Source of the DNA: Armatimonadota bacterium
Lineage (GTDB): Bacteria; Armatimonadota; Chthonomonadetes; Chthonomonadales; Chthonomonadaceae
NCBI GenBank assembly: GCA_028871815.1
Contig: JAGWMJ010000012.1
Span: forward strand, 62,001 to 126,000
Length of the DNA: 64,000 nucleotides
Direction of reading: 5' to 3'
Shown: piece by piece, positions 1 to 64,000 of the stretch
How the letters are laid out: every line of letters begins with the position of its first letter
Position numbering within the stretch: position 1 is the first letter of the stretch
The notes under the pieces: generated by a model
What the model was told of the DNA's origin: nothing
The model's database searches: none
What the model saw: only the letters and a program-made list of their open reading frames with translations
Program-made: the position numbers and the translations under genes

Positions 1-1220
1 AGATCGCCATTCAGCCGAGGGCCGAACTTCTTGCCCAGTTGGCGACGCGCGCCAGGTTCAGCTATCCCGATGACACAGCGGCTATCATCTACACGTCTGG
101 AACCACCGGCGCCAGCCGTGGAGCGTCGCTTACGAACCGCAACCTGATCTCAAACGTAGCCTCAACAGCCCGGATGATTCCACCGGAGGAGACGCCCGAT
201 CCGGTCTTGCTCAACTGGCTGCCGCTCAGCCACATCTTCGCGCGTTCGGCCGACCTCTATGGCCCGCTCCTCCGCGGGCTCATCATCGCGCTTACTCCCT
301 CCATCGAGGCGCTGCCCGGTGACCTGCTGCGCATCCATCCGGACTACCTCTGCGGCGTACCGCGCCTCTGGGAGAAGCTGGCAGCCGCGGCGGAGCCGGA
401 GCTGGAGTCCGGCGATACGGGAGCACTGAGGCGATTGATGGGCGGCCGCCTTCGATGGGGCATCAGCGGTGGCGCGGCGCTGAACCCGAGGATTGCCGAG
501 GCGTTTGCCGCAGCCGGCGTACCGCTCTACCAGGGATACGGACTTACTGAAACAAGCCCAACCGTCACGTGCAACTTTCCATCGCACAGTCGGCTTGGAA
601 GCAGCGGAAAAGCCATCCCGGACGTGGAGGTGCGCATCGCCGAGGATGGGGAGATACTCACGCGTGGACCGCACATCATGAAGGGTTACTGGCGCAAACC
701 GGCTGAGACTGCCGCGGTGATCGACGCGGACGGCTGGTTCCAAACCGGCGATATCGGCGAGCTGGACGACGATGGCTACCTGACAATCACCGACCGCAAG
801 AAAGATATTCTGGTGACTGCGTACGGCAAGAACGTGGCGCCGCAACAGATCGAAAACCGGCTCTGCTCGGACCGATTCATTGAGCAGGCGTTTGTCTATG
901 GCGACGCCCGGCCGTTTCTCGTGGCGCTGCTGGTTCCGCGCTTCAAGGAGCTTGCCGATTGGTGCGTCGAATCGGAGGTCCCGGAGCCGGTACGCGATGC
1001 CATCGACCAGTCGCCGCAAATCCACGAGCTCTTTCACCAGCGCATCTCGATCGCCCTTCGCGACCTGGCGCCGCATGAGCAGGTGCGCCGTTTCGTGCTG
1101 GCGCCCGGCTCGTTCAGCATCTCGTCCGGCGAATTGACGGTTACAGCAAAGCTGAGGCGCTCGCAAATCCTCGCGAACCACCGGGAACAACTCGACGCGC
1201 TGTACGAGCTGTCAGAGTAG
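1..1220 (+). CDS. AMP-binding long-chain acyl-CoA ligase, 3' part (5' end outside window)
   Basis: This is the C-terminal part of an ANL-superfamily adenylate-forming enzyme, probably a long-chain fatty acid CoA ligase that activates fatty acids with ATP and CoA at the membrane. The reading frame is open from base 3, so the real start lies upstream; the TTG at 39 is internal. The P-loop-like motif YTSGTTGASRG is present, with Arg-Gly where the family usually has Lys-Gly. It is followed by the acyl-pocket region, the GYGLTETSP motif, TGDIGELDDDGY, the hinge DRKKD and the C-terminal TAKLRR motif that carries the catalytic lysine. The C-terminal domain is intact, so the enzyme should be active. 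A GC-rich hairpin follows the stop. Family assignment is firm; chain-length specificity cannot be read from the sequence. Confidence 0.9.
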   Translation, partial: IAIQPRAELLAQLATRARFSYPDDTAAIIYTSGTTGASRGASLTNRNLISNVASTARMIPPEETPDPVLLNWLPLSHIFARSADLYGPLLRGLIIALTPSIEALPGDLLRIHPDYLCGVPRLWEKLAAAAEPELESGDTGALRRLMGGRLRWGISGGAALNPRIAEAFAAAGVPLYQGYGLTETSPTVTCNFPSHSRLGSSGKAIPDVEVRIAEDGEILTRGPHIMKGYWRKPAETAAVIDADGWFQTGDIGELDDDGYLTITDRKKDILVTAYGKNVAPQQIENRLCSDRFIEQAFVYGDARPFLVALLVPRFKELADWCVESEVPEPVRDAIDQSPQIHELFHQRISIALRDLAPHEQVRRFVLAPGSFSISSGELTVTAKLRRSQILANHREQLDALYELSE

Positions 1221-1224
1221 TATC

Positions 1225-1245
1225 CCCGGTCACCGCCGGACCGGG
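1225..1245. terminator. Hairpin between convergent genes
   Basis: A perfect 7-bp stem, CCCGGTC (1225-1231) and GACCGGG (1239-1245), closes a 7-base loop between the stop of the acyl-CoA ligase and the stop of the convergent TPR-Yip1 gene. No T-run follows, so termination is inferred from position and stem only. Confidence 0.45.
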
Positions 1246-1288
1246 CCGGAGCGGCCGTTCACAGTGTCTTGCAGGCGGAAACGCACCG

Positions 1289-2659
1289 TCAGTGAGGCTG
1301 CATCGCCTTGATCATCGGCAGAACGGTGGCTACGGCTAGCGCGATCAGCAAGATGCCTGGCAATATCGTCGCCAAAAACACCGCGCCGAAGGCCGCTCCG
1401 GTACCGATCTGGTGAACGCGCGCCACACCGATGATTGCCACCACAAACCACCAGACGAGGCCAATCAACGACGCCAATCCGTACAGCGGATTTGACGTTC
1501 CAGCTAACATGGGCGGTGGCGCCTGACTCGTTTGATAACCGTTATAGCCCTGCGGAAAAGGCGGCGGCGCTTGCTGATTACCGGCCTGAGCGTTGAATTG
1601 CGCAGGGATCACGCGAATCCTTGCTGTGCCGGTTCCGGGGCCGCTTCTCATCGCGGTTACTTGCGGCGCCGGCGCCATCAGTCCTGCTACCAAGAGCCCG
1701 ACAGCCGTGAGAAACACCCGTGGGTAATGGGAATAGACGGTAACACGATAGGAGCTGTCAAACGCGCCGTTTCCGCCAAACATCCGAGCGAACATATGGA
1801 GAAGTCCGCCGAAGATGTACGACGCGATCAGGAAGACCAACGTTAATCCGGCCGTTCCGAGCACCATCGCTAATACGCCGAACATGGCCTGGCCCTTGAC
1901 CAGCATGCCAATACCCACCGACATACAGGTCACTAATGCCATCAGAACGATCGCCGCGTACGGCGCGTTTTTGCCTTCCCGGCCGAGCTGCCCGGCAAAG
2001 AACTGCGAAGGCGACATGATCACCGCCCAAGCATCGCGCCATGTCTGCAACAGGTCGAACCGATCTTCAACGGCTGCGGGCACATTCAAGTACCGGGGCA
2101 TCGCCGCCGGAGCGCCATAAGGCGCGCCGCCTGGCAACGGCGCCTGGCCATAGGCCCCGGGCGACGCTCCCCCGGCTAGCGGAATCGGGCCGCCGCCAAG
2201 GGGTGTTGGGCCGGTTTGGCCCGCGCTCGTTGGCGGCGAACCGCCGGTCACCGGCGCGCCGATCGTGGGCTCCACGGCGGCCGGTTGTGGCTGGGGCGAC
2301 GGAGACGGCGCAGCAACCTTCGCGCGGAGCTGATCCAGCAGCTGGCTTGCCTGCGCATAGTCCGGCCTCAACGTAATGGCTTGCTCGGCCGCCTGCATCG
2401 CCTGTTCGGGCCACCCGGCCTGGTTCAGAACGAGCGCCATGTTGAAGCGAGCCTGCGCATTGCCCGGGTCTAGCGTGACGGCCCGAGTGATGCTCTCTAC
2501 GGCAGCTGCATGGCTGCCGCTGCGGCTTTGCGCCACGGCGAGATACTGAAAAACGGCGCCGTCATCCGGTGTGGCGGCCACAGCTTTCTGCAGAAAACCG
2601 ACCGCTTCTTCCAGCCGGCCGTCATTGAGCGCCGCAAGTCCAGCTTCTCGATCGTCCAT
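1289..2659 (-). CDS. TPR and Yip1-type membrane protein
   Basis: This 456-residue protein has three parts. Residues 1 to about 115 are TPR helices (alternating ALNDGRLEEAV- and LNQAGWPEQAM-type repeats). A Pro/Gly/Ala-rich linker follows to about residue 195. The C-terminal half has several membrane spans and resembles the Yip1 domain (IVLMALVTCMSVGIGMLV, then ASYIFGGLLHMFARMFGG, ending in a hydrophobic helix). Yip1 proteins are poorly understood in bacteria; the cytoplasmic TPR part presumably binds partners at the membrane. The ATG at 2659 is preferred over the GTG five codons upstream because AGAGGA and AAAGGTGG lie just before it. It is not obviously in an operon: the next minus-strand gene upstream ends at 2728. 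The domain calls rest on pattern recognition. Confidence 0.75.
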   Translation of the reverse strand: MDDREAGLAALNDGRLEEAVGFLQKAVAATPDDGAVFQYLAVAQSRSGSHAAAVESITRAVTLDPGNAQARFNMALVLNQAGWPEQAMQAAEQAITLRPDYAQASQLLDQLRAKVAAPSPSPQPQPAAVEPTIGAPVTGGSPPTSAGQTGPTPLGGGPIPLAGGASPGAYGQAPLPGGAPYGAPAAMPRYLNVPAAVEDRFDLLQTWRDAWAVIMSPSQFFAGQLGREGKNAPYAAIVLMALVTCMSVGIGMLVKGQAMFGVLAMVLGTAGLTLVFLIASYIFGGLLHMFARMFGGNGAFDSSYRVTVYSHYPRVFLTAVGLLVAGLMAPAPQVTAMRSGPGTGTARIRVIPAQFNAQAGNQQAPPPFPQGYNGYQTSQAPPPMLAGTSNPLYGLASLIGLVWWFVVAIIGVARVHQIGTGAAFGAVFLATILPGILLIALAVATVLPMIKAMQPH

Positions 2660-2727
2660 GCTTCCTCTTACCACCTTTCATCCGGCCGAGTGCGTAAACG
2701 TTCGGTTGCCCCGCAGTTCCGGGGTTG

Positions 2728-3273
2728 CTAATCGATGACCCGGGTCTCGCGTTTAATCCGCGGGTCTCGAAAAACATCCGATTCATCCCTGCTCTTTGTG
2801 GAGAACTCACTCACAACCGCGCCATCCGGCCCGGCCTGGAACCAGTGTGGCGTGTTCGGCATGATCGTGTACTGATCACCGGGCTTCAGCACAACCTCAT
2901 GCTGCAGCGTATAGTGGGCGGCGCTGTCCGAGGGTGGCGCTCCGTGTGGGTCTGGCGTTGCGACGCCCGGTACGAACAGGTAGACTTCGCCCCAGCGGCA
3001 CCGGAACGTCTCCTCTTTGCCCGGGTCGTCAGCCAGAGGCGGATGCCAGTGCTCGGGGCAGGTCTGTCCGGGGAACATCACAAGCTCCTTGGCGCAGCAC
3101 CGCTCCGTATTGATGTACACCACCAGTTCGAGGCCGGTTTGGTCCAATTCACCAAGGCCAAAGTCAGCCACTTCGATCTGCCCATGCTCGGCGCTCGAGA
3201 GGACGATACCCGCCCGGTCCAGATAGCCCGCCGCACGCGCCCTTGCCGCGTCCAGTTCTGCCTGCGAAATCAT
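2728..3273 (-). CDS. D-lyxose ketol-isomerase-like cupin
   Basis: This 181-residue single-domain cupin resembles the D-lyxose isomerase family (Pfam Lyx_isomer), which interconverts D-lyxose and D-xylulose at a bound divalent metal. The expected ligands are visible: the HWH pair in CPEHWHPP, the Glu of GKEETF a few residues later, and the distal His in PNTPHWFQAG. The ATG at 3273 is chosen because AGGAAGG lies about 7 bases before it; the in-frame codons further upstream have no such site. A 66-base gap separates its stop from the start of the TPR-Yip1 gene. Within the window it fits a set of sugar isomerases and kinases (FGGY kinase, RpiA). The substrate could be another sugar or uronate; family confidence is higher than substrate confidence. 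Confidence 0.7.
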   Translation of the reverse strand: MISQAELDAARARAAGYLDRAGIVLSSAEHGQIEVADFGLGELDQTGLELVVYINTERCCAKELVMFPGQTCPEHWHPPLADDPGKEETFRCRWGEVYLFVPGVATPDPHGAPPSDSAAHYTLQHEVVLKPGDQYTIMPNTPHWFQAGPDGAVVSEFSTKSRDESDVFRDPRIKRETRVID

Positions 3274-3426
3274 GCGATGCCCTTCCTGATGTTGCAAACA
3301 ACCCGATCCCCTGGTTCATGCTGAAGGGCGATGATTCCTGCTTCTCGGCAAGTTGCGCGCAGTTTTGCTGCCGATCTAAGGTATCGAGCACATGTCGTGC
3401 ATTGCCACGTACGCGGTTGCTTCCGG

Positions 3427-4140
3427 TTACGACTCAGCGAGCATCCGGCACGCCAACGGCGTCTCCGTGACGCCGCCGGCGCATGCCTCCACTCGCCACG
3501 CGCCCGCGTCCGGACTGGCGCTTACCACGCGTTCCAACTCGTCGCCCCGAAACAACAATCCAACGGTGTCGTCTGTGGCCAAGCCCGGCGGAAGCTGCCC
3601 TTCGGCAACCATCTTGAGGTAGGTCGGGCGTCGCAGCGGCTCCGAGTGATAGTGCGGGCAGTTGCTGCCGGGCAGAAATCCCAGGCAATCAAGTGGTGAG
3701 ATGCGCCCGGGCCACGAATCGGTCGTCCCCTGCTGGAACCAGCAGATTGAGCCCGCGCTGGAGCCGCACAGCACGACACCACTCTCCCAGGCTCGCCGTA
3801 GAATGACATCCAGGCCCCACAAACGCCACAAGGCCAACATATTGCGCGTGTTTCCGCCACCGACGTAGATGATATTCTGACGCATCACAAGCGCTTCCAG
3901 AGGCTCCTCCGGCTGGCGGAACAGACTGAGTTCCACGGGTTGGCAGCCCAGCCCGGAATAGTTCTCAGCGAAAGTCCGGTACGCGTCCGGTGGATCGCCG
4001 CCGGCAGTTCCGATGTAACAGACCCGAGGCGCCGATACATCGGCAAGCGACACAATGAAGCGCGCCAGTATGCGGTTGTCAGGCCGCCCGCCACCGAGAG
4101 CAAGTATGGTTGGCGTTGAGCGATGCATGAATGGGTCCAT
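3427..4140 (-). CDS. Peptidase S51 (dipeptidase E-like) protein
   Basis: This protein of about 237 residues has the class I glutamine amidotransferase-like fold of the S51 family (dipeptidase E, cyanophycinase). The nucleophile elbow CGSSAGSICWF contains the expected catalytic serine. Upstream are the LALGGGRPDN strand and the IIYVGGGNTRNML segment typical of the family, and a conserved histidine region (CPHYHSEP) follows. There is no signal peptide, so it should act in the cytoplasm, either on Asp-containing dipeptides or on another small peptide. The start is uncertain: ATG at 4140 and ATG at 4128 are both possible, and neither has a strong ribosome-binding site. The gene stands alone between the cupin gene and the divergent small membrane protein gene. 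Confidence 0.75.
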   Translation of the reverse strand: MDPFMHRSTPTILALGGGRPDNRILARFIVSLADVSAPRVCYIGTAGGDPPDAYRTFAENYSGLGCQPVELSLFRQPEEPLEALVMRQNIIYVGGGNTRNMLALWRLWGLDVILRRAWESGVVLCGSSAGSICWFQQGTTDSWPGRISPLDCLGFLPGSNCPHYHSEPLRRPTYLKMVAEGQLPPGLATDDTVGLLFRGDELERVVSASPDAGAWRVEACAGGVTETPLACRMLAES

Positions 4141-4351
4141 CTGAATTGTACTTCGCCGGCGGTTCGCCACTCGGGCTGTGGCTGCACCAGCGGCGGGTTC
4201 ACCGGCGCAAACCTGCAGTACCCGTCAACTCTACGCGTACGTACGGGCCATTATGGGCGATGAGCGAAGATCAGTGCTATAGCGTGGAGCTTGCCGGTAT
4301 AATTGACCTCATCTGCAATCCGCCCGTGGAGAGCGGCACAAGGATGGTCCG

Positions 4352-4984
4352 TTGACCCCGCCAACCGACGAACTGAGCCGCACTACGAGGCGGAAGACCG
4401 ATCGGATCGGCGCAGTTGTGCTGATAGCGGTGCTGGTCACCGGCGCCGTTGGTGTGACCGTGGCGCGTCGCGCCATGCCGCCTACCGTGGCGCCGCACCT
4501 GGTTTCGCCGCAGCAAAGGGCGCAGGCTCTTCAGGATGCGTCCGACATGGCCGCGCCGGATCCCAACTGGCTGATGCGCAATACCGCTCGGTTTGGAGTA
4601 ACGAAAGCGCAATTTGTACGCGTGAAAGCGGCCGCGGATCTCTACAACGTGACAATGAGGAACGCACAGGCCGAACGTACCCGACTCGCGGCAGATCTGA
4701 ACGGCGTGGCAAAGAAGGACCCGAACGGCGGCCACCGCGTCCTGGCGACGATGCGCGATCGTGAGTTGATCATGATGACCGAAGCCACATTCAGCATGGC
4801 CCGCAACACCTGGTGGCAGCGAGTCACTCCGGTTTTGTCGCCGGCGCAGGTAAAGAGCATCTCCGATGCGTGGTATGCCTACTACGTGATGGGGCCAACG
4901 GCCGTCCGTATCGAGCAACGGGCACGACGCATAACGCGCGAGCGGCTACCGCCCACCGCTCCGGCGCAAAAGCCCGGAAGCTAA
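4352..4984 (+). CDS. Small membrane-anchored protein, LTxxQ/Spy-like
   Basis: This 210-residue protein has one N-terminal membrane helix (residues about 19-38), then an extracytoplasmic, mostly helical domain rich in Arg, Ala and Gln. Two segments, VTKAQFVRVKAAADLY and LSPAQVKSISDAW, resemble the LTxxQ motif seen in Spy/CpxP-type periplasmic helical proteins. That makes an envelope chaperone or stress-sensor role possible, but I do not recognise the protein with confidence. The start is TTG at 4352, preceded by AAGGATGG about 5 bases away; no ATG is available before the membrane helix. Its stop overlaps the stop of the convergent beta-helix gene by four bases. Function unassigned. Confidence 0.6.
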   Translation: MTPPTDELSRTTRRKTDRIGAVVLIAVLVTGAVGVTVARRAMPPTVAPHLVSPQQRAQALQDASDMAAPDPNWLMRNTARFGVTKAQFVRVKAAADLYNVTMRNAQAERTRLAADLNGVAKKDPNGGHRVLATMRDRELIMMTEATFSMARNTWWQRVTPVLSPAQVKSISDAWYAYYVMGPTAVRIEQRARRITRERLPPTAPAQKPGS

Positions 4985-7125
4985 TTCAAGATCTTGCGAC
5001 GTTTTGCCGGGCGAACGCCGGCCGCGCGCCAATCGAACGGTACAAAGCCTATAGCCGGCGCCGGTGATCCGGCTCTCAGGTCGAAATCTCCCGCCGATGC
5101 GTTTACGAAGAGGGGGTCGGCCACGATCGAACCGGCTTCGTGTCCCAACGCCTGCCACTGGGCCAACGTGTGCCCTTCAAACAGTACCGCCCGCTGCCCG
5201 GTGTTCCAGTAGAGGTTATGATCCGCAGTATAGGCGCCGTCGTGCCAGTTGCCGTAGAGCAGAGGCCCGCTGCCGTTCCAGATCACAATGTTATGCTCCA
5301 GGGTGAAGGATCTGTGCGATTCCGCGAGCGACCGCTGCAGTTGGCCGGTTGCGCTAAAGGCAAAGATATTGTTGACAATCAGGTTGTTGGCGCCGTAATG
5401 CTGGTGGAGGCCGCCGGTGCCTGTGTTGGTAACCAGGTTGTCCTGCTCGGTCACACCCACCACGCCTTCGTCGTTGTAGATGCCCCAGGCTCCGCGCCCG
5501 TAGTGGTTGAAGCCCTGAACGTCTGAGATGAAGTTGTGGCTGATGAGCGCACCGGTCTCCGTGCCGAGAAGATAGATGCCGCCCATATCGCTCAAAACGC
5601 CCTGACCGATGCGGCGGATCCGATTGTATGTGATGCGGTTCCCCAGCGCCAGGCTCGGCCCATATCCCCACGTCCAGCCGACCGAGATTCCGGTGTAGAA
5701 TCCGCTAAACAGCAGGTTGTGCGTCAGGGTGTTGCTTGCGCTTTGGCCAATCCAGATTCCAATGGCGCCTGTATGGATTCTGCCCCAACCGCGGATGCTG
5801 CAGTCTGCCACTGTGTTGCGGCCAGTCCGGTCGACGGCCTGCCCCCGGATCGTCGGCTCACCGATCCTGACGCCGCCTGCGCCGAGATCCTCGAATGTGC
5901 AGTGCTGCACCCGGCAAGCGGTACAGCCTTCACGAAACCACACGCCGTAGATCCCAATGTGTGACACCGCGCACCGCTCCAGCGTGATTCCAGTGGCAAA
6001 ATCGGCCTGAATGCCGGCGGGAATAGAGACCTCCGCCTGCGGATCTGCGTGGCCCGCGTACGGCAGCAGGTACTGGCCATATTGAAACGACAGGCCACGG
6101 AAGGTGATGTGGCGCACCGGGTCGAAAGGTGTTCCCGCGATCACGATGAACTGCGTGGAGATCGGCGCCTCAACGTCTGCCGTGCTCATGCTAGCCCCGG
6201 ACGGCGGCCGGATTACGATCGAGCCGTTCGGTCGGTAGAGCCATTCTCCGGCGTTCATCTCGCCCGGCATGTTTTCCAGCGCGTAGCGCTGGGTGGTGCT
6301 GAATGAGAGGAACGGCCATGGTGCGTGCCCGGTCAGACGGATGATCCCTGTGGCAGCGTCGACACCGGCAATATGGTGCCGCGACGTCTCCCATGAGTGG
6401 TAGACAACCACCACGACGCGAGCCAGCTGCGCCGCAGAGAGCGCTGCCAGTGCCCTTGCAACCCGGGGCTCAGCCTGAAATGCGGCGCTTGATATCGTGG
6501 ACGGCGCCCGCAGCGCCGCGTCCGGCGGCACTACCTGGCTGCCTTGCGCCGATACCGCGCCGGTGACCCAAAGGTAACCGTGGGCGGGTAACCGGGCCGG
6601 CTGGAGCCGGCGCCCGTTGAGCCATAACTGCTCGAATGGAAGCGCCTCACCATCCACCTTCGGTGCGGCGGCACTCCAGGTTCCATCGGCTTTACGGCGC
6701 CAGCCGCCAATCCGCATGCCACCGCTAAAGATCGGTCGGGCGCCCGGCGCCGCTTCGAACACCGTGGCCGCGCCGGTTGAGGCGCCGTCGGCGCCGGTGA
6801 AGGTTACGGCATGCAGCATCCGGTACGTGCCGGAGGCAAATAGGACGTGGATCGTCGCGCCGGGATAACGTGCCCGCAGCTTGCGTACGGCTCGGCGGGC
6901 GCCATCCAGCGAGCGCAGCGGCCCGCCACCGGCCCCATCGCGGTGCGGCAGTCTGCCATTCAACAGGTCACTGCCTTCCGGAGCCGCATAGAGCGTGATC
7001 GGCCGCGGTTTGGCCGGGCCTGCAAACGCCGCGTTCACGGCGGCGACGGCGAGCAGGATAACGAGCGTAGGCGATGGGAGGCCGCTCCGTAAGGCGCGGA
7101 ACTTACTGCTGGTTTGAGTACGCAT
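4981..7125 (-). CDS. Secreted right-handed beta-helix protein
   Basis: This 714-residue exported protein has an N-terminal signal peptide (hydrophobic stretch LVILLAVAAVNAAFA, cleavage expected near AFAGPA). The N-terminal half begins with a YAAPEGSD-like segment, followed by a conserved region with SLDGARRAVRKL. The C-terminal half has repeated short strands rich in Asn, Ile and Gly (for example NTVADCSIRG, NTLTHNLLFSG, ALISHNFISDV, NNLIVNNIFAF), which is the pattern of a parallel beta-helix of the pectate-lyase/NosD type. Such proteins bind or cleave polysaccharides outside the cell; no catalytic residues can be assigned. The S15-type hydrolase gene ends only 40 bases upstream on the same strand, so the two are probably co-transcribed. 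Confidence 0.75.
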   Translation of the reverse strand: MRTQTSSKFRALRSGLPSPTLVILLAVAAVNAAFAGPAKPRPITLYAAPEGSDLLNGRLPHRDGAGGGPLRSLDGARRAVRKLRARYPGATIHVLFASGTYRMLHAVTFTGADGASTGAATVFEAAPGARPIFSGGMRIGGWRRKADGTWSAAAPKVDGEALPFEQLWLNGRRLQPARLPAHGYLWVTGAVSAQGSQVVPPDAALRAPSTISSAAFQAEPRVARALAALSAAQLARVVVVVYHSWETSRHHIAGVDAATGIIRLTGHAPWPFLSFSTTQRYALENMPGEMNAGEWLYRPNGSIVIRPPSGASMSTADVEAPISTQFIVIAGTPFDPVRHITFRGLSFQYGQYLLPYAGHADPQAEVSIPAGIQADFATGITLERCAVSHIGIYGVWFREGCTACRVQHCTFEDLGAGGVRIGEPTIRGQAVDRTGRNTVADCSIRGWGRIHTGAIGIWIGQSASNTLTHNLLFSGFYTGISVGWTWGYGPSLALGNRITYNRIRRIGQGVLSDMGGIYLLGTETGALISHNFISDVQGFNHYGRGAWGIYNDEGVVGVTEQDNLVTNTGTGGLHQHYGANNLIVNNIFAFSATGQLQRSLAESHRSFTLEHNIVIWNGSGPLLYGNWHDGAYTADHNLYWNTGQRAVLFEGHTLAQWQALGHEAGSIVADPLFVNASAGDFDLRAGSPAPAIGFVPFDWRAAGVRPAKRRKILN

Positions 7126-7164
7126 GGCACACCACGATTAAAGTGCTGCGGCGCCCACACCTCC

Positions 7165-9630
7165 TTACGGAAGGGTGTAGACCGAAAGATACGATGCATG
7201 TACCTTTGTGTGATAGATGCTTTCAGTAGCGGCAGGTCCGGTGGTGGCGTGCGGCTCGAGCGATCCCGTGTCCAGGTTTCTGTCATAGGTCGGAAACCCA
7301 CTCGAAGTGATTGCGACTCGGAGCCGGTGGCCCTTTGGAAACACCATTCCCAGCGCCCACAGGTTGAGGTGAAAGCGTGTGACCTTTCCGGGAACAAGCG
7401 GCTTCGGCGCCGACGAGGAGTTGCGGAAGCTGGCGCGCAGCACGCCGCTGACCAGTCCGGCCTCCCGGCCGTCTGCCTGCACGTCGGAGAGCGAGGCGTA
7501 CCAATCCGTATCGACGGCCGTGGATGAAGCTTCCAGCGTCAGGTCTACCGGCCCGGCAACCGTAAGGTCGTGCGTCAGTGGCGCGGTGGTATACACCAGA
7601 ACCGTCGGAGTGCCATACGGCCGCTGAAGCGCGGCGGACTGCGGGCTGCCCTTGGCCGCCAGCGCCCTCTTGAGTGCCGGCGAGATATACGGGTGTGACG
7701 GATCGTACCGGTACCGGTCCGGCGGCTCAGCGCCCGCGGGACGCGACCTGGTCAGCGTGCCGTTGCTGTGGTCGCTGTTCGCATGGCCGGATGAGTGGAG
7801 GTAGAAACGCGTCTCCACGGCGCGTCTTGGTGGCCAGGCCGCGAAATCGCGCCACTGATTCGCGCCCATCAGAAACACCTTGACGGGCGGTTCATGGGTG
7901 ATGCCGTTGTGAACGCCCTTCAGCCACCGGTCGAACCAGCGCAGATAGAGCGTGTTGAGGTCGATGATCGACTGCGGACCGAAGTTGTACGGACCCAGGT
8001 GGGTGGTCGTATCGAGTTCGTGCGACCATGGGCCATAGATCAGACGCTGATTGGCATGCCCGGAAGCAATCATGGCAGCATAGTTCAAGCGTGTTCCGAT
8101 GCCGTCGCCATCAAACCAGCCCGATACGTTGAGTGCGGGAAGCGGGCCGATCGACTTCAGCTTCTGATCGAAGCTGCCGCGCTTCCAGTAGGTGTCGTTC
8201 GTAGAGTGTTTCAGCCACTCCTGCCATTGCGGCGAGGTATGGCCGAGTATCAACTTGTCGACCGATGACAGCGGAGTGAGCGGATGTGCCACCAGTTTCC
8301 GCATCGGCTCCAGCGGATCGGGGATGTGGACCACCTTCTGGTCGACAACCTGGAGCCACCAGAGATCTGGCGCCAGAAACAGCGCGCCAAACGCATACGG
8401 CACGTTGAAGAACGGATCCGGTGGCGAAACAATCGGCACAATGCACTTCAGGTGGGGGCTGTTTTCGCTGGCTGCGGCCCACTGAACAAAGCCGCCATAC
8501 GATGCCCCGATCATACCCACACGGCCATCGCACCAGGGCTGCTTCGCCAGCCACTCGATCGAATCGTAGCCGTCGTCGCACTCGTCCACGAACGGACGGA
8601 AGACACCGGTGGAATTGCCTCGCCCACGTGTGTCTTGCGAAACGTACACATAACCCCGGCGGGCGTAGAACTCGCCTTCCCCGGCCACGGTGCGCCCGTA
8701 GGGTGTGCGCGAAAGAATTGCCGGATAGCGACCCGGCGCTGCCGGTCGGTAGATATCGGCTGCAAGCAGTACGCCGTCGCGCATCGGCACCTTGACGTCG
8801 GTCTCCCTGGTTACCGTGAACGTAGGCTGAGAGAGGTCTGCGGCCGCCGCGCCGGCGGGCTTTTCGAGCTCCTCATACCCGATGCGGATTGCGGTGAGAC
8901 TCTGGCCAGGCACCTGCCACATCAGCACGTGACCGGCAACGTCGGTGGTTACGGTGGTGTCGATATTGCCGATAGGACCGGCCAGGACCACAGAGTAGCG
9001 ATGCGTCGCGAGCGGTTTACCGTTCACCGTGCCGGTTATTGCACCTTCATCCTTCATCGTGGCAAACAGCGTCACAGGCCCGGCCGGACCCACGCTTTCG
9101 CTGGCCAGCAGGCGTATCTGCCGGTTTACCGGTCCCGGCGTCTTCAGCGCCGCTACCGCGTACGAGAACAGATGAGGCGCCATGTCGGCATAAGGCAGCA
9201 CCTGTGCTGGGATCGGCTTCGCCGCGACTGGCTTGCCGTTGACCACGAGGTTCTGACGCGGCTGAAGCGTGAGTGTAAAGGAACCGCGCGCCGCGGCTGT
9301 TGAGGTCACGCTCACCAGTCGGCCCTTCTGCCACGCCAACTGACTGTGAAGCGTCACCGGGTTGGACCCAAGGCTGATCACCTCGGTCCACTGGCTGCTG
9401 CCATCGGCCCGGATAATAAAGTCATCGGTGGCAATCCGGGTGTCGCGGACGGAAAGGACGATCTTGCCCGAATCTGCGGCCGGCGCCGACTGCCAAGCAT
9501 GGGCCGGTAAAGCCAAACATGAGAGGAGCAGGGAAAGGTACGCCAACAGTTTCAAAAGCCGCTCTCCAAAAGCACGGGTGTGTGAACCGGGTTCAGCGAA
9601 AAGGTTACCCGTGGTAGCAGTTCGGCTCAT
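7165..9630 (-). CDS. Secreted CocE/NonD (S15-type) serine hydrolase
   Basis: This 821-residue protein has a signal peptide (LLAYLSLLLSCLALPAHA). A beta-rich N-terminal region of about 270 residues precedes an alpha/beta-hydrolase domain of the X-Pro dipeptidyl-peptidase S15/CocE/NonD type, and a jelly-roll C-terminal domain follows. The nucleophile elbow GASYGG is clear, the acid probably lies in the SGWFDGDG segment, and the histidine is in GPWSHELD. The PYGR and QDTRGRGNSTG motifs are typical of the family. It should hydrolyse esters or amides (glutaryl-7-ACA acylase and cocaine esterase are relatives) in the periplasm or outside the cell. The ATG at 9630 is taken as the start; a GTG four codons upstream is possible. 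It is probably the first gene of a two-gene unit with the beta-helix gene. Confidence 0.85.
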   Translation of the reverse strand: MSRTATTGNLFAEPGSHTRAFGERLLKLLAYLSLLLSCLALPAHAWQSAPAADSGKIVLSVRDTRIATDDFIIRADGSSQWTEVISLGSNPVTLHSQLAWQKGRLVSVTSTAAARGSFTLTLQPRQNLVVNGKPVAAKPIPAQVLPYADMAPHLFSYAVAALKTPGPVNRQIRLLASESVGPAGPVTLFATMKDEGAITGTVNGKPLATHRYSVVLAGPIGNIDTTVTTDVAGHVLMWQVPGQSLTAIRIGYEELEKPAGAAAADLSQPTFTVTRETDVKVPMRDGVLLAADIYRPAAPGRYPAILSRTPYGRTVAGEGEFYARRGYVYVSQDTRGRGNSTGVFRPFVDECDDGYDSIEWLAKQPWCDGRVGMIGASYGGFVQWAAASENSPHLKCIVPIVSPPDPFFNVPYAFGALFLAPDLWWLQVVDQKVVHIPDPLEPMRKLVAHPLTPLSSVDKLILGHTSPQWQEWLKHSTNDTYWKRGSFDQKLKSIGPLPALNVSGWFDGDGIGTRLNYAAMIASGHANQRLIYGPWSHELDTTTHLGPYNFGPQSIIDLNTLYLRWFDRWLKGVHNGITHEPPVKVFLMGANQWRDFAAWPPRRAVETRFYLHSSGHANSDHSNGTLTRSRPAGAEPPDRYRYDPSHPYISPALKRALAAKGSPQSAALQRPYGTPTVLVYTTAPLTHDLTVAGPVDLTLEASSTAVDTDWYASLSDVQADGREAGLVSGVLRASFRNSSSAPKPLVPGKVTRFHLNLWALGMVFPKGHRLRVAITSSGFPTYDRNLDTGSLEPHATTGPAATESIYHTKVHASYLSVYTLP

Positions 9631-9642
9631 GCCGGTTTCCAC

Positions 9643-10067
9643 ACCACGATTCTACCCATGCCTGAACCGGCGGCTGTCTCAGCGACGCGAACGGCCTGTT
9701 GCGATCGCAGAGTTTCGACCTATTTACGTCGCAGGGGCGCGCAGAATCCAGCCCGGTGATAAGCGGTATTCCAGGTGTGCGCGATCCACTCGGCAAACCT
9801 TGCTTTGACGGGAGATCAGCAAATACCGGTCCCTGTCATAAAGCGCTTCGCGGTGCCCCAGCTCTATGGAACTACTGTTTCGATTGGACGGAACCCGGAA
9901 ACTGTGAGTAAAAAGCAGGCGCAACGCGTTACTTCCAGCCGCAGAGGAATCAGCGCCTATAGCCAAAGCTGCGAGACGGCAGTTGAGCCGGCGTGTGCGG
10001 GCGCGCTGTGCCGCTGTCTGTCGCACAACCGGTCTGCGATGGTCTGCCTCTCGTGATCATTCCCGCG
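9643..10067. other. Intergenic stretch, nothing recognised
   Basis: About 425 bases separate the start of the S15-type hydrolase gene from the stop of the cyclase gene, both on the minus strand. Only short open frames without ribosome-binding sites occur. The promoter of the hydrolase gene must lie here, but I see no convincing -35/-10 pair. Confidence 0.5.
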
Positions 10068-12989
10068 TCATTTAGGGTCACCGCCGTGTACTGCATCGTC
10101 GGGCGGTGCGGCCAGTGCGGGCACAGGAGGTGGTGGAGTGAGGGCCGGTACTTCCGGCGCGCCTCCGGCAGAGAGCACGCGATACGTCCGGATCGGATGC
10201 GATACGCCTTTAATGATGACCGGCTCACCACCTTCCATGCGGAAGCTGCCGTGAATCAGTTCCTCCACGGCGTCGCTCACCACCACCTCGCCGCCCGCAG
10301 CCAGCATCTGCAAGCGGGCGCTTACGACCACCGTGTGGCCGAGCGCAGTGTAGTTGATCTGGCGGATCGGGTTGCCGACCATTCCGATAACCGCCTCGCC
10401 GAAGTGGACGCCAAATCCCACGTCCAGCGCCTCGCGGCCGTTCTCGCGAATCTCAGCCGAGAGCTCGTTCGCCGCGTCGCGCATGGCCAGAGCACCGTAA
10501 AGCGCGTCGCGCACGCCCGGCTCGAGCTCGCCATCGATGGGGAAAAATGCCATCAGGCCATCGCCGGTGTACTTATCCAGGATACCGGCGTGACGGTCGA
10601 GCGCGTCCGTCATCACCGTCATATAGAGGTTTACGACGTCGATGACCTCCTCTGGAGTATGCCGCTCCGCGAAACTGGAGAAGTTGCGCACATCGGCAAA
10701 GAGTACGACCACCCGCTGGCGCTTGCCGCCCAGTCCCAGCTTCTCCGGAGCATCCAGAAACTCATCGACCACCTGTGGCGCCACAAACCGCTGCAGCAGC
10801 GACCTGTTGCGTTCGCGCTCGTCGCGTTCGCTGGAGTACGTGATCTGTGTGGAGAGCAGGAAGGCGGCGACGGCGGTGGCGATTGGCAGAATCGGATCCA
10901 TCCAGCGCATTCCGGCAAGCTCGAGGCCGCACACAACCAGCGCGGCAAACACTCCGAATGCTACCTTCCACACCGCGTCCATGGGAGCCCGGCCGGTCGC
11001 CGCCTGGCCCATCAGGGCGCCGAATACCAGCAGGGCCAGCAGCCAGCCGGTACCGGAGATGTGGCCCAGGCAGTCGCCGCCCATCACGGCAGCCGTGGCA
11101 TCGGCCTGAACAACCGCCAGCGGCAGCCGTCCCTCGGAGGTCTCACGGAATACCGGCATCAGTTCGTCCAGGAACACGATCTTGCCCTTGATGAACGAAT
11201 CGGCCGGCACCCAGGTGCCCGGCGTGGAGACTGGCCGGACACCCTGAACGTAAGTCGGCGCGTAGACCGGAGCATTGCGCATCAGGTCGGAATAGGTGAT
11301 CGTGGTGAATGCCGGCGCCGTCGTGGTATCGCGAAACACGGGTAGGAGGACGCCGCGGGCGACCTGCGGCACGCTTCGGCCCGCCATGTCCATCACCTGA
11401 TCGCTGGAGATGTGCCCCTTTGGGAGCTTGACGTCTCGCGCCGCCGACGCCAGGGAGAGCGCTAACGGGGGCATTCCGCTCCAACGCATTGGCACACAGG
11501 GTAGTCCGGCCGTTTTGAACGATGGCAGTTCGGCCAATGCCACATCGCGGGAGGCCGCCTCCAGGCTGGGGAGCGCTGCAAGCCCTTTGCCGGGCGCCTG
11601 CAGCGGGGCAAAACTGACGTCGTTTCGCGCACCCTTGACCGGCGCGCCGACATCCAGTGGTGAAACTGCCAGCGTGACATTGCCGGCCTTGCGCATCGAC
11701 GTCAGCAGAATGCCAAGGTCGCGCCAGTTGCGCGTGGCGTCGGCGCTCGTCGGAAGCGCGCCGGCGAGTGTTGACGCCGGCAGCAGGTTCATGTCCACTG
11801 TGTTGGGCGGATTCAACAGTGGCACCGGCATGACCACCCGAACAGCCCCAAGCGATGCGAGCCTATCAAGAACGGCTGCCTGCAGCCGGCACTCCGAGCT
11901 GCCGGCATCCACCGCTCGGCGCGCCGCGGGGTCGATCTGCAGCAGCACGATCTGTCCGCGGGCACGCATGTACGCATCGGCCTGGCCCTCTCGCGGAGCC
12001 TGCAGGTTGATGGTGATGGGAGAGTTGACCTGTGTGCTGCCATTACCGCGCGTGAGATCCTCCGGCGCCGAGGCTCGCGCGCGCACCATGGAAACCAATG
12101 CCGGAGATTGGAGCGGGGCCAGCAAACCGGCCTTGTTGGCTGCCAGCATCACCAGCGTAGCCAGGATGCCGAGCACAGCGCCCCGGGCATCGAGCACATG
12201 CGTTGCACCGCGAAAACGAACGCGCCGTCGCAGCCTTGGTTCCAGCCATCGGGTAACGCGCCGGGCCACTGGTTGAGAGCCATCACTGCGGCGGATGAAT
12301 GCCCCGATGACGACCGTCCAGATCGGGATGCCCAGCCATACGATGCCGATAAACCACGCCGCGTGGAACCTGCCATCCAGTGGGGCGAGTAGGTAGGTGA
12401 CGATGTAGGCGAAGAGCAGGGCGAACCAGAAGGCAACCACACCGCCGCTGGCGTTGACGGTGGTGGAAGGTCGGCCGCGGCGTGCATACTCGCTGATTGC
12501 CGCGCCGGTCAGGCCGGCGACCGCTGCGGTGACGAATATCAGCGGCCACATCACGGCAGCCACTATCGAGACGATGGTGCTCGATGACATCACCTGAACG
12601 CTGCTCGAATTCGCCAACTGCTGCTCGATGAACTGAACGAACAGCAGCGTGAGCAGCAGCGCCATCCAGAAGCTCCACTTCCAGCCCGTTTCGCGCGCCG
12701 CAATAATGGGCCGTGGGTGGCCAATGCTCCAGATGACCGCCAGAATGGCAAGAGCGATGTTCAACAACGCCCATGCCGTGATCACCACCTCGTGCCCCGT
12801 GGGGAACGGCAGCACCATCAGGATGATGCCTGCCGCGGAGAGCCACCATGCCGCGCGAATAGCGCGATCAGGACTGCGGCTCATTGAGAACAGGCGGCGT
12901 AGTGTGCTGAGGGGTGACGTCATTCGTTGGATGCAGGTGCCGCGAACAGCCAGTAACAGTACGTGCAAACTGGCTGTGCGGTTTGCCAT
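10068..12989 (-). CDS. CHASE2-type membrane class III nucleotide cyclase
   Basis: This protein of about 973 residues is a membrane-bound class III adenylate/guanylate cyclase homologue. Several N-terminal membrane helices (residues about 45-270) come first. An extracytoplasmic CHASE2-like sensor region follows (about 330-600, including IVLLQIDPAARRAVD and GAVRVVMPVP), then three more helices (about 640-710) and the C-terminal cyclase domain. Both metal-binding aspartates are present (FADVRNFSSF and KYTGDGLMAFF), as is the purine-contacting Lys. The distal motif reads NYTALGHTVVVSARL: the transition-state Arg is kept, but Val stands where the family normally has the transition-state Asn (near residue 885). 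Activity may therefore be low or changed. The start is uncertain: several in-frame ATGs exist near 12989, 12923 and 12884, and none has a clear ribosome-binding site. Confidence 0.85.
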   Translation of the reverse strand: MANRTASLHVLLLAVRGTCIQRMTSPLSTLRRLFSMSRSPDRAIRAAWWLSAAGIILMVLPFPTGHEVVITAWALLNIALAILAVIWSIGHPRPIIAARETGWKWSFWMALLLTLLFVQFIEQQLANSSSVQVMSSSTIVSIVAAVMWPLIFVTAAVAGLTGAAISEYARRGRPSTTVNASGGVVAFWFALLFAYIVTYLLAPLDGRFHAAWFIGIVWLGIPIWTVVIGAFIRRSDGSQPVARRVTRWLEPRLRRRVRFRGATHVLDARGAVLGILATLVMLAANKAGLLAPLQSPALVSMVRARASAPEDLTRGNGSTQVNSPITINLQAPREGQADAYMRARGQIVLLQIDPAARRAVDAGSSECRLQAAVLDRLASLGAVRVVMPVPLLNPPNTVDMNLLPASTLAGALPTSADATRNWRDLGILLTSMRKAGNVTLAVSPLDVGAPVKGARNDVSFAPLQAPGKGLAALPSLEAASRDVALAELPSFKTAGLPCVPMRWSGMPPLALSLASAARDVKLPKGHISSDQVMDMAGRSVPQVARGVLLPVFRDTTTAPAFTTITYSDLMRNAPVYAPTYVQGVRPVSTPGTWVPADSFIKGKIVFLDELMPVFRETSEGRLPLAVVQADATAAVMGGDCLGHISGTGWLLALLVFGALMGQAATGRAPMDAVWKVAFGVFAALVVCGLELAGMRWMDPILPIATAVAAFLLSTQITYSSERDERERNRSLLQRFVAPQVVDEFLDAPEKLGLGGKRQRVVVLFADVRNFSSFAERHTPEEVIDVVNLYMTVMTDALDRHAGILDKYTGDGLMAFFPIDGELEPGVRDALYGALAMRDAANELSAEIRENGREALDVGFGVHFGEAVIGMVGNPIRQINYTALGHTVVVSARLQMLAAGGEVVVSDAVEELIHGSFRMEGGEPVIIKGVSHPIRTYRVLSAGGAPEVPALTPPPPVPALAAPPDDAVHGGDPK

Positions 12990-13011
12990 TGCTCAACAGC
13001 CAAATATTTGA

Positions 13012-13405
13012 CGTTCACAATGGGGCTTGGTGTCGCAGTAATGGGGCGGCGCAGCTCAATTCAGTATTGCGAGGCTTCGGGAGGTAAGTGCTACCCCGCG
13101 TGAGAATGCAACCATTGAACCGGCTCCGCCACTGTAAGCCATCCCCGCCGCTCGAGTCCAGTGGTCGCCTCCTGTCCCGCCACTCCTGGCACTCCCAAGG
13201 TCGCGATCCCGAGCGAAGGCGAGGGATCGGCAGCCTCGTTGTTCCGATTCCGGCAGCCGGAGCTCGCGGCTGCACAATTTGGCTCTCAGACAAAAAAGAG
13301 TCGAAAAAAAAGTCGCCCGAATGGAACTTTCCGGCCCAAAAAACTCGCTTTACCTTTTGAAAATGGGATGCGTCCGAACATTTTCGAATAAAGTTCGTGG
13401 TATCC
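13012..13405. other. Intergenic region with A-rich tract
   Basis: This gap lies between the divergent cyclase gene and the RHS fragment. Bases 13290-13400 are clearly richer in A/T than the rest of the window and contain several A-runs (near 13290-13313 and 13339). The tract ends directly upstream of a consensus promoter. It could act as an UP-like element or mark a foreign junction. No gene was found. Confidence 0.5.
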
Positions 13406-13434
13406 TTGACAGGCTTGTTCTGTTAGATTATGAT
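13406..13434 (+). promoter_or_regulatory. Consensus sigma-70 promoter, TTGACA-N17-TATGAT
   Basis: TTGACA at 13406-13411 and TATGAT at 13429-13434 are separated by exactly 17 bases, and A-rich DNA lies upstream. Transcription would begin near 13441, inside the open frame that continues into the RHS fragment, so any product would have to start downstream of the first ATG at 13430. Confidence 0.6.
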
Positions 13435-14527
13435 TACTTTAGTCTCCATCTCTTATGCTGCGGATCCGGTAGGAAACCGCGCCGGCGAAACGGTGGGAAG
13501 CACCTCAACCAGCTTCACGATGGATAACGACGATGAGCTTGCGTCGACCAGCGGCGGCTTCGCGAACAGCTATTCGTACAATGCCAACGGCGAACAGACC
13601 GGCCGCACGCTGGCCGGCACGGCGTATACCCTCGCCTTCGATTACGACGGGCAGCTCAAGTCGATTACGCAGGGCACAGCGGTGACCAGTTTCGGCTATG
13701 ATGCCCTCGGCCGCCGCGTAAGCCGCACGGCATCTGGCACAACCACCTCCACGCAGTACGCCGGCGGTGCGCCGGTGACGGAGACGCAGGGTTCGAGCTT
13801 CACCGCCGCGTACACCGTCGGCAACGACCTGCTGCGCCGTAACGGCGAGTATCCCGCATTCGATGGCCTCGGCTCCGCCCGCGCCGAAACGAACAGCTCC
13901 GGCACAGCCACCGCCACGCAGGATTTCGATGCCTTTGGCAACACGATCGCGAGCAGCGGCAGCACTAGCAGCCCGTACAACTTCGCGGGCGACTGGGCGT
14001 ACCAGAGCAACGGCGACGCAGGGCTGCAGCACGTAGGAGCGCGCTACTACGATCCGCAGGTCGGGCGGTTCGCCAGCCGCGACAGCATGCTCGACCAGAT
14101 TCCGTACGCGTATTGCTGGGGTGAGCCGAACGATTGGGCGGATCCGAGCGGGGCGAATAGGATCAGTTGGGGCGGCGTGAACAATGTGGAGCTTCCGTTC
14201 TTTGGGACTGTCGTCGGGGGCGCAATCGGAAGAATCGTGGGAGGGCTCATCGGGCAAAAGATTCCTTACTTCGGACGTCTGTGGCGGCGGTTTACTCCAA
14301 GAGCGGTGCCCGACCCTGTCGCGCCGGAGTCGCCGCCGCCAGCCGATGAGGTCGTGGGTGAACTTGGTCCCGATCTAGGTGAAGGCGGCGAGGTGATTGC
14401 AGGCGGCTTAGCGGGGGCCGAGGACGGCGGGGAAGCTGGGCTCGTGCTTGGGCCCGAGGGCGCTGCCGCGGGTATAGTCATTGGCGGCGCTATCGGATTG
14501 GCCGCTGCATGGCTGGCCCAGCAATGA
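13430..14527 (+). CDS. 5'-truncated RHS core with glycine-zipper C-terminal tip
   Basis: This 365-codon frame is only the last part of an RHS/YD-repeat protein. YD-type repeats are visible (SYNANGEQTGR, FDYDGQLKSIT, FGYDALGRRVSR). The RHS core end RYYDPQVGRFASRDS follows, and the core closes at DPSG. The variable tip after DPSG (about 120 residues) has two glycine-rich hydrophobic segments (VVGGAIGRIVGGLIG and AAGIVIGGAIGLAAAWLA) flanking a proline- and acid-rich stretch, as might be expected of a membrane-acting toxin. Full RHS proteins exceed 1000 residues and carry an export region; here everything upstream is missing. A consensus promoter overlaps the first ATG, so a shorter product may start near ATG 13520. 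The stop overlaps the start of a small membrane protein gene. It is either an expressed orphan tip or a remnant. Confidence 0.7.
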   Translation: MITLVSISYAADPVGNRAGETVGSTSTSFTMDNDDELASTSGGFANSYSYNANGEQTGRTLAGTAYTLAFDYDGQLKSITQGTAVTSFGYDALGRRVSRTASGTTTSTQYAGGAPVTETQGSSFTAAYTVGNDLLRRNGEYPAFDGLGSARAETNSSGTATATQDFDAFGNTIASSGSTSSPYNFAGDWAYQSNGDAGLQHVGARYYDPQVGRFASRDSMLDQIPYAYCWGEPNDWADPSGANRISWGGVNNVELPFFGTVVGGAIGRIVGGLIGQKIPYFGRLWRRFTPRAVPDPVAPESPPPADEVVGELGPDLGEGGEVIAGGLAGAEDGGEAGLVLGPEGAAAGIVIGGAIGLAAAWLAQQ

Positions 14528-14949
14528 CTTCTGGAGGCTTTTGGACCCGTGCCCGCGGTCAGGCCCAGCCACCGCTTCGGCATCTCACGCCAACCGTGTA
14601 CCGGATTGCCGGAGCCGCGGATTTTGCGGCAGCGTCTGCGGCCGCCTTCAGCGTTGGACTCGCCGTGTTGCGCCGCTTGGTGCCCGGCCCGGCCGGGCAT
14701 CGTTTCCGTGGCTGGGGGCTCGAAACCGTACAGCACTGGCCGCTGGCGGCTGGGCTGGGCATAATGACAGCTGGCCTACAGGCTATATCGACAATGAGAA
14801 TGCCGGTGTGGGCGCTTAACCCTATGTTTACTGCGCGGTTGTCCGGAGGCGGGACGCGGACAGTGCGGGCTGCAATGTGGGCCGCCACAGGGCTCTACTA
14901 CGCCGTTGACCTTGCAGGCCTCCTATACCTGGTGTTCCGCCGCGGCTAG
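14524..14949 (+). CDS. Small membrane protein coupled to the RHS tip, candidate immunity protein
   Basis: The ATG at 14524 overlaps the TGA of the RHS fragment as ATGA, the usual arrangement for translational coupling. An in-frame ATG at 14509 is the alternative start. The product is 141 residues with about three hydrophobic helices (near FAAASAAAFSVGLAVL, WPLAAGLGIMTAGL and AAMWAATGLYYAVDLAGLLYLV). I do not recognise a family. Position directly behind an RHS tip, coupling, and membrane location opposite a glycine-zipper toxin-like tip together suggest an immunity protein that blocks the tip in the membrane. This is inferred from context alone. Confidence 0.5.
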   Translation: MTSGGFWTRARGQAQPPLRHLTPTVYRIAGAADFAAASAAAFSVGLAVLRRLVPGPAGHRFRGWGLETVQHWPLAAGLGIMTAGLQAISTMRMPVWALNPMFTARLSGGGTRTVRAAMWAATGLYYAVDLAGLLYLVFRRG

Positions 14950-14963
14950 GACACGCATCCTAA

Positions 14964-15212
14964 GCCACAGCCACGCAAGACGCCCATGCTTTTGAAGACG
15001 CTGTCGCCCGCGGCTGCTGTACATCGAGCCCATACAACTTCGCGGGCGACTGGGCATACCAGGGCGACGGCGACAACGGGCCGCAGCATGGTGAAGCACG
15101 CTACTACGACCCGCCGGTCGGGCGGTTCGCCAGCCGGGACAGCATGCTGGACGAGACTCCGTACGCGTATTGTCCGGATGAGCCGATCGATTACGTGGCC
15201 CCGAGCGCTTGA
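14964..15212 (+). pseudogene. Decayed second copy of the RHS core end
   Basis: Read from 14964, this frame gives ATATQDAHAFEDAVARG, then SPYNFAGDWAYQ, RYYDPPVGRFASRDSMLDE and PYAYCPDEPIDYVAPSA, ending at TGA 15210-15212. It matches the end of the upstream RHS fragment (about 13910-14155) nearly residue for residue. A stop lies just before it (14961) and another replaces the DPSG-tip junction, so it is a remnant of a displaced RHS module with its tip lost. The duplicated sequence probably allowed recombination to swap tips. Confidence 0.7.
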
Positions 15213-15759
15213 AAGGCAATTCACTGGGGTCAGGCGCCGCACGCCGCCACGACCGGTACTACGCGTGCGCCGTTCCTGTTCTTCGGCACTTGCCTGGGGA
15301 CAGCGACCGGACGGCTGATAACACTCTCACGTACGCCGTAGACGGCGTGGCTCGACCCCAAGCCGGGCAAGAGAATAATGGAATGTAGTCGCCGGCAATT
15401 CAGTACCTGCGATGCATCTTACGAATCCCCGAGATCTGCCGGACCACGCGGCCCGTGCCGGCCCCCGCTGGGTGAGACACGAGGTCGATTCCGATGGTTG
15501 GTCGTGGGTGCGCGGATGGAATGGTCTGTTAGGCGCGTCCAGCGACCGCACGTATTTCCAAGCGAAGGCGACCGATGGGCCATTGGGAGTTCGGGCTGCA
15601 CGTCTGACCCAGCGCACACCTCGCCGGTCGCGGGGCCGGAGTGATGTGTACCATGAGGTAGCGATTGTACGTCGGTCAGGTCTTCGATGCGGCAGCGCGC
15701 CGCCTTGCGCCAGCGCCGAGCGCACGGGTAACATTCGGCAGCGAGCATTGGCGGCGCTC
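15213..15759. other. Intergenic stretch after the RHS remnant
   Basis: These 550 bases hold no gene I can support. Frames in the region lack ribosome-binding sites and recognisable motifs. The stretch may include decayed RHS tip or immunity sequence, and it must contain the promoter of the TPR gene at 15772. Confidence 0.45.
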
Positions 15760-15771
15760 AGGAGGCACTGC

Positions 15772-16629
15772 ATGGAGACCGAGGAATTCATCCGCTCAAT
15801 TTGGGACTACTCCGATCCCGCAGGATCGGAAGCTCGCTTTCGCAGCGCGATTGCCGCGGAACTCGGCGGCTCAGCCGTCGGCGCAGAGCTTCGCACGCAG
15901 GTGGCGCGCTCTCTCGGCCTGCAGGCGCGATATGCTGAAGCGCACAAGCTGCTGGATGAGATTGAGGCGCAACTCAATGGCGAGCCCGGCCCGGCGATGG
16001 TGCGTGTACACCTTGAACGCGGTCGCGTTTTGAACTCTTCGGGCGACCGGGATGCCGCGATCGGCTTCTTCTCGATGGCGAAAGGCGGCGCGCAAGCCTT
16101 CCATCTGCTCGCGCTTGAGATCGATGCGCTGCACATGCTTGCTATTGCCGATCCATCGCGAGCGCTGGTTTTGAACCTGGACGCGCTCGAACTGTGCGAC
16201 GACGCTCCGCCAGGTCCAGCTCGCCAGTGGCGCGCCTCGCTCTGCAACAACATTGGATGGACCCTTTTTGATCGCGGCGATGCTGCCGGAGCGCTCGACT
16301 ATTTTCGCCGGGCAGTGGACGCGCGCAAGGAGATGAACGACGAAGCCGGTTGTCGGATTGCAGAGTGGTGCGTCGCCCGTGCACAGCGTGAGCTCGGCTC
16401 GGTCGAGGAGGCGCTCGCGGCACAGCGCAGTCTCCTCGTGCGCCAGGAGGAAGCCGGTAACGACGCGCCGTTCGTCTGGGAGGAGCTGGGCGAGTGCCTC
16501 CTGGCGCTGAACCGGCCCGACGAGGCCAAGCCGTGGCTGGAAAGGGCCTACCAGATGCTGGCAACGGCTCCATGGCGCGGCCAGGTCACCGAGGAGCGGT
16601 TGGAACGGCTCAAGACGCTCAGCGGCTAG
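15772..16629 (+). CDS. TPR-repeat protein
   Basis: This 285-residue soluble protein is made of helical repeats of the TPR type across most of its length (for example LGLQARYAEAHKLLDEIE, LERGRVLNSSGDRDAAIGFF, LFDRGDAAGALDYFRRAV, LGECLLALNRPDEAKPWLERA). The last repeats are the clearest. The start is decided by a perfect AGGAGG at 15760-15765, six bases before ATG 15772; the open frame extends about 120 codons further upstream without coding character. No enzymatic domain or signal peptide is visible, so it is presumably a cytoplasmic scaffold or regulatory protein. Its stop overlaps the stop of the convergent gene at 16626 by four bases. Specific function unknown. Confidence 0.8.
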   Translation: METEEFIRSIWDYSDPAGSEARFRSAIAAELGGSAVGAELRTQVARSLGLQARYAEAHKLLDEIEAQLNGEPGPAMVRVHLERGRVLNSSGDRDAAIGFFSMAKGGAQAFHLLALEIDALHMLAIADPSRALVLNLDALELCDDAPPGPARQWRASLCNNIGWTLFDRGDAAGALDYFRRAVDARKEMNDEAGCRIAEWCVARAQRELGSVEEALAAQRSLLVRQEEAGNDAPFVWEELGECLLALNRPDEAKPWLERAYQMLATAPWRGQVTEERLERLKTLSG

Positions 16630-17102
16630 CACTCTCGGCAGATCGGACCGCGCAGCAAGCAACTCGCCGATCGTGTCTTTCGGTCGCATGCCCTGCGCGC
16701 GGCTCGGCATACGGCTCTGCCGATAGTGGTTGCGCGCCTGTGCGTGAAGTCTGCCAGGTCGGAAATGGCGACACCTGAATGGACGCAGGAGTACAGGGCG
16801 TCGTCCGTCGAAACGCGTCCCGGATTCCAACCGTCAAGCAGTCGCATGGCCGATTCCCATAGGAACGAGTGTGTGTATTCCAGCCAGGGCACCGGCTTTC
16901 CCGCCAGGATTGCCGGCGCCGCTGCTGCGAGGATCGCAAGCGCAAACCACTGGGCAAACTCGGTCTTGCGCCCGGCCGGGAAGCGGAAAGTCCCGTGCTC
17001 GGCGAAGACCATTGCGGTAGCGTAGGCGCGGTTATAGACGGTACGGAGGATTGGTACCTTGAATGGCAAAACCACTGCCGATGCGGATGTCTTAGACAGC
17101 AT
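16626..17102 (-). CDS. Hypothetical protein, one membrane helix
   Basis: I do not recognise this 158-residue protein. The gene call rests on a perfect AGGAGG (complement of 17108-17113) five bases before ATG 17102. It also fits neatly between the two flanking genes, with a four-base stop-to-stop overlap with the TPR gene. The N-terminal half contains one clear hydrophobic helix (WFALAILAAAAPAILAG, residues about 52-68), preceded by a basic, aromatic region. The C-terminal third is rich in Arg and Cys (eight cysteines in the last 55 residues), which could be a zinc- or disulfide-binding tail or simply out-of-frame-like sequence after decay. No family can be assigned. Confidence 0.5.
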   Translation of the reverse strand: MLSKTSASAVVLPFKVPILRTVYNRAYATAMVFAEHGTFRFPAGRKTEFAQWFALAILAAAAPAILAGKPVPWLEYTHSFLWESAMRLLDGWNPGRVSTDDALYSCVHSGVAISDLADFTHRRATTIGRAVCRAARRACDRKTRSASCLLRGPICREC

Positions 17103-17313
17103 GGGAACCTCCTAAGTAGCGATTGCCCGGTTGATCCGTAGTGCGGATCGTCGTGTCGACGTCTTGTGATTATGACGACAGTACCAATACCCGCCGAAAT
17201 CTATCGTTATTGATGCGAGGCGCTGTCCGATGGTTCAAACGAATCTGGCAGCTTTTGAAGGTAGGGGGGATAGTGGCGCCGAACGACCTCTGAGACGGCA
17301 GCGCATCAATCGA

Positions 17314-19800
17314 ATGATCCACGCAAATCCATCACATCGTGCCTGGCCGGGAATCTCGGCCGGGATCGCGCTGGCGGCGCTTGTCACTTCGGTTTCCGCT
17401 GCAGCGCCTCAGACTCCGCCATCCGCAACACCGCAGCAGGCCCGTTTCTTCGAGTCGCAAATCCGGCCGGTGCTCATCGATCACTGTCTGATGTGCCACG
17501 GCGCTCAGCAGCAGCAGAGCGGATTGCGGCTCGACTCGCGTGAAGCCATTCTCAAGGGTGGGGCGCGTGGGCCTGAGATCGGCTCGGGATCGCCCGGCTC
17601 ATGCCGCCTGATCCAAGCGGTACTCTACACCGGCGCGCTCAAGATGCCTCCGGCCGGCAAGCTCAAGCCGAACGAGATTGCCGCGCTGACCGAATGGGTA
17701 CGGATGGGCGCACCCTGGCCGGCAGCGGCGCCCGCCGTCGCCAACTCGGGTGGCTTCCACATCACCGCGGCCCAGCGGGCGTTCTGGTCGTTTCAGCCGG
17801 TCGCTATGCCGGAGGTGCCCGCACTGCCAACCTCCGACGGCGCATGGCGGAAGAACCCCGTGGATCGGTTCATCCTCGCCGGCTTGGAGAGGCATCACCT
17901 GCGCCCGGCGCCGCCAGCCGACCGACGTACGCTGATTCGCCGCGTGACGTTTGATCTGATCGGCCTGCCCCCGACATCGGCGGAGACCGCGGCCTTTCTG
18001 GCCGATCGGCGCCCCGACGCCTGGCACATTCTCGTCAACCGGCTGCTCGCGTCACCGCGGTACGGGGAACGTTGGGGCCGGCACTGGCTGGACGTCGCGC
18101 GCTATGCAGATACGAAAGGCTATGTCTTTACGCAAGACCCGGTCTACCACACCGCCTGGACCTACCGCGACTACGTGATTGGCGCCTTCAATCACGACCT
18201 GCCCTGGAACCAGTTTCTGGCGCAGCAGATCGCCGCCGACCTGCTTCCAACCGCCAAAACGGACCCGGCCAGCCTGGCCGCGCTGGGTTTCCTCACGCTT
18301 GGCCGCCGTTTTCTCAACGACCCGGTGCTGATCAACGATGACCGAATCGACGCCACATGCCGGGGTATGATGGGCCTCACCGTGGAGTGTGCGCGCTGTC
18401 ACGATCACAAGTTCGATCCGATTGCTCAGGCCGACTACTACGGCCTTTACGGAGTGTTCGCCAGTTCGCGTGAACCGGCTTCGGAACCGGTTATCTCGCC
18501 TCCGGCGGTTGGCGCGGCCTGGGCAGCCTGGAAAAGCCGGTACGACGCGGCCACTGGTCAACTTAATGGCGCTCTTGGTGCGGCCGAGTCGTCGCTGCGC
18601 AAATCGAACGGCCTTCCGCCACACGCCCTCGCAGCGCTTGCGCAGACGCCGCCGCCCAACACGCTGCCTGCAGCGATCGTCCACGAGATCATCGCCGCAG
18701 TTCCACCCGATCAGCGCGGCCAGCTAGCGATGCTTGAGAGCAACCGCGCGGCTCTGAAAGCGGCTGAGCCGCCGGCGCCCGTCACTGCCATGGCGTTGGA
18801 AGATGCGCCGCAGCCATTCCAGCCCCATATCTTCTTCCACGGCAACGCCGCCAATCCCGGCCCGGCAGTGACGCGCCACTTCCCGGCCATCCTCTCGATG
18901 GTAGATAACGCGCCATATACCACCGGGAGCGGGCGTCTTCAGTTGGCTGAGGATATCGTCAGTCCGCGCAACCCACTCACCGCCCGGGTCATCGTCAACC
19001 GCGTGTGGCTCTACCACTTTGGAGCCGGTATTGTCACTACGCCGTCCGATTTCGGCGCCCGCGGCGACCCGCCAACACATCCCAAACTGCTGGACTGGCT
19101 GGCATTCAAGTTTATGCAGCCACAGGCGAGCGGCGGATGCGGCTGGTCGATCAAGGCTCTCCATCGCTTGATCCTGGGCAGCTGCGCGTACCGCATGAGC
19201 GATACGGCCTCACCGCGCGCAGCTCAGATCGACCCGCAAAACGGCCTGCTGCAGCACCAGAACCTTCAACGACTCGATCTCGAGGCGCTGCGCGACTCCC
19301 TGCTGGCCGTGTCGGGAAGGCTCGATCTCACAGCCGGCGGGCCATCGGTGGATATCACCTCGCCTGCGTACTCGTGCAGACGCACTGTGTATGGCTTTGT
19401 GGATCGGCAAAACCTGCCCGCACTTTTCCGCACATTTGATTTTGCCAGCCCGGATGCGACCAGCCCTCAGCGACGGAGCACGACCGTGCCTCAACAGGCG
19501 CTCTTTATGCTCAATAGTCCGTTTATTCAGGATGCCGCTCGGGGGGCGGCAGCGCTGGCGCGGCGCACCATTCCGCGATCCGCCGCCCACTACAACGCCC
19601 TTCGGATCCAGTGGCTCTATCAGCGCCTCTTCGCTCGTCCCGCCGGCGCTGAGGAAGTTGCGATGGGCAGGCGGTTCCTGAACGCGCCGCCCGAGGCACC
19701 GCCTCCGGCCTCCGTCGCGCCAGGCGGTACGCAGATGGATGCGCTGTCGCGCTATGTTCAGGCGCTGCTCATGACGGATGAGTTCGCCTTCGTCGATTAG
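17314..19800 (+). CDS. PSCyt1-DUF1549-DUF1553 (PSD1) cytochrome-like exported protein
   Basis: This protein of about 828 residues has the domain order common in planctomycetes, verrucomicrobia and armatimonads. A signal peptide comes first (hydrophobic ISAGIALAALVTSVSAAA). PSCyt1 follows with one c-type haem site (CLMCHG). DUF1549 (PSCyt2) starts around VDRFILAGLERHHL, with RYGERWGRHWLDVARYAD and a second CxxCH site, CARCHDHKFDP. The C-terminal DUF1553 contains NPLTARVIVNRVWLYHFG and PQQALFMLN. The family is thought to work in carbohydrate or polymer degradation at the cell envelope, usually with a DUF1501 partner; no DUF1501 gene is adjacent here. It is somewhat shorter than many members, mainly in the central part. 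The ATG at 17314 puts the signal peptide at the N-terminus, but a longer frame begins at 17230. Confidence 0.85.
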   Translation: MIHANPSHRAWPGISAGIALAALVTSVSAAAPQTPPSATPQQARFFESQIRPVLIDHCLMCHGAQQQQSGLRLDSREAILKGGARGPEIGSGSPGSCRLIQAVLYTGALKMPPAGKLKPNEIAALTEWVRMGAPWPAAAPAVANSGGFHITAAQRAFWSFQPVAMPEVPALPTSDGAWRKNPVDRFILAGLERHHLRPAPPADRRTLIRRVTFDLIGLPPTSAETAAFLADRRPDAWHILVNRLLASPRYGERWGRHWLDVARYADTKGYVFTQDPVYHTAWTYRDYVIGAFNHDLPWNQFLAQQIAADLLPTAKTDPASLAALGFLTLGRRFLNDPVLINDDRIDATCRGMMGLTVECARCHDHKFDPIAQADYYGLYGVFASSREPASEPVISPPAVGAAWAAWKSRYDAATGQLNGALGAAESSLRKSNGLPPHALAALAQTPPPNTLPAAIVHEIIAAVPPDQRGQLAMLESNRAALKAAEPPAPVTAMALEDAPQPFQPHIFFHGNAANPGPAVTRHFPAILSMVDNAPYTTGSGRLQLAEDIVSPRNPLTARVIVNRVWLYHFGAGIVTTPSDFGARGDPPTHPKLLDWLAFKFMQPQASGGCGWSIKALHRLILGSCAYRMSDTASPRAAQIDPQNGLLQHQNLQRLDLEALRDSLLAVSGRLDLTAGGPSVDITSPAYSCRRTVYGFVDRQNLPALFRTFDFASPDATSPQRRSTTVPQQALFMLNSPFIQDAARGAAALARRTIPRSAAHYNALRIQWLYQRLFARPAGAEEVAMGRRFLNAPPEAPPPASVAPGGTQMDALSRYVQALLMTDEFAFVD

Positions 19801-19812
19801 GCCTACGCGCAA

Positions 19813-19850
19813 CGATGGCGCCCGGCTCGCCGGTGAGCCGCGCGCCATCG
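19813..19850. terminator. Strong hairpin between convergent genes
   Basis: A perfect 9-bp stem, CGATGGCGC (19813-19821) and GCGCCATCG (19842-19850), encloses a second stem GGCTC/GAGCC. It sits between the stop of the PSCyt1/DUF1553 gene and the stop of the convergent cold-shock gene, so it can serve both. There is no T-run. Confidence 0.55.
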
Positions 19851-19879
19851 CCGCGTGGAAGTTGGCTGGTGAGTGCGTG

Positions 19880-20089
19880 TCAGGCCGGTGACTGTACGTT
19901 GGCCGCCTGGCGCCCCTTTGGCGTATCCAGTGACTCGTACATCACCATCTGTCCCTCCTTGAGCGATTTGAAGCCGTCCATATTGATGGACGAGTAGTGC
20001 ACAAACACATCGACGCCGTCGTCAGCTTCGATGAAGCCGTAGCCCTTGGCGTCATTGAACCACTTTACTTTGCCCGTCGCCATATTCAC
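19880..20089 (-). CDS. Cold-shock domain protein (CspA family)
   Basis: This 69-residue protein is a single OB-fold cold-shock domain that binds single-stranded RNA or DNA and acts as an RNA chaperone. RNP1 (KGYGFIE) and RNP2 (VFVHYS) are both intact, and the start [10 protein letters not shown] is typical. GTG at 20089 is taken as the start because AAGGAG lies eight bases upstream; the internal ATG two codons later (20083) would be about 14 bases away. It is a monocistronic gene, with a hairpin after the stop. Regulation by cold or growth phase is known for the family but is not visible here. Confidence 0.93.
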
Positions 20090-20387
20090 AGCGGGTACTC
20101 CTTCGTCATCTCCCGGGGGAGCCGGGATCCGGCGCTGATTGCAGCACAGCGCTCGATGCGATTTTCCCTGCCGGCAGCTTGATCAGGGGTTTTGCAGAGC
20201 TCGATTTGCCTGCCGGCTCCGTTACACACAACGGCCGGCGCAAAGCGCGCCGGGCCGTTCTGATGGTGAACGTTGAAGAGTAAGGGTTCGCCGTCTGCGG
20301 GCGATTCCCTCCTTCGTTTGTGAGAGCTCAGCCGAAGGCTGGCTGCGCGGCCGAAACAATCTGCGCCGCGCAGCGCGTAGATGAGAG
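20090..20387. other. Divergent intergenic region csp / IscA-like
   Basis: This 300-base region carries the upstream sequences of the cold-shock gene (minus) and the IscA-like gene (plus). GC-rich inverted sequence occurs around 20206-20257. No gene is supported. Confidence 0.45.
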
Positions 20388-20393
20388 TATAAT
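20388..20393 (+). promoter_or_regulatory. Candidate -10 element TATAAT
   Basis: A perfect TATAAT lies 80 bases before the IscA-like start codon. The sequence 17-18 bases upstream is GC-rich and does not resemble TTGACA, so the promoter is either weak or activator-dependent. Confidence 0.4.
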
Positions 20394-20472
20394 AGGGCAT
20401 CGATCCGGCACTATCGGCAGCGCGAGCGATTCGCGAGGCCGGCGAGACGTTGGCACAGGAGCAAAATCCGCT

Positions 20473-20880
20473 ATGGCTACATTGGAAGTATCGCCCACAA
20501 CCGGCATTACGCTCACCGAGCGCGCTGCGCAGGAGATTTCCGAGCTCCTGAAACAGCAGAACAAGACGGATGCCGCATTGCGTGTGTTCGTTTCAGGCGG
20601 CGGCTGCTCCGGATTGAACTACGGCATGGCGATCGACGACGCGGTTGACGAAAGCGATTTTGTCTATACCTGTCACGGTGTGAAGGTGGTGGTGGACGCA
20701 CTTAGCCTCAACTATGTGAACGGCTCCTCCGTGGACTACGTGGAGGATGACATGGGTGGCGGGTTCAAGATTGATAATCCGAACGCGGTGAAGTCCTGTG
20801 GGTGTGGCAGTTCGTTTGCCACCGAAGAGGAGCAGGATGGCGGCGGCGGGGGCTGTGGTTCCGGCTGCGGCTGCCACTGA
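20473..20880 (+). CDS. IscA/HesB-type iron-sulfur carrier with Cys-rich tail
   Basis: This 135-residue A-type Fe-S carrier (HesB/IscA/ErpA family) receives and delivers iron-sulfur clusters. The three conserved cysteines are present: C45 in SGGGCSG, and C109 and C111 in KSCGCGSSF. After this point, where the family usually ends, there is a 20-residue extension (EEEQ, then glycines) carrying C128, C132, C134 and a final His. The extra residues could bind metal. The ATG at 20473 follows CAGGAGC about 10 bases upstream; the longer open frame upstream is not coding. A good hairpin follows the stop. It is monocistronic. Confidence 0.9.
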   Translation: MATLEVSPTTGITLTERAAQEISELLKQQNKTDAALRVFVSGGGCSGLNYGMAIDDAVDESDFVYTCHGVKVVVDALSLNYVNGSSVDYVEDDMGGGFKIDNPNAVKSCGCGSSFATEEEQDGGGGGCGSGCGCH

Positions 20881-20912
20881 CGGTATACCGCGCGAGCTGT
20901 GGAGTTGGCACC

Positions 20913-20934
20913 GGGCCGGCCTCCGCGCCGGCCC
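20913..20934 (+). terminator. Rho-independent-like terminator after IscA-like gene
   Basis: A perfect 8-bp GC stem, GGGCCGGC (20913-20920) and GCCGGCCC (20927-20934), with a 6-base loop, is followed by TTGTCGTT. It lies 33 bases after the stop. Confidence 0.6.
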
Positions 20935-21060
20935 TTGTCGTTCCGCGCTCATCGCCCTGGCAGACGGCTTGCGGCGAGGAAGATGTTGACGCGGCCCCCG
21001 CATTCGTCTCGAACCAGCCTTGGGTACAATCTAGCCGTGGCCGGGAGGCGCTGAGCAGAT

Positions 21061-21891
21061 ATGTTTGAGGTCACCGAAACCGCCGGTGCTGTTGCCATCA
21101 CATCGTCCGGGCAAGAGGTCGCCCTCTACGTCTACAACGCCCCGGGCCACCAGCCGGCGCTCACGCGGTTGTACGCGGCCAATGGCGCGCAACTGCTGGC
21201 GAACGGCCCACTCGATTCGCCGCACCATCATGGTGTTTGGGCCGGCCATGGCAGCGTGGATGGCGTCGATTTTTGGCACAACAGGCACAACAGCGGCCGC
21301 ATTGTGCATCGGCGATTCGAATCGGTGCATGGAGGCGAGCAGTCGGCATCCATCACTCAGGTCTGTGATTGGGTGCAGCCCAACGGCGTGCCACTGCTGA
21401 CCGACACCCGGACGATAGTCGTTTCGCAGGGTGCCGGCGATGCACACTGTGTCGATTTTGAAATACTGCTTCGCGCGGCTGGCGCTGCTACCGTGACCCT
21501 TGCTCCGGTGCGGGAGTTCGGCATGCCGGCCCTGCGTGTGGCGCGAGAGCTTGCGCCTCGGGGCGGCGGAGCCATGCAGAGTGCCGATGGCGCAACCACC
21601 GAGAAGGCGATGCTTGGCAAGCGGTCCCGCTGGGTACACTTCAGCGGCAAGGTGGGCCGACACTCCGCCGGTATCGCCATCATGGAGGATCCCCGCAACA
21701 ACGACCACCCCACCGCCTGGTATGTGCGCGATTACGGCCTGGCCGCCGGAAATGGGCCGCTGTTTGCCGACGAGCCGCTTACCGTGGCGCCGCGACGTCC
21801 GCTGCGTTTCCGATACCGGATTTGGGCGCATAACGGCTTGCATGAGGAAGTTAGCGCGGCGTGGGACCGCTTTGCCGCCGCTCCGGTTTAG
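21061..21891 (+). CDS. DUF6807 (PmoA-like) family protein
   Basis: This 276-residue protein matches the DUF6807 family, often annotated as methane oxygenase PmoA although unrelated to that enzyme in function. The hallmark histidine-rich motif near residue 55 (LDSPHHHGVWAGHGSVDG) is present, as are the C-terminal KVGRHSAGIAIMEDPRN and WYVRDYGL segments. The family is beta-rich, occurs in sugar-catabolic clusters of soil and plant-associated bacteria, and is suspected to act on glycosides; no biochemical role can be read from the sequence. There is no signal peptide. The start at ATG 21061 has a GGGAGG about 12 bases upstream, rather far. It lies on the same strand as DUF1054 and the FGGY kinase. 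Confidence 0.75.
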   Translation: MFEVTETAGAVAITSSGQEVALYVYNAPGHQPALTRLYAANGAQLLANGPLDSPHHHGVWAGHGSVDGVDFWHNRHNSGRIVHRRFESVHGGEQSASITQVCDWVQPNGVPLLTDTRTIVVSQGAGDAHCVDFEILLRAAGAATVTLAPVREFGMPALRVARELAPRGGGAMQSADGATTEKAMLGKRSRWVHFSGKVGRHSAGIAIMEDPRNNDHPTAWYVRDYGLAAGNGPLFADEPLTVAPRRPLRFRYRIWAHNGLHEEVSAAWDRFAAAPV

Positions 21892-21962
21892 ATTCATCTG
21901 CTTGCGCTCGATGTTGCTCGCCGCCGTTCTAACACCGGCCGGGCATGATTCAAGAGGCTGCT

Positions 21963-22679
21963 ATGTCTCCCGCCGAACCTGCCGCAACGGGGAACTTGAG
22001 TTCGGGCCGGCTCTTTGAGCCGGAGCAGTTCCACGTGTTCGCTGTGGAGGGATTCACGCGGCGTATGCCGCTCGTGCGTACGCGCATCACGCCCGTGCTG
22101 GCAGGGCTTGCCGAACCGCTCTGCGAGCCGCTCGCGGCAGTCGTAGAGGAGCCGCTCTTCCCGCATGTGGCTCGCCACATGCGCCGCACCGTCAACCCAC
22201 CGGAAGCCACCTGGGTCGCCTTTGGCCGATCACCACGCGCATACAAACCCTGGATTCACATTCGGGTCGGCATGGCGCTGGAAGGCGTCCGCGTTTCGGT
22301 GTTCGTCGAAGATGATGCGGAAGACAAGCCACGCTTCGCGGCCAACCTGCGCCGCAACGCCGCGCCTCTGGCTAGGTGGTTCCGAGAGCGCCACGAGGTG
22401 CTGGCGTTCGACTTCGCGACGGCGAACGGATTCAGCACGGCTGCTGCACTCGGCGCCGCCGGGCTGCGGCGGTTTGCCGATCGTCTGCTTCGGGTGAAGG
22501 CTCAGCACGCCTCGTTTGGAGTTGTGCTCTCGCCGGAGCGGGCATGTGCCCTGGACACCGGCACCTTTATCGCAACAGTGTGTGACACTTGTCAAACGCT
22601 GCTGCCGCTCTACCGGTGCGGCGCCGCCGACTCCTACCGTTTCAGCGCCCAATCCGGCGGCTCGTCAGATCCGGACTAG
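21963..22679 (+). CDS. DUF1054 (YktB/UPF0637) family protein
   Basis: This 238-residue cytoplasmic protein of the DUF1054 family is best known from Bacillus YktB, which has a solved structure but no known function. Recognisable family segments are FEPEQFHVFAVEGFTRRM, then HVARHMRRTVNPPEATWVAF and PWIHIRVGMALEGV. The ATG at 21963 is preferred because AAGAGG ends five bases before it; an ATG six codons upstream has no such site. The stop lies nine bases before the FGGY kinase start, so the two genes are probably co-transcribed, although no functional link is known. Confidence 0.8.
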   Translation: MSPAEPAATGNLSSGRLFEPEQFHVFAVEGFTRRMPLVRTRITPVLAGLAEPLCEPLAAVVEEPLFPHVARHMRRTVNPPEATWVAFGRSPRAYKPWIHIRVGMALEGVRVSVFVEDDAEDKPRFAANLRRNAAPLARWFRERHEVLAFDFATANGFSTAAALGAAGLRRFADRLLRVKAQHASFGVVLSPERACALDTGTFIATVCDTCQTLLPLYRCGAADSYRFSAQSGGSSDPD

Positions 22680-22688
22680 CGAGGCAAA

Positions 22689-24152
22689 ATGGCAGCAAAG
22701 GCTCTACCGCACCTCCTCAGTATCGATGTGGGAACCTCGTCGGTGCGTGCCTGCCGCTGGACGCAGAAGCTCGGTCGCGTGCGAGGCGGCTGGCATCAGG
22801 TGCCGGTGCGGCTGGAGGTCGGCGCCGACGGTCGGGCGGAACTGGAGCCGGAAGGGCTCTGGACAGCGCTCGGTCAGTGCCTGGATGCCGTGGCCGGCAG
22901 CGGCGCGCCGATCGGAGCTGTGTCGCTGGTGACCTATTGGCACGGACTGTTGGGAGTAGGCGCCGATCTGGCTCCGGTGACGCGTATCACCACCTGGGCC
23001 GACTCGCGGGCCGCCGGCGCACTGGGTTCAGCCAACAGTGAACAGGCGCAGGAGTGGCTGCAGGAGACGGGCTGCAGGCCGCACTTTTCCTATCCTGCCT
23101 GCCGGCTCGCCTGGCTCAGGAAGTCGGATCCCGGTGCATGGCGTAAGGCGAACTGGTGGCTGGCTCCCGCAGATTTCCTGCTTCTCCGCCTTCTGGGACT
23201 TCAGCTGCCACAGACCAGCCTCTCCATCGCCTCGGCAACAGGCCTGCTCAGCCGAAAGTCGCTCAACTGGTCGAGTCTGGTGCTGGATGACCTGCAGTTG
23301 AAGCCGGACCGTCTGCCGGCGCTGCACGATCTGGATGCCCATCTACCCGCACTTTCATCCGCGCTTGCAAAGCGATGGCCGGCGCTCGGTGGCGCGGAGT
23401 GGCTGCCCGCACTAGGTGACGGGGCGGCCGGCAACGTCGGCAGCGGCTGCACATCATCAGCGACCGCAGCCATCAACATCGGCACCTCCTCCGCAGTGCG
23501 ACGGATCGACACGCAGACCGGAAGTGAGATACCGTCGGGATGCTGGGAGTACCGGCTGGATGCGCAGCATCGCGTACTTGGCCAGGCATTCAGCGATGGA
23601 GGAGTAACACTGCGCTGGCTGATGAACCGGTTGCGCCTACCTGCCGACCGCAAGCTCAACGCTTCCATCGCGGCAGTCTATCCGCAGAGCGAGGTGGTCT
23701 GGCTGCCGTTCCTGGCCGGAGAGCGGAGCCCGGGTTGGAGCCCGGCGCGGTGCGCGAGCGCTTCCGGTATCCGCCTGGCAACCTTGGCCACGGATATTGC
23801 CTGTTCAGCGATGGAAGGTATTGCTATTCTGTTGGCTGACGGCGTGGATGCCGTTGAAGGGCTGGGCAAGGGCGAGGTCGTGATCTCCGGCGGCGCGGTG
23901 CGGGCGATGCCGGTTTGGGCGCACATGGTGGCCGACATAATCCAGCGTCCGGTGAAGCGGCTGCGAGAGTCGGAAGCCACCAGCCGGGGCGGCGCCGTTC
24001 TGGCGGCGCTGCGACTGGGCGCGTTCGCCGGCCTCGAGTCTGCGCCAGTGCCGGCGGCCGATGAAGTGCTGCCAAATCGGGGCAACGCCGTCGCCTGCGC
24101 AGAACTGCGCAAGCGGTTTCACGAGCAGTACGAAATGACTTCAGCCGGCTGA
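22689..24152 (+). CDS. FGGY-family carbohydrate kinase (gluconokinase/xylulokinase type)
   Basis: This 487-residue kinase has two actin-like ATPase domains. The phosphate-1 motif LSIDVGTSSVRA opens the protein. A WADSRA segment marks the sugar-binding region and is typical of gluconate/xylulose kinases. INIGTSSAVR and FLAGERSPGWS form the second half, and the adenosine motif VISGGAVRAMPVWAHMVAD is intact. It should phosphorylate a sugar or sugar acid at the expense of ATP; the substrate (gluconate, xylulose or another) is not decidable here. The start has GAGG four bases upstream, and the gene directly follows the DUF1054 gene. With RpiA and the isomerases in the window it fits feeding of pentose phosphates. 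Confidence 0.85.
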   Translation: MAAKALPHLLSIDVGTSSVRACRWTQKLGRVRGGWHQVPVRLEVGADGRAELEPEGLWTALGQCLDAVAGSGAPIGAVSLVTYWHGLLGVGADLAPVTRITTWADSRAAGALGSANSEQAQEWLQETGCRPHFSYPACRLAWLRKSDPGAWRKANWWLAPADFLLLRLLGLQLPQTSLSIASATGLLSRKSLNWSSLVLDDLQLKPDRLPALHDLDAHLPALSSALAKRWPALGGAEWLPALGDGAAGNVGSGCTSSATAAINIGTSSAVRRIDTQTGSEIPSGCWEYRLDAQHRVLGQAFSDGGVTLRWLMNRLRLPADRKLNASIAAVYPQSEVVWLPFLAGERSPGWSPARCASASGIRLATLATDIACSAMEGIAILLADGVDAVEGLGKGEVVISGGAVRAMPVWAHMVADIIQRPVKRLRESEATSRGGAVLAALRLGAFAGLESAPVPAADEVLPNRGNAVACAELRKRFHEQYEMTSAG

Positions 24153-24218
24153 GCGGCCGGAAAGCGCGCTTCGTTGCACATTATGTGTCTCGCGTTTGGG
24201 GGTAACGCCGCGTCAGGC

Positions 24219-24307
24219 CATTTGTCCCATTGGTCCCACAGCGCAAACTTCTGGGTCGCGAGCCGCTTCCGCCCGCGCCGCCTCCCGCGCCAGAAATGGG
24301 ACAAATG
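24219..24307. repeat. 13-bp perfect inverted repeat
   Basis: CATTTGTCCCATT (24219-24231) is repeated as its exact complement at 24295-24307, with 63 bases between. Shorter GGTCCCA/TGGGAC echoes lie beside both arms. It sits in the 360-base gap between the FGGY kinase and the convergent phosphodiesterase gene, where no gene is seen. It could be an mRNA stem, an operator pair or a remnant of a small mobile element. Confidence 0.5.
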
Positions 24308-24511
24308 CGACGTATGCCGTTTATGGGACGCATTGCCACCCGCAGATCACGTCGCGTCCGCAACAGACGCCTCACGGCCGGCGGGGTCGGAACCGGACTT
24401 CGAGGTGGCGCAGCAGCCGGAACCCGGCCGCAGCACCAGCCGGATGCGGAGACAGCGCCGAAGGCATCCAGGCCGGGAAGCGGGAGACGAAGCGATCGCG
24501 CGCACTGCTCC

Positions 24512-25330
24512 TTAGCTCGCCGATGCGACCGGAATGAACGCCTCCTCAATGATCCGGCCATCCCACTGCGGGGCTGCAGCAATGTTCAGGCAGTGCGCAA
24601 GCGTCGGACAGGTATCAAAACCGCGCACCGGGGTCAACAGCTCCAGTCCCTGCTGCACGCGTGGCCCGGCTAGTACCCACGGAATGCGCATGTCGTCATC
24701 ACAATCGGTTCCGTGCGTCCGGCCGTGGCCGCCGTGGTCGCTCGTCACCAGCACCGTCACGTCCCGGCCCATGCGGCGGGCGGCATCGAGGACATGGGCG
24801 ATGCACCGGTCCACATTGTGGATCATGGCGATATAACCGGGCGTCATCCACCCGTGCTCGTGCCCCGCACTGTCGGTGGCGCCGAAATAGGTAAACAGCA
24901 AGTCGAACGGCTCAGCGGCAAGGTGCTCGGATACGGCGTATGCCACCGCCCAATCGTGCTCTGCCGTTTCGCATGCGCTGCGAGCGTACGATACGTGCAC
25001 GCTTCCGGGCTCGGCCAAATCTCGCAATTCGGGCCAGTTATAGAAAGCCCCCACACGCAGGCCGGATCGCGCCGCAACATCCATGAGGCTGGGTACGGGA
25101 CGCGCCAGCGGGGCAAAGGTATTGGTGGTAATGCCATGGCGGGGTACATCTACGCCACGGAGCATCGAGGTGTGGCATGGCAGCGTTACCGACGGCATCA
25201 CAGTTCTTGCCATCAGCGTGCTGGCGCCACGCGCGCGCAGCCCATCAATGGTCGGCGTGTCGGCCGCCGCCAACCCGGCAGATGACATCCCGTCCACAGA
25301 AATCAGCATCGTCAGCGAACTGCTCGCCAT
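24512..25330 (-). CDS. Type I phosphodiesterase/nucleotide pyrophosphatase-like protein
   Basis: This protein of about 272 residues belongs to the alkaline phosphatase superfamily (type I phosphodiesterase branch). Metal ligands are visible in the N-terminal ISVDGM, in ATDSAGHEHGW, in TSDHGGHGRTHG and in a late His. The nucleophile is the Thr of SVTLPCHTSM. Members hydrolyse phosphodiester, pyrophosphate or phosphonate bonds with two zinc ions. No signal peptide is seen, which is unusual for the group and suggests cytoplasmic action. ATG 25330 is used; TTG two codons upstream is also possible. It is divergent from the sugar-isomerase gene, with about 110 bases between the start codons. Confidence 0.8.
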   Translation of the reverse strand: MASSSLTMLISVDGMSSAGLAAADTPTIDGLRARGASTLMARTVMPSVTLPCHTSMLRGVDVPRHGITTNTFAPLARPVPSLMDVAARSGLRVGAFYNWPELRDLAEPGSVHVSYARSACETAEHDWAVAYAVSEHLAAEPFDLLFTYFGATDSAGHEHGWMTPGYIAMIHNVDRCIAHVLDAARRMGRDVTVLVTSDHGGHGRTHGTDCDDDMRIPWVLAGPRVQQGLELLTPVRGFDTCPTLAHCLNIAAAPQWDGRIIEEAFIPVASAS

Positions 25331-25439
25331 ACTCAAGGTACTCTTTTCAAAAGCGGCTCATGGTGCGCCGTCCCGGTGGAAGTTGTTTGCCGGGCCGGTG
25401 TTTACCTGCACCGCCGCCGCGGGCCGAAGGTTCTGAATC

Positions 25440-26324
25440 ATGAAGATGGCGGCATTTCCAAAATGCTATATGGATGAACTGTGCGTCGATCACACCATGT
25501 CGGTTTTTGACTGGATCGCGCTCGCCGAACGCGAGCTGAAATCGACCGGCGTTTCGGGGCTCGAGATGTACGGCGGCTACTTTGCGGATACATCCACGGC
25601 CGGAATTCGCGCGGTCCGGCAGGCAGCCGATAGTGCCGGCTTTGCCATTCCGATGCTCTGCGTCTCGCCCGATTTCACGCATCCGGAGATAGCAGAGCGG
25701 CGCCGGCAGATTGAATCTCAACGCGCCTGGATCGATGTCGCCGCGGCGCTGGGCTGTTCCACCTGCCGCGTGCTGTCCGGCCAGCGGCGGCCCGAGGTCA
25801 CCCGTGATCAGGGCGTGAACTGGACCGTGGAGTGCATCGAGGCGCTGCTTCCACACGCAGCAGGCTGCGGGGTGACGCTCGCCATGGAGAACCACTTCAA
25901 GGATAACTACTGGCAGTACCCGGAGTTTGCTCAGCGGATGGATATCTTCTGCGAAATCGTGAACCGGATTGAAAGCACGGCGTTTGGGGTCAACTTCGAT
26001 CCCTCCAACACGCTGCTGGTGAATGAAGACCCGCTGGAACTGCTTCGCCGGGTGGCGCCACGCGTTGTCTCCATGCATGCCTCCGATCGCCGTCCAAAGC
26101 CGGGCGCCACTGCAGGCGCGATGGAGATCACGGACTACTCGCAATTGATCCATGGCGAGATCGGCACCGGGTTGATCGATTTTGACGCGATATTCGCCAT
26201 CCTCGCGGATGTCCGGTTCGACGGGTGGGTCTCCATTGAGGATGGCGTGACGGGCATTGAGGAGCTGAAGCGCTCTGCAATCTTCCTGGCGGGCAAACTG
26301 GACCGCTGGTTTCCGGCGGCATGA
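25440..26324 (+). CDS. Xylose isomerase-like TIM-barrel (sugar phosphate isomerase/epimerase)
   Basis: This 294-residue protein has the AP-endonuclease-2/xylose-isomerase TIM-barrel fold. Candidate metal ligands occur in LAMENH (Glu at the end of a strand), GVNFDPSN, SMHASD and WVSIEDG. The family includes inosose dehydratases, hydroxypyruvate isomerase-like enzymes and sugar epimerases; the substrate is not decidable. AAGG lies about 9 bases before the ATG. Its stop overlaps the next start as ATGA (26321-26324), so it leads a three-gene coupled run with the nuclease pair. This is surprising because no functional link between a sugar isomerase and SbcCD-like proteins is known. Confidence 0.85.
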   Translation: MKMAAFPKCYMDELCVDHTMSVFDWIALAERELKSTGVSGLEMYGGYFADTSTAGIRAVRQAADSAGFAIPMLCVSPDFTHPEIAERRRQIESQRAWIDVAAALGCSTCRVLSGQRRPEVTRDQGVNWTVECIEALLPHAAGCGVTLAMENHFKDNYWQYPEFAQRMDIFCEIVNRIESTAFGVNFDPSNTLLVNEDPLELLRRVAPRVVSMHASDRRPKPGATAGAMEITDYSQLIHGEIGTGLIDFDAIFAILADVRFDGWVSIEDGVTGIEELKRSAIFLAGKLDRWFPAA

Positions 26325-27613
26325 CCGTTCGGCTCATAGCAGCTGGCGACCTGCACATCGGCGCCGTATCCACGCGGCTGCCGGATGCTGCAGACCGTGA
26401 TGACCTGTCTGCCGCCGCCGCATGGCTAAGAATTGTTGACGTAGCTATCCGCCATAAAGTGGACGCGGTGCTGATAGCTGGCGACCTTATCGACAGGCAG
26501 AATCACTACTTTGAGGCGGTTGAGGCGCTTGCGAAAGGCCTTCGGAAGCTGGATCAGGCTGGGATCGAGACTGTGGCGATCGCCGGCAATCATGACGCCG
26601 AAGTGCTGCGTGAGGTGGCGCGGACACAGCGGATTCAGGATTTCACCCGTTTCAGAGTGCTTGGGCTGGCCGGGTGGGAGAGCGCTTCGCTGGCGGCCGG
26701 TCTGCGGCTGCACGCATGGTCATTTCCGAAGTCCGAGCATGCTGAGAATCCGTTTGAGAAGTTTGCGTCGCTCGGCGATACGGAGCCGGGCGCGGTCGGG
26801 TTGGTACATGGCGACGTCGATGCCTCCGGCGGGAGGTATGCGCCGTTCCCAAAGCGGTCGCTCCCGCCCGGCAACGCGGTCTGGATTGCCGGCCACCTGC
26901 ATCGCCCGCAGTTTGATGCAGGCTCGCGCCTCCTTGTCCCCGGGTCACCGCAGGCCCTGGCGCCGGATGAACGCGGCGAGCATGGGGTGTGGCGGATCGA
27001 CCTCGAGGGCGGTGTCATGAGCGGTGAGCCGGAGTTTGTCCCGATCTCCAGCGTCCGGTACGACCAGGTCACCGTGGAGCTGAAGGAGACCGATGACCGC
27101 GCGGATATCCGGCCAGCGATCGACGCAGCGCTTCGTCAGAACCTTGCCGTGTGGAGGCAGCAGTGCCCGGCGCTCCGAACGTCCTGGGCCTGCCTGCGCT
27201 TCACCGGCACAACCCGATGGGTGGAGGATGTCGCCAGCATAGCTCGATTGGACGACGAACCGATAACGGCCCAGGATGGGGATGCGACGATCACGGTCGG
27301 GGCTGCGCTTGCGGACGTGAATGCTCCGATTGATCTTCATGAGATTGCGCGAGGTTCCGATGTGCCGGCGGTGCTCGCCCGCCTGATAGTCGCGATCGAT
27401 GCCGACCGCTTGCTGCCTGAACACGCCGCCCTCCTGAACAAGTTGAACGAGGGAGCCGCCCGAATCGAACGGCAGGCGGTGTTTGCGCGGGCGCGCGCCG
27501 GCACGGCAGCAGAGTCGACGGCGCCGGGTGATCGGGACATGCGGACGGTGGCGCGTGCTCAGGCTGAGCGCCTGCTGGCACGCCTCATTGCTGCTCCGGG
27601 CCGCACAACGTGA
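26321..27613 (+). CDS. SbcD/Mre11/YhaO-like metallophosphoesterase nuclease
   Basis: This 430-residue calcineurin-like phosphoesterase is of the DNA-repair nuclease type. All phosphoesterase motifs are present: GDLHIG (D10, H12), AGDLIDR, AGNHDAE, LVHGDVD and AGHLHRP. The C-terminal 180 residues probably contact the ATPase partner. With the following ATPase gene it forms an SbcCD- or YhaON-like pair that would process DNA ends or hairpins. ATG 26321 overlaps the preceding stop by four bases, and its own TGA overlaps the GTG of the next gene, so translation of all three is likely coupled. The length is close to YhaO. Confidence 0.85.
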   Translation: MTVRLIAAGDLHIGAVSTRLPDAADRDDLSAAAAWLRIVDVAIRHKVDAVLIAGDLIDRQNHYFEAVEALAKGLRKLDQAGIETVAIAGNHDAEVLREVARTQRIQDFTRFRVLGLAGWESASLAAGLRLHAWSFPKSEHAENPFEKFASLGDTEPGAVGLVHGDVDASGGRYAPFPKRSLPPGNAVWIAGHLHRPQFDAGSRLLVPGSPQALAPDERGEHGVWRIDLEGGVMSGEPEFVPISSVRYDQVTVELKETDDRADIRPAIDAALRQNLAVWRQQCPALRTSWACLRFTGTTRWVEDVASIARLDDEPITAQDGDATITVGAALADVNAPIDLHEIARGSDVPAVLARLIVAIDADRLLPEHAALLNKLNEGAARIERQAVFARARAGTAAESTAPGDRDMRTVARAQAERLLARLIAAPGRTT

Positions 27614-30600
27614 CCGGCGGCGACGGCATATGGCTGACAGAGATCACCATTCGCCGCATGCACGGCTTTCCGCATGGAGGGCTGAGGGTCGCCGACCTGT
27701 CGCCGGCCATCAACATTCTGTTCGGCCCAAACGGCACCGGCAAAACGACACTGGCGCGGGCGATACAGAAGGCGATGGCGCCGGCAGCCGAGCCCAAATT
27801 GGCAGAAGTGCGGCTGCTATGCCGGCTTGGGACCGACGCGTGGGAACTGGAGGTGCGTGACCAAACGGTTACCGCTGTCCAGAACGGAAGCCGCTCACAG
27901 AACCCGCTCGACGTCGCGTTGCACGATACGCCGCGCTACATCCTGTCTCTGGAAGAGCTCATTGCCACGGATGATGGCGCCTTGTTTGCCGAGCAGATCC
28001 ATCGCGAGGCTGCCGGCGGTTACAATGTGCCTCAAGCCGTTCGGGAGCTTGGCTTCAGCCCGAATCCCCCGGAGCCGAAGGCAAACGGGCGCGAATTCGA
28101 CAGCGCGCTGACGGCTTATAACCAGGCCGCTTCCTCGCAGAGTCACGCGGCCAGGCGTGTCGAGACGCTGGCGCAGCTCCTACCGGAGCACCTGCTTCAG
28201 AAGCAGGCCGCCTCGCGCGCGGCCCTGCTGCGAGCCGCGTTGCGCTTTCGGACCGCAAAGGCAGCGCTCGAAGAGTTCCCCGTTGCGATATCGCGCCTGA
28301 AAGAGGACGACGAGCAGGCTCTTCCGATGCTGCAGGGTGCTGTGGCCGCGTCGCAGCAAGAGATAGACAGCCTGCAGCGGGAGCTGGAGGCCGCCGAGGC
28401 CAAATCGAAGGCCCATGGGCTCACGGCAGCGGTGGAAGGCGTATGGCTCGCCTCGGTCGCCGATCAACTCCGCGAGATTGCGGCCATGGAGGGCAAGAAA
28501 TCGCAACTCTGCCAGGACCGTGATGTTGCGCGCGCACGAGAGCAAAGCGAGCGCGACCGTCTACCCGCGCCGGTCGTGGAGGCCGATCCTGGCCTGCTCC
28601 TGCTGAACGAAGAGTTCTGGACCGAGTGCCACCAGATTGTTCAGGACTATGCATCCTGCCACGCCCGCCGGCGCGCGATGGACGAATTGAAGAACGCGCT
28701 CAGTCCGCCGGAAAGCGCACCCGACACCCGCGCTTGTGAAGAAGCGATCGACTGCCTGAGGCAGTGGCTGACCAGCCCGGACATGGCTGTATCGCGCGGC
28801 ATTGCGTCCGCAGCCTGGACGGCGGTGGCTGTTGCAACCGCGGCGGTTTTGGTGCTGGCCTGGCGCGCTGGTCCGTTCTGGCTGACGCTGCTGGCAGCGC
28901 CTCTCATCCTTGCATTCTGGCTGGTCTCCCGAAAGTCGCCGGCCAACCCGCGTCTGGTGGCAGAGCAGAACTGGCAGCGCCTGCAGCAGCAGCCACCTTC
29001 GGCTTGGAGGCGGGACGAGGTTGCTCAACTTCTCCGGCAGAGAGAGGAGCAGTTAGCCAGGCTCCAGCTTTCGTCAGCATGCTTTTCTCAGTGGCAGGCC
29101 AGCAACCCCGAGCGTGAAAGGCTGGAAGCAGAAGAGGGCGCAGCCACGAAGCGGGCAGAAACAGCTCGAGGCAAATACGGCGTGGCGCCCGGAGGCGCCG
29201 ACGTCGCCGGCGTTACGCTGCTGGCACAGTTTGATGCGCTGAAGAAATGGCGCGACGCACAGCGAACGGCTGACGACACGGAAGCGGCTATAGCTTCGAT
29301 CACATCTACCATCTCCACGACCCTCCAACCCATCGCCTCCGGCCTGCTGACCTACGGCTACAGTGGAGTCAGCGACTCGCACACAGCCGAACTGGCGCTT
29401 GCAAAGCTGAAAGATCGAAGCAGCGAGTTTGAAAGGATCGCTGAGCGGTGTGCTGACCTCAGCACTCAGATCGCATCGGCCCAGAACCGGCTGGCGCAAG
29501 CCGACGCACAGGTTGCCCGCTTCTATTCGGACCGTTTACTGGCGTACGGCGATGCTGAGGGCCTGCGCACGGCATTGGCGCAGCTGCCACAGTTTTTGGC
29601 GGCCCGTGACGAGCTGGCGGCGGCAGCGACGGTGCTGGAGGAAAACCGCACAAGTGGAGTGACCGCCGGCGTCGACACCGAATCGGTGGTGAGGTTGGCG
29701 GACAGCCTGTCGGACGCGGATGCGGCGGCAGAGGTTGAGCGGCTGCTCAAGTCAGCGGATCAGTGCGATGCAACCTTCAAGCAGATTACCGAGATTCAGG
29801 CCGCTGCGACACAGTTTGGAGATGGGCACGCGTTGGAGGATGCGCTGTTGGCGGTGGATAGACGCCGTGAGGTGCTTGCGCGCCAGCGCGAACAGAATGT
29901 GGACGCAGTGGTCGGTTATACCGTGGCGGACTGGGCCGAGCGCCTCGCCCGAGAGTCCACGGAGCCGCCCGTGCAGGCGCGAGCGCGGGAACTGTTCGAC
30001 CTGTTTACCAACTCCCGTTACCGGCTGGAGGTCGGCATAGAGGGACCGGCCGCGTTCCGCGCCACCGACTCCATCAGCGGCCAAAACCACAGCCTTGCGG
30101 AGCTCTCAAGCGGAACTCGTGCCCAGTTGCTGATGGCCGTCCGCCTTGCCTTTATCGAAACTAAGGAGTTCGGGCTGCGACTGCCGCTTGTTCTGGACGA
30201 AGTGCTTGCAAACAGCGATGCCGAGCGCGCGAACGCGATAATGCTGGCCGCCGCCAGGATCGCTGCTGAGGGCCGACAGGTCTTCTACCTCACCGCCCAG
30301 CTTGAGGATGTTCACCGGTGGCAGGATGCGCTGCATCGGGGAGGGTTTCCGGAACCGGCGGTTATCGACATCTCGATGGCCAGACAGATCGAGGCACAGC
30401 GCATTCATCCATGGTCGCCGCCGCCGGCTGCGATCCCACTCCCGGAGGACCATACGTCGATCGCGTACGCCAGGGTACTGAACGTTCCCGGCATCAACCC
30501 GCAAGCGCCGGTGTCACAGGTACATCTCTGGTACTTTGAGCCATCTCCGCAAGAACTCTATCGCCTCCTGTTGGCCGGATTTGAAGCGTGGGGCCAACTG

Positions 30601-31047
30601 GAAGCCGCGCTCGACGCCGGACGCACCACGCCGGTGACAGCGCAGCATGCCGAACGCTATCGCGCCGTCGCGCGTGCGGCCGGCAAAATACTCGAGACCG
30701 CTCGCATCGGGCGCGGTAACCCCATTACACGGCAGGCGCTTATCGATGGCGGCATTTCCCGCACGTTTATCGGTCGGGTCGACGACATCGCCCGCGCCAA
30801 CGGCAACCGGGCCGCAGAGCTCATGGCGGCGCTCAAAGCGGGCGAGGTCAAGGGGCTGCAGCGCAAATCCCAGGATGCCCTGGAGGAGTACCTGATAGAG
30901 AACGATCACCTCTCGCTGGATGAATCGATTCCACGGGAGGAGTGCGTCCGCACAACCGCTGCAGCATGCGAATCGGATATCGTGGCCGGGCTCCTGGATG
31001 CCGAAGATGTGAGGCGGCTGGCCGACAGCGCCTACGCCGATCCGTAG
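27610..31047 (+). CDS. SbcC/Rad50/YhaN-like SMC-type ATPase with membrane helix and C-terminal extension
   Basis: This 1145-residue AAA/SMC-like ATPase starts at GTG 27610 (GTGA overlap with the nuclease stop). The Walker A motif GPNGTGKTT is at residues 39-47. Long Ala/Glu/Gln-rich coiled-coil regions follow (about 180-380 and 440-780). A hydrophobic hairpin interrupts them near residues 400-440 (WTAVAVATAAVLVLAW and LTLLAAPLILAFWLV), a feature also known from YhaN. The signature motif ELSSGTRAQL and Walker B LPLVLDEVLANSD are intact near residues 835-870. After the ATPase head there is an extension of about 230 residues that ordinary SbcC or YhaN lacks. It is helical, with a possible helix-hairpin segment (GGISRTFIGRVDDIARANG). 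It should open or tether DNA ends for the nuclease encoded upstream, possibly at the membrane. Confidence 0.85.
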   Translation: MTGGDGIWLTEITIRRMHGFPHGGLRVADLSPAINILFGPNGTGKTTLARAIQKAMAPAAEPKLAEVRLLCRLGTDAWELEVRDQTVTAVQNGSRSQNPLDVALHDTPRYILSLEELIATDDGALFAEQIHREAAGGYNVPQAVRELGFSPNPPEPKANGREFDSALTAYNQAASSQSHAARRVETLAQLLPEHLLQKQAASRAALLRAALRFRTAKAALEEFPVAISRLKEDDEQALPMLQGAVAASQQEIDSLQRELEAAEAKSKAHGLTAAVEGVWLASVADQLREIAAMEGKKSQLCQDRDVARAREQSERDRLPAPVVEADPGLLLLNEEFWTECHQIVQDYASCHARRRAMDELKNALSPPESAPDTRACEEAIDCLRQWLTSPDMAVSRGIASAAWTAVAVATAAVLVLAWRAGPFWLTLLAAPLILAFWLVSRKSPANPRLVAEQNWQRLQQQPPSAWRRDEVAQLLRQREEQLARLQLSSACFSQWQASNPERERLEAEEGAATKRAETARGKYGVAPGGADVAGVTLLAQFDALKKWRDAQRTADDTEAAIASITSTISTTLQPIASGLLTYGYSGVSDSHTAELALAKLKDRSSEFERIAERCADLSTQIASAQNRLAQADAQVARFYSDRLLAYGDAEGLRTALAQLPQFLAARDELAAAATVLEENRTSGVTAGVDTESVVRLADSLSDADAAAEVERLLKSADQCDATFKQITEIQAAATQFGDGHALEDALLAVDRRREVLARQREQNVDAVVGYTVADWAERLARESTEPPVQARARELFDLFTNSRYRLEVGIEGPAAFRATDSISGQNHSLAELSSGTRAQLLMAVRLAFIETKEFGLRLPLVLDEVLANSDAERANAIMLAAARIAAEGRQVFYLTAQLEDVHRWQDALHRGGFPEPAVIDISMARQIEAQRIHPWSPPPAAIPLPEDHTSIAYARVLNVPGINPQAPVSQVHLWYFEPSPQELYRLLLAGFEAWGQLEAALDAGRTTPVTAQHAERYRAVARAAGKILETARIGRGNPITRQALIDGGISRTFIGRVDDIARANGNRAAELMAALKAGEVKGLQRKSQDALEEYLIENDHLSLDESIPREECVRTTAAACESDIVAGLLDAEDVRRLADSAYADP

Positions 31048-31077
31048 GCAGGGTTTGGAGCAGGCAGCGTACGGGAA

Positions 31078-31094
31078 CGGATGCGTAGCATCCG
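31078..31094. terminator. Hairpin between convergent genes
   Basis: CGGATGC (31078-31084) and GCATCCG (31088-31094) form a perfect 7-bp stem with a 3-base loop, between the stop of the YhaN-like gene and the stop of the convergent transporter gene. Confidence 0.45.
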
Positions 31095-31095
31095 C

Positions 31096-31755
31096 TCAGA
31101 CGAAGAAGGTGACAACAGCCAGCAGAATCAGCACGACGCCGACCGCTACTCCTTCGTATCGATCCAGCCAGCTGAGCCTTGCTGATTGCAGGCCACGGAG
31201 AGCCAGCCACACAAAGAACATCATCGCCGCACTGGTTGTCAGCAGCATGACCGCGGCCAACAGCGCCAGCAGGCGCCACGGCAGCCCGGCCGCCGCCAGG
31301 TAGAGCGGGAGAAGGTCTACGCATGGCGAAACGGTTAAAGCCAGCGCCAGCGTAGTAAACGCCAGTCGCCCACTCTTGTCACGGCGCCGGACTGCCTCGT
31401 CCGACTCGTCATGGTCATGGTGATGGCCGCCGCTCCGAACTCCGTGCACGATCATCCACACTCCGATCACGCTGAGCGCCACGGCGATGCCAAGGTGCTC
31501 GGCCAACGGCGGTATGCCGGCATTGCCCAGCGCCGCCTTCCCGGCGCCGGCAATGAGAAGTCCCAACAAAGCAGTGAAGGCCACGTGTCCGGCCGCAGCA
31601 AGACCGGAAGCCAGAACCGTGCGACGATGCGGCCAGCGATGCTGTCGGCCGATCAGCGCGAAACTCAGCCAGTGTGAGGGTATCGCGCCGTGAAGCACCG
31701 AGATGGTGATGGTGGCCACGAACAGGGCTGAAGCGGTGAGATGGAGTGATGGCAT
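31096..31755 (-). CDS. Multi-span membrane protein, NicO/RcnA-like metal exporter candidate
   Basis: This protein of about 219 residues has six or so membrane helices (first HLTASALFVATITISVLHGA, last EGVAVGVVLILLAVVTFFV). A cytoplasmic loop contains a histidine/aspartate cluster (GGHHHDHDESDE), which suggests binding of Ni, Co or another divalent metal. The SPCVDLLPLYLAAA segment resembles the proline-cysteine motif of NicO/DsbD-type transporters. Export or uptake of a metal is the likeliest role; UreH-like or sulfite-exporter-like proteins are alternatives. ATG 31755 is chosen because it places the first helix close to the N-terminus; a TTG at 31773 is also open. No operon partner. Confidence 0.65.
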   Translation of the reverse strand: MPSLHLTASALFVATITISVLHGAIPSHWLSFALIGRQHRWPHRRTVLASGLAAAGHVAFTALLGLLIAGAGKAALGNAGIPPLAEHLGIAVALSVIGVWMIVHGVRSGGHHHDHDESDEAVRRRDKSGRLAFTTLALALTVSPCVDLLPLYLAAAGLPWRLLALLAAVMLLTTSAAMMFFVWLALRGLQSARLSWLDRYEGVAVGVVLILLAVVTFFV

Positions 31756-31857
31756 AGCGGCTGCGGCATGCAAGCGCCCACGCAGATGCCGCCACCGTCA
31801 AAGGCAGTAGCCGGCGCGGTGAGCGACCTCACGGAGTCAATAGGCTGCGTGCGTGCG

Positions 31858-32637
31858 CTATTGTGGCGCAATAAGCGGCCAGGCCGCGAACTCACACACA
31901 AACCGTACGACCTCACCTGCCGCGGCGGCGAACAGCGCTTCGCCTTTCTCCGCCGTCGCCAGTTCCGGATGGCCGAACGCGCCTGTCTTGCTCAGTTGAT
32001 CAAATGCGCGAGGCACATCCACGCGCGAACTCTGTGAAAAGTCTGGGCAGTAAAAGGCGGAATCGAAGGCAATGTTGGCGCCGACCGCTGCATCCATATT
32101 CACCAGCATCGGCCTCAGGCGCAGAATCATGCTGGTCTCCTGCTCGCAGGCATGCGTGACCATCGCCTGCTCCAGACCCGGAATTGCCTCGATTTCATTC
32201 GCCGCGATCTGCCACCAGCTACTGAACGCGATGAACAGGTCCTTGTGCTCGCGATGCCGCATCTGAACGTCGTAGATTGCCATTCGGCCCGGCGTGATGT
32301 TACCGCCATGCGCGTTCAGCACGAAAATGCGGCGGAATCCGGAGCGGACCAGGCTCTCCAACAGGTCGCCGAGCAGATGAACGTAGACGTGGTTGCTCAC
32401 GCTGACCGTACCCGGGAAACCGAGGTGATGATCCGACGCGCCGGTCCAAACCACCGGCAAGAACACCGCCTCCTCATTCAGTGCGGCCTCTGCACGGCCG
32501 GCTATCTCCCGGCAGATCAGCGAGTCGGTAAACAACGGCAGGTGACTTCCGTGCTGCTCCATCGAGCCGAGCGGCAGCACCACCACACGATCGGTCAGTC
32601 CACCGGCGCTCCGCGAATTGATCTCCCATAGTTTCAA
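31858..32637 (-). CDS. Creatininase-family amidohydrolase
   Basis: This 259-residue enzyme is of the creatininase family, zinc amidohydrolases that include creatinine amidohydrolase and FAPy deformylase. The N-terminal LPLGSMEQHGSHLPLFTD gives the metal-binding Glu, His and Asp; the GNAHGGN-like segment (LNAHGGN) and the late THACEQETS Glu follow. The start codon is probably TTG 32637, since AGGAAG lies five bases upstream and no ATG occurs before the conserved LWEINSR segment. The gene lies 20 bases after the stop of the enolase-superfamily gene on the same strand, so they are probably one operon. The actual substrate is unknown. Confidence 0.85.
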   Translation of the reverse strand: MKLWEINSRSAGGLTDRVVVLPLGSMEQHGSHLPLFTDSLICREIAGRAEAALNEEAVFLPVVWTGASDHHLGFPGTVSVSNHVYVHLLGDLLESLVRSGFRRIFVLNAHGGNITPGRMAIYDVQMRHREHKDLFIAFSSWWQIAANEIEAIPGLEQAMVTHACEQETSMILRLRPMLVNMDAAVGANIAFDSAFYCPDFSQSSRVDVPRAFDQLSKTGAFGHPELATAEKGEALFAAAAGEVVRFVCEFAAWPLIAPQ

Positions 32638-32657
32638 AATGCGCTTCCTCCCACCAC

Positions 32658-33926
32658 CTAACCCTCGCCCCAAACCGGCGCAGCTTCGGTTCGCCGATAC
32701 AGCTCTGCCCACTCCGGCGATCCATCGTCGGAGCGGACCTCCATCTTGACGCCTGGCTCCTGCACCGGGTGGTTGCCCGCCCAGCAGTCGTTCCAACACT
32801 GCCGCAGACTGCTAAAGTGCACAGTGCGGCCCCCTTCCCAGCGGACGGTCAGCAGCAGACGCGGTTTCGGATGTTCGTGCGGTGGGTTCATCCGATAGCG
32901 CTCTATCGCGCCTTCATCCACCTCCACGCCCAAACCCGGCGCCTCCGGCACGCGAACAGCGCCACCCTGGATGGTCAGCGGCTGGGCGAGCAGGTCGTCG
33001 GAGTAGTTGTTCAGGCAGTTGACGGCCGGCCACTGTGCAAAGGGCAGAACGCAGCCCAGGTGCGCCGACATCGCCGTCGTAAGGCCGGTGCCCACCAGTT
33101 GGAGCCAGAACGGTTTCTCGAACGCTTCGGCCAGCGCCCCCTGGCGCAGGACGCGGCTGACACCGCCGGAGACCACGAAGCCGTCGCACACCATTTCGCG
33201 CACAGCGGTCGGAAATGGTGGATCACCGAAATGAAGCGCTATCGGACGGGTTGTCTTCTGCCGCAGCAGGCGCTGGCCTTCCACATCCCGCTGCATAATC
33301 GGCGACTCGTAGATCGCAACCCGTGGCTCACGATCCAGAGCCGTCAACACGGGCGCCGCATTGCCGGCATTCAGCAGCATATTGTTCCAATCCAGATCCA
33401 GGCGGAAGTTCGGCGGCGTTACGTTCGCGATCGCCTTCGTCTGCTCGTACACATCCCACCATGGTCGCGCTTTGATCTTGTAGGAGGTGTAGCCGTGCTC
33501 CAGCGCCTCGCGCGCTTCGGCGGCGAATGCCTCCGGAGGCATGTCGATATTCCACCAGGAGATCGGGCACCAGTCGCGCGCCTTCGGCAGGTTGAAGAGC
33601 CGGTACACCGGGACTTCCAGCAGCTTGCCGACAACATCGTAGAGAGCCATCTGGAGTCCGGCGCCGAGTGTGTCGTCGCCGAGCAGCTCGCCCGGCCGGG
33701 CGCCGACGGCGCGTTCAATGGCCTCATCCGGCACGCGTCCCCAGGTGTAGTGGAGAATCGTCTCGCCATAGCCGCTTACGCCCGCGTCGGTGGTGAGGCG
33801 GATGACCTCACTGATCTGCCACTGCCAAACCTCGCGCGCGTTCCAGCGCCGGCATCGAGGCGTGAAGGGCACATCCACGACGATTCGCTCGGCGCCGGTT
33901 ATCCGCACCTTGTCCAAACTGCTCAT
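32658..33926 (-). CDS. Enolase-superfamily (mandelate racemase/MLE-type) dehydratase
   Basis: This 422-residue protein has the capping domain and modified TIM barrel of the enolase superfamily, which abstracts a proton alpha to a carboxylate (sugar-acid dehydratases, muconate cycloisomerase). The KxK motif is in SYKIKARPWWD. Metal ligands are probably the Asp of RLDLDWN, the Glu of YESP and an acidic residue in HFGDPP. Family-level assignment is clear; the substrate is probably a sugar acid or dipeptide. The start ATG 33926 has GGAGG six bases upstream. A C-terminal extension of about 40 residues after the barrel contains Trp-rich sequence. It precedes the creatininase-like gene by 20 bases and follows a Tat-exported isomerase gene by 32 bases. 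Confidence 0.85.
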   Translation of the reverse strand: MSSLDKVRITGAERIVVDVPFTPRCRRWNAREVWQWQISEVIRLTTDAGVSGYGETILHYTWGRVPDEAIERAVGARPGELLGDDTLGAGLQMALYDVVGKLLEVPVYRLFNLPKARDWCPISWWNIDMPPEAFAAEAREALEHGYTSYKIKARPWWDVYEQTKAIANVTPPNFRLDLDWNNMLLNAGNAAPVLTALDREPRVAIYESPIMQRDVEGQRLLRQKTTRPIALHFGDPPFPTAVREMVCDGFVVSGGVSRVLRQGALAEAFEKPFWLQLVGTGLTTAMSAHLGCVLPFAQWPAVNCLNNYSDDLLAQPLTIQGGAVRVPEAPGLGVEVDEGAIERYRMNPPHEHPKPRLLLTVRWEGGRTVHFSSLRQCWNDCWAGNHPVQEPGVKMEVRSDDGSPEWAELYRRTEAAPVWGEG

Positions 33927-33958
33927 CGACGGCCTCCATCCAGACGTCGGTAGACCAT

Positions 33959-34795
33959 TTACGCGCTGTTAACGGTCTTAACGGCAGCCTGCGTCGCGCT
34001 AAGGCACTGCTCCATGTAGGGCATCGGATTATCGGCGTGGTCCTCGTACTCCAGTGACAACATGCCGCGCCCGGGAAACCCGTTCTTCTTCAGCACCTTG
34101 AGGAGGCCCACGGTATCCAGCAAGCCCTTGCCGATCTCGGTAAACACCCGGTCGCCGTTCGGTAGTTGACGGACGTCCTTCAGGTGGATACCGTAGACCC
34201 GCTTGCCGAAGATCCGGGCGGCCTCCACCGGATCCTGATCGGATCGTAATTCGTGTCCCGTATCGATGCAGACGCCGATGCGCTGATGGTGGCCGGTAAT
34301 CGCCTTCAGAACCTTGTCAATCCGATCGTACAGCGCGTCGCCTGGTCCATGGTTGTGGATGCCGATATTGATCCGGTATTCGTCCACCAGCCGGTCCAGC
34401 ATATCCAGCGTGCCGGGCAGCGGGTAGGCGGAGAGCATCCTGACATCCATCGCCCGCGCAAAGTCGAACGTACGGCGGGCATCTGCCTCGTCGCTTGTGA
34501 AGTTGACCACCCCGTACGCGCGCATCTGAATCCCATATTTGCGGAGGAGCGCCCTGTAGCCGTCCAGCGCCTTCCGGTCGGCGGTGATGGGGAAGTGCTG
34601 GCTAAAGCCCTCCAGATACTGCAACTTCAGCCCGGTTTGCGTCATCTGCAGCATCTGCTCCGCAGAGAACGCCCGGAGCGAGTACGACTGAACGCCCATG
34701 CGAAACGGTGCGTACAGGTTCTTTTCGGTCGCGGCGCCGGCCGCTCCGGATGCCGCCAGGGAGGCTGCTGCCGCGAGAAAGCCGCGCCGCGTCAT
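33959..34795 (-). CDS. Tat-exported sugar isomerase/epimerase-like TIM barrel
   Basis: This 278-residue xylose-isomerase-like TIM barrel has a twin-arginine signal (MTRRGFLAAAASLAAS), so it should be exported folded, with its metal, to the periplasm. Metal-ligand candidates are in IGIHNHG, VCIDTGHE, GIHLKD and LSLEYED. ATG 34795 puts the Tat motif at the N-terminus; an ATG ten codons upstream is the alternative. It lies 32 bases before the enolase-superfamily gene on the same strand, and with the creatininase-like gene forms a likely three-gene unit for degradation of a sugar-related compound. Substrate unknown. Confidence 0.82.
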   Translation of the reverse strand: MTRRGFLAAAASLAASGAAGAATEKNLYAPFRMGVQSYSLRAFSAEQMLQMTQTGLKLQYLEGFSQHFPITADRKALDGYRALLRKYGIQMRAYGVVNFTSDEADARRTFDFARAMDVRMLSAYPLPGTLDMLDRLVDEYRINIGIHNHGPGDALYDRIDKVLKAITGHHQRIGVCIDTGHELRSDQDPVEAARIFGKRVYGIHLKDVRQLPNGDRVFTEIGKGLLDTVGLLKVLKKNGFPGRGMLSLEYEDHADNPMPYMEQCLSATQAAVKTVNSA

Positions 34796-34972
34796 CAACT
34801 CCCGCTCGATTCCAGGTCTGCTCATGGGCTGGTGTCCGCCTTGGTGCCCGATCTGTCTGGGTCACGCCTCCAACCTACTCCGCGCCGGAGCGGAACTCCT
34901 GCCGGGATGCGCAGGAGAGGGGGCGCCGATCGGTGAATCGACTCAGTGAGAAACGGTCGAGAAAGTCCAAAG

Positions 34973-36322
34973 ATGCCCAAACGCCCGCCGAATATTCTGA
35001 TGATCGTCATCGACAGCCTGCGCGCCGACCATTGCAGCACCTATGGTTACCCGCGATCCACCACGCCATTTGCTGCGCAGCTTGCGCGGCGCGGCGTTCA
35101 GTTCAACAATCACTTCAGCGCCTACATCCCGACCACGCCGGCGTACACAACCATTTTCACCGGTCGTGACGTGATGGCGCACGAGATTGTGTCGCTCAGT
35201 CCCAAGGGGCCGATCGACGCAGCCATCCCGACGCTGCCCGAGCTGCTGGCCGAGCATGCCGGCTACAAGTCGGTGCGCGTCGGCTTCGGTGGTGACTTCT
35301 TTCGGGGGTTCACCAGCACCACCGGCTACGACGAGGGTTGGCTCGCCTGGTCCGATGGCCCTGCACGCAAGGCGGAAAACCTGAACAACGCCGCGATCCC
35401 CGAGCTGGAGCGCCTCGCTGCCGGGTCGGAGCCGTGGCTGCTCTTTATGCGGCATATGGATCCGCACGCGCCTTACCTGCCTCCGGCGCCATTCGACCGT
35501 GCCTTCTACACCCGTGATCCGGCCGACCCGAACCTGCCCGACACGATGAGCCCGGTTCGCGATTTTCCGAACTTTGCCGACTTTCACCTGTCGTGGATGC
35601 CTCCCGGAATACGCGATATCAACCATCCTATAGCGATGTACGACGGCGCGGTGGCGTATATGGATGCCTGCATCCAGGCGATCCTGAACCGGCTCGACGA
35701 CCTCGGTCAGCGCGAAAATACTCTGATCATCTGGAGCGCTGACCACGGTGAGACGCTGGCCGACCACGGCTGCTATTTCGACCATCACGGACTCTATGAG
35801 CCCACGCTGCACGTTCCGCTAATCCTCTCGCATCCCGGCCAGCTCCCGCAGGGCACCACGGTGGATGGCATCACTCTTCACGAGGATATGCTGCCCACCA
35901 TCCTGGACTACGTGGGTCTACACGACCTGCTCGAGAGTCTGCCGATGGAGGGGCGCAGCATGCTGCCGCTGGCCCGCGACGGAGCCAACAGCCACCGCTC
36001 GGAGTTCTACCTCACCGAGTGCACCTGGATGCGGAAACGCGGATGGCGCACACCGGAATGGAAGCTGATAGAGGCGTGTGAGCCGGATTTCCATCATAAG
36101 CCGCCGGTGGAGCTCTACAACCTCGTCACCGACCCGGAAGAGGCGGTCAATCTGGTGGAGCAGGAGCCGGAGCTTACAGCGTGTCTGCAAAAGCGAATGC
36201 ACCGCTGGGTGGATGAGCGCGTTCAGAAGACGGGCAAACCCGATCCGATTCTGCAGTACGAACTCGGACTCGATCGGCGCATCGGCTCGATAGCGACGGC
36301 GCAAAAACTGCAAGACAGATAG
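34973..36322 (+). CDS. Sulfatase-fold hydrolase lacking the formylglycine cysteine
   Basis: This 449-residue member of the sulfatase branch of the alkaline phosphatase superfamily has metal ligands visible in MIVIDSLRADH, in WSADHGETLADHG and in a late basic region. At the site where type I sulfatases carry Cys/Ser-x-Pro-x-Arg for formylglycine, this protein reads TTPAYTTIFTGR. The residue aligned with the cysteine is Thr and the arginine is Tyr. It is therefore unlikely to be an FGly-dependent sulfatase; phosphodiester or phosphoethanolamine-type hydrolysis with a Thr nucleophile is more plausible. No signal peptide is seen. ATG 34973 is taken as the start since it opens directly into the conserved PNILMIVIDS strand. 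Confidence 0.8.
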   Translation: MPKRPPNILMIVIDSLRADHCSTYGYPRSTTPFAAQLARRGVQFNNHFSAYIPTTPAYTTIFTGRDVMAHEIVSLSPKGPIDAAIPTLPELLAEHAGYKSVRVGFGGDFFRGFTSTTGYDEGWLAWSDGPARKAENLNNAAIPELERLAAGSEPWLLFMRHMDPHAPYLPPAPFDRAFYTRDPADPNLPDTMSPVRDFPNFADFHLSWMPPGIRDINHPIAMYDGAVAYMDACIQAILNRLDDLGQRENTLIIWSADHGETLADHGCYFDHHGLYEPTLHVPLILSHPGQLPQGTTVDGITLHEDMLPTILDYVGLHDLLESLPMEGRSMLPLARDGANSHRSEFYLTECTWMRKRGWRTPEWKLIEACEPDFHHKPPVELYNLVTDPEEAVNLVEQEPELTACLQKRMHRWVDERVQKTGKPDPILQYELGLDRRIGSIATAQKLQDR

Positions 36323-36442
36323 TGGTGCATAGCGCCACCAGATTTCTGGATAAAGCGGTACACTCTCCCTACATGGCTCATTGTGGCGTGGTGCGCGAAT
36401 GCGCCGGGCCACACTCTTTCGTTCCGCCAGGAGCTGTTCTCG

Positions 36443-37606
36443 ATGAAGCGACTGCTGCGATGTCTTAGTTTCGTGCTGGCTTGCGCGCTGCTAGCGCCGG
36501 CCGCACTCGCCAACGAAAAGGTGGATGTAGCCGCGCATGGCAAGCGGTTTACCATCGGCGCCGGCGCCTCCACCCTTACCGTGCTCTATCTCAAGGGCAC
36601 ACCGTACCAGATGGGTTACGCCCAGGGCAAGCTGTGCGCCAAAGAGATCCGCTACATGGCGGAGGACGTGGCCAAGGTAATGCTGATGGGGCTCGGTTAC
36701 TCTCCGGAGCGTGCGCTTGCGGTATTCAATACCGATTACAGGAAGCACTTGCGGCCGGACTACCTCGACGAGATGCGCGGCCTGGCCGACGGCTCAGGCG
36801 TGCCGCTGAAGGATATCGAGATCGGTGTCTCCATACCGGACATATCGGAGTGGAACTGCACCTTCTTCGCCGCATTCGGCTCGGCAACCAAAACCGGTGA
36901 CCTCATCCAGATGCGCGCACTCGACTATACAACCGACGCCGGCATTCAGAAGTATCCGGCGCTGGTGGTGTACGATCCCACGAACGGCGTGCCGTTCGTC
37001 AACGTTACGTGGCTGGGCCAGGTCGGCGTGGTCACCGGTATGAATGCCGACGGTATCGCGATGTCGGAGATCGGCGACGACTGGAACAAGGCCACCGATG
37101 ACTTCAACGGCCGGCCACTCAACTTTGTGATGCGCGATTCGGTCCAGTTCGGCCGTAACCTGCAGGAGGCTGTCAACCTCGTGAAAGACGGACCGCGCAC
37201 CACATCGCTGCTCTACTGCCTCTCGTCCGGCCCGGAGCGGCAGGTGCGAGCGCTAAAAACCAGCCATACGCAGTGCATCGTCTTCACGCCCTCCACACTG
37301 CCGTACAAAACCCAGCCGCACATGGTCTACATGTCGATGGGCTGCGACAGTCCGTGGAACGCAAAAGTCGGCGACTGGCTGAATAACGCCTACGGACAAC
37401 TCAACGTCCATGCCGCGATGAAGCTGATGGGAACGCTGCATACCGGCTCACTGCACGCTGTGGTGATGAAGCCCGAAACGGGCGATATCTGGGTGGCCAA
37501 CGCTACGGCCACGCAGAAAGCATATACGCAGCCATACCATCACCTCAACCTGAAAGCTGCCCTCGCCGATCCGTTCTTCAAAGCGGCGCATATAGCCTCG
37601 AAGTAA
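36443..37606 (+). CDS. Exported C45-type (acyl-CoA:6-APA acyltransferase-like) Ntn hydrolase
   Basis: This 387-residue exported protein has a signal peptide (MKRLLRCLSFVLACALLAPA). It resembles the C45 family of Ntn-fold autoproteolytic acyltransferases/hydrolases. Family-like segments are YLKGTPYQMGYAQGKLC near the N-terminus and EWNCTFFAAFGSATKTGD, where the Cys is the candidate nucleophile exposed by self-cleavage. VVTGMNADGIAMSEIG follows. It would cleave amide bonds of small molecules or acylated amino acids in the periplasm. AGGAG lies about nine bases before ATG 36443, which decides the start. It is a separate transcription unit with a good hairpin after the stop. Confidence 0.75.
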   Translation: MKRLLRCLSFVLACALLAPAALANEKVDVAAHGKRFTIGAGASTLTVLYLKGTPYQMGYAQGKLCAKEIRYMAEDVAKVMLMGLGYSPERALAVFNTDYRKHLRPDYLDEMRGLADGSGVPLKDIEIGVSIPDISEWNCTFFAAFGSATKTGDLIQMRALDYTTDAGIQKYPALVVYDPTNGVPFVNVTWLGQVGVVTGMNADGIAMSEIGDDWNKATDDFNGRPLNFVMRDSVQFGRNLQEAVNLVKDGPRTTSLLYCLSSGPERQVRALKTSHTQCIVFTPSTLPYKTQPHMVYMSMGCDSPWNAKVGDWLNNAYGQLNVHAAMKLMGTLHTGSLHAVVMKPETGDIWVANATATQKAYTQPYHHLNLKAALADPFFKAAHIASK

Positions 37607-37640
37607 TCGGTCGGGCGGTCCAATTGAATACGCAGGGATT

Positions 37641-37670
37641 ACGGGCGCCCGCAGCAGTGTTGGCGCCCGT
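37641..37670 (+). terminator. Terminator hairpin after the C45 gene
   Basis: A perfect 9-bp stem, ACGGGCGCC (37641-37649) and GGCGCCCGT (37662-37670), with a 12-base loop, is followed by GCCTTTACAT. It lies 35 bases after the stop. Confidence 0.6.
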
Positions 37671-38107
37671 GCCTTTACATGTCGCGGAGTGTTCGAGCCG
37701 CTTCTGCCGGCACGGGTTGCTGGCAACCCGACTGTCGCGAACACTACGTCCGGACCGCGGGCCGGCAACCGTCGGCTCAACCCCAGCCGCCCGGCTCCGG
37801 ATGGCTTTGATACGGCGCGCATCGTTCCCGCAATGGTCAGCGGACAGTCCCATGGGCGCCCGACCACATGTCGCCGCATCTGGCGGACCTGCGCACGCGC
37901 CTGCGAATCGCCCACCTGCGACAACGCGGCGCCTCCACTGCCGAAGTGAAGTACTTCCGGCAGCCCCTGTGTAAAATCGTAAGGCCGGCCCCGCGAAGCT
38001 GCTGAAACTGGAAGGACACCGTCTTTAGCGCGGTGAAAGCATACGGGATCCGTTGTGCCGGCTGCTGTACCCTTATCGCGCAAATTCACCCCGGATGGTG
38101 TTGCGTT
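37671..38107. other. Intergenic stretch before the GloVer-repeat gene
   Basis: About 440 bases contain no supported gene. Frames on either strand lack ribosome-binding sites and motifs. The upstream region of the GloVer/IPT gene is here; no consensus promoter is seen. Confidence 0.45.
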
Positions 38108-38118
38108 GGAGGCACATG

Positions 38119-40776
38119 ATGACAAGCCGCGGACTGATATTGGAGCGCCAACGCAAGTGGCTTCCAACGCTTTCACGACCCGGAAGCGAAGACCGCACCG
38201 CTCGGGCATATCGTCCGGTCGCGATTCCAAAACCCGGAACTGCGCTCAGGAATTGGGCTCCAATAGTGCGGCAAAGCCCCTGGGGACCGGGGCTCCGCTC
38301 GACGGCGCAAACCAGCTTGCTGTTCGCTTGCATTCTGGCCATCGGCGTGGCGACCGCCGTACGCGCGCAAGCGCCGGGCAAATATAACGACCGTCACGAT
38401 TTCGGCGGTACGGTGATCAACGCCGCTGGGACCAGCGGGCCAGACGGCTACTACCCGTTTGCGAACGTAACGTTTGACAATGCGGGAAACATGGTCGGGA
38501 CGGCCTATGGCAACGGTGCGCTGTACAGCGGCATGGTCTGGGAGATAACCGCCGCGGGCTCTTACCGGGATCTTCACGACTTTGGCGGCACGGTTACCGA
38601 TGCGAGTGGGACCAGCGGGCCGGACGGACAGACACCTGAGACGGACGTGACCCTGGATAGTGCCGGCAACATGTACGGAACGGCTGTCGGCGGCGGGCCG
38701 CACTATAGCGGCATGGTCTGGGAGATCACGGCGGCAGGCACATACGTGGACCTTCACGATTTCGGTGGCACCGTATCGAATGCGAACGGTAGTAGCGGTC
38801 CGGACGGCAGCAGCCCGTTGGTTGGCGTTTCGCTCGACGGCGCCGGCAACATGTACGGGACCACGAGCGTGGGCGGGGCGTACAATGCGAACTCGGTTTC
38901 CGGCATGGTCTGGGAGATCACGGCGGCTGGTGCTTACAGGGACCTTCACGACTTCGGCGGCACGATTACCAACTCAAATGGCGCGAGCGGGCCGGATGGA
39001 AACACGCCATACGCCCGTGTTTCCTTCGATAGTGCCGGGAACATGTACGGCACCACCAACAAAGGCGGAGGAAACTCCAATTACGGTATGGTCTGGGAGA
39101 TCACTTCTGCCGGCGCTTACCGGGACCTTCACGATTTCGGCGGCATCATAACCAATGCGAACGGCAGCAGTGGGCCGGATGGGTATTACCCGCGAGCTGG
39201 CGTCACATTCGATGCAGCAGGAAACATGTACGGCACGGCCAGTTATGGTGGGGCGTACGGCCAGGCAAAGAATGCCGGCATGGTCTGGGAGATCACTTCT
39301 GCTGGTGCATATCGGGACATTCACGATTTCGGCGCCACGGTTACCAATGCGAATGGAAGCAGTGGCCCGGACGGTTACTACTGCGTAGCTGGTGTGACCT
39401 TCGATACTGCCGGTAACATGTATGGAACCACATTTAGCGGCGGCGCATACGATTCAACCTCGAACTCCGGCATGGTGTGGGAGATAACTTTTGCCGGCGC
39501 ATACCGGGACCTTCACGATTTCGGCGGCACGGTGACGGTTGCGAACGGAAACAGCGGGCCGGACGGCTATTTCCCACGCGCTGGCGTCACGTTTGACGCG
39601 GTCGGAAACATGTACGGCGCCTGCTGTACCGGCGGGGCATACAATTCGACCGGAACCTCCGGTATGGTCTGGGAACTGGCGCCGCCGCCCGTGCTCATCA
39701 GCCTTTCGCCATCGTCTGCACTTGTTGGCAGCGGCGCATTCACGCTTACGGTAAATGGCACTGGATTCCAGAATGGAGCTATCGTTCGTTGGAACGGCAG
39801 CGCGCTCACCACCTCATACGTGAGCTCAACGGAGATTCGGGCTGCCGTGCCGGCGGCCAATTTGAGTTCCGCCGGATTCGGTTCCGTGACCGCCGTCAAT
39901 CCCCGCAGCAATGTCTCCAACGCGCTGACGTTCACCATTGACAATCCAGCGCCTATCTTAACCGGCATTGCCCCGCTGGGCGCCCAACAGGGGAGCCCGG
40001 CAGTTGCCGTTACGCTTAAAGGCTCAGGCTTCGTATCCACCAGCACGGCCGATTGGGAAGGCGCGCCGCTCACAACCACCTTTGTCAGCGGCACGTCGCT
40101 TACCGCCGTCGTTCCCAACACCGATCTTATGGCTACCGGTACGTTTGCCGTGACCGTATCCAGTCCCGCGCCCGGCGGCGGCACATCAAGCGCCGCCGCG
40201 TTTACTGTGGTAAGCCCAATCGTGCTCTCGGTACTTTCGCCATGGTCGGTAACCGCTGCGAGCCGCCAGCTGCCGGTGCGGGTATTTGGGAGCGGATTCA
40301 CCTCGGACTGTCGGGTCTACTGGAACGGTGCGGCGCTCACGAGCAGCTTTGTCTCCGGCACGGAGGTGGACGGCATGATTCCCGCTGCCGACCTAACGGC
40401 CGTCGGTTCGTTTCCCGTGACGGTGCAGGACAGTATCGGCGTGGTCAGTCAAAACAGCCTCACGTTCAACGTAACCGCGCCGTTCCCGATCCATCTAGTG
40501 TCTGTAGCGATAAAACCTGCTGCCGTGACCGGAGGCGGCGCCGCCACCGGCTCCGTGTTTCTTTCCGGCAATGCGCCGGCGGGCGGCGCCGACGTGCGGC
40601 TCAGCTCGTCGCACCCTGGCGTAGCCGGCGTCCCTCGGTTCGTGTTCATTCCGGCAGGGACCAGCACAGCCACATTCCGGGTACGCACAATGCCGCAGTC
40701 TTCCGGCGCGGCCTGCCGCATAACCGGTACATATCTTACGGTGTCGCGCTCAGCACTGCTCACCGTGAACCCGTAA
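38119..40776 (+). CDS. Exported GloVer-repeat protein with IPT/TIG domains
   Basis: This 885-residue protein contains seven tandem repeats of about 60-64 residues (residues about 91-520), each built from DLHDFGGT, SGPDG, AGNMYGT and GMVWEIT segments. This is the pattern of GloVer-type choice-of-anchor repeats and forms a beta-propeller-like surface module. At least three IPT/TIG immunoglobulin-like domains follow (segments such as GTGFQNGAIVRWNGSALTT and GSGFTSDCRVYWNGAALTS), and then a final beta domain. The start is ATG 38119: GGAGG (38108-38112) lies six bases upstream. Oddly, a charged leader of about 65 residues precedes the hydrophobic export segment (SLLFACILAIGVATAVRA, about 66-83). 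It is probably secreted or surface-attached; function unknown. Confidence 0.8.
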   Translation: MTSRGLILERQRKWLPTLSRPGSEDRTARAYRPVAIPKPGTALRNWAPIVRQSPWGPGLRSTAQTSLLFACILAIGVATAVRAQAPGKYNDRHDFGGTVINAAGTSGPDGYYPFANVTFDNAGNMVGTAYGNGALYSGMVWEITAAGSYRDLHDFGGTVTDASGTSGPDGQTPETDVTLDSAGNMYGTAVGGGPHYSGMVWEITAAGTYVDLHDFGGTVSNANGSSGPDGSSPLVGVSLDGAGNMYGTTSVGGAYNANSVSGMVWEITAAGAYRDLHDFGGTITNSNGASGPDGNTPYARVSFDSAGNMYGTTNKGGGNSNYGMVWEITSAGAYRDLHDFGGIITNANGSSGPDGYYPRAGVTFDAAGNMYGTASYGGAYGQAKNAGMVWEITSAGAYRDIHDFGATVTNANGSSGPDGYYCVAGVTFDTAGNMYGTTFSGGAYDSTSNSGMVWEITFAGAYRDLHDFGGTVTVANGNSGPDGYFPRAGVTFDAVGNMYGACCTGGAYNSTGTSGMVWELAPPPVLISLSPSSALVGSGAFTLTVNGTGFQNGAIVRWNGSALTTSYVSSTEIRAAVPAANLSSAGFGSVTAVNPRSNVSNALTFTIDNPAPILTGIAPLGAQQGSPAVAVTLKGSGFVSTSTADWEGAPLTTTFVSGTSLTAVVPNTDLMATGTFAVTVSSPAPGGGTSSAAAFTVVSPIVLSVLSPWSVTAASRQLPVRVFGSGFTSDCRVYWNGAALTSSFVSGTEVDGMIPAADLTAVGSFPVTVQDSIGVVSQNSLTFNVTAPFPIHLVSVAIKPAAVTGGGAATGSVFLSGNAPAGGADVRLSSSHPGVAGVPRFVFIPAGTSTATFRVRTMPQSSGAACRITGTYLTVSRSALLTVNP
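38389..39690 (+). repeat. Seven tandem ~180-192-bp coding repeats
   Basis: Seven units within the GloVer gene share the order DxHDFGG - SGPDG - AGNMxGT - GMVWE. Units 3 to 7 are the most alike at DNA level, and unit length varies by insertions before the GMVWE block. Confidence 0.8.
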
Positions 40777-41107
40777 AGGTCCGGGGCTGGCGGGTCAGGG
40801 TACCGGCCCGGAGGCACATGAGGCGACAATGCCTGCAGCCGTCGCATGCTCCGCCTCAGCCGGAACGCGGTAATTGCCAACCGAATCTGGCGCGCGGTAC
40901 GAGTGATCGCGCACCGCCAACCAGACCTCGTCGACTCCGGATGCGATGAGTCATCTTGAGCGGACACAGGGAGATCCGTCGCTTCAACCACGATGCCGGC
41001 AGGCGCCACAATTGCCGGAGATGGCGCCTGGCGGGCCCGAACCTATGCGGCAGGTGGCCGGACCGCGGGCAAGCAGGGGCAACCGACCGATCGCCTGCCG
41101 CGTGGCG
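40777..41107. other. Intergenic region between convergent genes
   Basis: These 330 bases lie between the stops of the GloVer gene and the TPR gene. An imperfect GC stem (TCCGGG near 40782, CCCGGA near 40809) follows the GloVer stop and may be a terminator. No gene is supported. Confidence 0.4.
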
Positions 41108-42691
41108 TCAGCCGCCAGCCTCGGCCAGCGCCTCCTTCAGATCGCGCCGCGAGGCCAGCGTCTCTTCGTGCGTTGCGCCGAGAGTCTTTTCGCGTCCGTC
41201 GAGTGCACGCCGGTACAACTCGGCGGCGCCTGCAAAATCACGCCGCGCCCGCAAGATCCCCGCTAAGTTCGTCACAATCCGCAGCGTGTACGGATCGTCA
41301 GGCCCGCGCAGGTGCTCTTCGGCAAGCAGCGCACGCCGGCAGACAGCCTCTGCGCCGCTAAGGTCGCCCTGCTCAAAGAGGATGCCGCCGAGATCGTTCA
41401 AGCAGGCCGCCGTTCCTGCGTGGTACAGGCCATAGACCCGCTCCTGCGCTTCCGATGCTTCGCGGAGCATCGGCACGCCGGCATCCAGGTCGCCAGAGCG
41501 GCAGAGTACAACGGCGAGGTTGTTCTGTGTTGTCATCGCCGCTTCACTATCCGGGCCCTCGGTGCGGAGCGCTACGGACAGAACGCGCTGGAGCAGGGGA
41601 ATGGCTGAGATGCCGTCGCCGCGCGCGTAGAGGATGCCGGCCAGGTCGTTTACAGATGCCACCGTCAAGGCGTGGTCGCGGCCCAGTGCGGCGTCAGCTC
41701 GCCGAATATGCTCCTCGTAGCTCGATAGCGCCGCATCCACCGAGCCCAGGCGGAATTCTGCGCCGGCCAGCATCTGGAGGGCCAGAAGCGCGGTCGGATG
41801 GTCCGGGCCGAAAAGGCGGTCGCGATCGGCACGGGCCGCGCGCCACGTTTCAAGCGCCTCCGCCTGCTTGCCGGCGGCTTCCAGGACCGCCGCCAGGTTC
41901 TCCACGGCTTTCATTGTGCGTGGGTGACGCTCGCCGGAGATGCGACGCCGTTTCTCAAGCACAGTTCGAAACAGCGACTCTGCCCGACCGTGGTCACCGC
42001 TGCGATAGTGCATGCCGGCCAGCGCGGAAGCTGCTTCCAGCGTTTCCGGGTCGTCCGGCCCGAGCTGCGCCTCGCACGTTCGGAGCCGGCGGCTCAGAAG
42101 TGCCGCCGAGCCAGCTGTGTCGCCGGTTTGCCACAGCGCGGCCGACAGCGCGTCCGCCAGCGAGAGCGTCTCGTGGTGCGCCGCGCCGAATACCCGCCCT
42201 GCCGATGTCATCGCACGGTCGAAGTATCCGGCAGCCTCCGTGGCGGCGCCACGCTGAAGCAGCAACTCGCCCAGCCGTCGCTGGGCCGTGATGGTATCTG
42301 GCGAATCGGGGCCGGGATCATGCTCCAGGCTGGTGACCGCCAGGCGCAGCATTTTCTCCGCGCCTGGAGCGTCACCGGCGCGATACGCGCGCCAGGCTAC
42401 AACACTCCGTGTGGCTGCGGTCGCGTGGTCGTTTTCGCCGAGAATGCGAATCCGTGCTTCCAGAACGCGCGCGTAGAGGGCGTCCGCTGCGGCGTCCTGA
42501 CGCTTATGGGCCAGTACGACGGCCAGATGCTCAAGGCTCAACAGGGTATCCGGGTGGTCCGGGCCCAAGCGCCCGGATTCGTCGGCAACAATCGCCCGCA
42601 GCGCAGTCTCGGCGCCGTCGAGATCGCCGCTCTCAAACAGCCGCAGTGCTTCCGCTTTGAGCGCGTCCAGCTCCGACCGTTCCGCGCTCAT
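41108..42691 (-). CDS. Kinesin-light-chain-type TPR protein
   Basis: This 527-residue protein consists almost entirely of TPR units of the 42-residue kinesin-light-chain type. The hallmark LGPDHPDTLLSLEHLAVVL opens the array, and similar GPDDPETLEAASALAGMHY, FGPDHPTALLALQMLAG and GPDDPYTLRIVTNLAGIL segments recur about every 42 residues, giving roughly eleven units. No catalytic domain or signal peptide is present; it is presumably a protein-interaction scaffold. ATG 42691 is taken as the start; the longer frame upstream overlaps the dehydrogenase gene out of frame. It is the last gene of a six-gene minus-strand run, 46 bases after the second dehydrogenase. Confidence 0.85.
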   Translation of the reverse strand: MSAERSELDALKAEALRLFESGDLDGAETALRAIVADESGRLGPDHPDTLLSLEHLAVVLAHKRQDAAADALYARVLEARIRILGENDHATAATRSVVAWRAYRAGDAPGAEKMLRLAVTSLEHDPGPDSPDTITAQRRLGELLLQRGAATEAAGYFDRAMTSAGRVFGAAHHETLSLADALSAALWQTGDTAGSAALLSRRLRTCEAQLGPDDPETLEAASALAGMHYRSGDHGRAESLFRTVLEKRRRISGERHPRTMKAVENLAAVLEAAGKQAEALETWRAARADRDRLFGPDHPTALLALQMLAGAEFRLGSVDAALSSYEEHIRRADAALGRDHALTVASVNDLAGILYARGDGISAIPLLQRVLSVALRTEGPDSEAAMTTQNNLAVVLCRSGDLDAGVPMLREASEAQERVYGLYHAGTAACLNDLGGILFEQGDLSGAEAVCRRALLAEEHLRGPDDPYTLRIVTNLAGILRARRDFAGAAELYRRALDGREKTLGATHEETLASRRDLKEALAEAGG

Positions 42692-42737
42692 GCTCAAGCG
42701 CCGGGTGAAGCCGCGCGGGGCGCCGTGCCGTGCACCG

Positions 42738-43775
42738 CTATGCGGCGATTCTGGCCGGATCGGCCAGGTCGACCACGCAGTTATTCTGCCAGCTCTCGAT
42801 GGCCGCCTCGATGATCTCCTGAACAGCCAGGCCATCGCGCCCGCTCGCCTCGATCTGGTCGCGCGGCGTGCCTGCGGTGAGCTGCTCGATCCACCGCCCA
42901 ATTCTGCGGTCGAACGTCTGCCCAAAACCGCCCATCCCGCCCATGATGCTGTTGCGCAGCACCGTGAGCTCCTCGCTTCGCCGCGGATAGAACGTAAGCT
43001 CTTCAAACAGGTTCTCCAGCACAAACCGCCCCTCGCTGCCCATAACCTCGCAACGCTCCAGATTGTGCGCAGGATTGGCGTCGTACGAGCCCGTGAGGTG
43101 CCCCACAACGCCGTTCTCAAAGAGGATGTTCACCTGGGCGTTGCTCCAGCAGACGCGCAGACCGTTTGGCCCATCTTCCCGCGGAGCATGGTTGAAAAAG
43201 GCATGAACCCGTACTGCGTTGCCGCAAAAGTACCGCATGATGTCGAGCGAGTGCGGATGGAGGGCCCTGATGTGGAACCACGGTGACGTCTCGTTCCCGT
43301 TGCCGATCCACATCGTCATGTTGCAGATGAGTGGCGTGCCCAGTTTGCCGTCATCCATCCACTGCTTCGCCCGTGCGCTCGGCGGCGTGAAACGGTGGTT
43401 CAGGTTGATGCCGAAGCAGACGCCCATCTCCTCAGCTTTGGCCACCATCTCACGAGCATGGACGATGTTGTTGCTGATCGGTTTCTCGCACAACACGTGC
43501 AAGCCGGCCTCCAGACACTCCATCGTTGGTTTGTGGTGGTCACCGCCGTTATCCGCTCCAGCAGAACATACCGATACGGCGTCCAGCTTCACATCGGCCA
43601 GCATCTCCTGAACACTGTGCCAGGTCTTCACGCCGTCGCGAGTGGCAGACCGGTCCGCGCGCTCCGGAATGATGTCGCAATACCCCACCAGTTCCACATC
43701 CTTGTGGCGCAAATAGATCGGACCATGCGTGTTTCCGATACCTCCGGCGCCTACCACCGCTACTCGAAGTGTCAT
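42738..43775 (-). CDS. Gfo/Idh/MocA-family NAD(P)-dependent dehydrogenase
   Basis: This 345-residue oxidoreductase has an N-terminal Rossmann fold (VAVVGAGGIGNTH) and the family signature HVLCEKPISNN with its catalytic-region lysine, followed by GINLNHRFTP and the GFO C-terminal beta-sheet domain. Members oxidise or isomerise sugars, inositols and their derivatives. The start ATG 43775 has AGGAG four bases upstream. It is a close paralogue of the next upstream gene, with shared segments such as RFTP, RALHPHSLD and HLTGSYDAN, so the pair arose by tandem duplication. The genes are 30 bases apart and must be co-transcribed. Substrate unknown. Confidence 0.9.
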   Translation of the reverse strand: MTLRVAVVGAGGIGNTHGPIYLRHKDVELVGYCDIIPERADRSATRDGVKTWHSVQEMLADVKLDAVSVCSAGADNGGDHHKPTMECLEAGLHVLCEKPISNNIVHAREMVAKAEEMGVCFGINLNHRFTPPSARAKQWMDDGKLGTPLICNMTMWIGNGNETSPWFHIRALHPHSLDIMRYFCGNAVRVHAFFNHAPREDGPNGLRVCWSNAQVNILFENGVVGHLTGSYDANPAHNLERCEVMGSEGRFVLENLFEELTFYPRRSEELTVLRNSIMGGMGGFGQTFDRRIGRWIEQLTAGTPRDQIEASGRDGLAVQEIIEAAIESWQNNCVVDLADPARIAA

Positions 43776-43805
43776 CGTTCTCCTCGTTCCGTCGCTTCCG
43801 GCCGC

Positions 43806-44828
43806 CTAGCCGTTTTCAAGATCCACCACGCAGCCGGTTTCCCAGCTTTCGATGGCGCCCTCAATGATTTCCTGCACAGCCAGTCCCTCAGCGCCGCTGC
43901 CTTCAACCTCATCCAGCTTCGCGCCGGCCGCCAACTGCGCGCACCAACGCTTTACGCGCCGCTCTATGGTGCCTTCAAATCCCGCCATGCCGCCGAAGAG
44001 TGGGTTGGGTACAACGGTGATCTCTTCGCCGTGGCGCGGATAGAAAGTCAGTCGCTCGAAGCAGTTGTCGATCACAAACCGGCCCTTGTCGCCGAGCACC
44101 TCGCACCGCTCCAGATTGAGTTTCATGTTGGCGTCGTAACTGCCGGTCAGGTGTCCCAGCGCCCCGCTTTCGAACAGCACGTTCACCTGGCAGTTGCTCC
44201 AGCACACCCGCAAGCCGGGCTCGCCATCGGTTCGGGGCCCGTGGTTCACAAACGCCTGTACCTTTACGGCGCGCCCGCAGAAGTACCGCATCACGTCCAG
44301 GCTGTGTGGGTGCAGAGCACGAAGATGAACCCACTCGGAGCGGTCGTTGGGGTTATCGATCCAGAGTGTCACATTCGACATCAGGATGGCGCCGAGACGG
44401 CCCTCCGCAACCCACCGCCGGGCAAGTTCTGCCTGAGGAGTGAACCGGTGGTTCAGATCGGTTCCAAGGCACAGGCCGAGCTTGGCCGCGTGGTTCACCA
44501 TGGTCCGGGCTTCGGTCAGGTGATTCGAGAGCGGCTTTTCACACAGTACATGCCAGCCGCACTCCAGGCACTGCATCACCGGCGCGAAATGGTGCGAGCC
44601 ATTCTGCGCGCCTGCGGTGCACACCGAAACGGCGTCCAGCCGCTCTGCCGCGGCCATCGCCGCAATACTGGTATACGCCTTCCCGCCGAATTCCGCCGCG
44701 GCCGCATCCGCGCGGTCACGAAGCAGGTCACATACGGCCACCAGCTCCACCTCGGCGCACGACTGGTACGCGGCAAGGTGACTGCGGCCGATCTGTCCGG
44801 CGCCAACAACGGCTGCACGAAAAGTCAT
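43806..44828 (-). CDS. Gfo/Idh/MocA-family dehydrogenase, paralogue
   Basis: This 340-residue dehydrogenase has the same architecture as its neighbour: Rossmann motif AAVVGAGQIGRSH, signature HVLCEKPLSNH, then GTDLNHRFTPQ and the C-terminal GFO domain with HLTGSYDANMKLNLERCEVLG. It differs from its neighbour in many surface positions, suggesting a related but distinct substrate or the two sides of one oxidation-reduction cycle. ATG 44828 is chosen by alignment with the paralogue; no clear ribosome-binding site precedes it, so translation may depend on the upstream genes. It lies 34 bases after the degenerate HtrA gene. Confidence 0.88.
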   Translation of the reverse strand: MTFRAAVVGAGQIGRSHLAAYQSCAEVELVAVCDLLRDRADAAAAEFGGKAYTSIAAMAAAERLDAVSVCTAGAQNGSHHFAPVMQCLECGWHVLCEKPLSNHLTEARTMVNHAAKLGLCLGTDLNHRFTPQAELARRWVAEGRLGAILMSNVTLWIDNPNDRSEWVHLRALHPHSLDVMRYFCGRAVKVQAFVNHGPRTDGEPGLRVCWSNCQVNVLFESGALGHLTGSYDANMKLNLERCEVLGDKGRFVIDNCFERLTFYPRHGEEITVVPNPLFGGMAGFEGTIERRVKRWCAQLAAGAKLDEVEGSGAEGLAVQEIIEGAIESWETGCVVDLENG

Positions 44829-44862
44829 GATGATACGCGCGGAGTGTGGTGTGCGGGTCGCG

Positions 44863-45780
44863 CTAGAATGGCTTCGGTTTTGCCGGCGCAGCGGGCGTTG
44901 CTTTTGCTGCCGCTGCTCGTTTGGCGGCGAGATCGGCCGCCTGAGTCGTTGCCAGCGCAATAACGCCGTTGACGCCGGATGATGGAACCAAAAACGACTG
45001 CATGCCGGCGCCACCGCCGAACATCCTCGCCATGCTCATAAAGTCAGCGCCTGAATCGCCCGAATCGGCGCCGGATGCGGCATTGATGTCGGTGAGAACG
45101 CCTACAACGCTACCGGCGCTGTTGTATACGGGCAGCCCCATCTCGGTCACGCTTCCATCCACCAGCCACGCCGGGCGCGGTTTGTTGATCTGACCGCACA
45201 CACGGGCGTTCTGAAAGAACGGCGCATAGTCATAGCCCTTTGTCAGCCGTCCGATAGAGTAGACCCTGTCACCGATAGCCGGCGTGCCACCGCCCGTGAA
45301 TTGAACGGGCGTAAGCGCCTTGCCGTTCAGCCCCTCCACCTGGATGAAGGCCAGGTCCAGCTTCTGGTCGGTAGCGGCAAGATACGCCTCATATTCGTTC
45401 AGATCGTTCTCGAACACCACCTTGAACTTGGTCGGCTTGATGGTGATACCGAAGCTGGAGTCGCCTCCACCACCGAAGGCGCCCATCAGCTGCTTCATCC
45501 GGACGCTGTTGAACGGCAGATACGACAGCATGACCAGGCCCTGCGGAGTGACCACCACACCCTGGAGCTCCATCCGGGATTCGCTGTTCTGCTCCTGCCC
45601 GCCACTCTTGTACGTGGTGGTTGTAACAATGCGCACAGTGACGATGGATGGCGATACGCGCGCGAGGAGGGCGGCGAGCGCGGCGCTATCTTGCGCCGCT
45701 GCCGGCGCGGCGGTCAGCGCCGTGCACAACAGTGCGGCCAAAGCGAGGAGCGATGCCCGCGTTGGCAGGGTCGGTTTCAT
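44863..45780 (-). CDS. Degenerate HtrA/S1C-like exported protein, probably not a protease
   Basis: This 305-residue exported protein has a signal peptide (SLLALAALLCTALTAAPAAA). It keeps the outline of an S1C trypsin-like domain: VSPSIVTVRIV at the start, GVVVTPQGLVM where HtrA has the TNxHV strand, and DLAFIQVEG matching the Asp strand. The catalytic His is missing (LSYLP instead of TNFHV) and the GNSGGP serine loop is replaced by EMGLPVYNSAG. It has no PDZ domain and ends in an Ala/Lys/Pro tail. It directly follows the gene for an intact HtrA, 50 bases away, so it may be a non-catalytic partner. ATG 45780 has GGAG seven bases upstream. Confidence 0.75.
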   Translation of the reverse strand: MKPTLPTRASLLALAALLCTALTAAPAAAQDSAALAALLARVSPSIVTVRIVTTTTYKSGGQEQNSESRMELQGVVVTPQGLVMLSYLPFNSVRMKQLMGAFGGGGDSSFGITIKPTKFKVVFENDLNEYEAYLAATDQKLDLAFIQVEGLNGKALTPVQFTGGGTPAIGDRVYSIGRLTKGYDYAPFFQNARVCGQINKPRPAWLVDGSVTEMGLPVYNSAGSVVGVLTDINAASGADSGDSGADFMSMARMFGGGAGMQSFLVPSSGVNGVIALATTQAADLAAKRAAAAKATPAAPAKPKPF

Positions 45781-45830
45781 TCTGTTTCTCCGTTCATGGC
45801 GTGCCGGTCTCCGGCGCCATACTCCGTTCG

Positions 45831-47867
45831 TTACCGCGACAGATGCGACCAATCCGGTTGAATAAACACAAAATGCGTCTCAACGTCGCGGCGTACAAAC
45901 ATCGAGATGACCTTGGGCTTGTTCTTCAGGATGGCGGCCATCACCCGGTTGAACGACGCGGCATCCGGCACTTGCCTGCCGTTTATCGAGAGGAGCAGGT
46001 CGTCGATGTGCAGTCCGGCTACGTTGGCCCAGCCACCGTTTATGGCTTCCGTCACAAGGAGGCCGTTCTCGTTCTCCGCCCAGTGATGCCGGATCCGATC
46101 CAGCTTGGAGAGCTCCCGAGCGCCGAACTCAAACTCCTTGCTGCGAACGGTCTTCTCCTGCGATGCGCCGGTCGGCGTAGCCTCCAGCGTACAGGCGATC
46201 GTGCTTGCGACCCCGTTTCGAATCACACCCAACTTCGCGACATCCCCTACCGAGAGGTTGCTGATCGCCTGCTTCAGATCCTCAGAGTCCTGCAGGCGCG
46301 AAGCGGTGAGCGGTGAACCGTCCAGCGAGACCACGGCATCACCCGCCCGCAGTCCGGCTTTCGCGGCTTCCGTCCAGGGATAGACCTCGGTGATCAGGAA
46401 GCCGGTGTGGCCCTTGAGGTTTAGTCGCGCCGCAACCTCCGGTACCAGCACCTGAGTTCGGATTCCGAGCCAGGCCTGCGGCAGATCGGTGGAAACGTCC
46501 TGTGCCTTCGGGATCTCCGGCTTTACCACCGTGAACATCTGGTCATCCTGCCGGCGGAAGCCGATGAGGGCATCCTTGCCGCCGGTTGCCGCCATAAGGC
46601 GCTGAAACGATTCCAGTGTGGTTACGTGCGCGCCGTTGACGGTTTCAATGACGTCGTCTGCAGCGATTGGAGGCTGCGCCGACTCAAATGGGTAACCGGG
46701 GCGCACGCCGGTAACAATTACACCGTTGGTATTTGGAAGGTACCGCTCGAGCGCCATTGCCGGCGTGATGGAGCGCACGGAGACGCCGTCTGCGGCAACC
46801 TCGCGCTCCTTGCCAAGGAACGGGCGCATTGGGGCAATGGTTATCTCTCGCGTTTGCAGCACTCCATTGCGCAGAAGCCTTATGGCAACCCGTTTGCCCG
46901 CCGGAAGCGTGGCGATATTCTGGTAGAACACCGGCACCTGCTCCCAGAAGCGCACCGTGGTTGGCTGGCCGTTGACGGCCATGATGATGTCGCCGGGGCG
47001 GATCCCGCCCGCCTGCGCCGGCGAATTCGGTGTAATGGATGAGACCAGCGCGCCGGTGGTGCGGCCCATTTTGTCCACCGGCAGTACGGTGATGCCGCTC
47101 CAGCCACGCTTGACGTGGCCATAATCGAGAATCTGGTGAAACACCGTTCTCACAATGTTAGAGGGAATGGCGAAGCCGACGCCGGAGTCACCCAGTTCGT
47201 TGATGCCCACAACCTGGCCTTGCAGGTTAACCAGCGGCCCACCCGAGTTGCCCGGCAGGATGAGAGCGTCGTGTTGAATCCAGCGGGTGTAGAGTCCGGT
47301 CTTCTCACCTTCATCCAGCTCCACATCCTGGATCTCGGTGCCGGTGAAGTCGGTGAACACGCGCTTGGTGTTCGAGACGATGCCCAACGTCATCGAGGAG
47401 GAGAGCATTAGTGGGTTGCCCATCGCCAGCACAAAGTCACCCACCCTCAACTTGCTGCTGTCGCCGAGGCGGGCGTAGGGCAGGGTGCTATGCGGCGGAG
47501 TGCGCAGCTTGAGAATGCTGAGGTCCGAGAGCGGATCATCGGCAACATCCCGCGCGTCGTAGGTGGCGCCGCCCGAAAGGGTGCAGGTGATGTGCGTGGT
47601 GTGCCCGGCGACGTGGAAGTTGGTCACCACATAACCGTCGGGTGAAATGATAACGCCACTGCCGCCGGCCGGATTCCGGTGAGCGCGGCCCTCATCGTAG
47701 TAACGGTACACCACGGTGATGTTCACCAGGGCCGGATAGACCTTGCGGCGCACTCCGTCCAGCTGCGCCTGCAGTGGCATGCGGGCGCCGGATTGCGCCC
47801 CGGCCATCATGGCGGGTAATGCCACGGCGTATATCACGCACGCCATCAGCCACTGCAGTCGCTTCAT
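45831..47867 (-). CDS. HtrA/DegP-type S1C serine protease with several PDZ domains
   Basis: This 678-residue exported protease has a signal sequence (LMACVIYAVALPAMMAGA). The catalytic triad is intact: His85 in TNFHV, Asp115 in DLSILK and the Ser of PGNSGGP near residue 210. At least three PDZ-like modules follow (around GALVSSITPNSPAQAGGIRPGD, GFLITEVYPWTEAAKAGLRAGD and LVTEAINGGWANVAGLHIDD). That is one or two more than in classical DegP. It would degrade misfolded envelope proteins, with the PDZ modules binding C-termini. ATG 47867 follows AGAG by five bases and lies seven bases after the stop of the TIM-barrel gene. The next gene encodes a catalytically dead paralogue. Confidence 0.88.
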   Translation of the reverse strand: MKRLQWLMACVIYAVALPAMMAGAQSGARMPLQAQLDGVRRKVYPALVNITVVYRYYDEGRAHRNPAGGSGVIISPDGYVVTNFHVAGHTTHITCTLSGGATYDARDVADDPLSDLSILKLRTPPHSTLPYARLGDSSKLRVGDFVLAMGNPLMLSSSMTLGIVSNTKRVFTDFTGTEIQDVELDEGEKTGLYTRWIQHDALILPGNSGGPLVNLQGQVVGINELGDSGVGFAIPSNIVRTVFHQILDYGHVKRGWSGITVLPVDKMGRTTGALVSSITPNSPAQAGGIRPGDIIMAVNGQPTTVRFWEQVPVFYQNIATLPAGKRVAIRLLRNGVLQTREITIAPMRPFLGKEREVAADGVSVRSITPAMALERYLPNTNGVIVTGVRPGYPFESAQPPIAADDVIETVNGAHVTTLESFQRLMAATGGKDALIGFRRQDDQMFTVVKPEIPKAQDVSTDLPQAWLGIRTQVLVPEVAARLNLKGHTGFLITEVYPWTEAAKAGLRAGDAVVSLDGSPLTASRLQDSEDLKQAISNLSVGDVAKLGVIRNGVASTIACTLEATPTGASQEKTVRSKEFEFGARELSKLDRIRHHWAENENGLLVTEAINGGWANVAGLHIDDLLLSINGRQVPDAASFNRVMAAILKNKPKVISMFVRRDVETHFVFIQPDWSHLSR

Positions 47868-47874
47868 TCGTTCT

Positions 47875-48690
47875 CTAGCTTTCCCGGAGCGCTTCAAGCT
47901 TGCGATAGCACTCAGATACCACAGCATCCACCTTCGACAGTTCCCAACCGCTGTGGGTGCCGACAATCTCCAGTGTTACACATTTCAGGCCGGGCTTGGA
48001 CTCAAATACGCGAATGACGGCGGCAAGGTTCATGGCGCCGCCTCCCGGTATCTGGGTCTCCACGGGACCGATCGGCTGCTCATGGCTCAGCGTATCCCGG
48101 ATGCGGGCCGTCACCAGCCATGGCAGCAGCCGCGGGATCGTCTCTTCCGGCGTCTCGGGTACCGGTGTCCGCCACAGGTGGCTGGCATCCACGTTAAGGC
48201 CCACGGCGCGCGTATCCACCATCTCCATCAGCCGAATCGCGGTTTCGGTGTTGTGCATCGCCGCGCCCACGTGCGGTTTCAGGCTCAGCTTGACTCCGGC
48301 ATCCAGCAGTATAGGTGTCAGCCGCTTGAGCGCAGCGACCACCGCCTCGAAGCTCGCTTCGTCGCCAGTGCGTCCGCCGGTTCCCGTGGTGAGCGCCGGC
48401 ACACCGATCCAGCTCGCCGCCTGACTCAACGCCTGCACACGCTTCGGCGCCGAGTCGTCCAGCAGATTCATCGAGGCGCCGATCGATTCGATCGCCAGGT
48501 CGCGGCTTTGCGCAAGTTCCTTCACCTGCGCCAGCGCGTCGGGATTCTCCAGCATGACGGGGGTGAGGTGCTCCGCCATACCGGTTATCGCACACAGTTC
48601 AATCGCCTTGAAGCCTGCCCGGTGGATGCCGTCCAGGGCATCTTGCAGGCTGTGAGAGCCGTACAGCAAGGTACTGCAGCCAAACTCCAT
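47875..48690 (-). CDS. Xylose isomerase-like TIM-barrel protein
   Basis: This 271-residue sugar phosphate isomerase/epimerase-fold protein has candidate active-site positions in KAIELCAITG, SLKPHVG, GLNVDASH and VTLEIVGTHSG. No signal peptide is present. It is the first gene of the six-gene minus-strand run that continues with the HtrA protease, the degenerate HtrA, two dehydrogenases and the TPR protein. GGAGG lies six bases before ATG 48690. Together with the two dehydrogenases it could act on an inositol- or sugar-like substrate; the presence of proteases between them may only reflect co-expression. Confidence 0.82.
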   Translation of the reverse strand: MEFGCSTLLYGSHSLQDALDGIHRAGFKAIELCAITGMAEHLTPVMLENPDALAQVKELAQSRDLAIESIGASMNLLDDSAPKRVQALSQAASWIGVPALTTGTGGRTGDEASFEAVVAALKRLTPILLDAGVKLSLKPHVGAAMHNTETAIRLMEMVDTRAVGLNVDASHLWRTPVPETPEETIPRLLPWLVTARIRDTLSHEQPIGPVETQIPGGGAMNLAAVIRVFESKPGLKCVTLEIVGTHSGWELSKVDAVVSECYRKLEALRES

Positions 48691-48836
48691 GATTCGCCTC
48701 CACGGTCAAACGAAAAGTCTCAGCAAACGAGTTCTGGTTCGGCAGCCGCAGCCGCAACTCCTGCCGCCCGGAGGGGGTTGACCGGCGGGTATACTGTGCC
48801 GCCAATCCGCCCTTCCGCCACGAAAGCCCGCCCCGC

Positions 48837-49541
48837 GTGAATGCCAAACAGAGTGCCGCAGAAGCCGCCGTTCGGTACGTTCAATCGGGCATGACTCTGG
48901 GTATCGGTACGGGTTCTACAGCCCAGTATGCCATAGAGGCTATAGGTCGGCGAGTCCGCGAAGAGCGCCTTATTGTCCGCGGAGTTCCTACATCCGAGCG
49001 CTCTCGTGAGCTGGCTCTGGAGAATGGCATCCCGCTCGTTGAGGCGCACGAGCTTGACGCGGTGGATCTTACCATCGACGGCGCCGACGAGGTCGATCCG
49101 AGCCTGGATCTCATCAAGGGTGGCGGCGGCGCACTGGTGCGCGAGAAGATCGTTGCCGCCATGAGCCGCCGGATGGTCGTCATCTGTGACGGCTCCAAGC
49201 CGTGTGCCGTTCTTGGCGCATTTCCGCTTCCCGTGGCCGTTATGCCGTTCGGCTGGGAGGTTACGCGGCGGCGTGTTGAGGCCGTTCTTGGACCGGCGCA
49301 TCTGCGGATGCGAAGCCCCGGCGCGCTTGAGCCATTTGTAACCGATGACGGCCTGTTTGTATTGGATGTACGTGCGGGCGCCATCCCAAACCCGGCCGAA
49401 ACCGAGGAGGAAGTGAAGCGCATCACCGGAGTCGCTGAGGTTGGCCTGTTCGTTGGACTGGCGACCAGTGCGCTGGTCGGGCGCGACGGCGGTCATGTAG
49501 AGGAGCTGCTGCCGCGGCGCGCCGCTGTGCCTTCAGCCTAG
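48837..49541 (+). CDS. rpiA: Ribose-5-phosphate isomerase A
   Basis: This 234-residue enzyme converts ribose 5-phosphate to ribulose 5-phosphate in the non-oxidative pentose phosphate pathway. RpiA motifs are all present: GIGTGSTAQYAI (phosphate loop), GVPTSERSREL, LTIDGADEVDPSLDLIKGGG with the catalytic Asp and Lys, and REKIVA. Length matches the family. The start is GTG 48837; no strong ribosome-binding site is visible, so the start is the least certain part. It is divergent from the TIM-barrel-HtrA run. The stop is immediately followed by an open frame encoding an RHS-type toxin tip, so an RHS array sits directly behind a housekeeping gene. Confidence 0.95.
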   Translation: MNAKQSAAEAAVRYVQSGMTLGIGTGSTAQYAIEAIGRRVREERLIVRGVPTSERSRELALENGIPLVEAHELDAVDLTIDGADEVDPSLDLIKGGGGALVREKIVAAMSRRMVVICDGSKPCAVLGAFPLPVAVMPFGWEVTRRRVEAVLGPAHLRMRSPGALEPFVTDDGLFVLDVRAGAIPNPAETEEEVKRITGVAEVGLFVGLATSALVGRDGGHVEELLPRRAAVPSA

Positions 49542-49542
49542 C

Positions 49543-49887
49543 GATGGCGACCCGCTACCGCGCGGGGGCGGCGCAGGCGGCAGTGGTGAGCCCGAACCGG
49601 AGCCTCCGGTCTTATCGCCGCTGCGGCCATATCGCGGGCAGGAGGGTGATCCGCCGCCACCGGCGCGGCCCATCGACCCATCGGATCCTAACTCGCCGCC
49701 AGCGCCACTGCCAGGGGGTGGGTGGGAGCCCAGGTGCCCCAATATGTGGCATGAACCGTCCGGTTGCTCGATCCACAGGGACGACGTGAAGCGGCACCAC
49801 GGCTGGCCGTTCCACTGGGATATTTACCATAGAGGTACCGACGGCGGCTGGCGCATCGACCCGGATGGTTCCTATGAACCCGTATAA
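49543..49887 (+). pseudogene. Orphan RHS-type toxin C-terminal tip (tip B)
   Basis: The frame ending at TAA 49885-49887 reads as a compact C-terminal domain with no start codon or core. It opens with DGDPLPRGGG, continues through a proline-rich linker (PPPPARPIDPSDPNSPPAP), and ends in a domain with SIHRDDVKRHHGWPFHWDI and DGGWRIDPDGS. The DGDP start and the linker-plus-short-domain layout are what follows a DPxG junction in RHS and other polymorphic toxins. The H-x-x-H/HWD pattern resembles small nuclease tips, but I cannot name the family. It begins right at the rpiA stop, so it cannot be expressed as it stands. The next gene overlaps its end by 14 bases, as immunity genes do. Confidence 0.6.
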
Positions 49888-50611
49888 CAAGTCACGGGCA
49901 TCACCCAGCACTGACGGCGTGTCGTTACGCTGGTTCGAATTGGACCGCCGGGCCGATGCCTACTGCAGAGGCTGGCTGGAAACGTATCGTACCGACTGCG
50001 GCAGCGTGTGGGCTGAAGCAGTCCGCGTCGGCGTCGATCTCGAGGCGGGCCGCTGGTTCACGTACGCCCGCTCCGACGTCGATCCCGCTGACTGGCTGTA
50101 CGATTTCTATGACTGAGACCAACTGGAAGACAGTGCCGACGGGCGCTTGTGGCGAGAGAGGGCCGCGATAAACGCGTCATTGTTCCACTGGGAACGCGGC
50201 TGGCTGAAGGCGAGTCGCCGGAGGGTGGCGGTTGGTGACGGACGGGCCACGACATGGGACGGCCCGGGCGTCGATGCCAGGGTCGCTTCGCATGGAATCG
50301 CCGCGCTACAGGTGTCCAGCGAGGTCCTGTACGTGATGACGAGTGAGCGCGCAACCGACGAGGGCTGCCGATACCAATACCGGGATGTAGAGTTTGGCAT
50401 CAATAACGCCCTCGTGGTTCTGTCGCGTTACCACTTCACGGATGCCTTGCCGCTGGACCAGATAGCGGTCGGCCCGTCGTCGTTCTTTGCCGAGATTGCA
50501 CGCCATACTCAGGCCCTCCTGTTGGGTGTCTACGATTTTGCCGGCATCGCTGTCTGGCTGGGCCCATCGATGCCGGTGCCCGCGTTTATATCAGATAAAC
50601 TTGGGCCGTAA
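49874..50611 (+). pseudogene. Candidate immunity gene of tip B, split by in-frame TGA
   Basis: ATG 49874 overlaps the end of tip B. The frame gives an acidic, Trp-rich 80-residue segment (for example RADAYCRGWLETYRTDC, then DVDPADWLYDFYD) and stops at TGA 50114-50116. The same frame then continues without interruption for another 165 codons to TAA 50609 (DQLEDSADGRLWRERAA, ASLFHWERGWLKAS, EFGINNALVVLSRYHF, FAGIAVWLGPSMPVPAF). Codon use and composition read like one soluble protein on both sides of the TGA. Either a nonsense mutation broke a 245-residue immunity gene, or two genes share the frame, the second starting at TTG 50147. No signal peptide, so a cytoplasmic immunity role would fit a nuclease-like tip. 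Family not recognised. Confidence 0.5.
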
Positions 50612-51418
50612 CAGCATCCTCGAGCCTTCGATCCGCAGGGCAACCCGGCCGAAGAGGTCAACTCCAGCGATTCGGTCCTTGCCTCTTTCGCCTTCGACGC
50701 CTTCGGCAGCCGCTCCATCTCCGGTACGGCAACCGATCCGTACTCCGGCTTCGGCTCACAATATGGGTACTATAGCGACACAGAAACAGGCCTGCAGTTG
50801 CTCGGCTACCGGTACTACGATCCGGCGGAGGGAAGGTTTGTAAACCGGGATCGGACTGAGTACGGGGGCGGGGTTAACCTGTACGGGTATGCGGCAAATG
50901 GGCCGACGGCTGGCGACGATCCTGACGGCCAATGTTGGGTATTCGTTCGCGGCAACAACAGCCACTTGGGGCACATGTACTATATCCCCGGGCCATGCCC
51001 GCCTCAGCACGCTGGTAGTAAACCGCCTGTGCCTGTTGATCCGGGCTGGCCGGGGTATTCCGGCCAGCGCGGCCACCAGGACCCGAGCCAGGAGACCGAG
51101 CCCGGCAATGGCCCCATCCCTCGCGGGAGATACGGGCTTGTGCCGCCGGGGAAAAAGCATCCTGGGCGTATCCCGATCGTCGGCGGAAACACGCATTGCA
51201 CCCGAGGGGATTTCCAGTGCCATGGCCCCTGGATGCCAAACGAGCCCGACGGCGGCCGGAAATATAAGTATCCGATGAGGGGCCCGGGTGCGCCGAGGGA
51301 TCCCCACCTCCGTGGCCGTGGGCACAGCGACGGCTGTATCGTGCTGCCTAACTCCGCGCTGCGCGCCATCAGGCACAACCTAAAAACGTTGGGCGGGAAC
51401 CAACTCGTTGTGTACTGA
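50612..51418 (+). CDS. Orphan RHS core end with L,D-transpeptidase-like (Tlde1/DUF2778-type) tip (tip C)
   Basis: The frame has no ATG at its beginning. It opens with the last part of an RHS core (FDPQGNPAEEVNSSD, FAFDAFGSRSISG, GYRYYDPAEGRFVNRD), reaches the junction DDPDG and continues into a 160-residue tip. The tip contains GYSGQ, GNGPIPRGRYGLVPPGKK, FQCHGPWMPNEP and GHSDGCIVLPNSALRAI. A G-x-x-P-x-G-x-Y strand, a His and a final S-x-GC-I motif are the layout of DUF2778/Tlde1 effectors, which have an L,D-transpeptidase fold and attack the peptidoglycan stem peptide. The Cys of DGCIV is the presumed nucleophile. An in-frame TTG at 50798 is the first start-like codon. It is a displaced module that could be fused to a full RHS core by recombination. 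Confidence 0.7.
   Translation, partial: QHPRAFDPQGNPAEEVNSSDSVLASFAFDAFGSRSISGTATDPYSGFGSQYGYYSDTETGLQLLGYRYYDPAEGRFVNRDRTEYGGGVNLYGYAANGPTAGDDPDGQCWVFVRGNNSHLGHMYYIPGPCPPQHAGSKPPVPVDPGWPGYSGQRGHQDPSQETEPGNGPIPRGRYGLVPPGKKHPGRIPIVGGNTHCTRGDFQCHGPWMPNEPDGGRKYKYPMRGPGAPRDPHLRGRGHSDGCIVLPNSALRAIRHNLKTLGGNQLVVY
50624..50851 (+). repeat. RHS core-end repeat, copy 1 of 3
   Basis: This DNA (encoding FDPQGNPAEE to GRFVNRD) is closely repeated at 52499-52650 (partial, starting at AFGARSISG) and at 55018-55260 (full length, decayed at its end). The three copies flank unrelated tip and immunity genes, as expected for homologous segments that allow tip exchange. Confidence 0.8.
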
Positions 51419-52490
51419 TGCCGAGCGACCGATACGGCGGCAACGACCGCGCGCGATCATTCGTGGCTGGGTTTGCGCGCTGGCCACGTTAATCGTTTCC
51501 GCGCCGTCGGCCGCCCCGAGCTCGGCGCGCGGGCCCGTTAGCGCCCGGGCCGCTACGCTACAACTGGAACGCGACCTAGCACTGCCCGCGACCGACATGC
51601 TGCACGGTTGGTGGTCGGCAGGGTGGCTGCTGGTCGGCCGCGCCAATATCAGACCACACGCCAGGGCGCCGCTCGTGCTTTATCTTCGCAGCGTATCTTC
51701 CGACGAAACCCGCAAGCCCCGTGCGCTGAACCGCTTCATCCGCGCTCACAGGCTGGATTATGCGGATTACGTGTGCGGTCCGTCGGGAACCAGGTTGCTG
51801 TACGGCGGCTGGTCGTTCCGCCGATCGTGGGCGTACCTGTTCCACGGAAATTCAGCGCCCAGGCGCATATTCCGCTCGGCGATGCGGACGCGACGCGGCG
51901 ACGAGTACACCATCTTCATCATCATGGCTACCGACAAGCGCATCGTGCTCTACCCTACCGGTGGCGGAATTGTATACCCGGTGCGCTCGTACGTTGCGGT
52001 CCGCGACGGCGCGTTGCGCGGGCCGGTCGTTACGCGGCTTGCCAGGCCGTTATTGTCCAACGAGGTGGCGAGCTTCGGCGGCGGATTCGTCGGCTTGGCA
52101 CCTACCGACCTTGGCGGCGTGGTGCCTGCATCTATCTCCGGGTCGTCCGGCGCCACGATCCGCAGGACGGTGCCGCTTAACCTGCATGGGTATGCGGACA
52201 ATGGATGGACGTGGGCAGTCTCGCCGGACGGCAAGTGGCTGGCTTACGCGGGCAGCATCGTGGAATCGCGGCGCCGCACAGCCTCCGGCGCACAGCCGCC
52301 GGCCAGCATGCTTGAGGTCTATTCGCTTGCGACTGGCCGACTGGCGGCGCACTCGGCATTGCCAGGCACCCCGGCTGGGGTAGATTTCGCGCCGGATGGC
52401 GGGCACATCGCGGTGGTACTGGAGCACGCGTTGCGGCCGCATGGTTCTACCGACGTGTTCGTGTATCATTGGCGTGGCGGGCTTCATTGA
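51408..52490 (+). CDS. Exported beta-propeller-like protein, candidate immunity for tip C
   Basis: The start is TTG 51408, which overlaps the last codons of the toxin tip; no ATG occurs until well inside the protein. The product has 360 residues with an N-terminal export signal (basic RPRAIIRG, then WVCALATLIVSAPSAAPSSA). The rest is beta-rich, with repeated segments of a WD40/TolB-like propeller (SPDGKWLAYAG, then EVYSLATGRL, then FAPDGGHIAVVL). I do not recognise a named family. A periplasmic location fits exactly what would be needed to neutralise a peptidoglycan-attacking toxin, and translation is coupled to the tip. Immunity is therefore an inference from position, coupling and export. 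Confidence 0.6.
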   Translation: MCTDAERPIRRQRPRAIIRGWVCALATLIVSAPSAAPSSARGPVSARAATLQLERDLALPATDMLHGWWSAGWLLVGRANIRPHARAPLVLYLRSVSSDETRKPRALNRFIRAHRLDYADYVCGPSGTRLLYGGWSFRRSWAYLFHGNSAPRRIFRSAMRTRRGDEYTIFIIMATDKRIVLYPTGGGIVYPVRSYVAVRDGALRGPVVTRLARPLLSNEVASFGGGFVGLAPTDLGGVVPASISGSSGATIRRTVPLNLHGYADNGWTWAVSPDGKWLAYAGSIVESRRRTASGAQPPASMLEVYSLATGRLAAHSALPGTPAGVDFAPDGGHIAVVLEHALRPHGSTDVFVYHWRGGLH

Positions 52491-53266
52491 TCCCGCCAGC
52501 CTTCGGCGCCCGCTCCATCTCCGGTACGCCAACCGATCCGTACTCCGGCTTCGGAGCGCAATATGGGACCTATAGCGACACAGAAACCGGCCTGCAGCTC
52601 CTCGGCTACCGGTACTACGACCCGGCGCAGGGCCGGTTTGTAAACCGTGACCCCATCGGCATGGCCGGAGGGGTGAATGTTTATGGGGTTGTGGGGAATG
52701 ATGCGGGGAATCGGGCGGATCCGGAAGGTCTGGTCAGGTTATGGGAGATCGTGTCTCATGGCATCCCTCAGCACTCCGACATCTGATTCGGCCCGGACGA
52801 TCCGTGGCCCGGCAACCCGTGGGGTGGCAGCTGGCACAAAGTTATGGACCCGATAGCCGCGATTGTTGGTATGCCGCCGATTCCGGAGCCAACGCCGCCC
52901 TCGTTTGGCTTTTTTCCAGCCAATGGTCATGGCGGATCGTGCGGATCGAGTAGTAGCAGCCGAGGTAGTTCAACCTTGAGCGGCCGTGGTGGATCGAGCG
53001 GGCCATCTGGCGGTTCCAGTGGGCGCATCTTTCCCGGCCCCGGCCGCGTGACGTCCCCGGACCTGGACGTGGGCAAGAAGGCGACACCGATCGGGCCGGA
53101 CATCCACGATCCCGGTTACTGCATGCGGCTCTACGACGAGTGCGAGGGCCGGGTGAAGAATCCGCCAGACTATTGCCTTATACCAATTCCATGGACCCAT
53201 ATCGGCAACTGCCGTGATTGGGCGAAACGAATGATGATTGGGGCACGTCCGCCGCGGTCGCGATGA
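52469..53266 (+). pseudogene. Orphan RHS core end with tip D, interrupted by in-frame TGA
   Basis: The frame contains the RHS core end (AFGARSISGTPTDPYSG, GYRYYDPAQGRFVNRDPIG, NDAGNRADPEG) followed by the tip start LVRLWEIVSHGIPQHSDI and a TGA at 52784-52786. The same frame continues with FGPDDPWPGNPWGGSWHKV, a Pro/Ser/Gly linker (52870-53030) and a terminal domain rich in Cys and aromatic residues (DPGYCMRLYDECEGR, NPPDYCLIPIPWTH, GNCRDWAKR), ending at TGA 53264. The halves read as one tip of about 190 residues. No tip family is recognised; the cysteine spacing is reminiscent of small secreted enzymes. There is no start codon for the core part except TTG 52469, so it is a displaced and probably inactivated module. 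Confidence 0.6.
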
Positions 53267-53318
53267 GTCTGCGAGCGGCGCGCGCAGAGTTTTGCATTGG
53301 GCTGATGGGACGCTGACG

Positions 53319-54218
53319 ATGCGGATTGCACCACTGATCGGGTTGCGGCAGAGGTTGCGTGCCGTTGCGGCACGCAACCCAATCTGTGCGCTAGCTGCTA
53401 TCGCTCTGGCGGTGGACGGTGCCGTGGCCCTATCGCTGCTATTTGCGTACGCCGACCTACTAGACATCTACGACCTCATCGTACTGGGAGGCCGACCAGC
53501 CGCCATCCGGGCAGAAATGGATGATGCCCCGATGAGCGCCATGCGAATAGTGGGCTTAGACGTCCGGCCATACATGATAGACGAGGCAGTGTGGCACGCC
53601 CGTACGCGGTGCACGTTGGCGCTACTCCGTGACGGCGCAACGGCCGGCTACGCGCTTCGGTCGGCGGCAGCCGCCGGAAAATGGCGAGTCGCGACCGCCG
53701 TGCTCTCCAGCCGGTATCCGGCCGAAAGGACCTCGCTCAGATTCTGCGCCGTTGCGGCGCTTCCGGCGGGTCGTGCAGATATCCTCTCGCTCGCCCTGCG
53801 GCGTGGCCTTAGCCCTGCTGCCAAGTCGTTCGGCGAGCCGCTGCTGTCGGCTGCGGCTTTTTGGGGAGATGTCCTGCCGATCACCAACCTGGTGCGCGCT
53901 GGGGCGTCCGTTAACGGAACCGACCGGTTTGGCCAAACCGCGTTGATGACATGCGTGTGTGGCGCGACATCCCCCAACTACGGCCCGCAGGAGCTCCCGC
54001 GGACGGCCGCTGCCCGCCTGCTGATCCGGCTTGGTGCTGCCGTCAATGCCAAGGACTACTCGGGCCGAACAGCCCTCGACCTCGCCGTCCGCAACGGTGA
54101 CCTGGCGCTGGCCAGCATCCTGCTTCATGCTGGCGGCAGAGCGTCGCAGCAAAGCGGCACGTCGGATTCCGTCGGCCGCGCCGCATCACGGTATGTGCGG
54201 GCGCGTCATGAGCCGTAA
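53319..54218 (+). CDS. Membrane-anchored ankyrin-repeat protein, candidate immunity
   Basis: This 299-residue protein has one N-terminal membrane helix (residues about 19-45, ICALAAIALAVDGAVALSLLFA) followed by about five ankyrin-like repeats. The clearest are GDVLPITNLVRAGASVNGTDRFGQTALM and YSGRTALDLAVRNGDLALASILLHAG. Ankyrin proteins often serve as immunity proteins in polymorphic toxin loci. The membrane anchor would place the repeats on one face of the membrane. ATG 53319 is used because the helix then begins near the N-terminus; a longer frame from 53238 has no better site. The stop overlaps the next start by 11 bases. It follows tip D by 52 bases. The role is inferred from position. 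Confidence 0.65.
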   Translation: MRIAPLIGLRQRLRAVAARNPICALAAIALAVDGAVALSLLFAYADLLDIYDLIVLGGRPAAIRAEMDDAPMSAMRIVGLDVRPYMIDEAVWHARTRCTLALLRDGATAGYALRSAAAAGKWRVATAVLSSRYPAERTSLRFCAVAALPAGRADILSLALRRGLSPAAKSFGEPLLSAAAFWGDVLPITNLVRAGASVNGTDRFGQTALMTCVCGATSPNYGPQELPRTAAARLLIRLGAAVNAKDYSGRTALDLAVRNGDLALASILLHAGGRASQQSGTSDSVGRAASRYVRARHEP

Positions 54219-54984
54219 CGTGAAGCCTGGCAGCCGATACTCCGTAGACGAGGCAGCGCCATTCCACCGCCGGGCAACCCGCTTGGCGATACGTTTGGCC
54301 AGCTTCGTCGTTCGCGCCGTCTGCCTGCTCGTGCTTGCGGCAAACCTTACGGCGATACTGGCGTTAGTCGTCAGTTCGCGTGCGCGGGCTCTCCACAGTG
54401 CGGCGGCGGATGGCGACCTACCAGGCATCTCGCGTGGCCTTAGGGATGGCGTGCCCGTTGACGCCCGCACTTTCGGCATCGGCGGGGTAGAAGCGCCGAT
54501 CGCCGCCGCGGCGACCACTGATCGGGTTCGTGCCGTTCGCCTTCTGGTTTCCCGCGGCGCCGATCCCGGGCCAGGACTTACCGCTGCCCTGTTCTGGCGC
54601 AAGTGGGCGTCGGCCACAGTCATACTCATGGATGGTCGCAACTTTAGCCGTCGTCTGCTCAATACTTGTGTGTGGTCGGCTTTGGGCGACGATCGGCCCG
54701 AGATTGCGCATCTCGCGCTGCTGGACGGCGGCGATCTGAACTCGGTTGGGCCAAACGGCGCCAGCGTATTAGAGTGCGCAATGGACGAGCGCGCGGCAGC
54801 GCTTGTAAGGTTCATCCTCCAACACACGCCGGCTGCCAGGGTTCCCAGTGCGTTGCGCCTGCAAGCTATTGCGTTTCTCCACAAGCGCGGTCTGGCGCTT
54901 GGCGCGATTAACCTTCCGATCCCGGCTGGCGCTGGCGTCAAATACCGAGCCCATGGCGCCGCGTCAGCGACGGCGCGCCTTTGA
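54208..54984 (+). CDS. Second membrane-anchored ankyrin-like protein
   Basis: This 258-residue protein has one membrane helix (residues about 30-55, SFVVRAVCLLVLAANLTAILALVV) and degenerate ankyrin-like repeats (ALHSAAADGDLPGISRGLRDG, RAVRLLVSRGADPG, EIAHLALLDGGDLNSVGPNGASVLECAM). Topology and size parallel the preceding gene, and ATG 54208 overlaps its stop by 11 bases, so the two are a translationally coupled pair. They probably arose by duplication followed by divergence, or they protect against two related tips. Behind it lies another RHS core-end remnant, so it closes the tip-D module. Confidence 0.6.
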   Translation: MSRNVKPGSRYSVDEAAPFHRRATRLAIRLASFVVRAVCLLVLAANLTAILALVVSSRARALHSAAADGDLPGISRGLRDGVPVDARTFGIGGVEAPIAAAATTDRVRAVRLLVSRGADPGPGLTAALFWRKWASATVILMDGRNFSRRLLNTCVWSALGDDRPEIAHLALLDGGDLNSVGPNGASVLECAMDERAAALVRFILQHTPAARVPSALRLQAIAFLHKRGLALGAINLPIPAGAGVKYRAHGAASATARL

Positions 54985-55269
54985 CCGCGCCATGCCGGCA
55001 CTTCCAGTATCTTCTACGCCTTCGATCCGCAGGGTAACCCGGCCGAAGAGGTCAACTCCAGCGACACCGTCCTCGCCTCTTTCGCATTCGACGCCTTCGG
55101 CGCCCGCTCCATCTCCGGTACCACAACCGATCCGTACTCCGGCTTTGGCTCACAATATGGGACCTATAGCGACAGCGAAACCGGCCTGCAGCTCCTTAAT
55201 CTCCGGTACGACGGCCCGCACCGGAACGGCTTGTACACCACTATCCAATCGGCATGGCCCGAGAGATGA
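54985..55269 (+). pseudogene. Decayed RHS core end (copy 3), tip lost
   Basis: The frame gives SSIFYAFDPQGNPAEEVNSS, then FAFDAFGARSISGTTTD and YSGFGSQYGTYSDSETGLQ. After that the conserved YRYYDPAxGRF segment is corrupted (LNLRYDGPHRNG) and the frame ends at TGA 55267. DNA similarity to the other core ends can be followed in other frames to about 55330. No tip domain follows. Confidence 0.7.
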
Positions 55270-55330
55270 ATGGTTATGCGCACGTGGGCAATGATGCGGG
55301 GAATGGGGCGGCCGACGCCGAACTCCCGAG

Positions 55331-56103
55331 TACTGCCGGTCGCGGCAGGGGCGACGGCCGTAGGCAGGGGAGCCGGTGCGGTAAGTGGTTAGACGCTTGA
55401 TTGAGATTCGTGCGTGCAATCGTGCTGCGACGAGTCGCCGGTCCGATCAGTACTGGATAACCGGGCGCGATGCTCGCTCAGCACGGTTGACCACCATCAG
55501 CCGTGGAGTGCACCACGTAACCACGACACGGAATCAATGAATGGCATTGTGCCGGAACGGCGCGATTCAGGGCGATCCTTCATCGTCGATTCTCCAACGG
55601 CTTCCGGCGGCACGTACCGTACAAGGTGGATGCCGGCGCGCATTTCGCCCAGGCTATTCGGTTGCGCCAGCTGTATGCTGCCGTGGTCCCCGGGCGACCG
55701 GGCGCCTCAACATGAGGCCTTAGTCCGCTTAATCTAGCCACGCCACCTCAATCCAGCGAGCTCGGCAGGGCTGAAGCAGGCGCATCGCAGTGGAATGCAT
55801 CCCTCCAGGCAGCCGGCTTACGGCGTTGCGTGAGTGGTGATCGGCTCGGCTTAAAGCGTGGTCGGCAGCGCCGCCGTCACCGATGTCAGGCGGCGTCGGC
55901 AGAACCACCACCTGCTTGCGCTCCGCGTTTGTCAACAGCAGCCATACACCCTGGTAAGCCAGTCCGGCTACTAATGTCACAGATACATTACTTCTGCAGG
56001 TTTGCTAATGCGCAAGGTAGAAGATGAATCGCAGAGGCATCACGTGGCGTTACCGGTAGGTGGCAGGATCGGCCTGCCGCAGGAGCTATCACCGGATACC
56101 GGC
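55331..56103. other. Intergenic region after the RHS array
   Basis: About 770 bases hold only short frames without ribosome-binding sites or motifs. The region may contain decayed tip or immunity DNA. It ends at the stop of the convergent DUF512 gene. Confidence 0.45.
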
Positions 56104-57510
56104 CTATGCGCCGGGCTCCATCAACCAGCGGTTCGCGGAAATCGGCGCGGCTCGCGCTTGCGGTAGAAGGCCGAGCGCCACGCACAGGTCGCTGGGGCGG
56201 TTGCCGGAGACGACCAATGGCCGACCCAGCTGGGCTGAGACGTCGGCCGGCGTCAGGTCATCGAGAAACAGGCCATCTGCTCGCAGACAGATCTTCGGCG
56301 CCACAACCTGCTCATGAGCTCCGCGGAACTGCCGTACCTGCAAAATGATATCGGTGGCCGTCAGCAGTCCGGCGATCCGGATATCGCCGCCGAAGAATCC
56401 GTTCTTGATGGTGCAGACGTTTACCGATACATCCGCGATCCGGTTGAGGCGCGCAGCGAACTCGGTGACGATCCCGGCAGCCATCTCGGCCGTGACCAGC
56501 GTTGCCTGCACGGGCCGTGGCGCGCGGTCCGGCAGGCGGCGCGAGACGTTTTTGGCGTCGTCGAGAAACAGCCGCACCGTGCCGATCCCATCTTCCAGCT
56601 GCGGAAACGCTTCGTAGTGCCTCCGACCGGGCCACGGGGCGCCGGCCAGAAAGTACCACTCATCCGCCAGCCAGGCAAACCGGGTCCCGAGGCGACGCCG
56701 GAGTGCACGCTCCATGCGGCTTACGGCGGCGATCATGCCGCCCGCGTAGTCGTGCTCCACATGCTCCACCGGCGCCAGGCCGCGCCGGAACCGCGTCAGT
56801 CCAACCGGTACAATCGCAGTGGAGAGTACGCCGCACCGCTTGCCGCTGGCCGCCGGGTGCTCCTCCGCCAGTTCCTCAATCGTCTGCCGCAGATGATCAC
56901 CGTCATTGAGGCCCGGGCACAGCACGATCTGCGCGTGGACATCGATGCCGGCATCTGCCAGCATCCGCAGCTGGGGCAGAATCGCCGTCGGCGCGCCTCG
57001 GCCGAGCAGCGTGCCCCGCAAAGCCGGTTCGGTGGCATGCACCGACACGTACAAGGGGGACAGCCGCTGCTCCAGAATACGCGTCCACTCGGTGTCGCTG
57101 AGATTGGTCAGCGTTACGTAGTTGCCATGCATAAACGAGAGGCGGAAGTCGTCGTCCATCAGATAGAGCGGCTTGCGCATCTTCTTCGGCATCTGATGGA
57201 TAAAGCAGAAGACACATCGGTTGTCGCAGGTATGAACGCCGTCGCCAAGATCCTGCTCGAACTCCAGCCCGGCATCGGCCGAATCGACGTTTTGTACCAC
57301 GATCTCGAGGCGCTCCGCGCCGCGCTGCAGTGCAAGCTGTAGGCGCTGCTCGGCAGCGTGGAAGCGGAAATCGAGCACGTCATGAATCGGGTGGCCGTCG
57401 ATGCTCAACAGCAGGTCGCCCGGACGCACTCCGGCATGAAACGCCGGCGAATGCGGCCGCACGGCCGAGACAAGCAGGCCGGTGTCGACCTCGTGCGCGG
57501 TCTGCTTCAT
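56104..57510 (-). CDS. DUF512 / PDZ / radical-SAM-like iron-sulfur protein
   Basis: This 468-residue protein has three parts: an N-terminal PDZ-like segment (VRPHSPAFHAGVRPGDLLLSIDG), a cysteine motif C95-x3-C99-x2-C102 (HTCDNRCVFCF) like that of radical SAM proteins, and the DUF512 domain towards the C-terminus (GIGTVRLFLDDAKN, VVAPKICLRADGLFLDDLTP). It belongs to the conserved family also found in cyanobacteria and clostridia whose function is unknown; radical chemistry at a 4Fe-4S cluster is likely. ATG 57510 overlaps the stop of rsmA as ATGA, so translation is coupled to the rRNA methyltransferase. Confidence 0.85.
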   Translation of the reverse strand: MKQTAHEVDTGLLVSAVRPHSPAFHAGVRPGDLLLSIDGHPIHDVLDFRFHAAEQRLQLALQRGAERLEIVVQNVDSADAGLEFEQDLGDGVHTCDNRCVFCFIHQMPKKMRKPLYLMDDDFRLSFMHGNYVTLTNLSDTEWTRILEQRLSPLYVSVHATEPALRGTLLGRGAPTAILPQLRMLADAGIDVHAQIVLCPGLNDGDHLRQTIEELAEEHPAASGKRCGVLSTAIVPVGLTRFRRGLAPVEHVEHDYAGGMIAAVSRMERALRRRLGTRFAWLADEWYFLAGAPWPGRRHYEAFPQLEDGIGTVRLFLDDAKNVSRRLPDRAPRPVQATLVTAEMAAGIVTEFAARLNRIADVSVNVCTIKNGFFGGDIRIAGLLTATDIILQVRQFRGAHEQVVAPKICLRADGLFLDDLTPADVSAQLGRPLVVSGNRPSDLCVALGLLPQARAAPISANRWLMEPGA

Positions 57511-58421
57511 CGCGGAACGTCCGATTCGATGGGCCGCCCTGCGGCAAGGAATGCCTGCGTAAGCAGCGCGAACTCGGCGATGCTCAGCGTTTCGCCCCGC
57601 CGCAGACCATCGATTCCTGCTGCCGCCAGAATCGACGCGCACTCGTCGCGATCGTCCAGTGCAAGGCCGAGCCCGAACGATGCCGGAGCCCGCACCAGTG
57701 CGTTCAGAAGGGTCTTGCGCCGCTGCCCGAAGGCTGCACGCACTACGTGGAAGAAGAGCGTTTCGTGCTCGACCGGAACTGCCCGGGCTGTGTGCGGAGT
57801 CAGCGTTACAATCTGTGAATCGACCTCCGGAGCCGGCTGGAACGCGGTGCGCGGCACCACTCCGTGCAGTTCGGCGTGCGTGGTGAACTGTACAAATACC
57901 GACAGCGCCCCATACTCCTTGCCGCCCGGCGCGGCCGCCATCCGTGCCGCAAACTCCCGTTGGACCAGCAGTACGGTCCGCCGCCACTCCGATGTTGAGG
58001 CCAGAAGGCGCTCTAAAATCGCCGTGGAGATGTAGTAGGGAATGTTGGCCGCAACCACACCGCGGACCGGGCCAAATGCGCGCGCCAGAAGGTCGGCGAG
58101 GTCCAGACGCAAGAAATCGGCGAAGATCAGGTCGAGGTTGGGGAATGCTTCACAGAGCTTGCGAAGCGGCGGTTCAAAGCGCGGATCGACTTCCACGGCC
58201 GTCACGCGCAAAGCGTCGCGGCACAGCAGTTTCGTAAGGGCGCCTAAACCGGGTCCGATTTCCAGAACGGGATCGTCGGGCGTGAGGTCCACCGCCCGTA
58301 CGATCCGTTCCAGCGCCGCCTCATCACGCAGAAAGTGCTGGCCCAGCGATTTGCCGGACCGCGCCGGGCGCGGGAGCGGTTTTCTTTTGGCCGAACTTGT
58401 GGAAACCGTATCTGGCGCCAT
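57507..58421 (-). CDS. rsmA: 16S rRNA (adenine1518/1519-N6)-dimethyltransferase
   Basis: This 304-residue protein is the KsgA/RsmA enzyme that dimethylates two adjacent adenines near the 3' end of 16S rRNA during 30S assembly, using S-adenosylmethionine. Motifs are clear: SLGQHFL at the N-terminus, the SAM-binding VLEIGPGLGALT, the acidic VEVDPRF and the catalytic NIPYYIS. RRKTLLNAL is in the C-terminal helical domain. The length is slightly above the usual 270 because of an N-terminal basic tail and a longer end. It follows the 3D-domain gene by about 50 bases on the same strand, an order that recalls yabE-rnmV-ksgA of Firmicutes without rnmV. Confidence 0.95.
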   Translation of the reverse strand: MAPDTVSTSSAKRKPLPRPARSGKSLGQHFLRDEAALERIVRAVDLTPDDPVLEIGPGLGALTKLLCRDALRVTAVEVDPRFEPPLRKLCEAFPNLDLIFADFLRLDLADLLARAFGPVRGVVAANIPYYISTAILERLLASTSEWRRTVLLVQREFAARMAAAPGGKEYGALSVFVQFTTHAELHGVVPRTAFQPAPEVDSQIVTLTPHTARAVPVEHETLFFHVVRAAFGQRRKTLLNALVRAPASFGLGLALDDRDECASILAAAGIDGLRRGETLSIAEFALLTQAFLAAGRPIESDVPR

Positions 58422-58474
58422 GGCTCTGTTGCAGACCCCTGTCGCATCCGCGCGGGGCCGTCGCGGCGAGAGCC

Positions 58475-59179
58475 CTAGTCCAGAATGTGAACACGGGCAT
58501 GGTTCATATCTTTTATGCCGTTTGCACCGTGTTTCGAGTCGATTCCCAGGTCAATGCGGTTGCCCTTGATGGCACCACCGGTATCGGCGGCAACGGCATA
58601 ACCGTAGCCCTCGATGTAGAGGCGAGTACCCAGTGGGATGAAGTGCGGATCCACCGCGACCACGCCGTATCCACCGCGCAGTCCCAGCTCGGTTCTACCC
58701 GAACCGGAGCCGCCGCAGTGAAACGGGTCGTATGTGGTGGCTCGCATGATCATCACCCGCCGTCCAGAGAAGTACCCGCGAGAGGCTAGCTCAAGCTTGT
58801 AACCCACCTGGATGATCGCTGCAACCGGTTTTCTAATCACACGGGATGAAAGCAGCACGCGCCGCAACACGGCCCCTCCCGCCCCGTACTCCTCACGATA
58901 AACGACGATTCGCTCACCGTTCACACCAGCGCGTAATGTGCGGCTGCAGCCGCTCCGAAGCGCCGATGTCGCCTTCCTCTGGGTGGAGTAAGGAATTGGC
59001 TCGCGCAGCGTCACCTTCTTTTCGCCGGCTGCGGTATTCACCGTAGCCGCGGAATGCGCGCTGCGTTCCCCGCCCGTCTGTCCAAACGCCGAACGCGCGC
59101 CGGGCAGCAAAAATGCAAACCCCAACGCAAGCGCCGTGGCGCAAGGAACAAAACGGAGAGGAGACTTGAGAAACACCAT
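58475..59179 (-). CDS. Exported 3D-domain cell-wall protein (YabE/RpfB-like end)
   Basis: This 234-residue exported protein has a signal peptide ([18 protein letters not shown]). A G5-like beta region follows ([36 protein letters not shown]). The C-terminal 3D domain carries the conserved aspartates ([35 protein letters not shown]). 3D domains are lytic transglycosylase-like folds found at the end of resuscitation-promoting and YabE-type proteins, so this is probably a muralytic enzyme. AAAGGAGG lies five bases before ATG 59179. The gene is upstream of rsmA in the same direction. Confidence 0.85.
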
Positions 59180-59273
59180 GGTTCCTCCTTTCCGTTTCCG
59201 TTAAGACACCAATTGGATGCCTGTAGTGTGAACCTCCTCGGACGTCGTCTCGGCCAGAATGGAACGACGAACT

Positions 59274-59345
59274 GTAACCGTGCCGGCGGCTGGATTTGAG
59301 GCGTTGCGGCGCCACGATTCCGGTTGTTTCCGCCACTACGGTTAC
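59274..59345 (-). ncRNA. Possible structured leader of the 3D-domain gene
   Basis: On the minus strand GTAACCGT (complement of 59338-59345) pairs perfectly with ACGGTTAC (complement of 59274-59281), closing 56 bases. Inside, GGCGG can pair with CCGCC and GGCG with CGCC around a CCGCAA loop. The element ends about 95 bases before the start codon. A TTGACA-N17-CAGACT pair lies just upstream (59349-59377), but it would start transcription inside the closing stem, so promoter and structure cannot both be right as drawn. Confidence 0.3.
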
Positions 59346-59424
59346 CAGAGTCTGGCACACCGGATGGGTGATGTCAAGTTCGAACGGCCCGCCTGTGGCA
59401 CATGCCACACACCGCGAGCGCCGG

Positions 59425-60396
59425 CTACTGCGGCGTAAACTCCTCAAAAAAGCTGCCGTTCGCATCCGTGCCGGTGGTCCAAACGGCATGCGTTTTCGGG
59501 TCCACCGCAAGTGTGTGCGATCCGGCGGGCGCCGGAACGGAGGGCAGCGGCTTCAAGCCGCCGTCGGTCTCCTGAACCACCCCAAACCAGCCCGCGCAGG
59601 CACAGTAGACTCTACGCGTGTGCGGGTCAAATGCAATCTGGTCGGCGCCCTTTGGAATCGGCGCAGACGCGATCAGCCGGCCGGTGAACAGGTTGAACTC
59701 CACCAGGATCCCATCGGCGCCTGCGGAGAACAGGCGGCCACGCGCATGATCCACGGCCAGACCGTGTGGCGAAGTTGCTGGAGCGGTGCGCCAAACCGAA
59801 GTTACGGTATTGGATTCCGGGTCGATCACCAGCACCGTGTCGTTCGCCTTGATGTTCTGGTACAGCCGGTTTGACGGTCGGTCGTATTCGATAAACTCTG
59901 GCGCGCCGGCAACCGGGATGTCGGCAACGCGCTGCATGGTGGAGGCGCGGACCACCCACACCTCAGCGCCGTCATCGTGATCGGCGTAAACCAGGCCGTT
60001 ACGCGTGTCCAGCGCAATATCGTCTACCGGACCCGGAAGCGATGTGGATCCGACAGGCGCCAGCGTGGTTCGGTTCAGGGAGAGCACGCTGCCCTCCTCA
60101 GCGCCTAGCAGTACACGACCGTCCGTTGCGTCTATGGCCACGCCTTGCGTTTTGCCTACGTGCGGCGATGGCAGCACAATGCCCGTTTTAAGGTCGAGCA
60201 CGGCCAGGCGCCCGGTACCTTTGTGTGTGGCATAAAGCCGTCGCGTCGCGGGGTCAACCAGCATGTAGTCAAAGCGCCCGCGTCCGCCCGGAACCGTAAC
60301 CTTCGGGTGTTGGAACAACGGCAGGCGCTGCGCGCCGGCGCTTGCCATGACGCACAGCAACACGGCCGCGAGCGCCGAGGTCTCAAGGTTTCGCAT
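59425..60396 (-). CDS. Exported beta-propeller (YncE/NHL-like) protein
   Basis: This 323-residue exported protein has a signal peptide (LAAVLLCVMASAGA). About seven blades of the YVTN/NHL type follow (for example RLYATHKGTGRLAVLDLKTG, GVAIDATDGRVLLGAEEGS, RLYQNIKANDTVLVIDPES, GRLFSAGADGILVEFNLFTG). Such propellers are usually binding modules; no catalytic site is evident. The second of two adjacent ATGs (60396) is preferred, because AGGAGG then lies five bases upstream. It is the third gene of a unit that begins with the prepilin gene. Confidence 0.8.
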   Translation of the reverse strand: MRNLETSALAAVLLCVMASAGAQRLPLFQHPKVTVPGGRGRFDYMLVDPATRRLYATHKGTGRLAVLDLKTGIVLPSPHVGKTQGVAIDATDGRVLLGAEEGSVLSLNRTTLAPVGSTSLPGPVDDIALDTRNGLVYADHDDGAEVWVVRASTMQRVADIPVAGAPEFIEYDRPSNRLYQNIKANDTVLVIDPESNTVTSVWRTAPATSPHGLAVDHARGRLFSAGADGILVEFNLFTGRLIASAPIPKGADQIAFDPHTRRVYCACAGWFGVVQETDGGLKPLPSVPAPAGSHTLAVDPKTHAVWTTGTDANGSFFEEFTPQ

Positions 60397-60429
60397 CATC
60401 TCCTCCTGAACGATCGGTTTAGTAGAGTC

Positions 60430-60633
60430 TCAATAGCTGGTGCCCAGGTTCTGCGCGCGCTGCGGCGCCGCCAGGGCAGCAGCAGGCTTGAAGTGGCCAT
60501 GCTTGCGTGCAACGCGGTTGTCCATGACGGCTGTGCTCGCCTCCTGTCCGTGGCAGCCGGCGCCAGGGCCGGCTGCCACGAGCAGCAGCAGAGTGAGCGC
60601 AATCCGAGTTCGCGGCGTGAGCCTGCGGGTCAT
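60430..60633 (-). CDS. Small exported protein, possible lipoprotein
   Basis: This 67-residue protein has an N-terminal hydrophobic signal (RIALTLLLLVAAGPGAG) followed by Cys. The sequence before the Cys (GAG-C) is a weak lipobox. The remainder is basic and polar. The gene is supported by AGGAGGAG directly upstream of ATG 60633 and by its place between the prepilin and propeller genes, with 25 and 33 bases of spacing. Function unknown. Confidence 0.6.
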   Translation of the reverse strand: MTRRLTPRTRIALTLLLLVAAGPGAGCHGQEASTAVMDNRVARKHGHFKPAAALAAPQRAQNLGTSY

Positions 60634-60658
60634 CTGCTCCTCCTCCACGGCGTAATAC

Positions 60659-61558
60659 CTACGGAGTGGTGACCGAGTTGCTGTAGAGATCGGTAACCAG
60701 CTGCGTGCAGCTCTCCGCGCCGGTCTGCATCGGATAGCCTGAGCCCAGGCCGCCACCACCATCATCGGAGTAATCGCCTACGATGTTCGGATCGGAGCAG
60801 AACTTCAGGGCGTCGGTTTGGTTGGCGGGCAGCCCGATCAGCCCGTATCCGGTGTACTCCGCGGTATTGAACTTGATGGGTTTGGCATGGCCATCAGCGA
60901 ACGCGAAGACCAGATTCTGCATATGGCGGATATCCTTCGAGCTGTAGCCATCGGGAAGCGTGCTGAAGATATTGTCGGCCGTCACCGAATACGTTGGCGT
61001 ATCGTACGAATCACCGAACACCACCAGGTCGGAAGGCGCTGTGAATGCAGCGATCGGCTTGCCCGGCCGGTACGAGTTTCCGGGATTGCCGGGGTCTGGC
61101 TGGTCGTGGTACACAACGCCATATCCGCCATCGCTTACCAGTCCCTGGTCGTAACCATAACCGAGGCAGCGGTCGATCGGATTGATCCCGTCCTGGCAGC
61201 GTGGTATGCCGTTCGACCGGATTGGCCAGTCGTTACGGTCCGGACAGTAGAACATCGCGACGTTTTTGATGTACGGCTGCAGCAGAACGTAGTAGTCCTG
61301 ATCCATCAAGCCCTGCGGATTGGTTGGGGATACGATGCCGCCGGCGATCAACTCGTGGCTGACCATGGGCGAGACCTCGTCGTAATCCTCGGTGTACATC
61401 TGGAATGCCAGCCCAACCTGCCGGAGGTTGCTGGTACAGGTTATCGCCCGCGCCTTCTCTCGGGCTTGTGCGAACACGGGAAACAATATCGCCGCCAATA
61501 TAGCGATAATCGCAATAACAACTAGAAGTTCGATCAGTGTAAACGCGCGCCTTGCCAT
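60659..61558 (-). CDS. Type IV prepilin-like protein (DUF1559-type)
   Basis: This 299-residue protein has a class III signal [22 protein letters not shown] prepilin peptidase would cut before Phe5 and methylate it; Ala rather than Gly stands at -1, and Glu at +5 is kept. The segment [14 protein letters not shown] after the membrane helix is characteristic of armatimonad pseudopilins. The C-terminal part carries the [15 protein letters not shown] motif, equivalent to the H-x9-DG motif of DUF1559 proteins. It is probably a minor pilin or pseudopilin used in secretion or adhesion. GAGGAG lies six bases before ATG 61558. It heads a unit with the small exported protein and the propeller. Confidence 0.9.
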
Positions 61559-61680
61559 GGTTTTCTCCTCGGGTCGGTGGACCGCATTGCGGCCCGGTTG
61601 CTCGCTCGAAGGAGTATAGGGCGGCGCGCGTTAACGCGATGTCATGGCCCTGTCAAATCTGTGCGAAGCTGGAAGTGGGC

Positions 61681-62937
61681 TCATCGAACAAGTTCCAGAT
61701 CGACAAAGCCGTGCTGCGTGGGCAATCGCCGGATCGAAACGCTGCTCCATCCATCCGGCCAGCACGGTCGAAATATTGCACGCCCGCCGTGCCATCGAGC
61801 GCCCAACAGGCCTTCCACCACGGCCCAGATGAAGGTAGGCGCCACCCACGGCGACAGCCGCATGCCAATGTTGACGCCGGTTTCGCCATGAAACACCTCG
61901 GCAAACTCGGTTATATTTACATTCGCCGTCTCGGGCTGCGGTTCGGCAGCTGTGCGGGCGACGCGAAGCAGAGCGTCCAGAGCGCGGTCGGGATCGTGCC
62001 GGGCTGCCGCTGCCGCGTACCAGAGTGTGAGGTTTGGCCAGCTGCCGCCGAGCAGGCCCACGCTGCCAGATGGGTCATACGCGGGATCGTCGCGCGGCAC
62101 GGTTCGCATCCCGCGCTCTCCCCAGAACGCGTCACGCCCCATACGCGCCAGTATCGCGCGGTGCAAACCCTTGTCTCCCACATTAAACAGCGGCGGAAAA
62201 AGCATGTCGCCGGTTTCGCTCGCGTTTTCCGCCCCGTTATCCAGCGCGAGCAGGTAGCCATTTGCGGTCTCAAGCCGGCGCATATTCTCTTCCAGTGTGT
62301 CAGCCGCCGCAGCATAATGCGGAGCCTCGCAAAACTCCGCGGCGCCACGCAGCGCTGCAACGCAAAGCGTGTTCAGTTCGGTCACCGCGCCGGCGATTAC
62401 GCCGCCGGGGATGATGTTGCGCCAGGAGAAGATGCCGCTGGTCTCCACGCCTGCCGCTACGCCTTCCACCAGGCCGGCTGCTCCGATCTGGGAGAGAATG
62501 TGGTCGGCAGCACGCTCCACCGATGCGGCATAATCCGGAATCGGCCCGTGCATAGCCGCGTGATGCGCCAACGCAAGGATGTAGAGCGGTGTATTGTCGC
62601 TGATGTTCAGTCCATAGTCGCACTCGACGCCGCGCTCCATATCCACATATTCCAGGATCATGCCGTTCGCCTTCTGGCGGTCTCGGAACACGGCCAGCGA
62701 TGCATGAGTGAACCACGGCGCAACGTAGTCGATACCCATGCCCATCCATGCGGTGTCGCGGCCCACGACGATGGCATAGTTGTGCGGCGCGTTGCTCATT
62801 CCCCATCCCAGCGTGTACCATCGCATGCACCGGGCAATGTTATCCTTGGCGAAGCGGAACGCTGCGTTGATCACCGGATCGGGAGTTTCCAGGATACACG
62901 TGTTCTGGAGCGCGGTACAGTCAGGAATGTGTGTCAT
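61681..62937 (-). CDS. Six-hairpin glycosidase-like protein
   Basis: This protein of about 418 residues is rich in paired helices with Trp, Asp and Glu clusters (MRWYTLGWGMSNAPHNYAIV, GRDTAWMGMGIDYVAPWF, VDMERGVECDYGLNISDNTP, AYDPSGSVGLLGGSWPNLTLWY), the style of (alpha/alpha)6 glycoside hydrolases such as GH15, GH63 and GH78. A retaining or inverting acid cannot be singled out. No signal peptide is seen, so it probably acts in the cytoplasm on imported oligosaccharides. ATG 62937 is taken as the start; it has no strong ribosome-binding site and lies 32 bases from the divergent methyltransferase start. The pilin gene begins 122 bases after its stop. Confidence 0.65.
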   Translation of the reverse strand: MTHIPDCTALQNTCILETPDPVINAAFRFAKDNIARCMRWYTLGWGMSNAPHNYAIVVGRDTAWMGMGIDYVAPWFTHASLAVFRDRQKANGMILEYVDMERGVECDYGLNISDNTPLYILALAHHAAMHGPIPDYAASVERAADHILSQIGAAGLVEGVAAGVETSGIFSWRNIIPGGVIAGAVTELNTLCVAALRGAAEFCEAPHYAAAADTLEENMRRLETANGYLLALDNGAENASETGDMLFPPLFNVGDKGLHRAILARMGRDAFWGERGMRTVPRDDPAYDPSGSVGLLGGSWPNLTLWYAAAAARHDPDRALDALLRVARTAAEPQPETANVNITEFAEVFHGETGVNIGMRLSPWVAPTFIWAVVEGLLGARWHGGRAIFRPCWPDGWSSVSIRRLPTQHGFVDLELVR

Positions 62938-62969
62938 AGTTGCGGAAATGGGCGGTTCGGAGCAGATGA

Positions 62970-63806
62970 TTGGCGAATTCGCTGCCGGAGAATTATGCAT
63001 CGTTTGCCGGAGGTATCGCGGAGGCGTACGCACAGCTTCTGGCGCCGATACTGTTCGATCCGTGGCTGAACCGCGTGCGCGTGGCGGCGCGGATCGCACC
63101 GGGCGACCGAGTTCTCGACGTCGCGTCCGGACCGGGCCGATTCGGTATTCGGACCGCCCAGCTTGAACCATCGGCACGGGTTCTTTGCGTCGATGCCAGT
63201 GAGTCGATGATCTGCCAGGCACTACGGGGCTGCCATGAGACCGCCAACGTGAAACTGGTTCGTGCCCGCGCCGAGCAACTGGCTGTGAAATCGACGCAGT
63301 TCGACGTTGTCACCTGCCTCTTCGGGCTCATGTTTTTTCGCGACCGTCTGGCGGCGCTTACCGATATGGCGCGCGCTCTCCGTCCGGGTGGCTGCCTGCT
63401 GCTGACCACATGGGCCGGACTTATGCCGAACGACTTCGCCGGGACTATCGTAGCCGCACTGGAGGCACAGCTTCCTAAGGGCGCGCAGCCGCTCTCCAGG
63501 CTCCCTCACTCCATGGGTGGAACCGACGACTTGCGCCAACTGATTATTCGGGCCGGGTTTCAGCGAGTCAACGTTGAGCGGCTGGAGGCACAGGCGGAAG
63601 CGCGTTCGGTACAGGCCGCGGTCACAGCCTTCACGCTCGGCACGCCCGTCGTGCTGGAGCTGATGCAGCGCGGCGTTGTTGATCTTCCAACCCTGATCCG
63701 TGGCGCCGTCCATTGGATCGAGTCTAAACCGGGCGCCGCCGGGCCCCGCCATGAGTTTCGACGGCCGTCGCGCGCGCTGCTGGTCCAGGCCGTTACGCAG
63801 ACATAG
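62970..63806 (+). CDS. SAM-dependent class I methyltransferase
   Basis: This 278-residue methyltransferase is of the UbiE/Coq5-like small-molecule type. The SAM-binding motif VLDVASGPGRFGIR is clear, followed by the acidic VLCVDASESM, a VVTCLFGLMFF strand and the ARALRPGGCLLLTTW loop. TTG 62970 is the start: GGAG lies seven bases upstream and no ATG precedes the conserved sequence. The substrate could be a quinone, sterol-like lipid or other small molecule; the fold alone does not tell. The gene is divergent from the glycosidase-like gene and overlaps the end of the convergent PfkB kinase gene by 14 bases. Confidence 0.88.
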   Translation: MANSLPENYASFAGGIAEAYAQLLAPILFDPWLNRVRVAARIAPGDRVLDVASGPGRFGIRTAQLEPSARVLCVDASESMICQALRGCHETANVKLVRARAEQLAVKSTQFDVVTCLFGLMFFRDRLAALTDMARALRPGGCLLLTTWAGLMPNDFAGTIVAALEAQLPKGAQPLSRLPHSMGGTDDLRQLIIRAGFQRVNVERLEAQAEARSVQAAVTAFTLGTPVVLELMQRGVVDLPTLIRGAVHWIESKPGAAGPRHEFRRPSRALLVQAVTQT

Positions 63807-64000
63807 GCTGTGGGCACCGCACTACGTTCACACGTGGCAGCAGAGTGAGTATCCGCCGCCGCGTGCAGAATCCCGAACCGATCACCTCGGCGTTGGCTGC
63901 GCCGGCGGCTGTGGCCAGCTGGAGCGCCTGGCAGGCGCTATCCGCCTCCGGCGCCGCGCTGATCGAGAATAGAAGACCCGCAAAAAATGCATCACCCGAG
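63793..64000 (-). CDS. PfkB-family carbohydrate kinase, C-terminal end (5' part outside window)
   Basis: Read on the minus strand from the window end, the frame gives SGDAFFAGLLFSI, then LQLATAAGAANAEVIGSG and a short end MSA with TAA at 63793-63795. The GD of SGDAFFAG is the PfkB signature 2 with the catalytic base Asp, and the AAGAANA helix is typical of 1-phosphofructokinase and related sugar kinases. Only the last 68 codons are present, so the substrate (fructose 1-phosphate, tagatose 6-phosphate or another sugar) is open. Its stop lies within the 3' end of the methyltransferase gene. Confidence 0.75.
   Translation of the reverse strand, partial: SGDAFFAGLLFSISAAPEADSACQALQLATAAGAANAEVIGSGFCTRRRILTLLPRVNVVRCPQPMSA

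Follow-up and report, generated by a model that had tools for sequence, protein, structure and literature searches.

A mini-RHS gene with a conserved start heads arrays of variable tips and partner genes in an Armatimonadota genome

The mini-RHS locus in the window

The window analyzed here is a stretch of 64,000 nucleotides corresponding to bases 62001 to 126000 of contig 12 in the 3.68-Mb, 22-contig draft genome of an Armatimonadota bacterium. On its forward strand, which carries all the features of the locus, we found a 365-amino-acid (aa) frame (positions 13430 to 14527), which we call a mini-RHS gene and which is composed of three parts: five start codons of non-RHS origin (MITLV, 13430 to 13444), an RHS core that ends with DPSG (13445 to 14152), and a variable tip that is rich in glycine and contains hydrophobic segments (14153 to 14524). 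Two features identify the product as an RHS/YD-repeat protein. Residues 166 to 241 correspond to the RHS-associated core (TIGR03696, E value of 3e-14, over the cut-off), and the D, P, and G of the DPxG motif preceding the tip are invariant in 17 aligned sequences. Its profile matched solved Rhs and teneurin-like chains, spanning only ∼255 residues near the end of the 2237-residue chain of the best solved relative. The 365-aa protein thus lacks what characterizes a full-length Rhs effector, namely, a complete shell exceeding ∼1000 residues, together with a domain for delivery. Its AlphaFold model was poor (pLDDT of 45) and too weak for fold searches.

The tip is followed by a partner gene (14524 to 14949) coding for a putative membrane immunity protein of 141 aa, or 146 aa if read from ATG 14509. 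As an earlier note on this DNA had stated, ATG 14524 of the partner and the stop codon of the RHS frame share the sequence ATGA. The partner frame has the top local codon-usage coding score of the six frames. The same note had described a three-helix membrane protein; the sequence contains two hydrophobic segments above threshold, and three helices appear only in an AlphaFold model of low confidence (pLDDT of 53), which was likewise too weak for fold searches.

Behind the partner lies a degenerate second unit (14963 to 15207), in which 245 nt repeat the end of the core with 79% identity to positions 13906 to 14150, whose frame stops immediately past the core and which has no tip. On the other side, the mini-RHS gene is preceded by a conserved block (13240 to 13405, strongest from ∼13315), defined by recurrence and alignment, and by a promoter-like TTGACA-N17-TATGAT sequence with an imperfect dyad (13406 to 13434). 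Further along the window, positions 17230 to 19800 encode a PSD1/PSCyt2/PSCyt1 protein, whose domains are named after planctomycetes, in what is apparently an Armatimonadota genome.

Seven heads and their shared start

The RHS frame of the window has 60 matches within its own genome. The 241 bases upstream of it recur at seven places in the genome, the six others being 78 to 85% identical, and all seven blocks are joined to the RHS core at the identical residue, MITLV-SISY (MMTLF-SISY in one). We refer to the genes that carry this junction as heads, as they open arrays of RHS core ends. The array of the window consists of the head and a fragment, those at C1:298k and C2:292k have 3 units each, that at C9:147-153k has 4 units, and that on C10 has 1 unit; two more heads lie at contig ends (C4 start and C5 end), and C8 carries three units without a head. 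Units located downstream in the arrays lack the start block and continue upstream as RHS sequence of the ordinary kind; the clearest of them have TSETRTGSNPYSISY there. The C4 and C5 heads overlap exactly, over 119 nt, with the opening units of the arrays at the C1 end (4 units) and the C20 start (4 units), so that either head may join either array, the assembly being broken inside the repeat. Arrays may also be underreported, given that the assembly is interrupted within the RHS core at C4, C5, C1, and C20. Two tracts, of 122 and 99 nt, are exactly the same in different arrays and suggest exchange between them; the shared tracts of 149 and 119 nt sit where contigs end and may have been produced by the assembly.

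The earlier note had taken the frame for a truncated RHS remnant. The RHS frame is real, but it is not a lone remnant, as the fusion recurs at seven places and is under selection; a plain truncation accident at 13430 was ruled out by the identical junction being found seven times.

Parts of the start region were detected at two additional sites. A decayed eighth head at C1:550875 (L028/L035) has the upstream block, degraded hexamers, and a glycine-rich sequence, with no RHS core directly behind. The stretch from 13315 to 13381 (AATGGAACTTTCCGG...CTCGCTTTACC) is partly present at C7:101014, with no RHS match nearby, and may be a separate intergenic repeat.

We then analyzed the selection acting on these genes. 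Pairwise dN/dS values indicate that the core evolves under strong constraint at the protein level: over the last 79 codons of the core, they were 0.09 among the heads (n = 5) and 0.06 among the downstream units (n = 12) (5 of the 22 unit frames were dropped for want of this segment, namely, two heads cut by contig ends and three degenerate or short copies) and 0.07 in 6 heads over the first 140 codons. The low dN/dS of the downstream units can be an inheritance from functional ancestors; the signals specific to the heads are the pattern of variation in codons 2 to 5 and the pN/pS of residues 6 to 30. In codons 2 to 5 of the seven heads (pN/pS of 0.12), the numbers of variable columns at the first, second, and third codon positions are 1, 0, and 4, and the variation in the 69 bases upstream has no codon phase (8, 10, and 9). 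For residues 6 to 30, pN/pS is 0.12 in the 7 heads versus 0.35 in 9 downstream units. Since codons 2 to 5 vary mainly at third positions and residues 6 to 30 are more constrained in the heads than in the downstream units, these patterns imply that translation has started from ATG 13430 after the fusion. The earlier note had proposed testing for a product from ATG 13520 or a later codon; the mostly synonymous change in codons 2 to 30 of the heads led us to reject ATG 13520 as the main start.

The same evidence bears on whether the heads are decaying remnants, that is, a fused RHS fragment multiplied by duplication and without current function. Several downstream units are indeed frameshifted or tipless, including that at 14963 to 15207, and one head has decayed. 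However, the five heads that are not cut by contig ends all have open frames, and the strong protein-level constraint extends to the start codons that the fusion introduced, so we consider decay improbable.

Regarding the promoter-like sequence, TTGACA-N17-TATGAT agrees with the sigma-70 hexamers (TTGACA-N17-TATAAT) at 11 of 12 positions and is the sole match of this quality in the 19 kb scanned, over which 3 matches at 9 of 12 positions were observed versus 3.2 expected. Over the whole genome, TTGACA-N16-18-TATNAT occurs 21 times, whereas its reversed control pattern occurs once, which makes it probable that the organism employs promoters of this type; 4 of the 21 occurrences are heads of the mini-RHS family. 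Among the seven heads, the mean pairwise difference in the 29-nt promoter-like block is 0.085, versus 0.213 in the preceding 46 bases and 0.21 at the synonymous sites of codons 6 to 30, and the spacer (0.101) comes close to the two hexamers (0.079 and 0.048).

ATG 13430 sits within the "−10" hexamer TATGAT, which overlaps this ATG and codon 2, and transcription from such hexamers would begin ∼7 nt past TATGAT. The start codon is therefore upstream of the expected transcription start rather than downstream of it, and a transcript driven by the hexamers at 13406 to 13434 would lose ATG 13430. The promoter put forward in the earlier note thus exists as a sequence and does overlap the first codon, but, given this spacing, the codon evidence excludes it as the promoter of the full frame: either the full frame is served by a promoter located further upstream or the hexamers at 13406 to 13434 make a shorter product. 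An alternative −10 element upstream was considered; it reads TATAAT in 3 heads, TATACT in 2, TGGCAT in 1, and TGGTAT in the window, where it is poorly conserved. The three TATAAT heads coincide with those whose TTGACA or TATGAT is imperfect (n = 7, and two look like sisters).

An RNAalifold consensus places the imperfect dyad (TTGACAGG-N5-TCTGTTAG) across the spacer, and one may speculate that it acts as an operator or forms a leader hairpin. For a structured RNA leader, covariation support was almost nil and a search of Rfam returned no match.

Tips and partner genes

The window tip is 45 to 48% identical to the tips of two other units, with dN/dS values of 0.31 to 0.32 at a dS near saturation. 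Altogether, five tip comparisons gave dN/dS values of 0.26, 0.31, 0.86, 0.31, and 0.32 (dS being near saturation in the last two), and four partner comparisons gave 0.61, 0.42, 0.58, and 0.33. The description of the tip as a glycine zipper finds an echo in a weak match to PF13488 (E value of 0.0046), whose score of 17.3 bits is below the cut-off of 25. Weak Pfam hints were obtained among 18 tips for a glycine zipper, microcin V, and a PspC transmembrane domain (one tip each) and among 19 partners for TPR, aspartyl protease, and DUF4235 (one each), and a defense-system search of the 19 partners gave no match. Several partner frames contain no hydrophobic segment above threshold, and not all partners look like membrane proteins. 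We found no homolog of the window partner in the other 30 of the 31 genomes searched; this protein has no detectable relative, whereas the window tip has two, and the global partner alignment is weak.

Of the 20 units whose tip is readable, 11 have a partner that begins no later than the final base of the tip stop codon, a count biased by our choice of the partner frames and, in part, of their starts. The table of 20 units omits the tipless or cut copies, namely, the second unit of the window, the third units at C2 and C8, the fourth unit at C20, the C4 and C5 heads, and the fragments C5:192880 and C1:550875. Independently of this count, evaluation of homology between units revealed that the tips are homologous in all four pairs of units with homologous partners, which was reached in 0 of 50000 permutations when the tips were trimmed and composition correction was on; an untrimmed comparison that retained the shared GEPxDxVDPSG stretch and did not apply composition correction was uninformative (permutation p value of 0.13). 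By this sequence measure, a tip and its partner move as one unit. The co-homology speaks for joint movement and not for a function, because duplication of whole modules would give the same result.

Partners also occur without a tip of their own. L041:10338-10757 (minus strand), at C9, is a second copy of the partner of unit 1 there (60% identity), L034:6216-7016 (minus strand), at the C1 end, is a relative of the partner of unit 2 at C9 (75%), and one unit retains its partner behind a broken tip. Such cases, and the finding that many units have a tip and a partner that overlap or nearly do so, would be expected of an immunity-expression device, in which the start of the head would serve mainly to express the partner by translational coupling, as a protection against the RHS tips of relatives, and the tip would be a passenger. 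As the tip and the core are themselves constrained, we regard this explanation as unlikely.

Relatives, known systems, and proposed function

A search with the core matched 29 named loci. The 15 loci at 52 to 69% identity all belong to Armatimonadota metagenome-assembled genomes, several of them labeled Chthonomonadales or Chthonomonas, and the remaining 14 (22 to 29% identity) belong to other phyla. The window itself probably belongs to Chthonomonadales. The start block was not found in 40 relatives. Displaced-tip arrays are common in relatives, with at least 2 core ends in 9 of 18 regions (10 relatives, strict motif), and several first units there run as longer RHS frames into a contig end. 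With the long RHS protein of a relative as a query, we did not find a long RHS gene of the mini-RHS family in the 22-contig draft; the query retrieved a distant 1061-aa RHS frame (35%) and otherwise matched only the short upstream remnants of downstream units and, weakly, two heads. In another family of the order, L079 (G017:C132) carries a single-copy short RHS frame of 353 aa with an unrelated start (MRRGQCVLL), a nearly identical break point, and a further RHS unit behind it.

Several features of the locus are familiar. In the sections of PMC3967940 (Salmonella LT2) and PMC3150448 (CDI/Rhs loci) on which we draw, orphan rhs-CT/rhsI modules consist of a core fragment with a DPxG end, a polymorphic tip, and a linked partner gene, form tandem cassettes, and have core homology that permits recombination. 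The window locus likewise combines a core fragment, a variable tip, and a linked cognate gene. According to the same sections, orphan modules follow a full-length main gene and are usually devoid of start signals. In the window array, by contrast, the leading gene is itself short and has a conserved start, and a full-length gene of the family was not found in the draft. Short Rhs genes in series, with core, tip, and immunity gene and many of them transcribed, are described for Snodgrassella alvi in passages of PMC5727410, with a complete PAAR-bearing Rhs gene at the 5′ end that has no counterpart here. Finally, the excerpted part of PMC7043789 reports that promoters inside Salmonella rhs genes express tip and immunity protein as a toxin-antitoxin unit, a conserved core promoter allowing this expression without delivery, and that the P2 promoter is found upstream of at least 50 Rhs toxins. 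Those promoters are internal to RHS genes, unlike the unrelated start block that here replaces everything upstream, and the start codons of the present genes are themselves under coding constraint. The window case thus combines features of orphan modules, short Rhs series, and internal toxin-antitoxin units; the place of the shell is taken by a start block of its own. We did not find an array headed by a mini-RHS gene, or any RHS work in Armatimonadota, in the literature searched, whose coverage left out most subscription journals and preprints.

The frame looks like a maintained expression unit rather than a broken leftover, because a gene with a conserved start heads seven scattered arrays, with different membrane-type tips and usually a matching partner. 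We propose, with a probability of about 0.6, that it heads an RHS displaced-tip array and would produce a tip together with the matching immunity protein but no delivery part. In our best reading, it would be a variant both of the orphan rhs-CT/rhsI modules and of Rhs toxin-antitoxin units that are expressed internally. According to this proposal, a single fusion would have joined a conserved block for the start of transcription and translation to the final ∼236 residues of an RHS core, and the fused head would then have spread to seven loci. Each head would yield a short RHS protein devoid of the delivery part and bearing a membrane-type C-terminal tip. We infer expression, toxicity, and immunity: the tip most likely acts on membranes, and the overlapping or adjacent partner gene would be cotranslated and protect the cell. 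The downstream copies without a start block would form a reservoir of alternative tip-partner cassettes, which may replace the tip of the head by recombination in the shared core.

The earlier idea of a small expressed toxin-immunity pair released from its RHS core holds up in part, in that it fits the conserved start, the constrained frame, the joint inheritance of tip and partner, and their frequent overlap. It needs amending in two respects, as the window gene is one of seven equivalent heads and the start at ATG 13430 alters the reading of the promoter.

A unit of the type II toxin-antitoxin kind is an alternative. Tip and partner would then be made inside the cell for growth control or self-maintenance, and the downstream copies would be no reservoir. 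The absence of a delivery domain, the overlap of the genes, and the Salmonella precedent of rhs-internal promoters driving tip and immunity protein (PMC7043789) are in line with this view, as is the dyad between the hexamers if it is an operator. However, a regulator gene was not identified, and arrays of cassettes without a start block but with intact, constrained cores are left unexplained. We therefore see this alternative as possible but somewhat doubtful.

Returning to the head gene of a displaced-tip array, a bolder and quite tentative extension, which we consider rather unlikely, would be a delivery-free RHS lineage with seven expression sites under one regulated start (a promoter together with a dyad operator or a leader hairpin). 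Each site would contain a single membrane-active tip and its immunity gene, and silent tip-partner cassettes would be swapped in by recombination within the constrained core. If this were true, the bacterium would keep and vary a repertoire of intracellular or lysis-released membrane toxins without a full-length RHS gene. Orphan RHS tips are usually seen as silent leftovers awaiting fusion to a full-length gene. Here, short heads with a common start are maintained by selection at seven places in a draft genome in which the full-length gene of the family was not found, and this makes it testable whether the end of an RHS core and its tip may have a function of their own without delivery.
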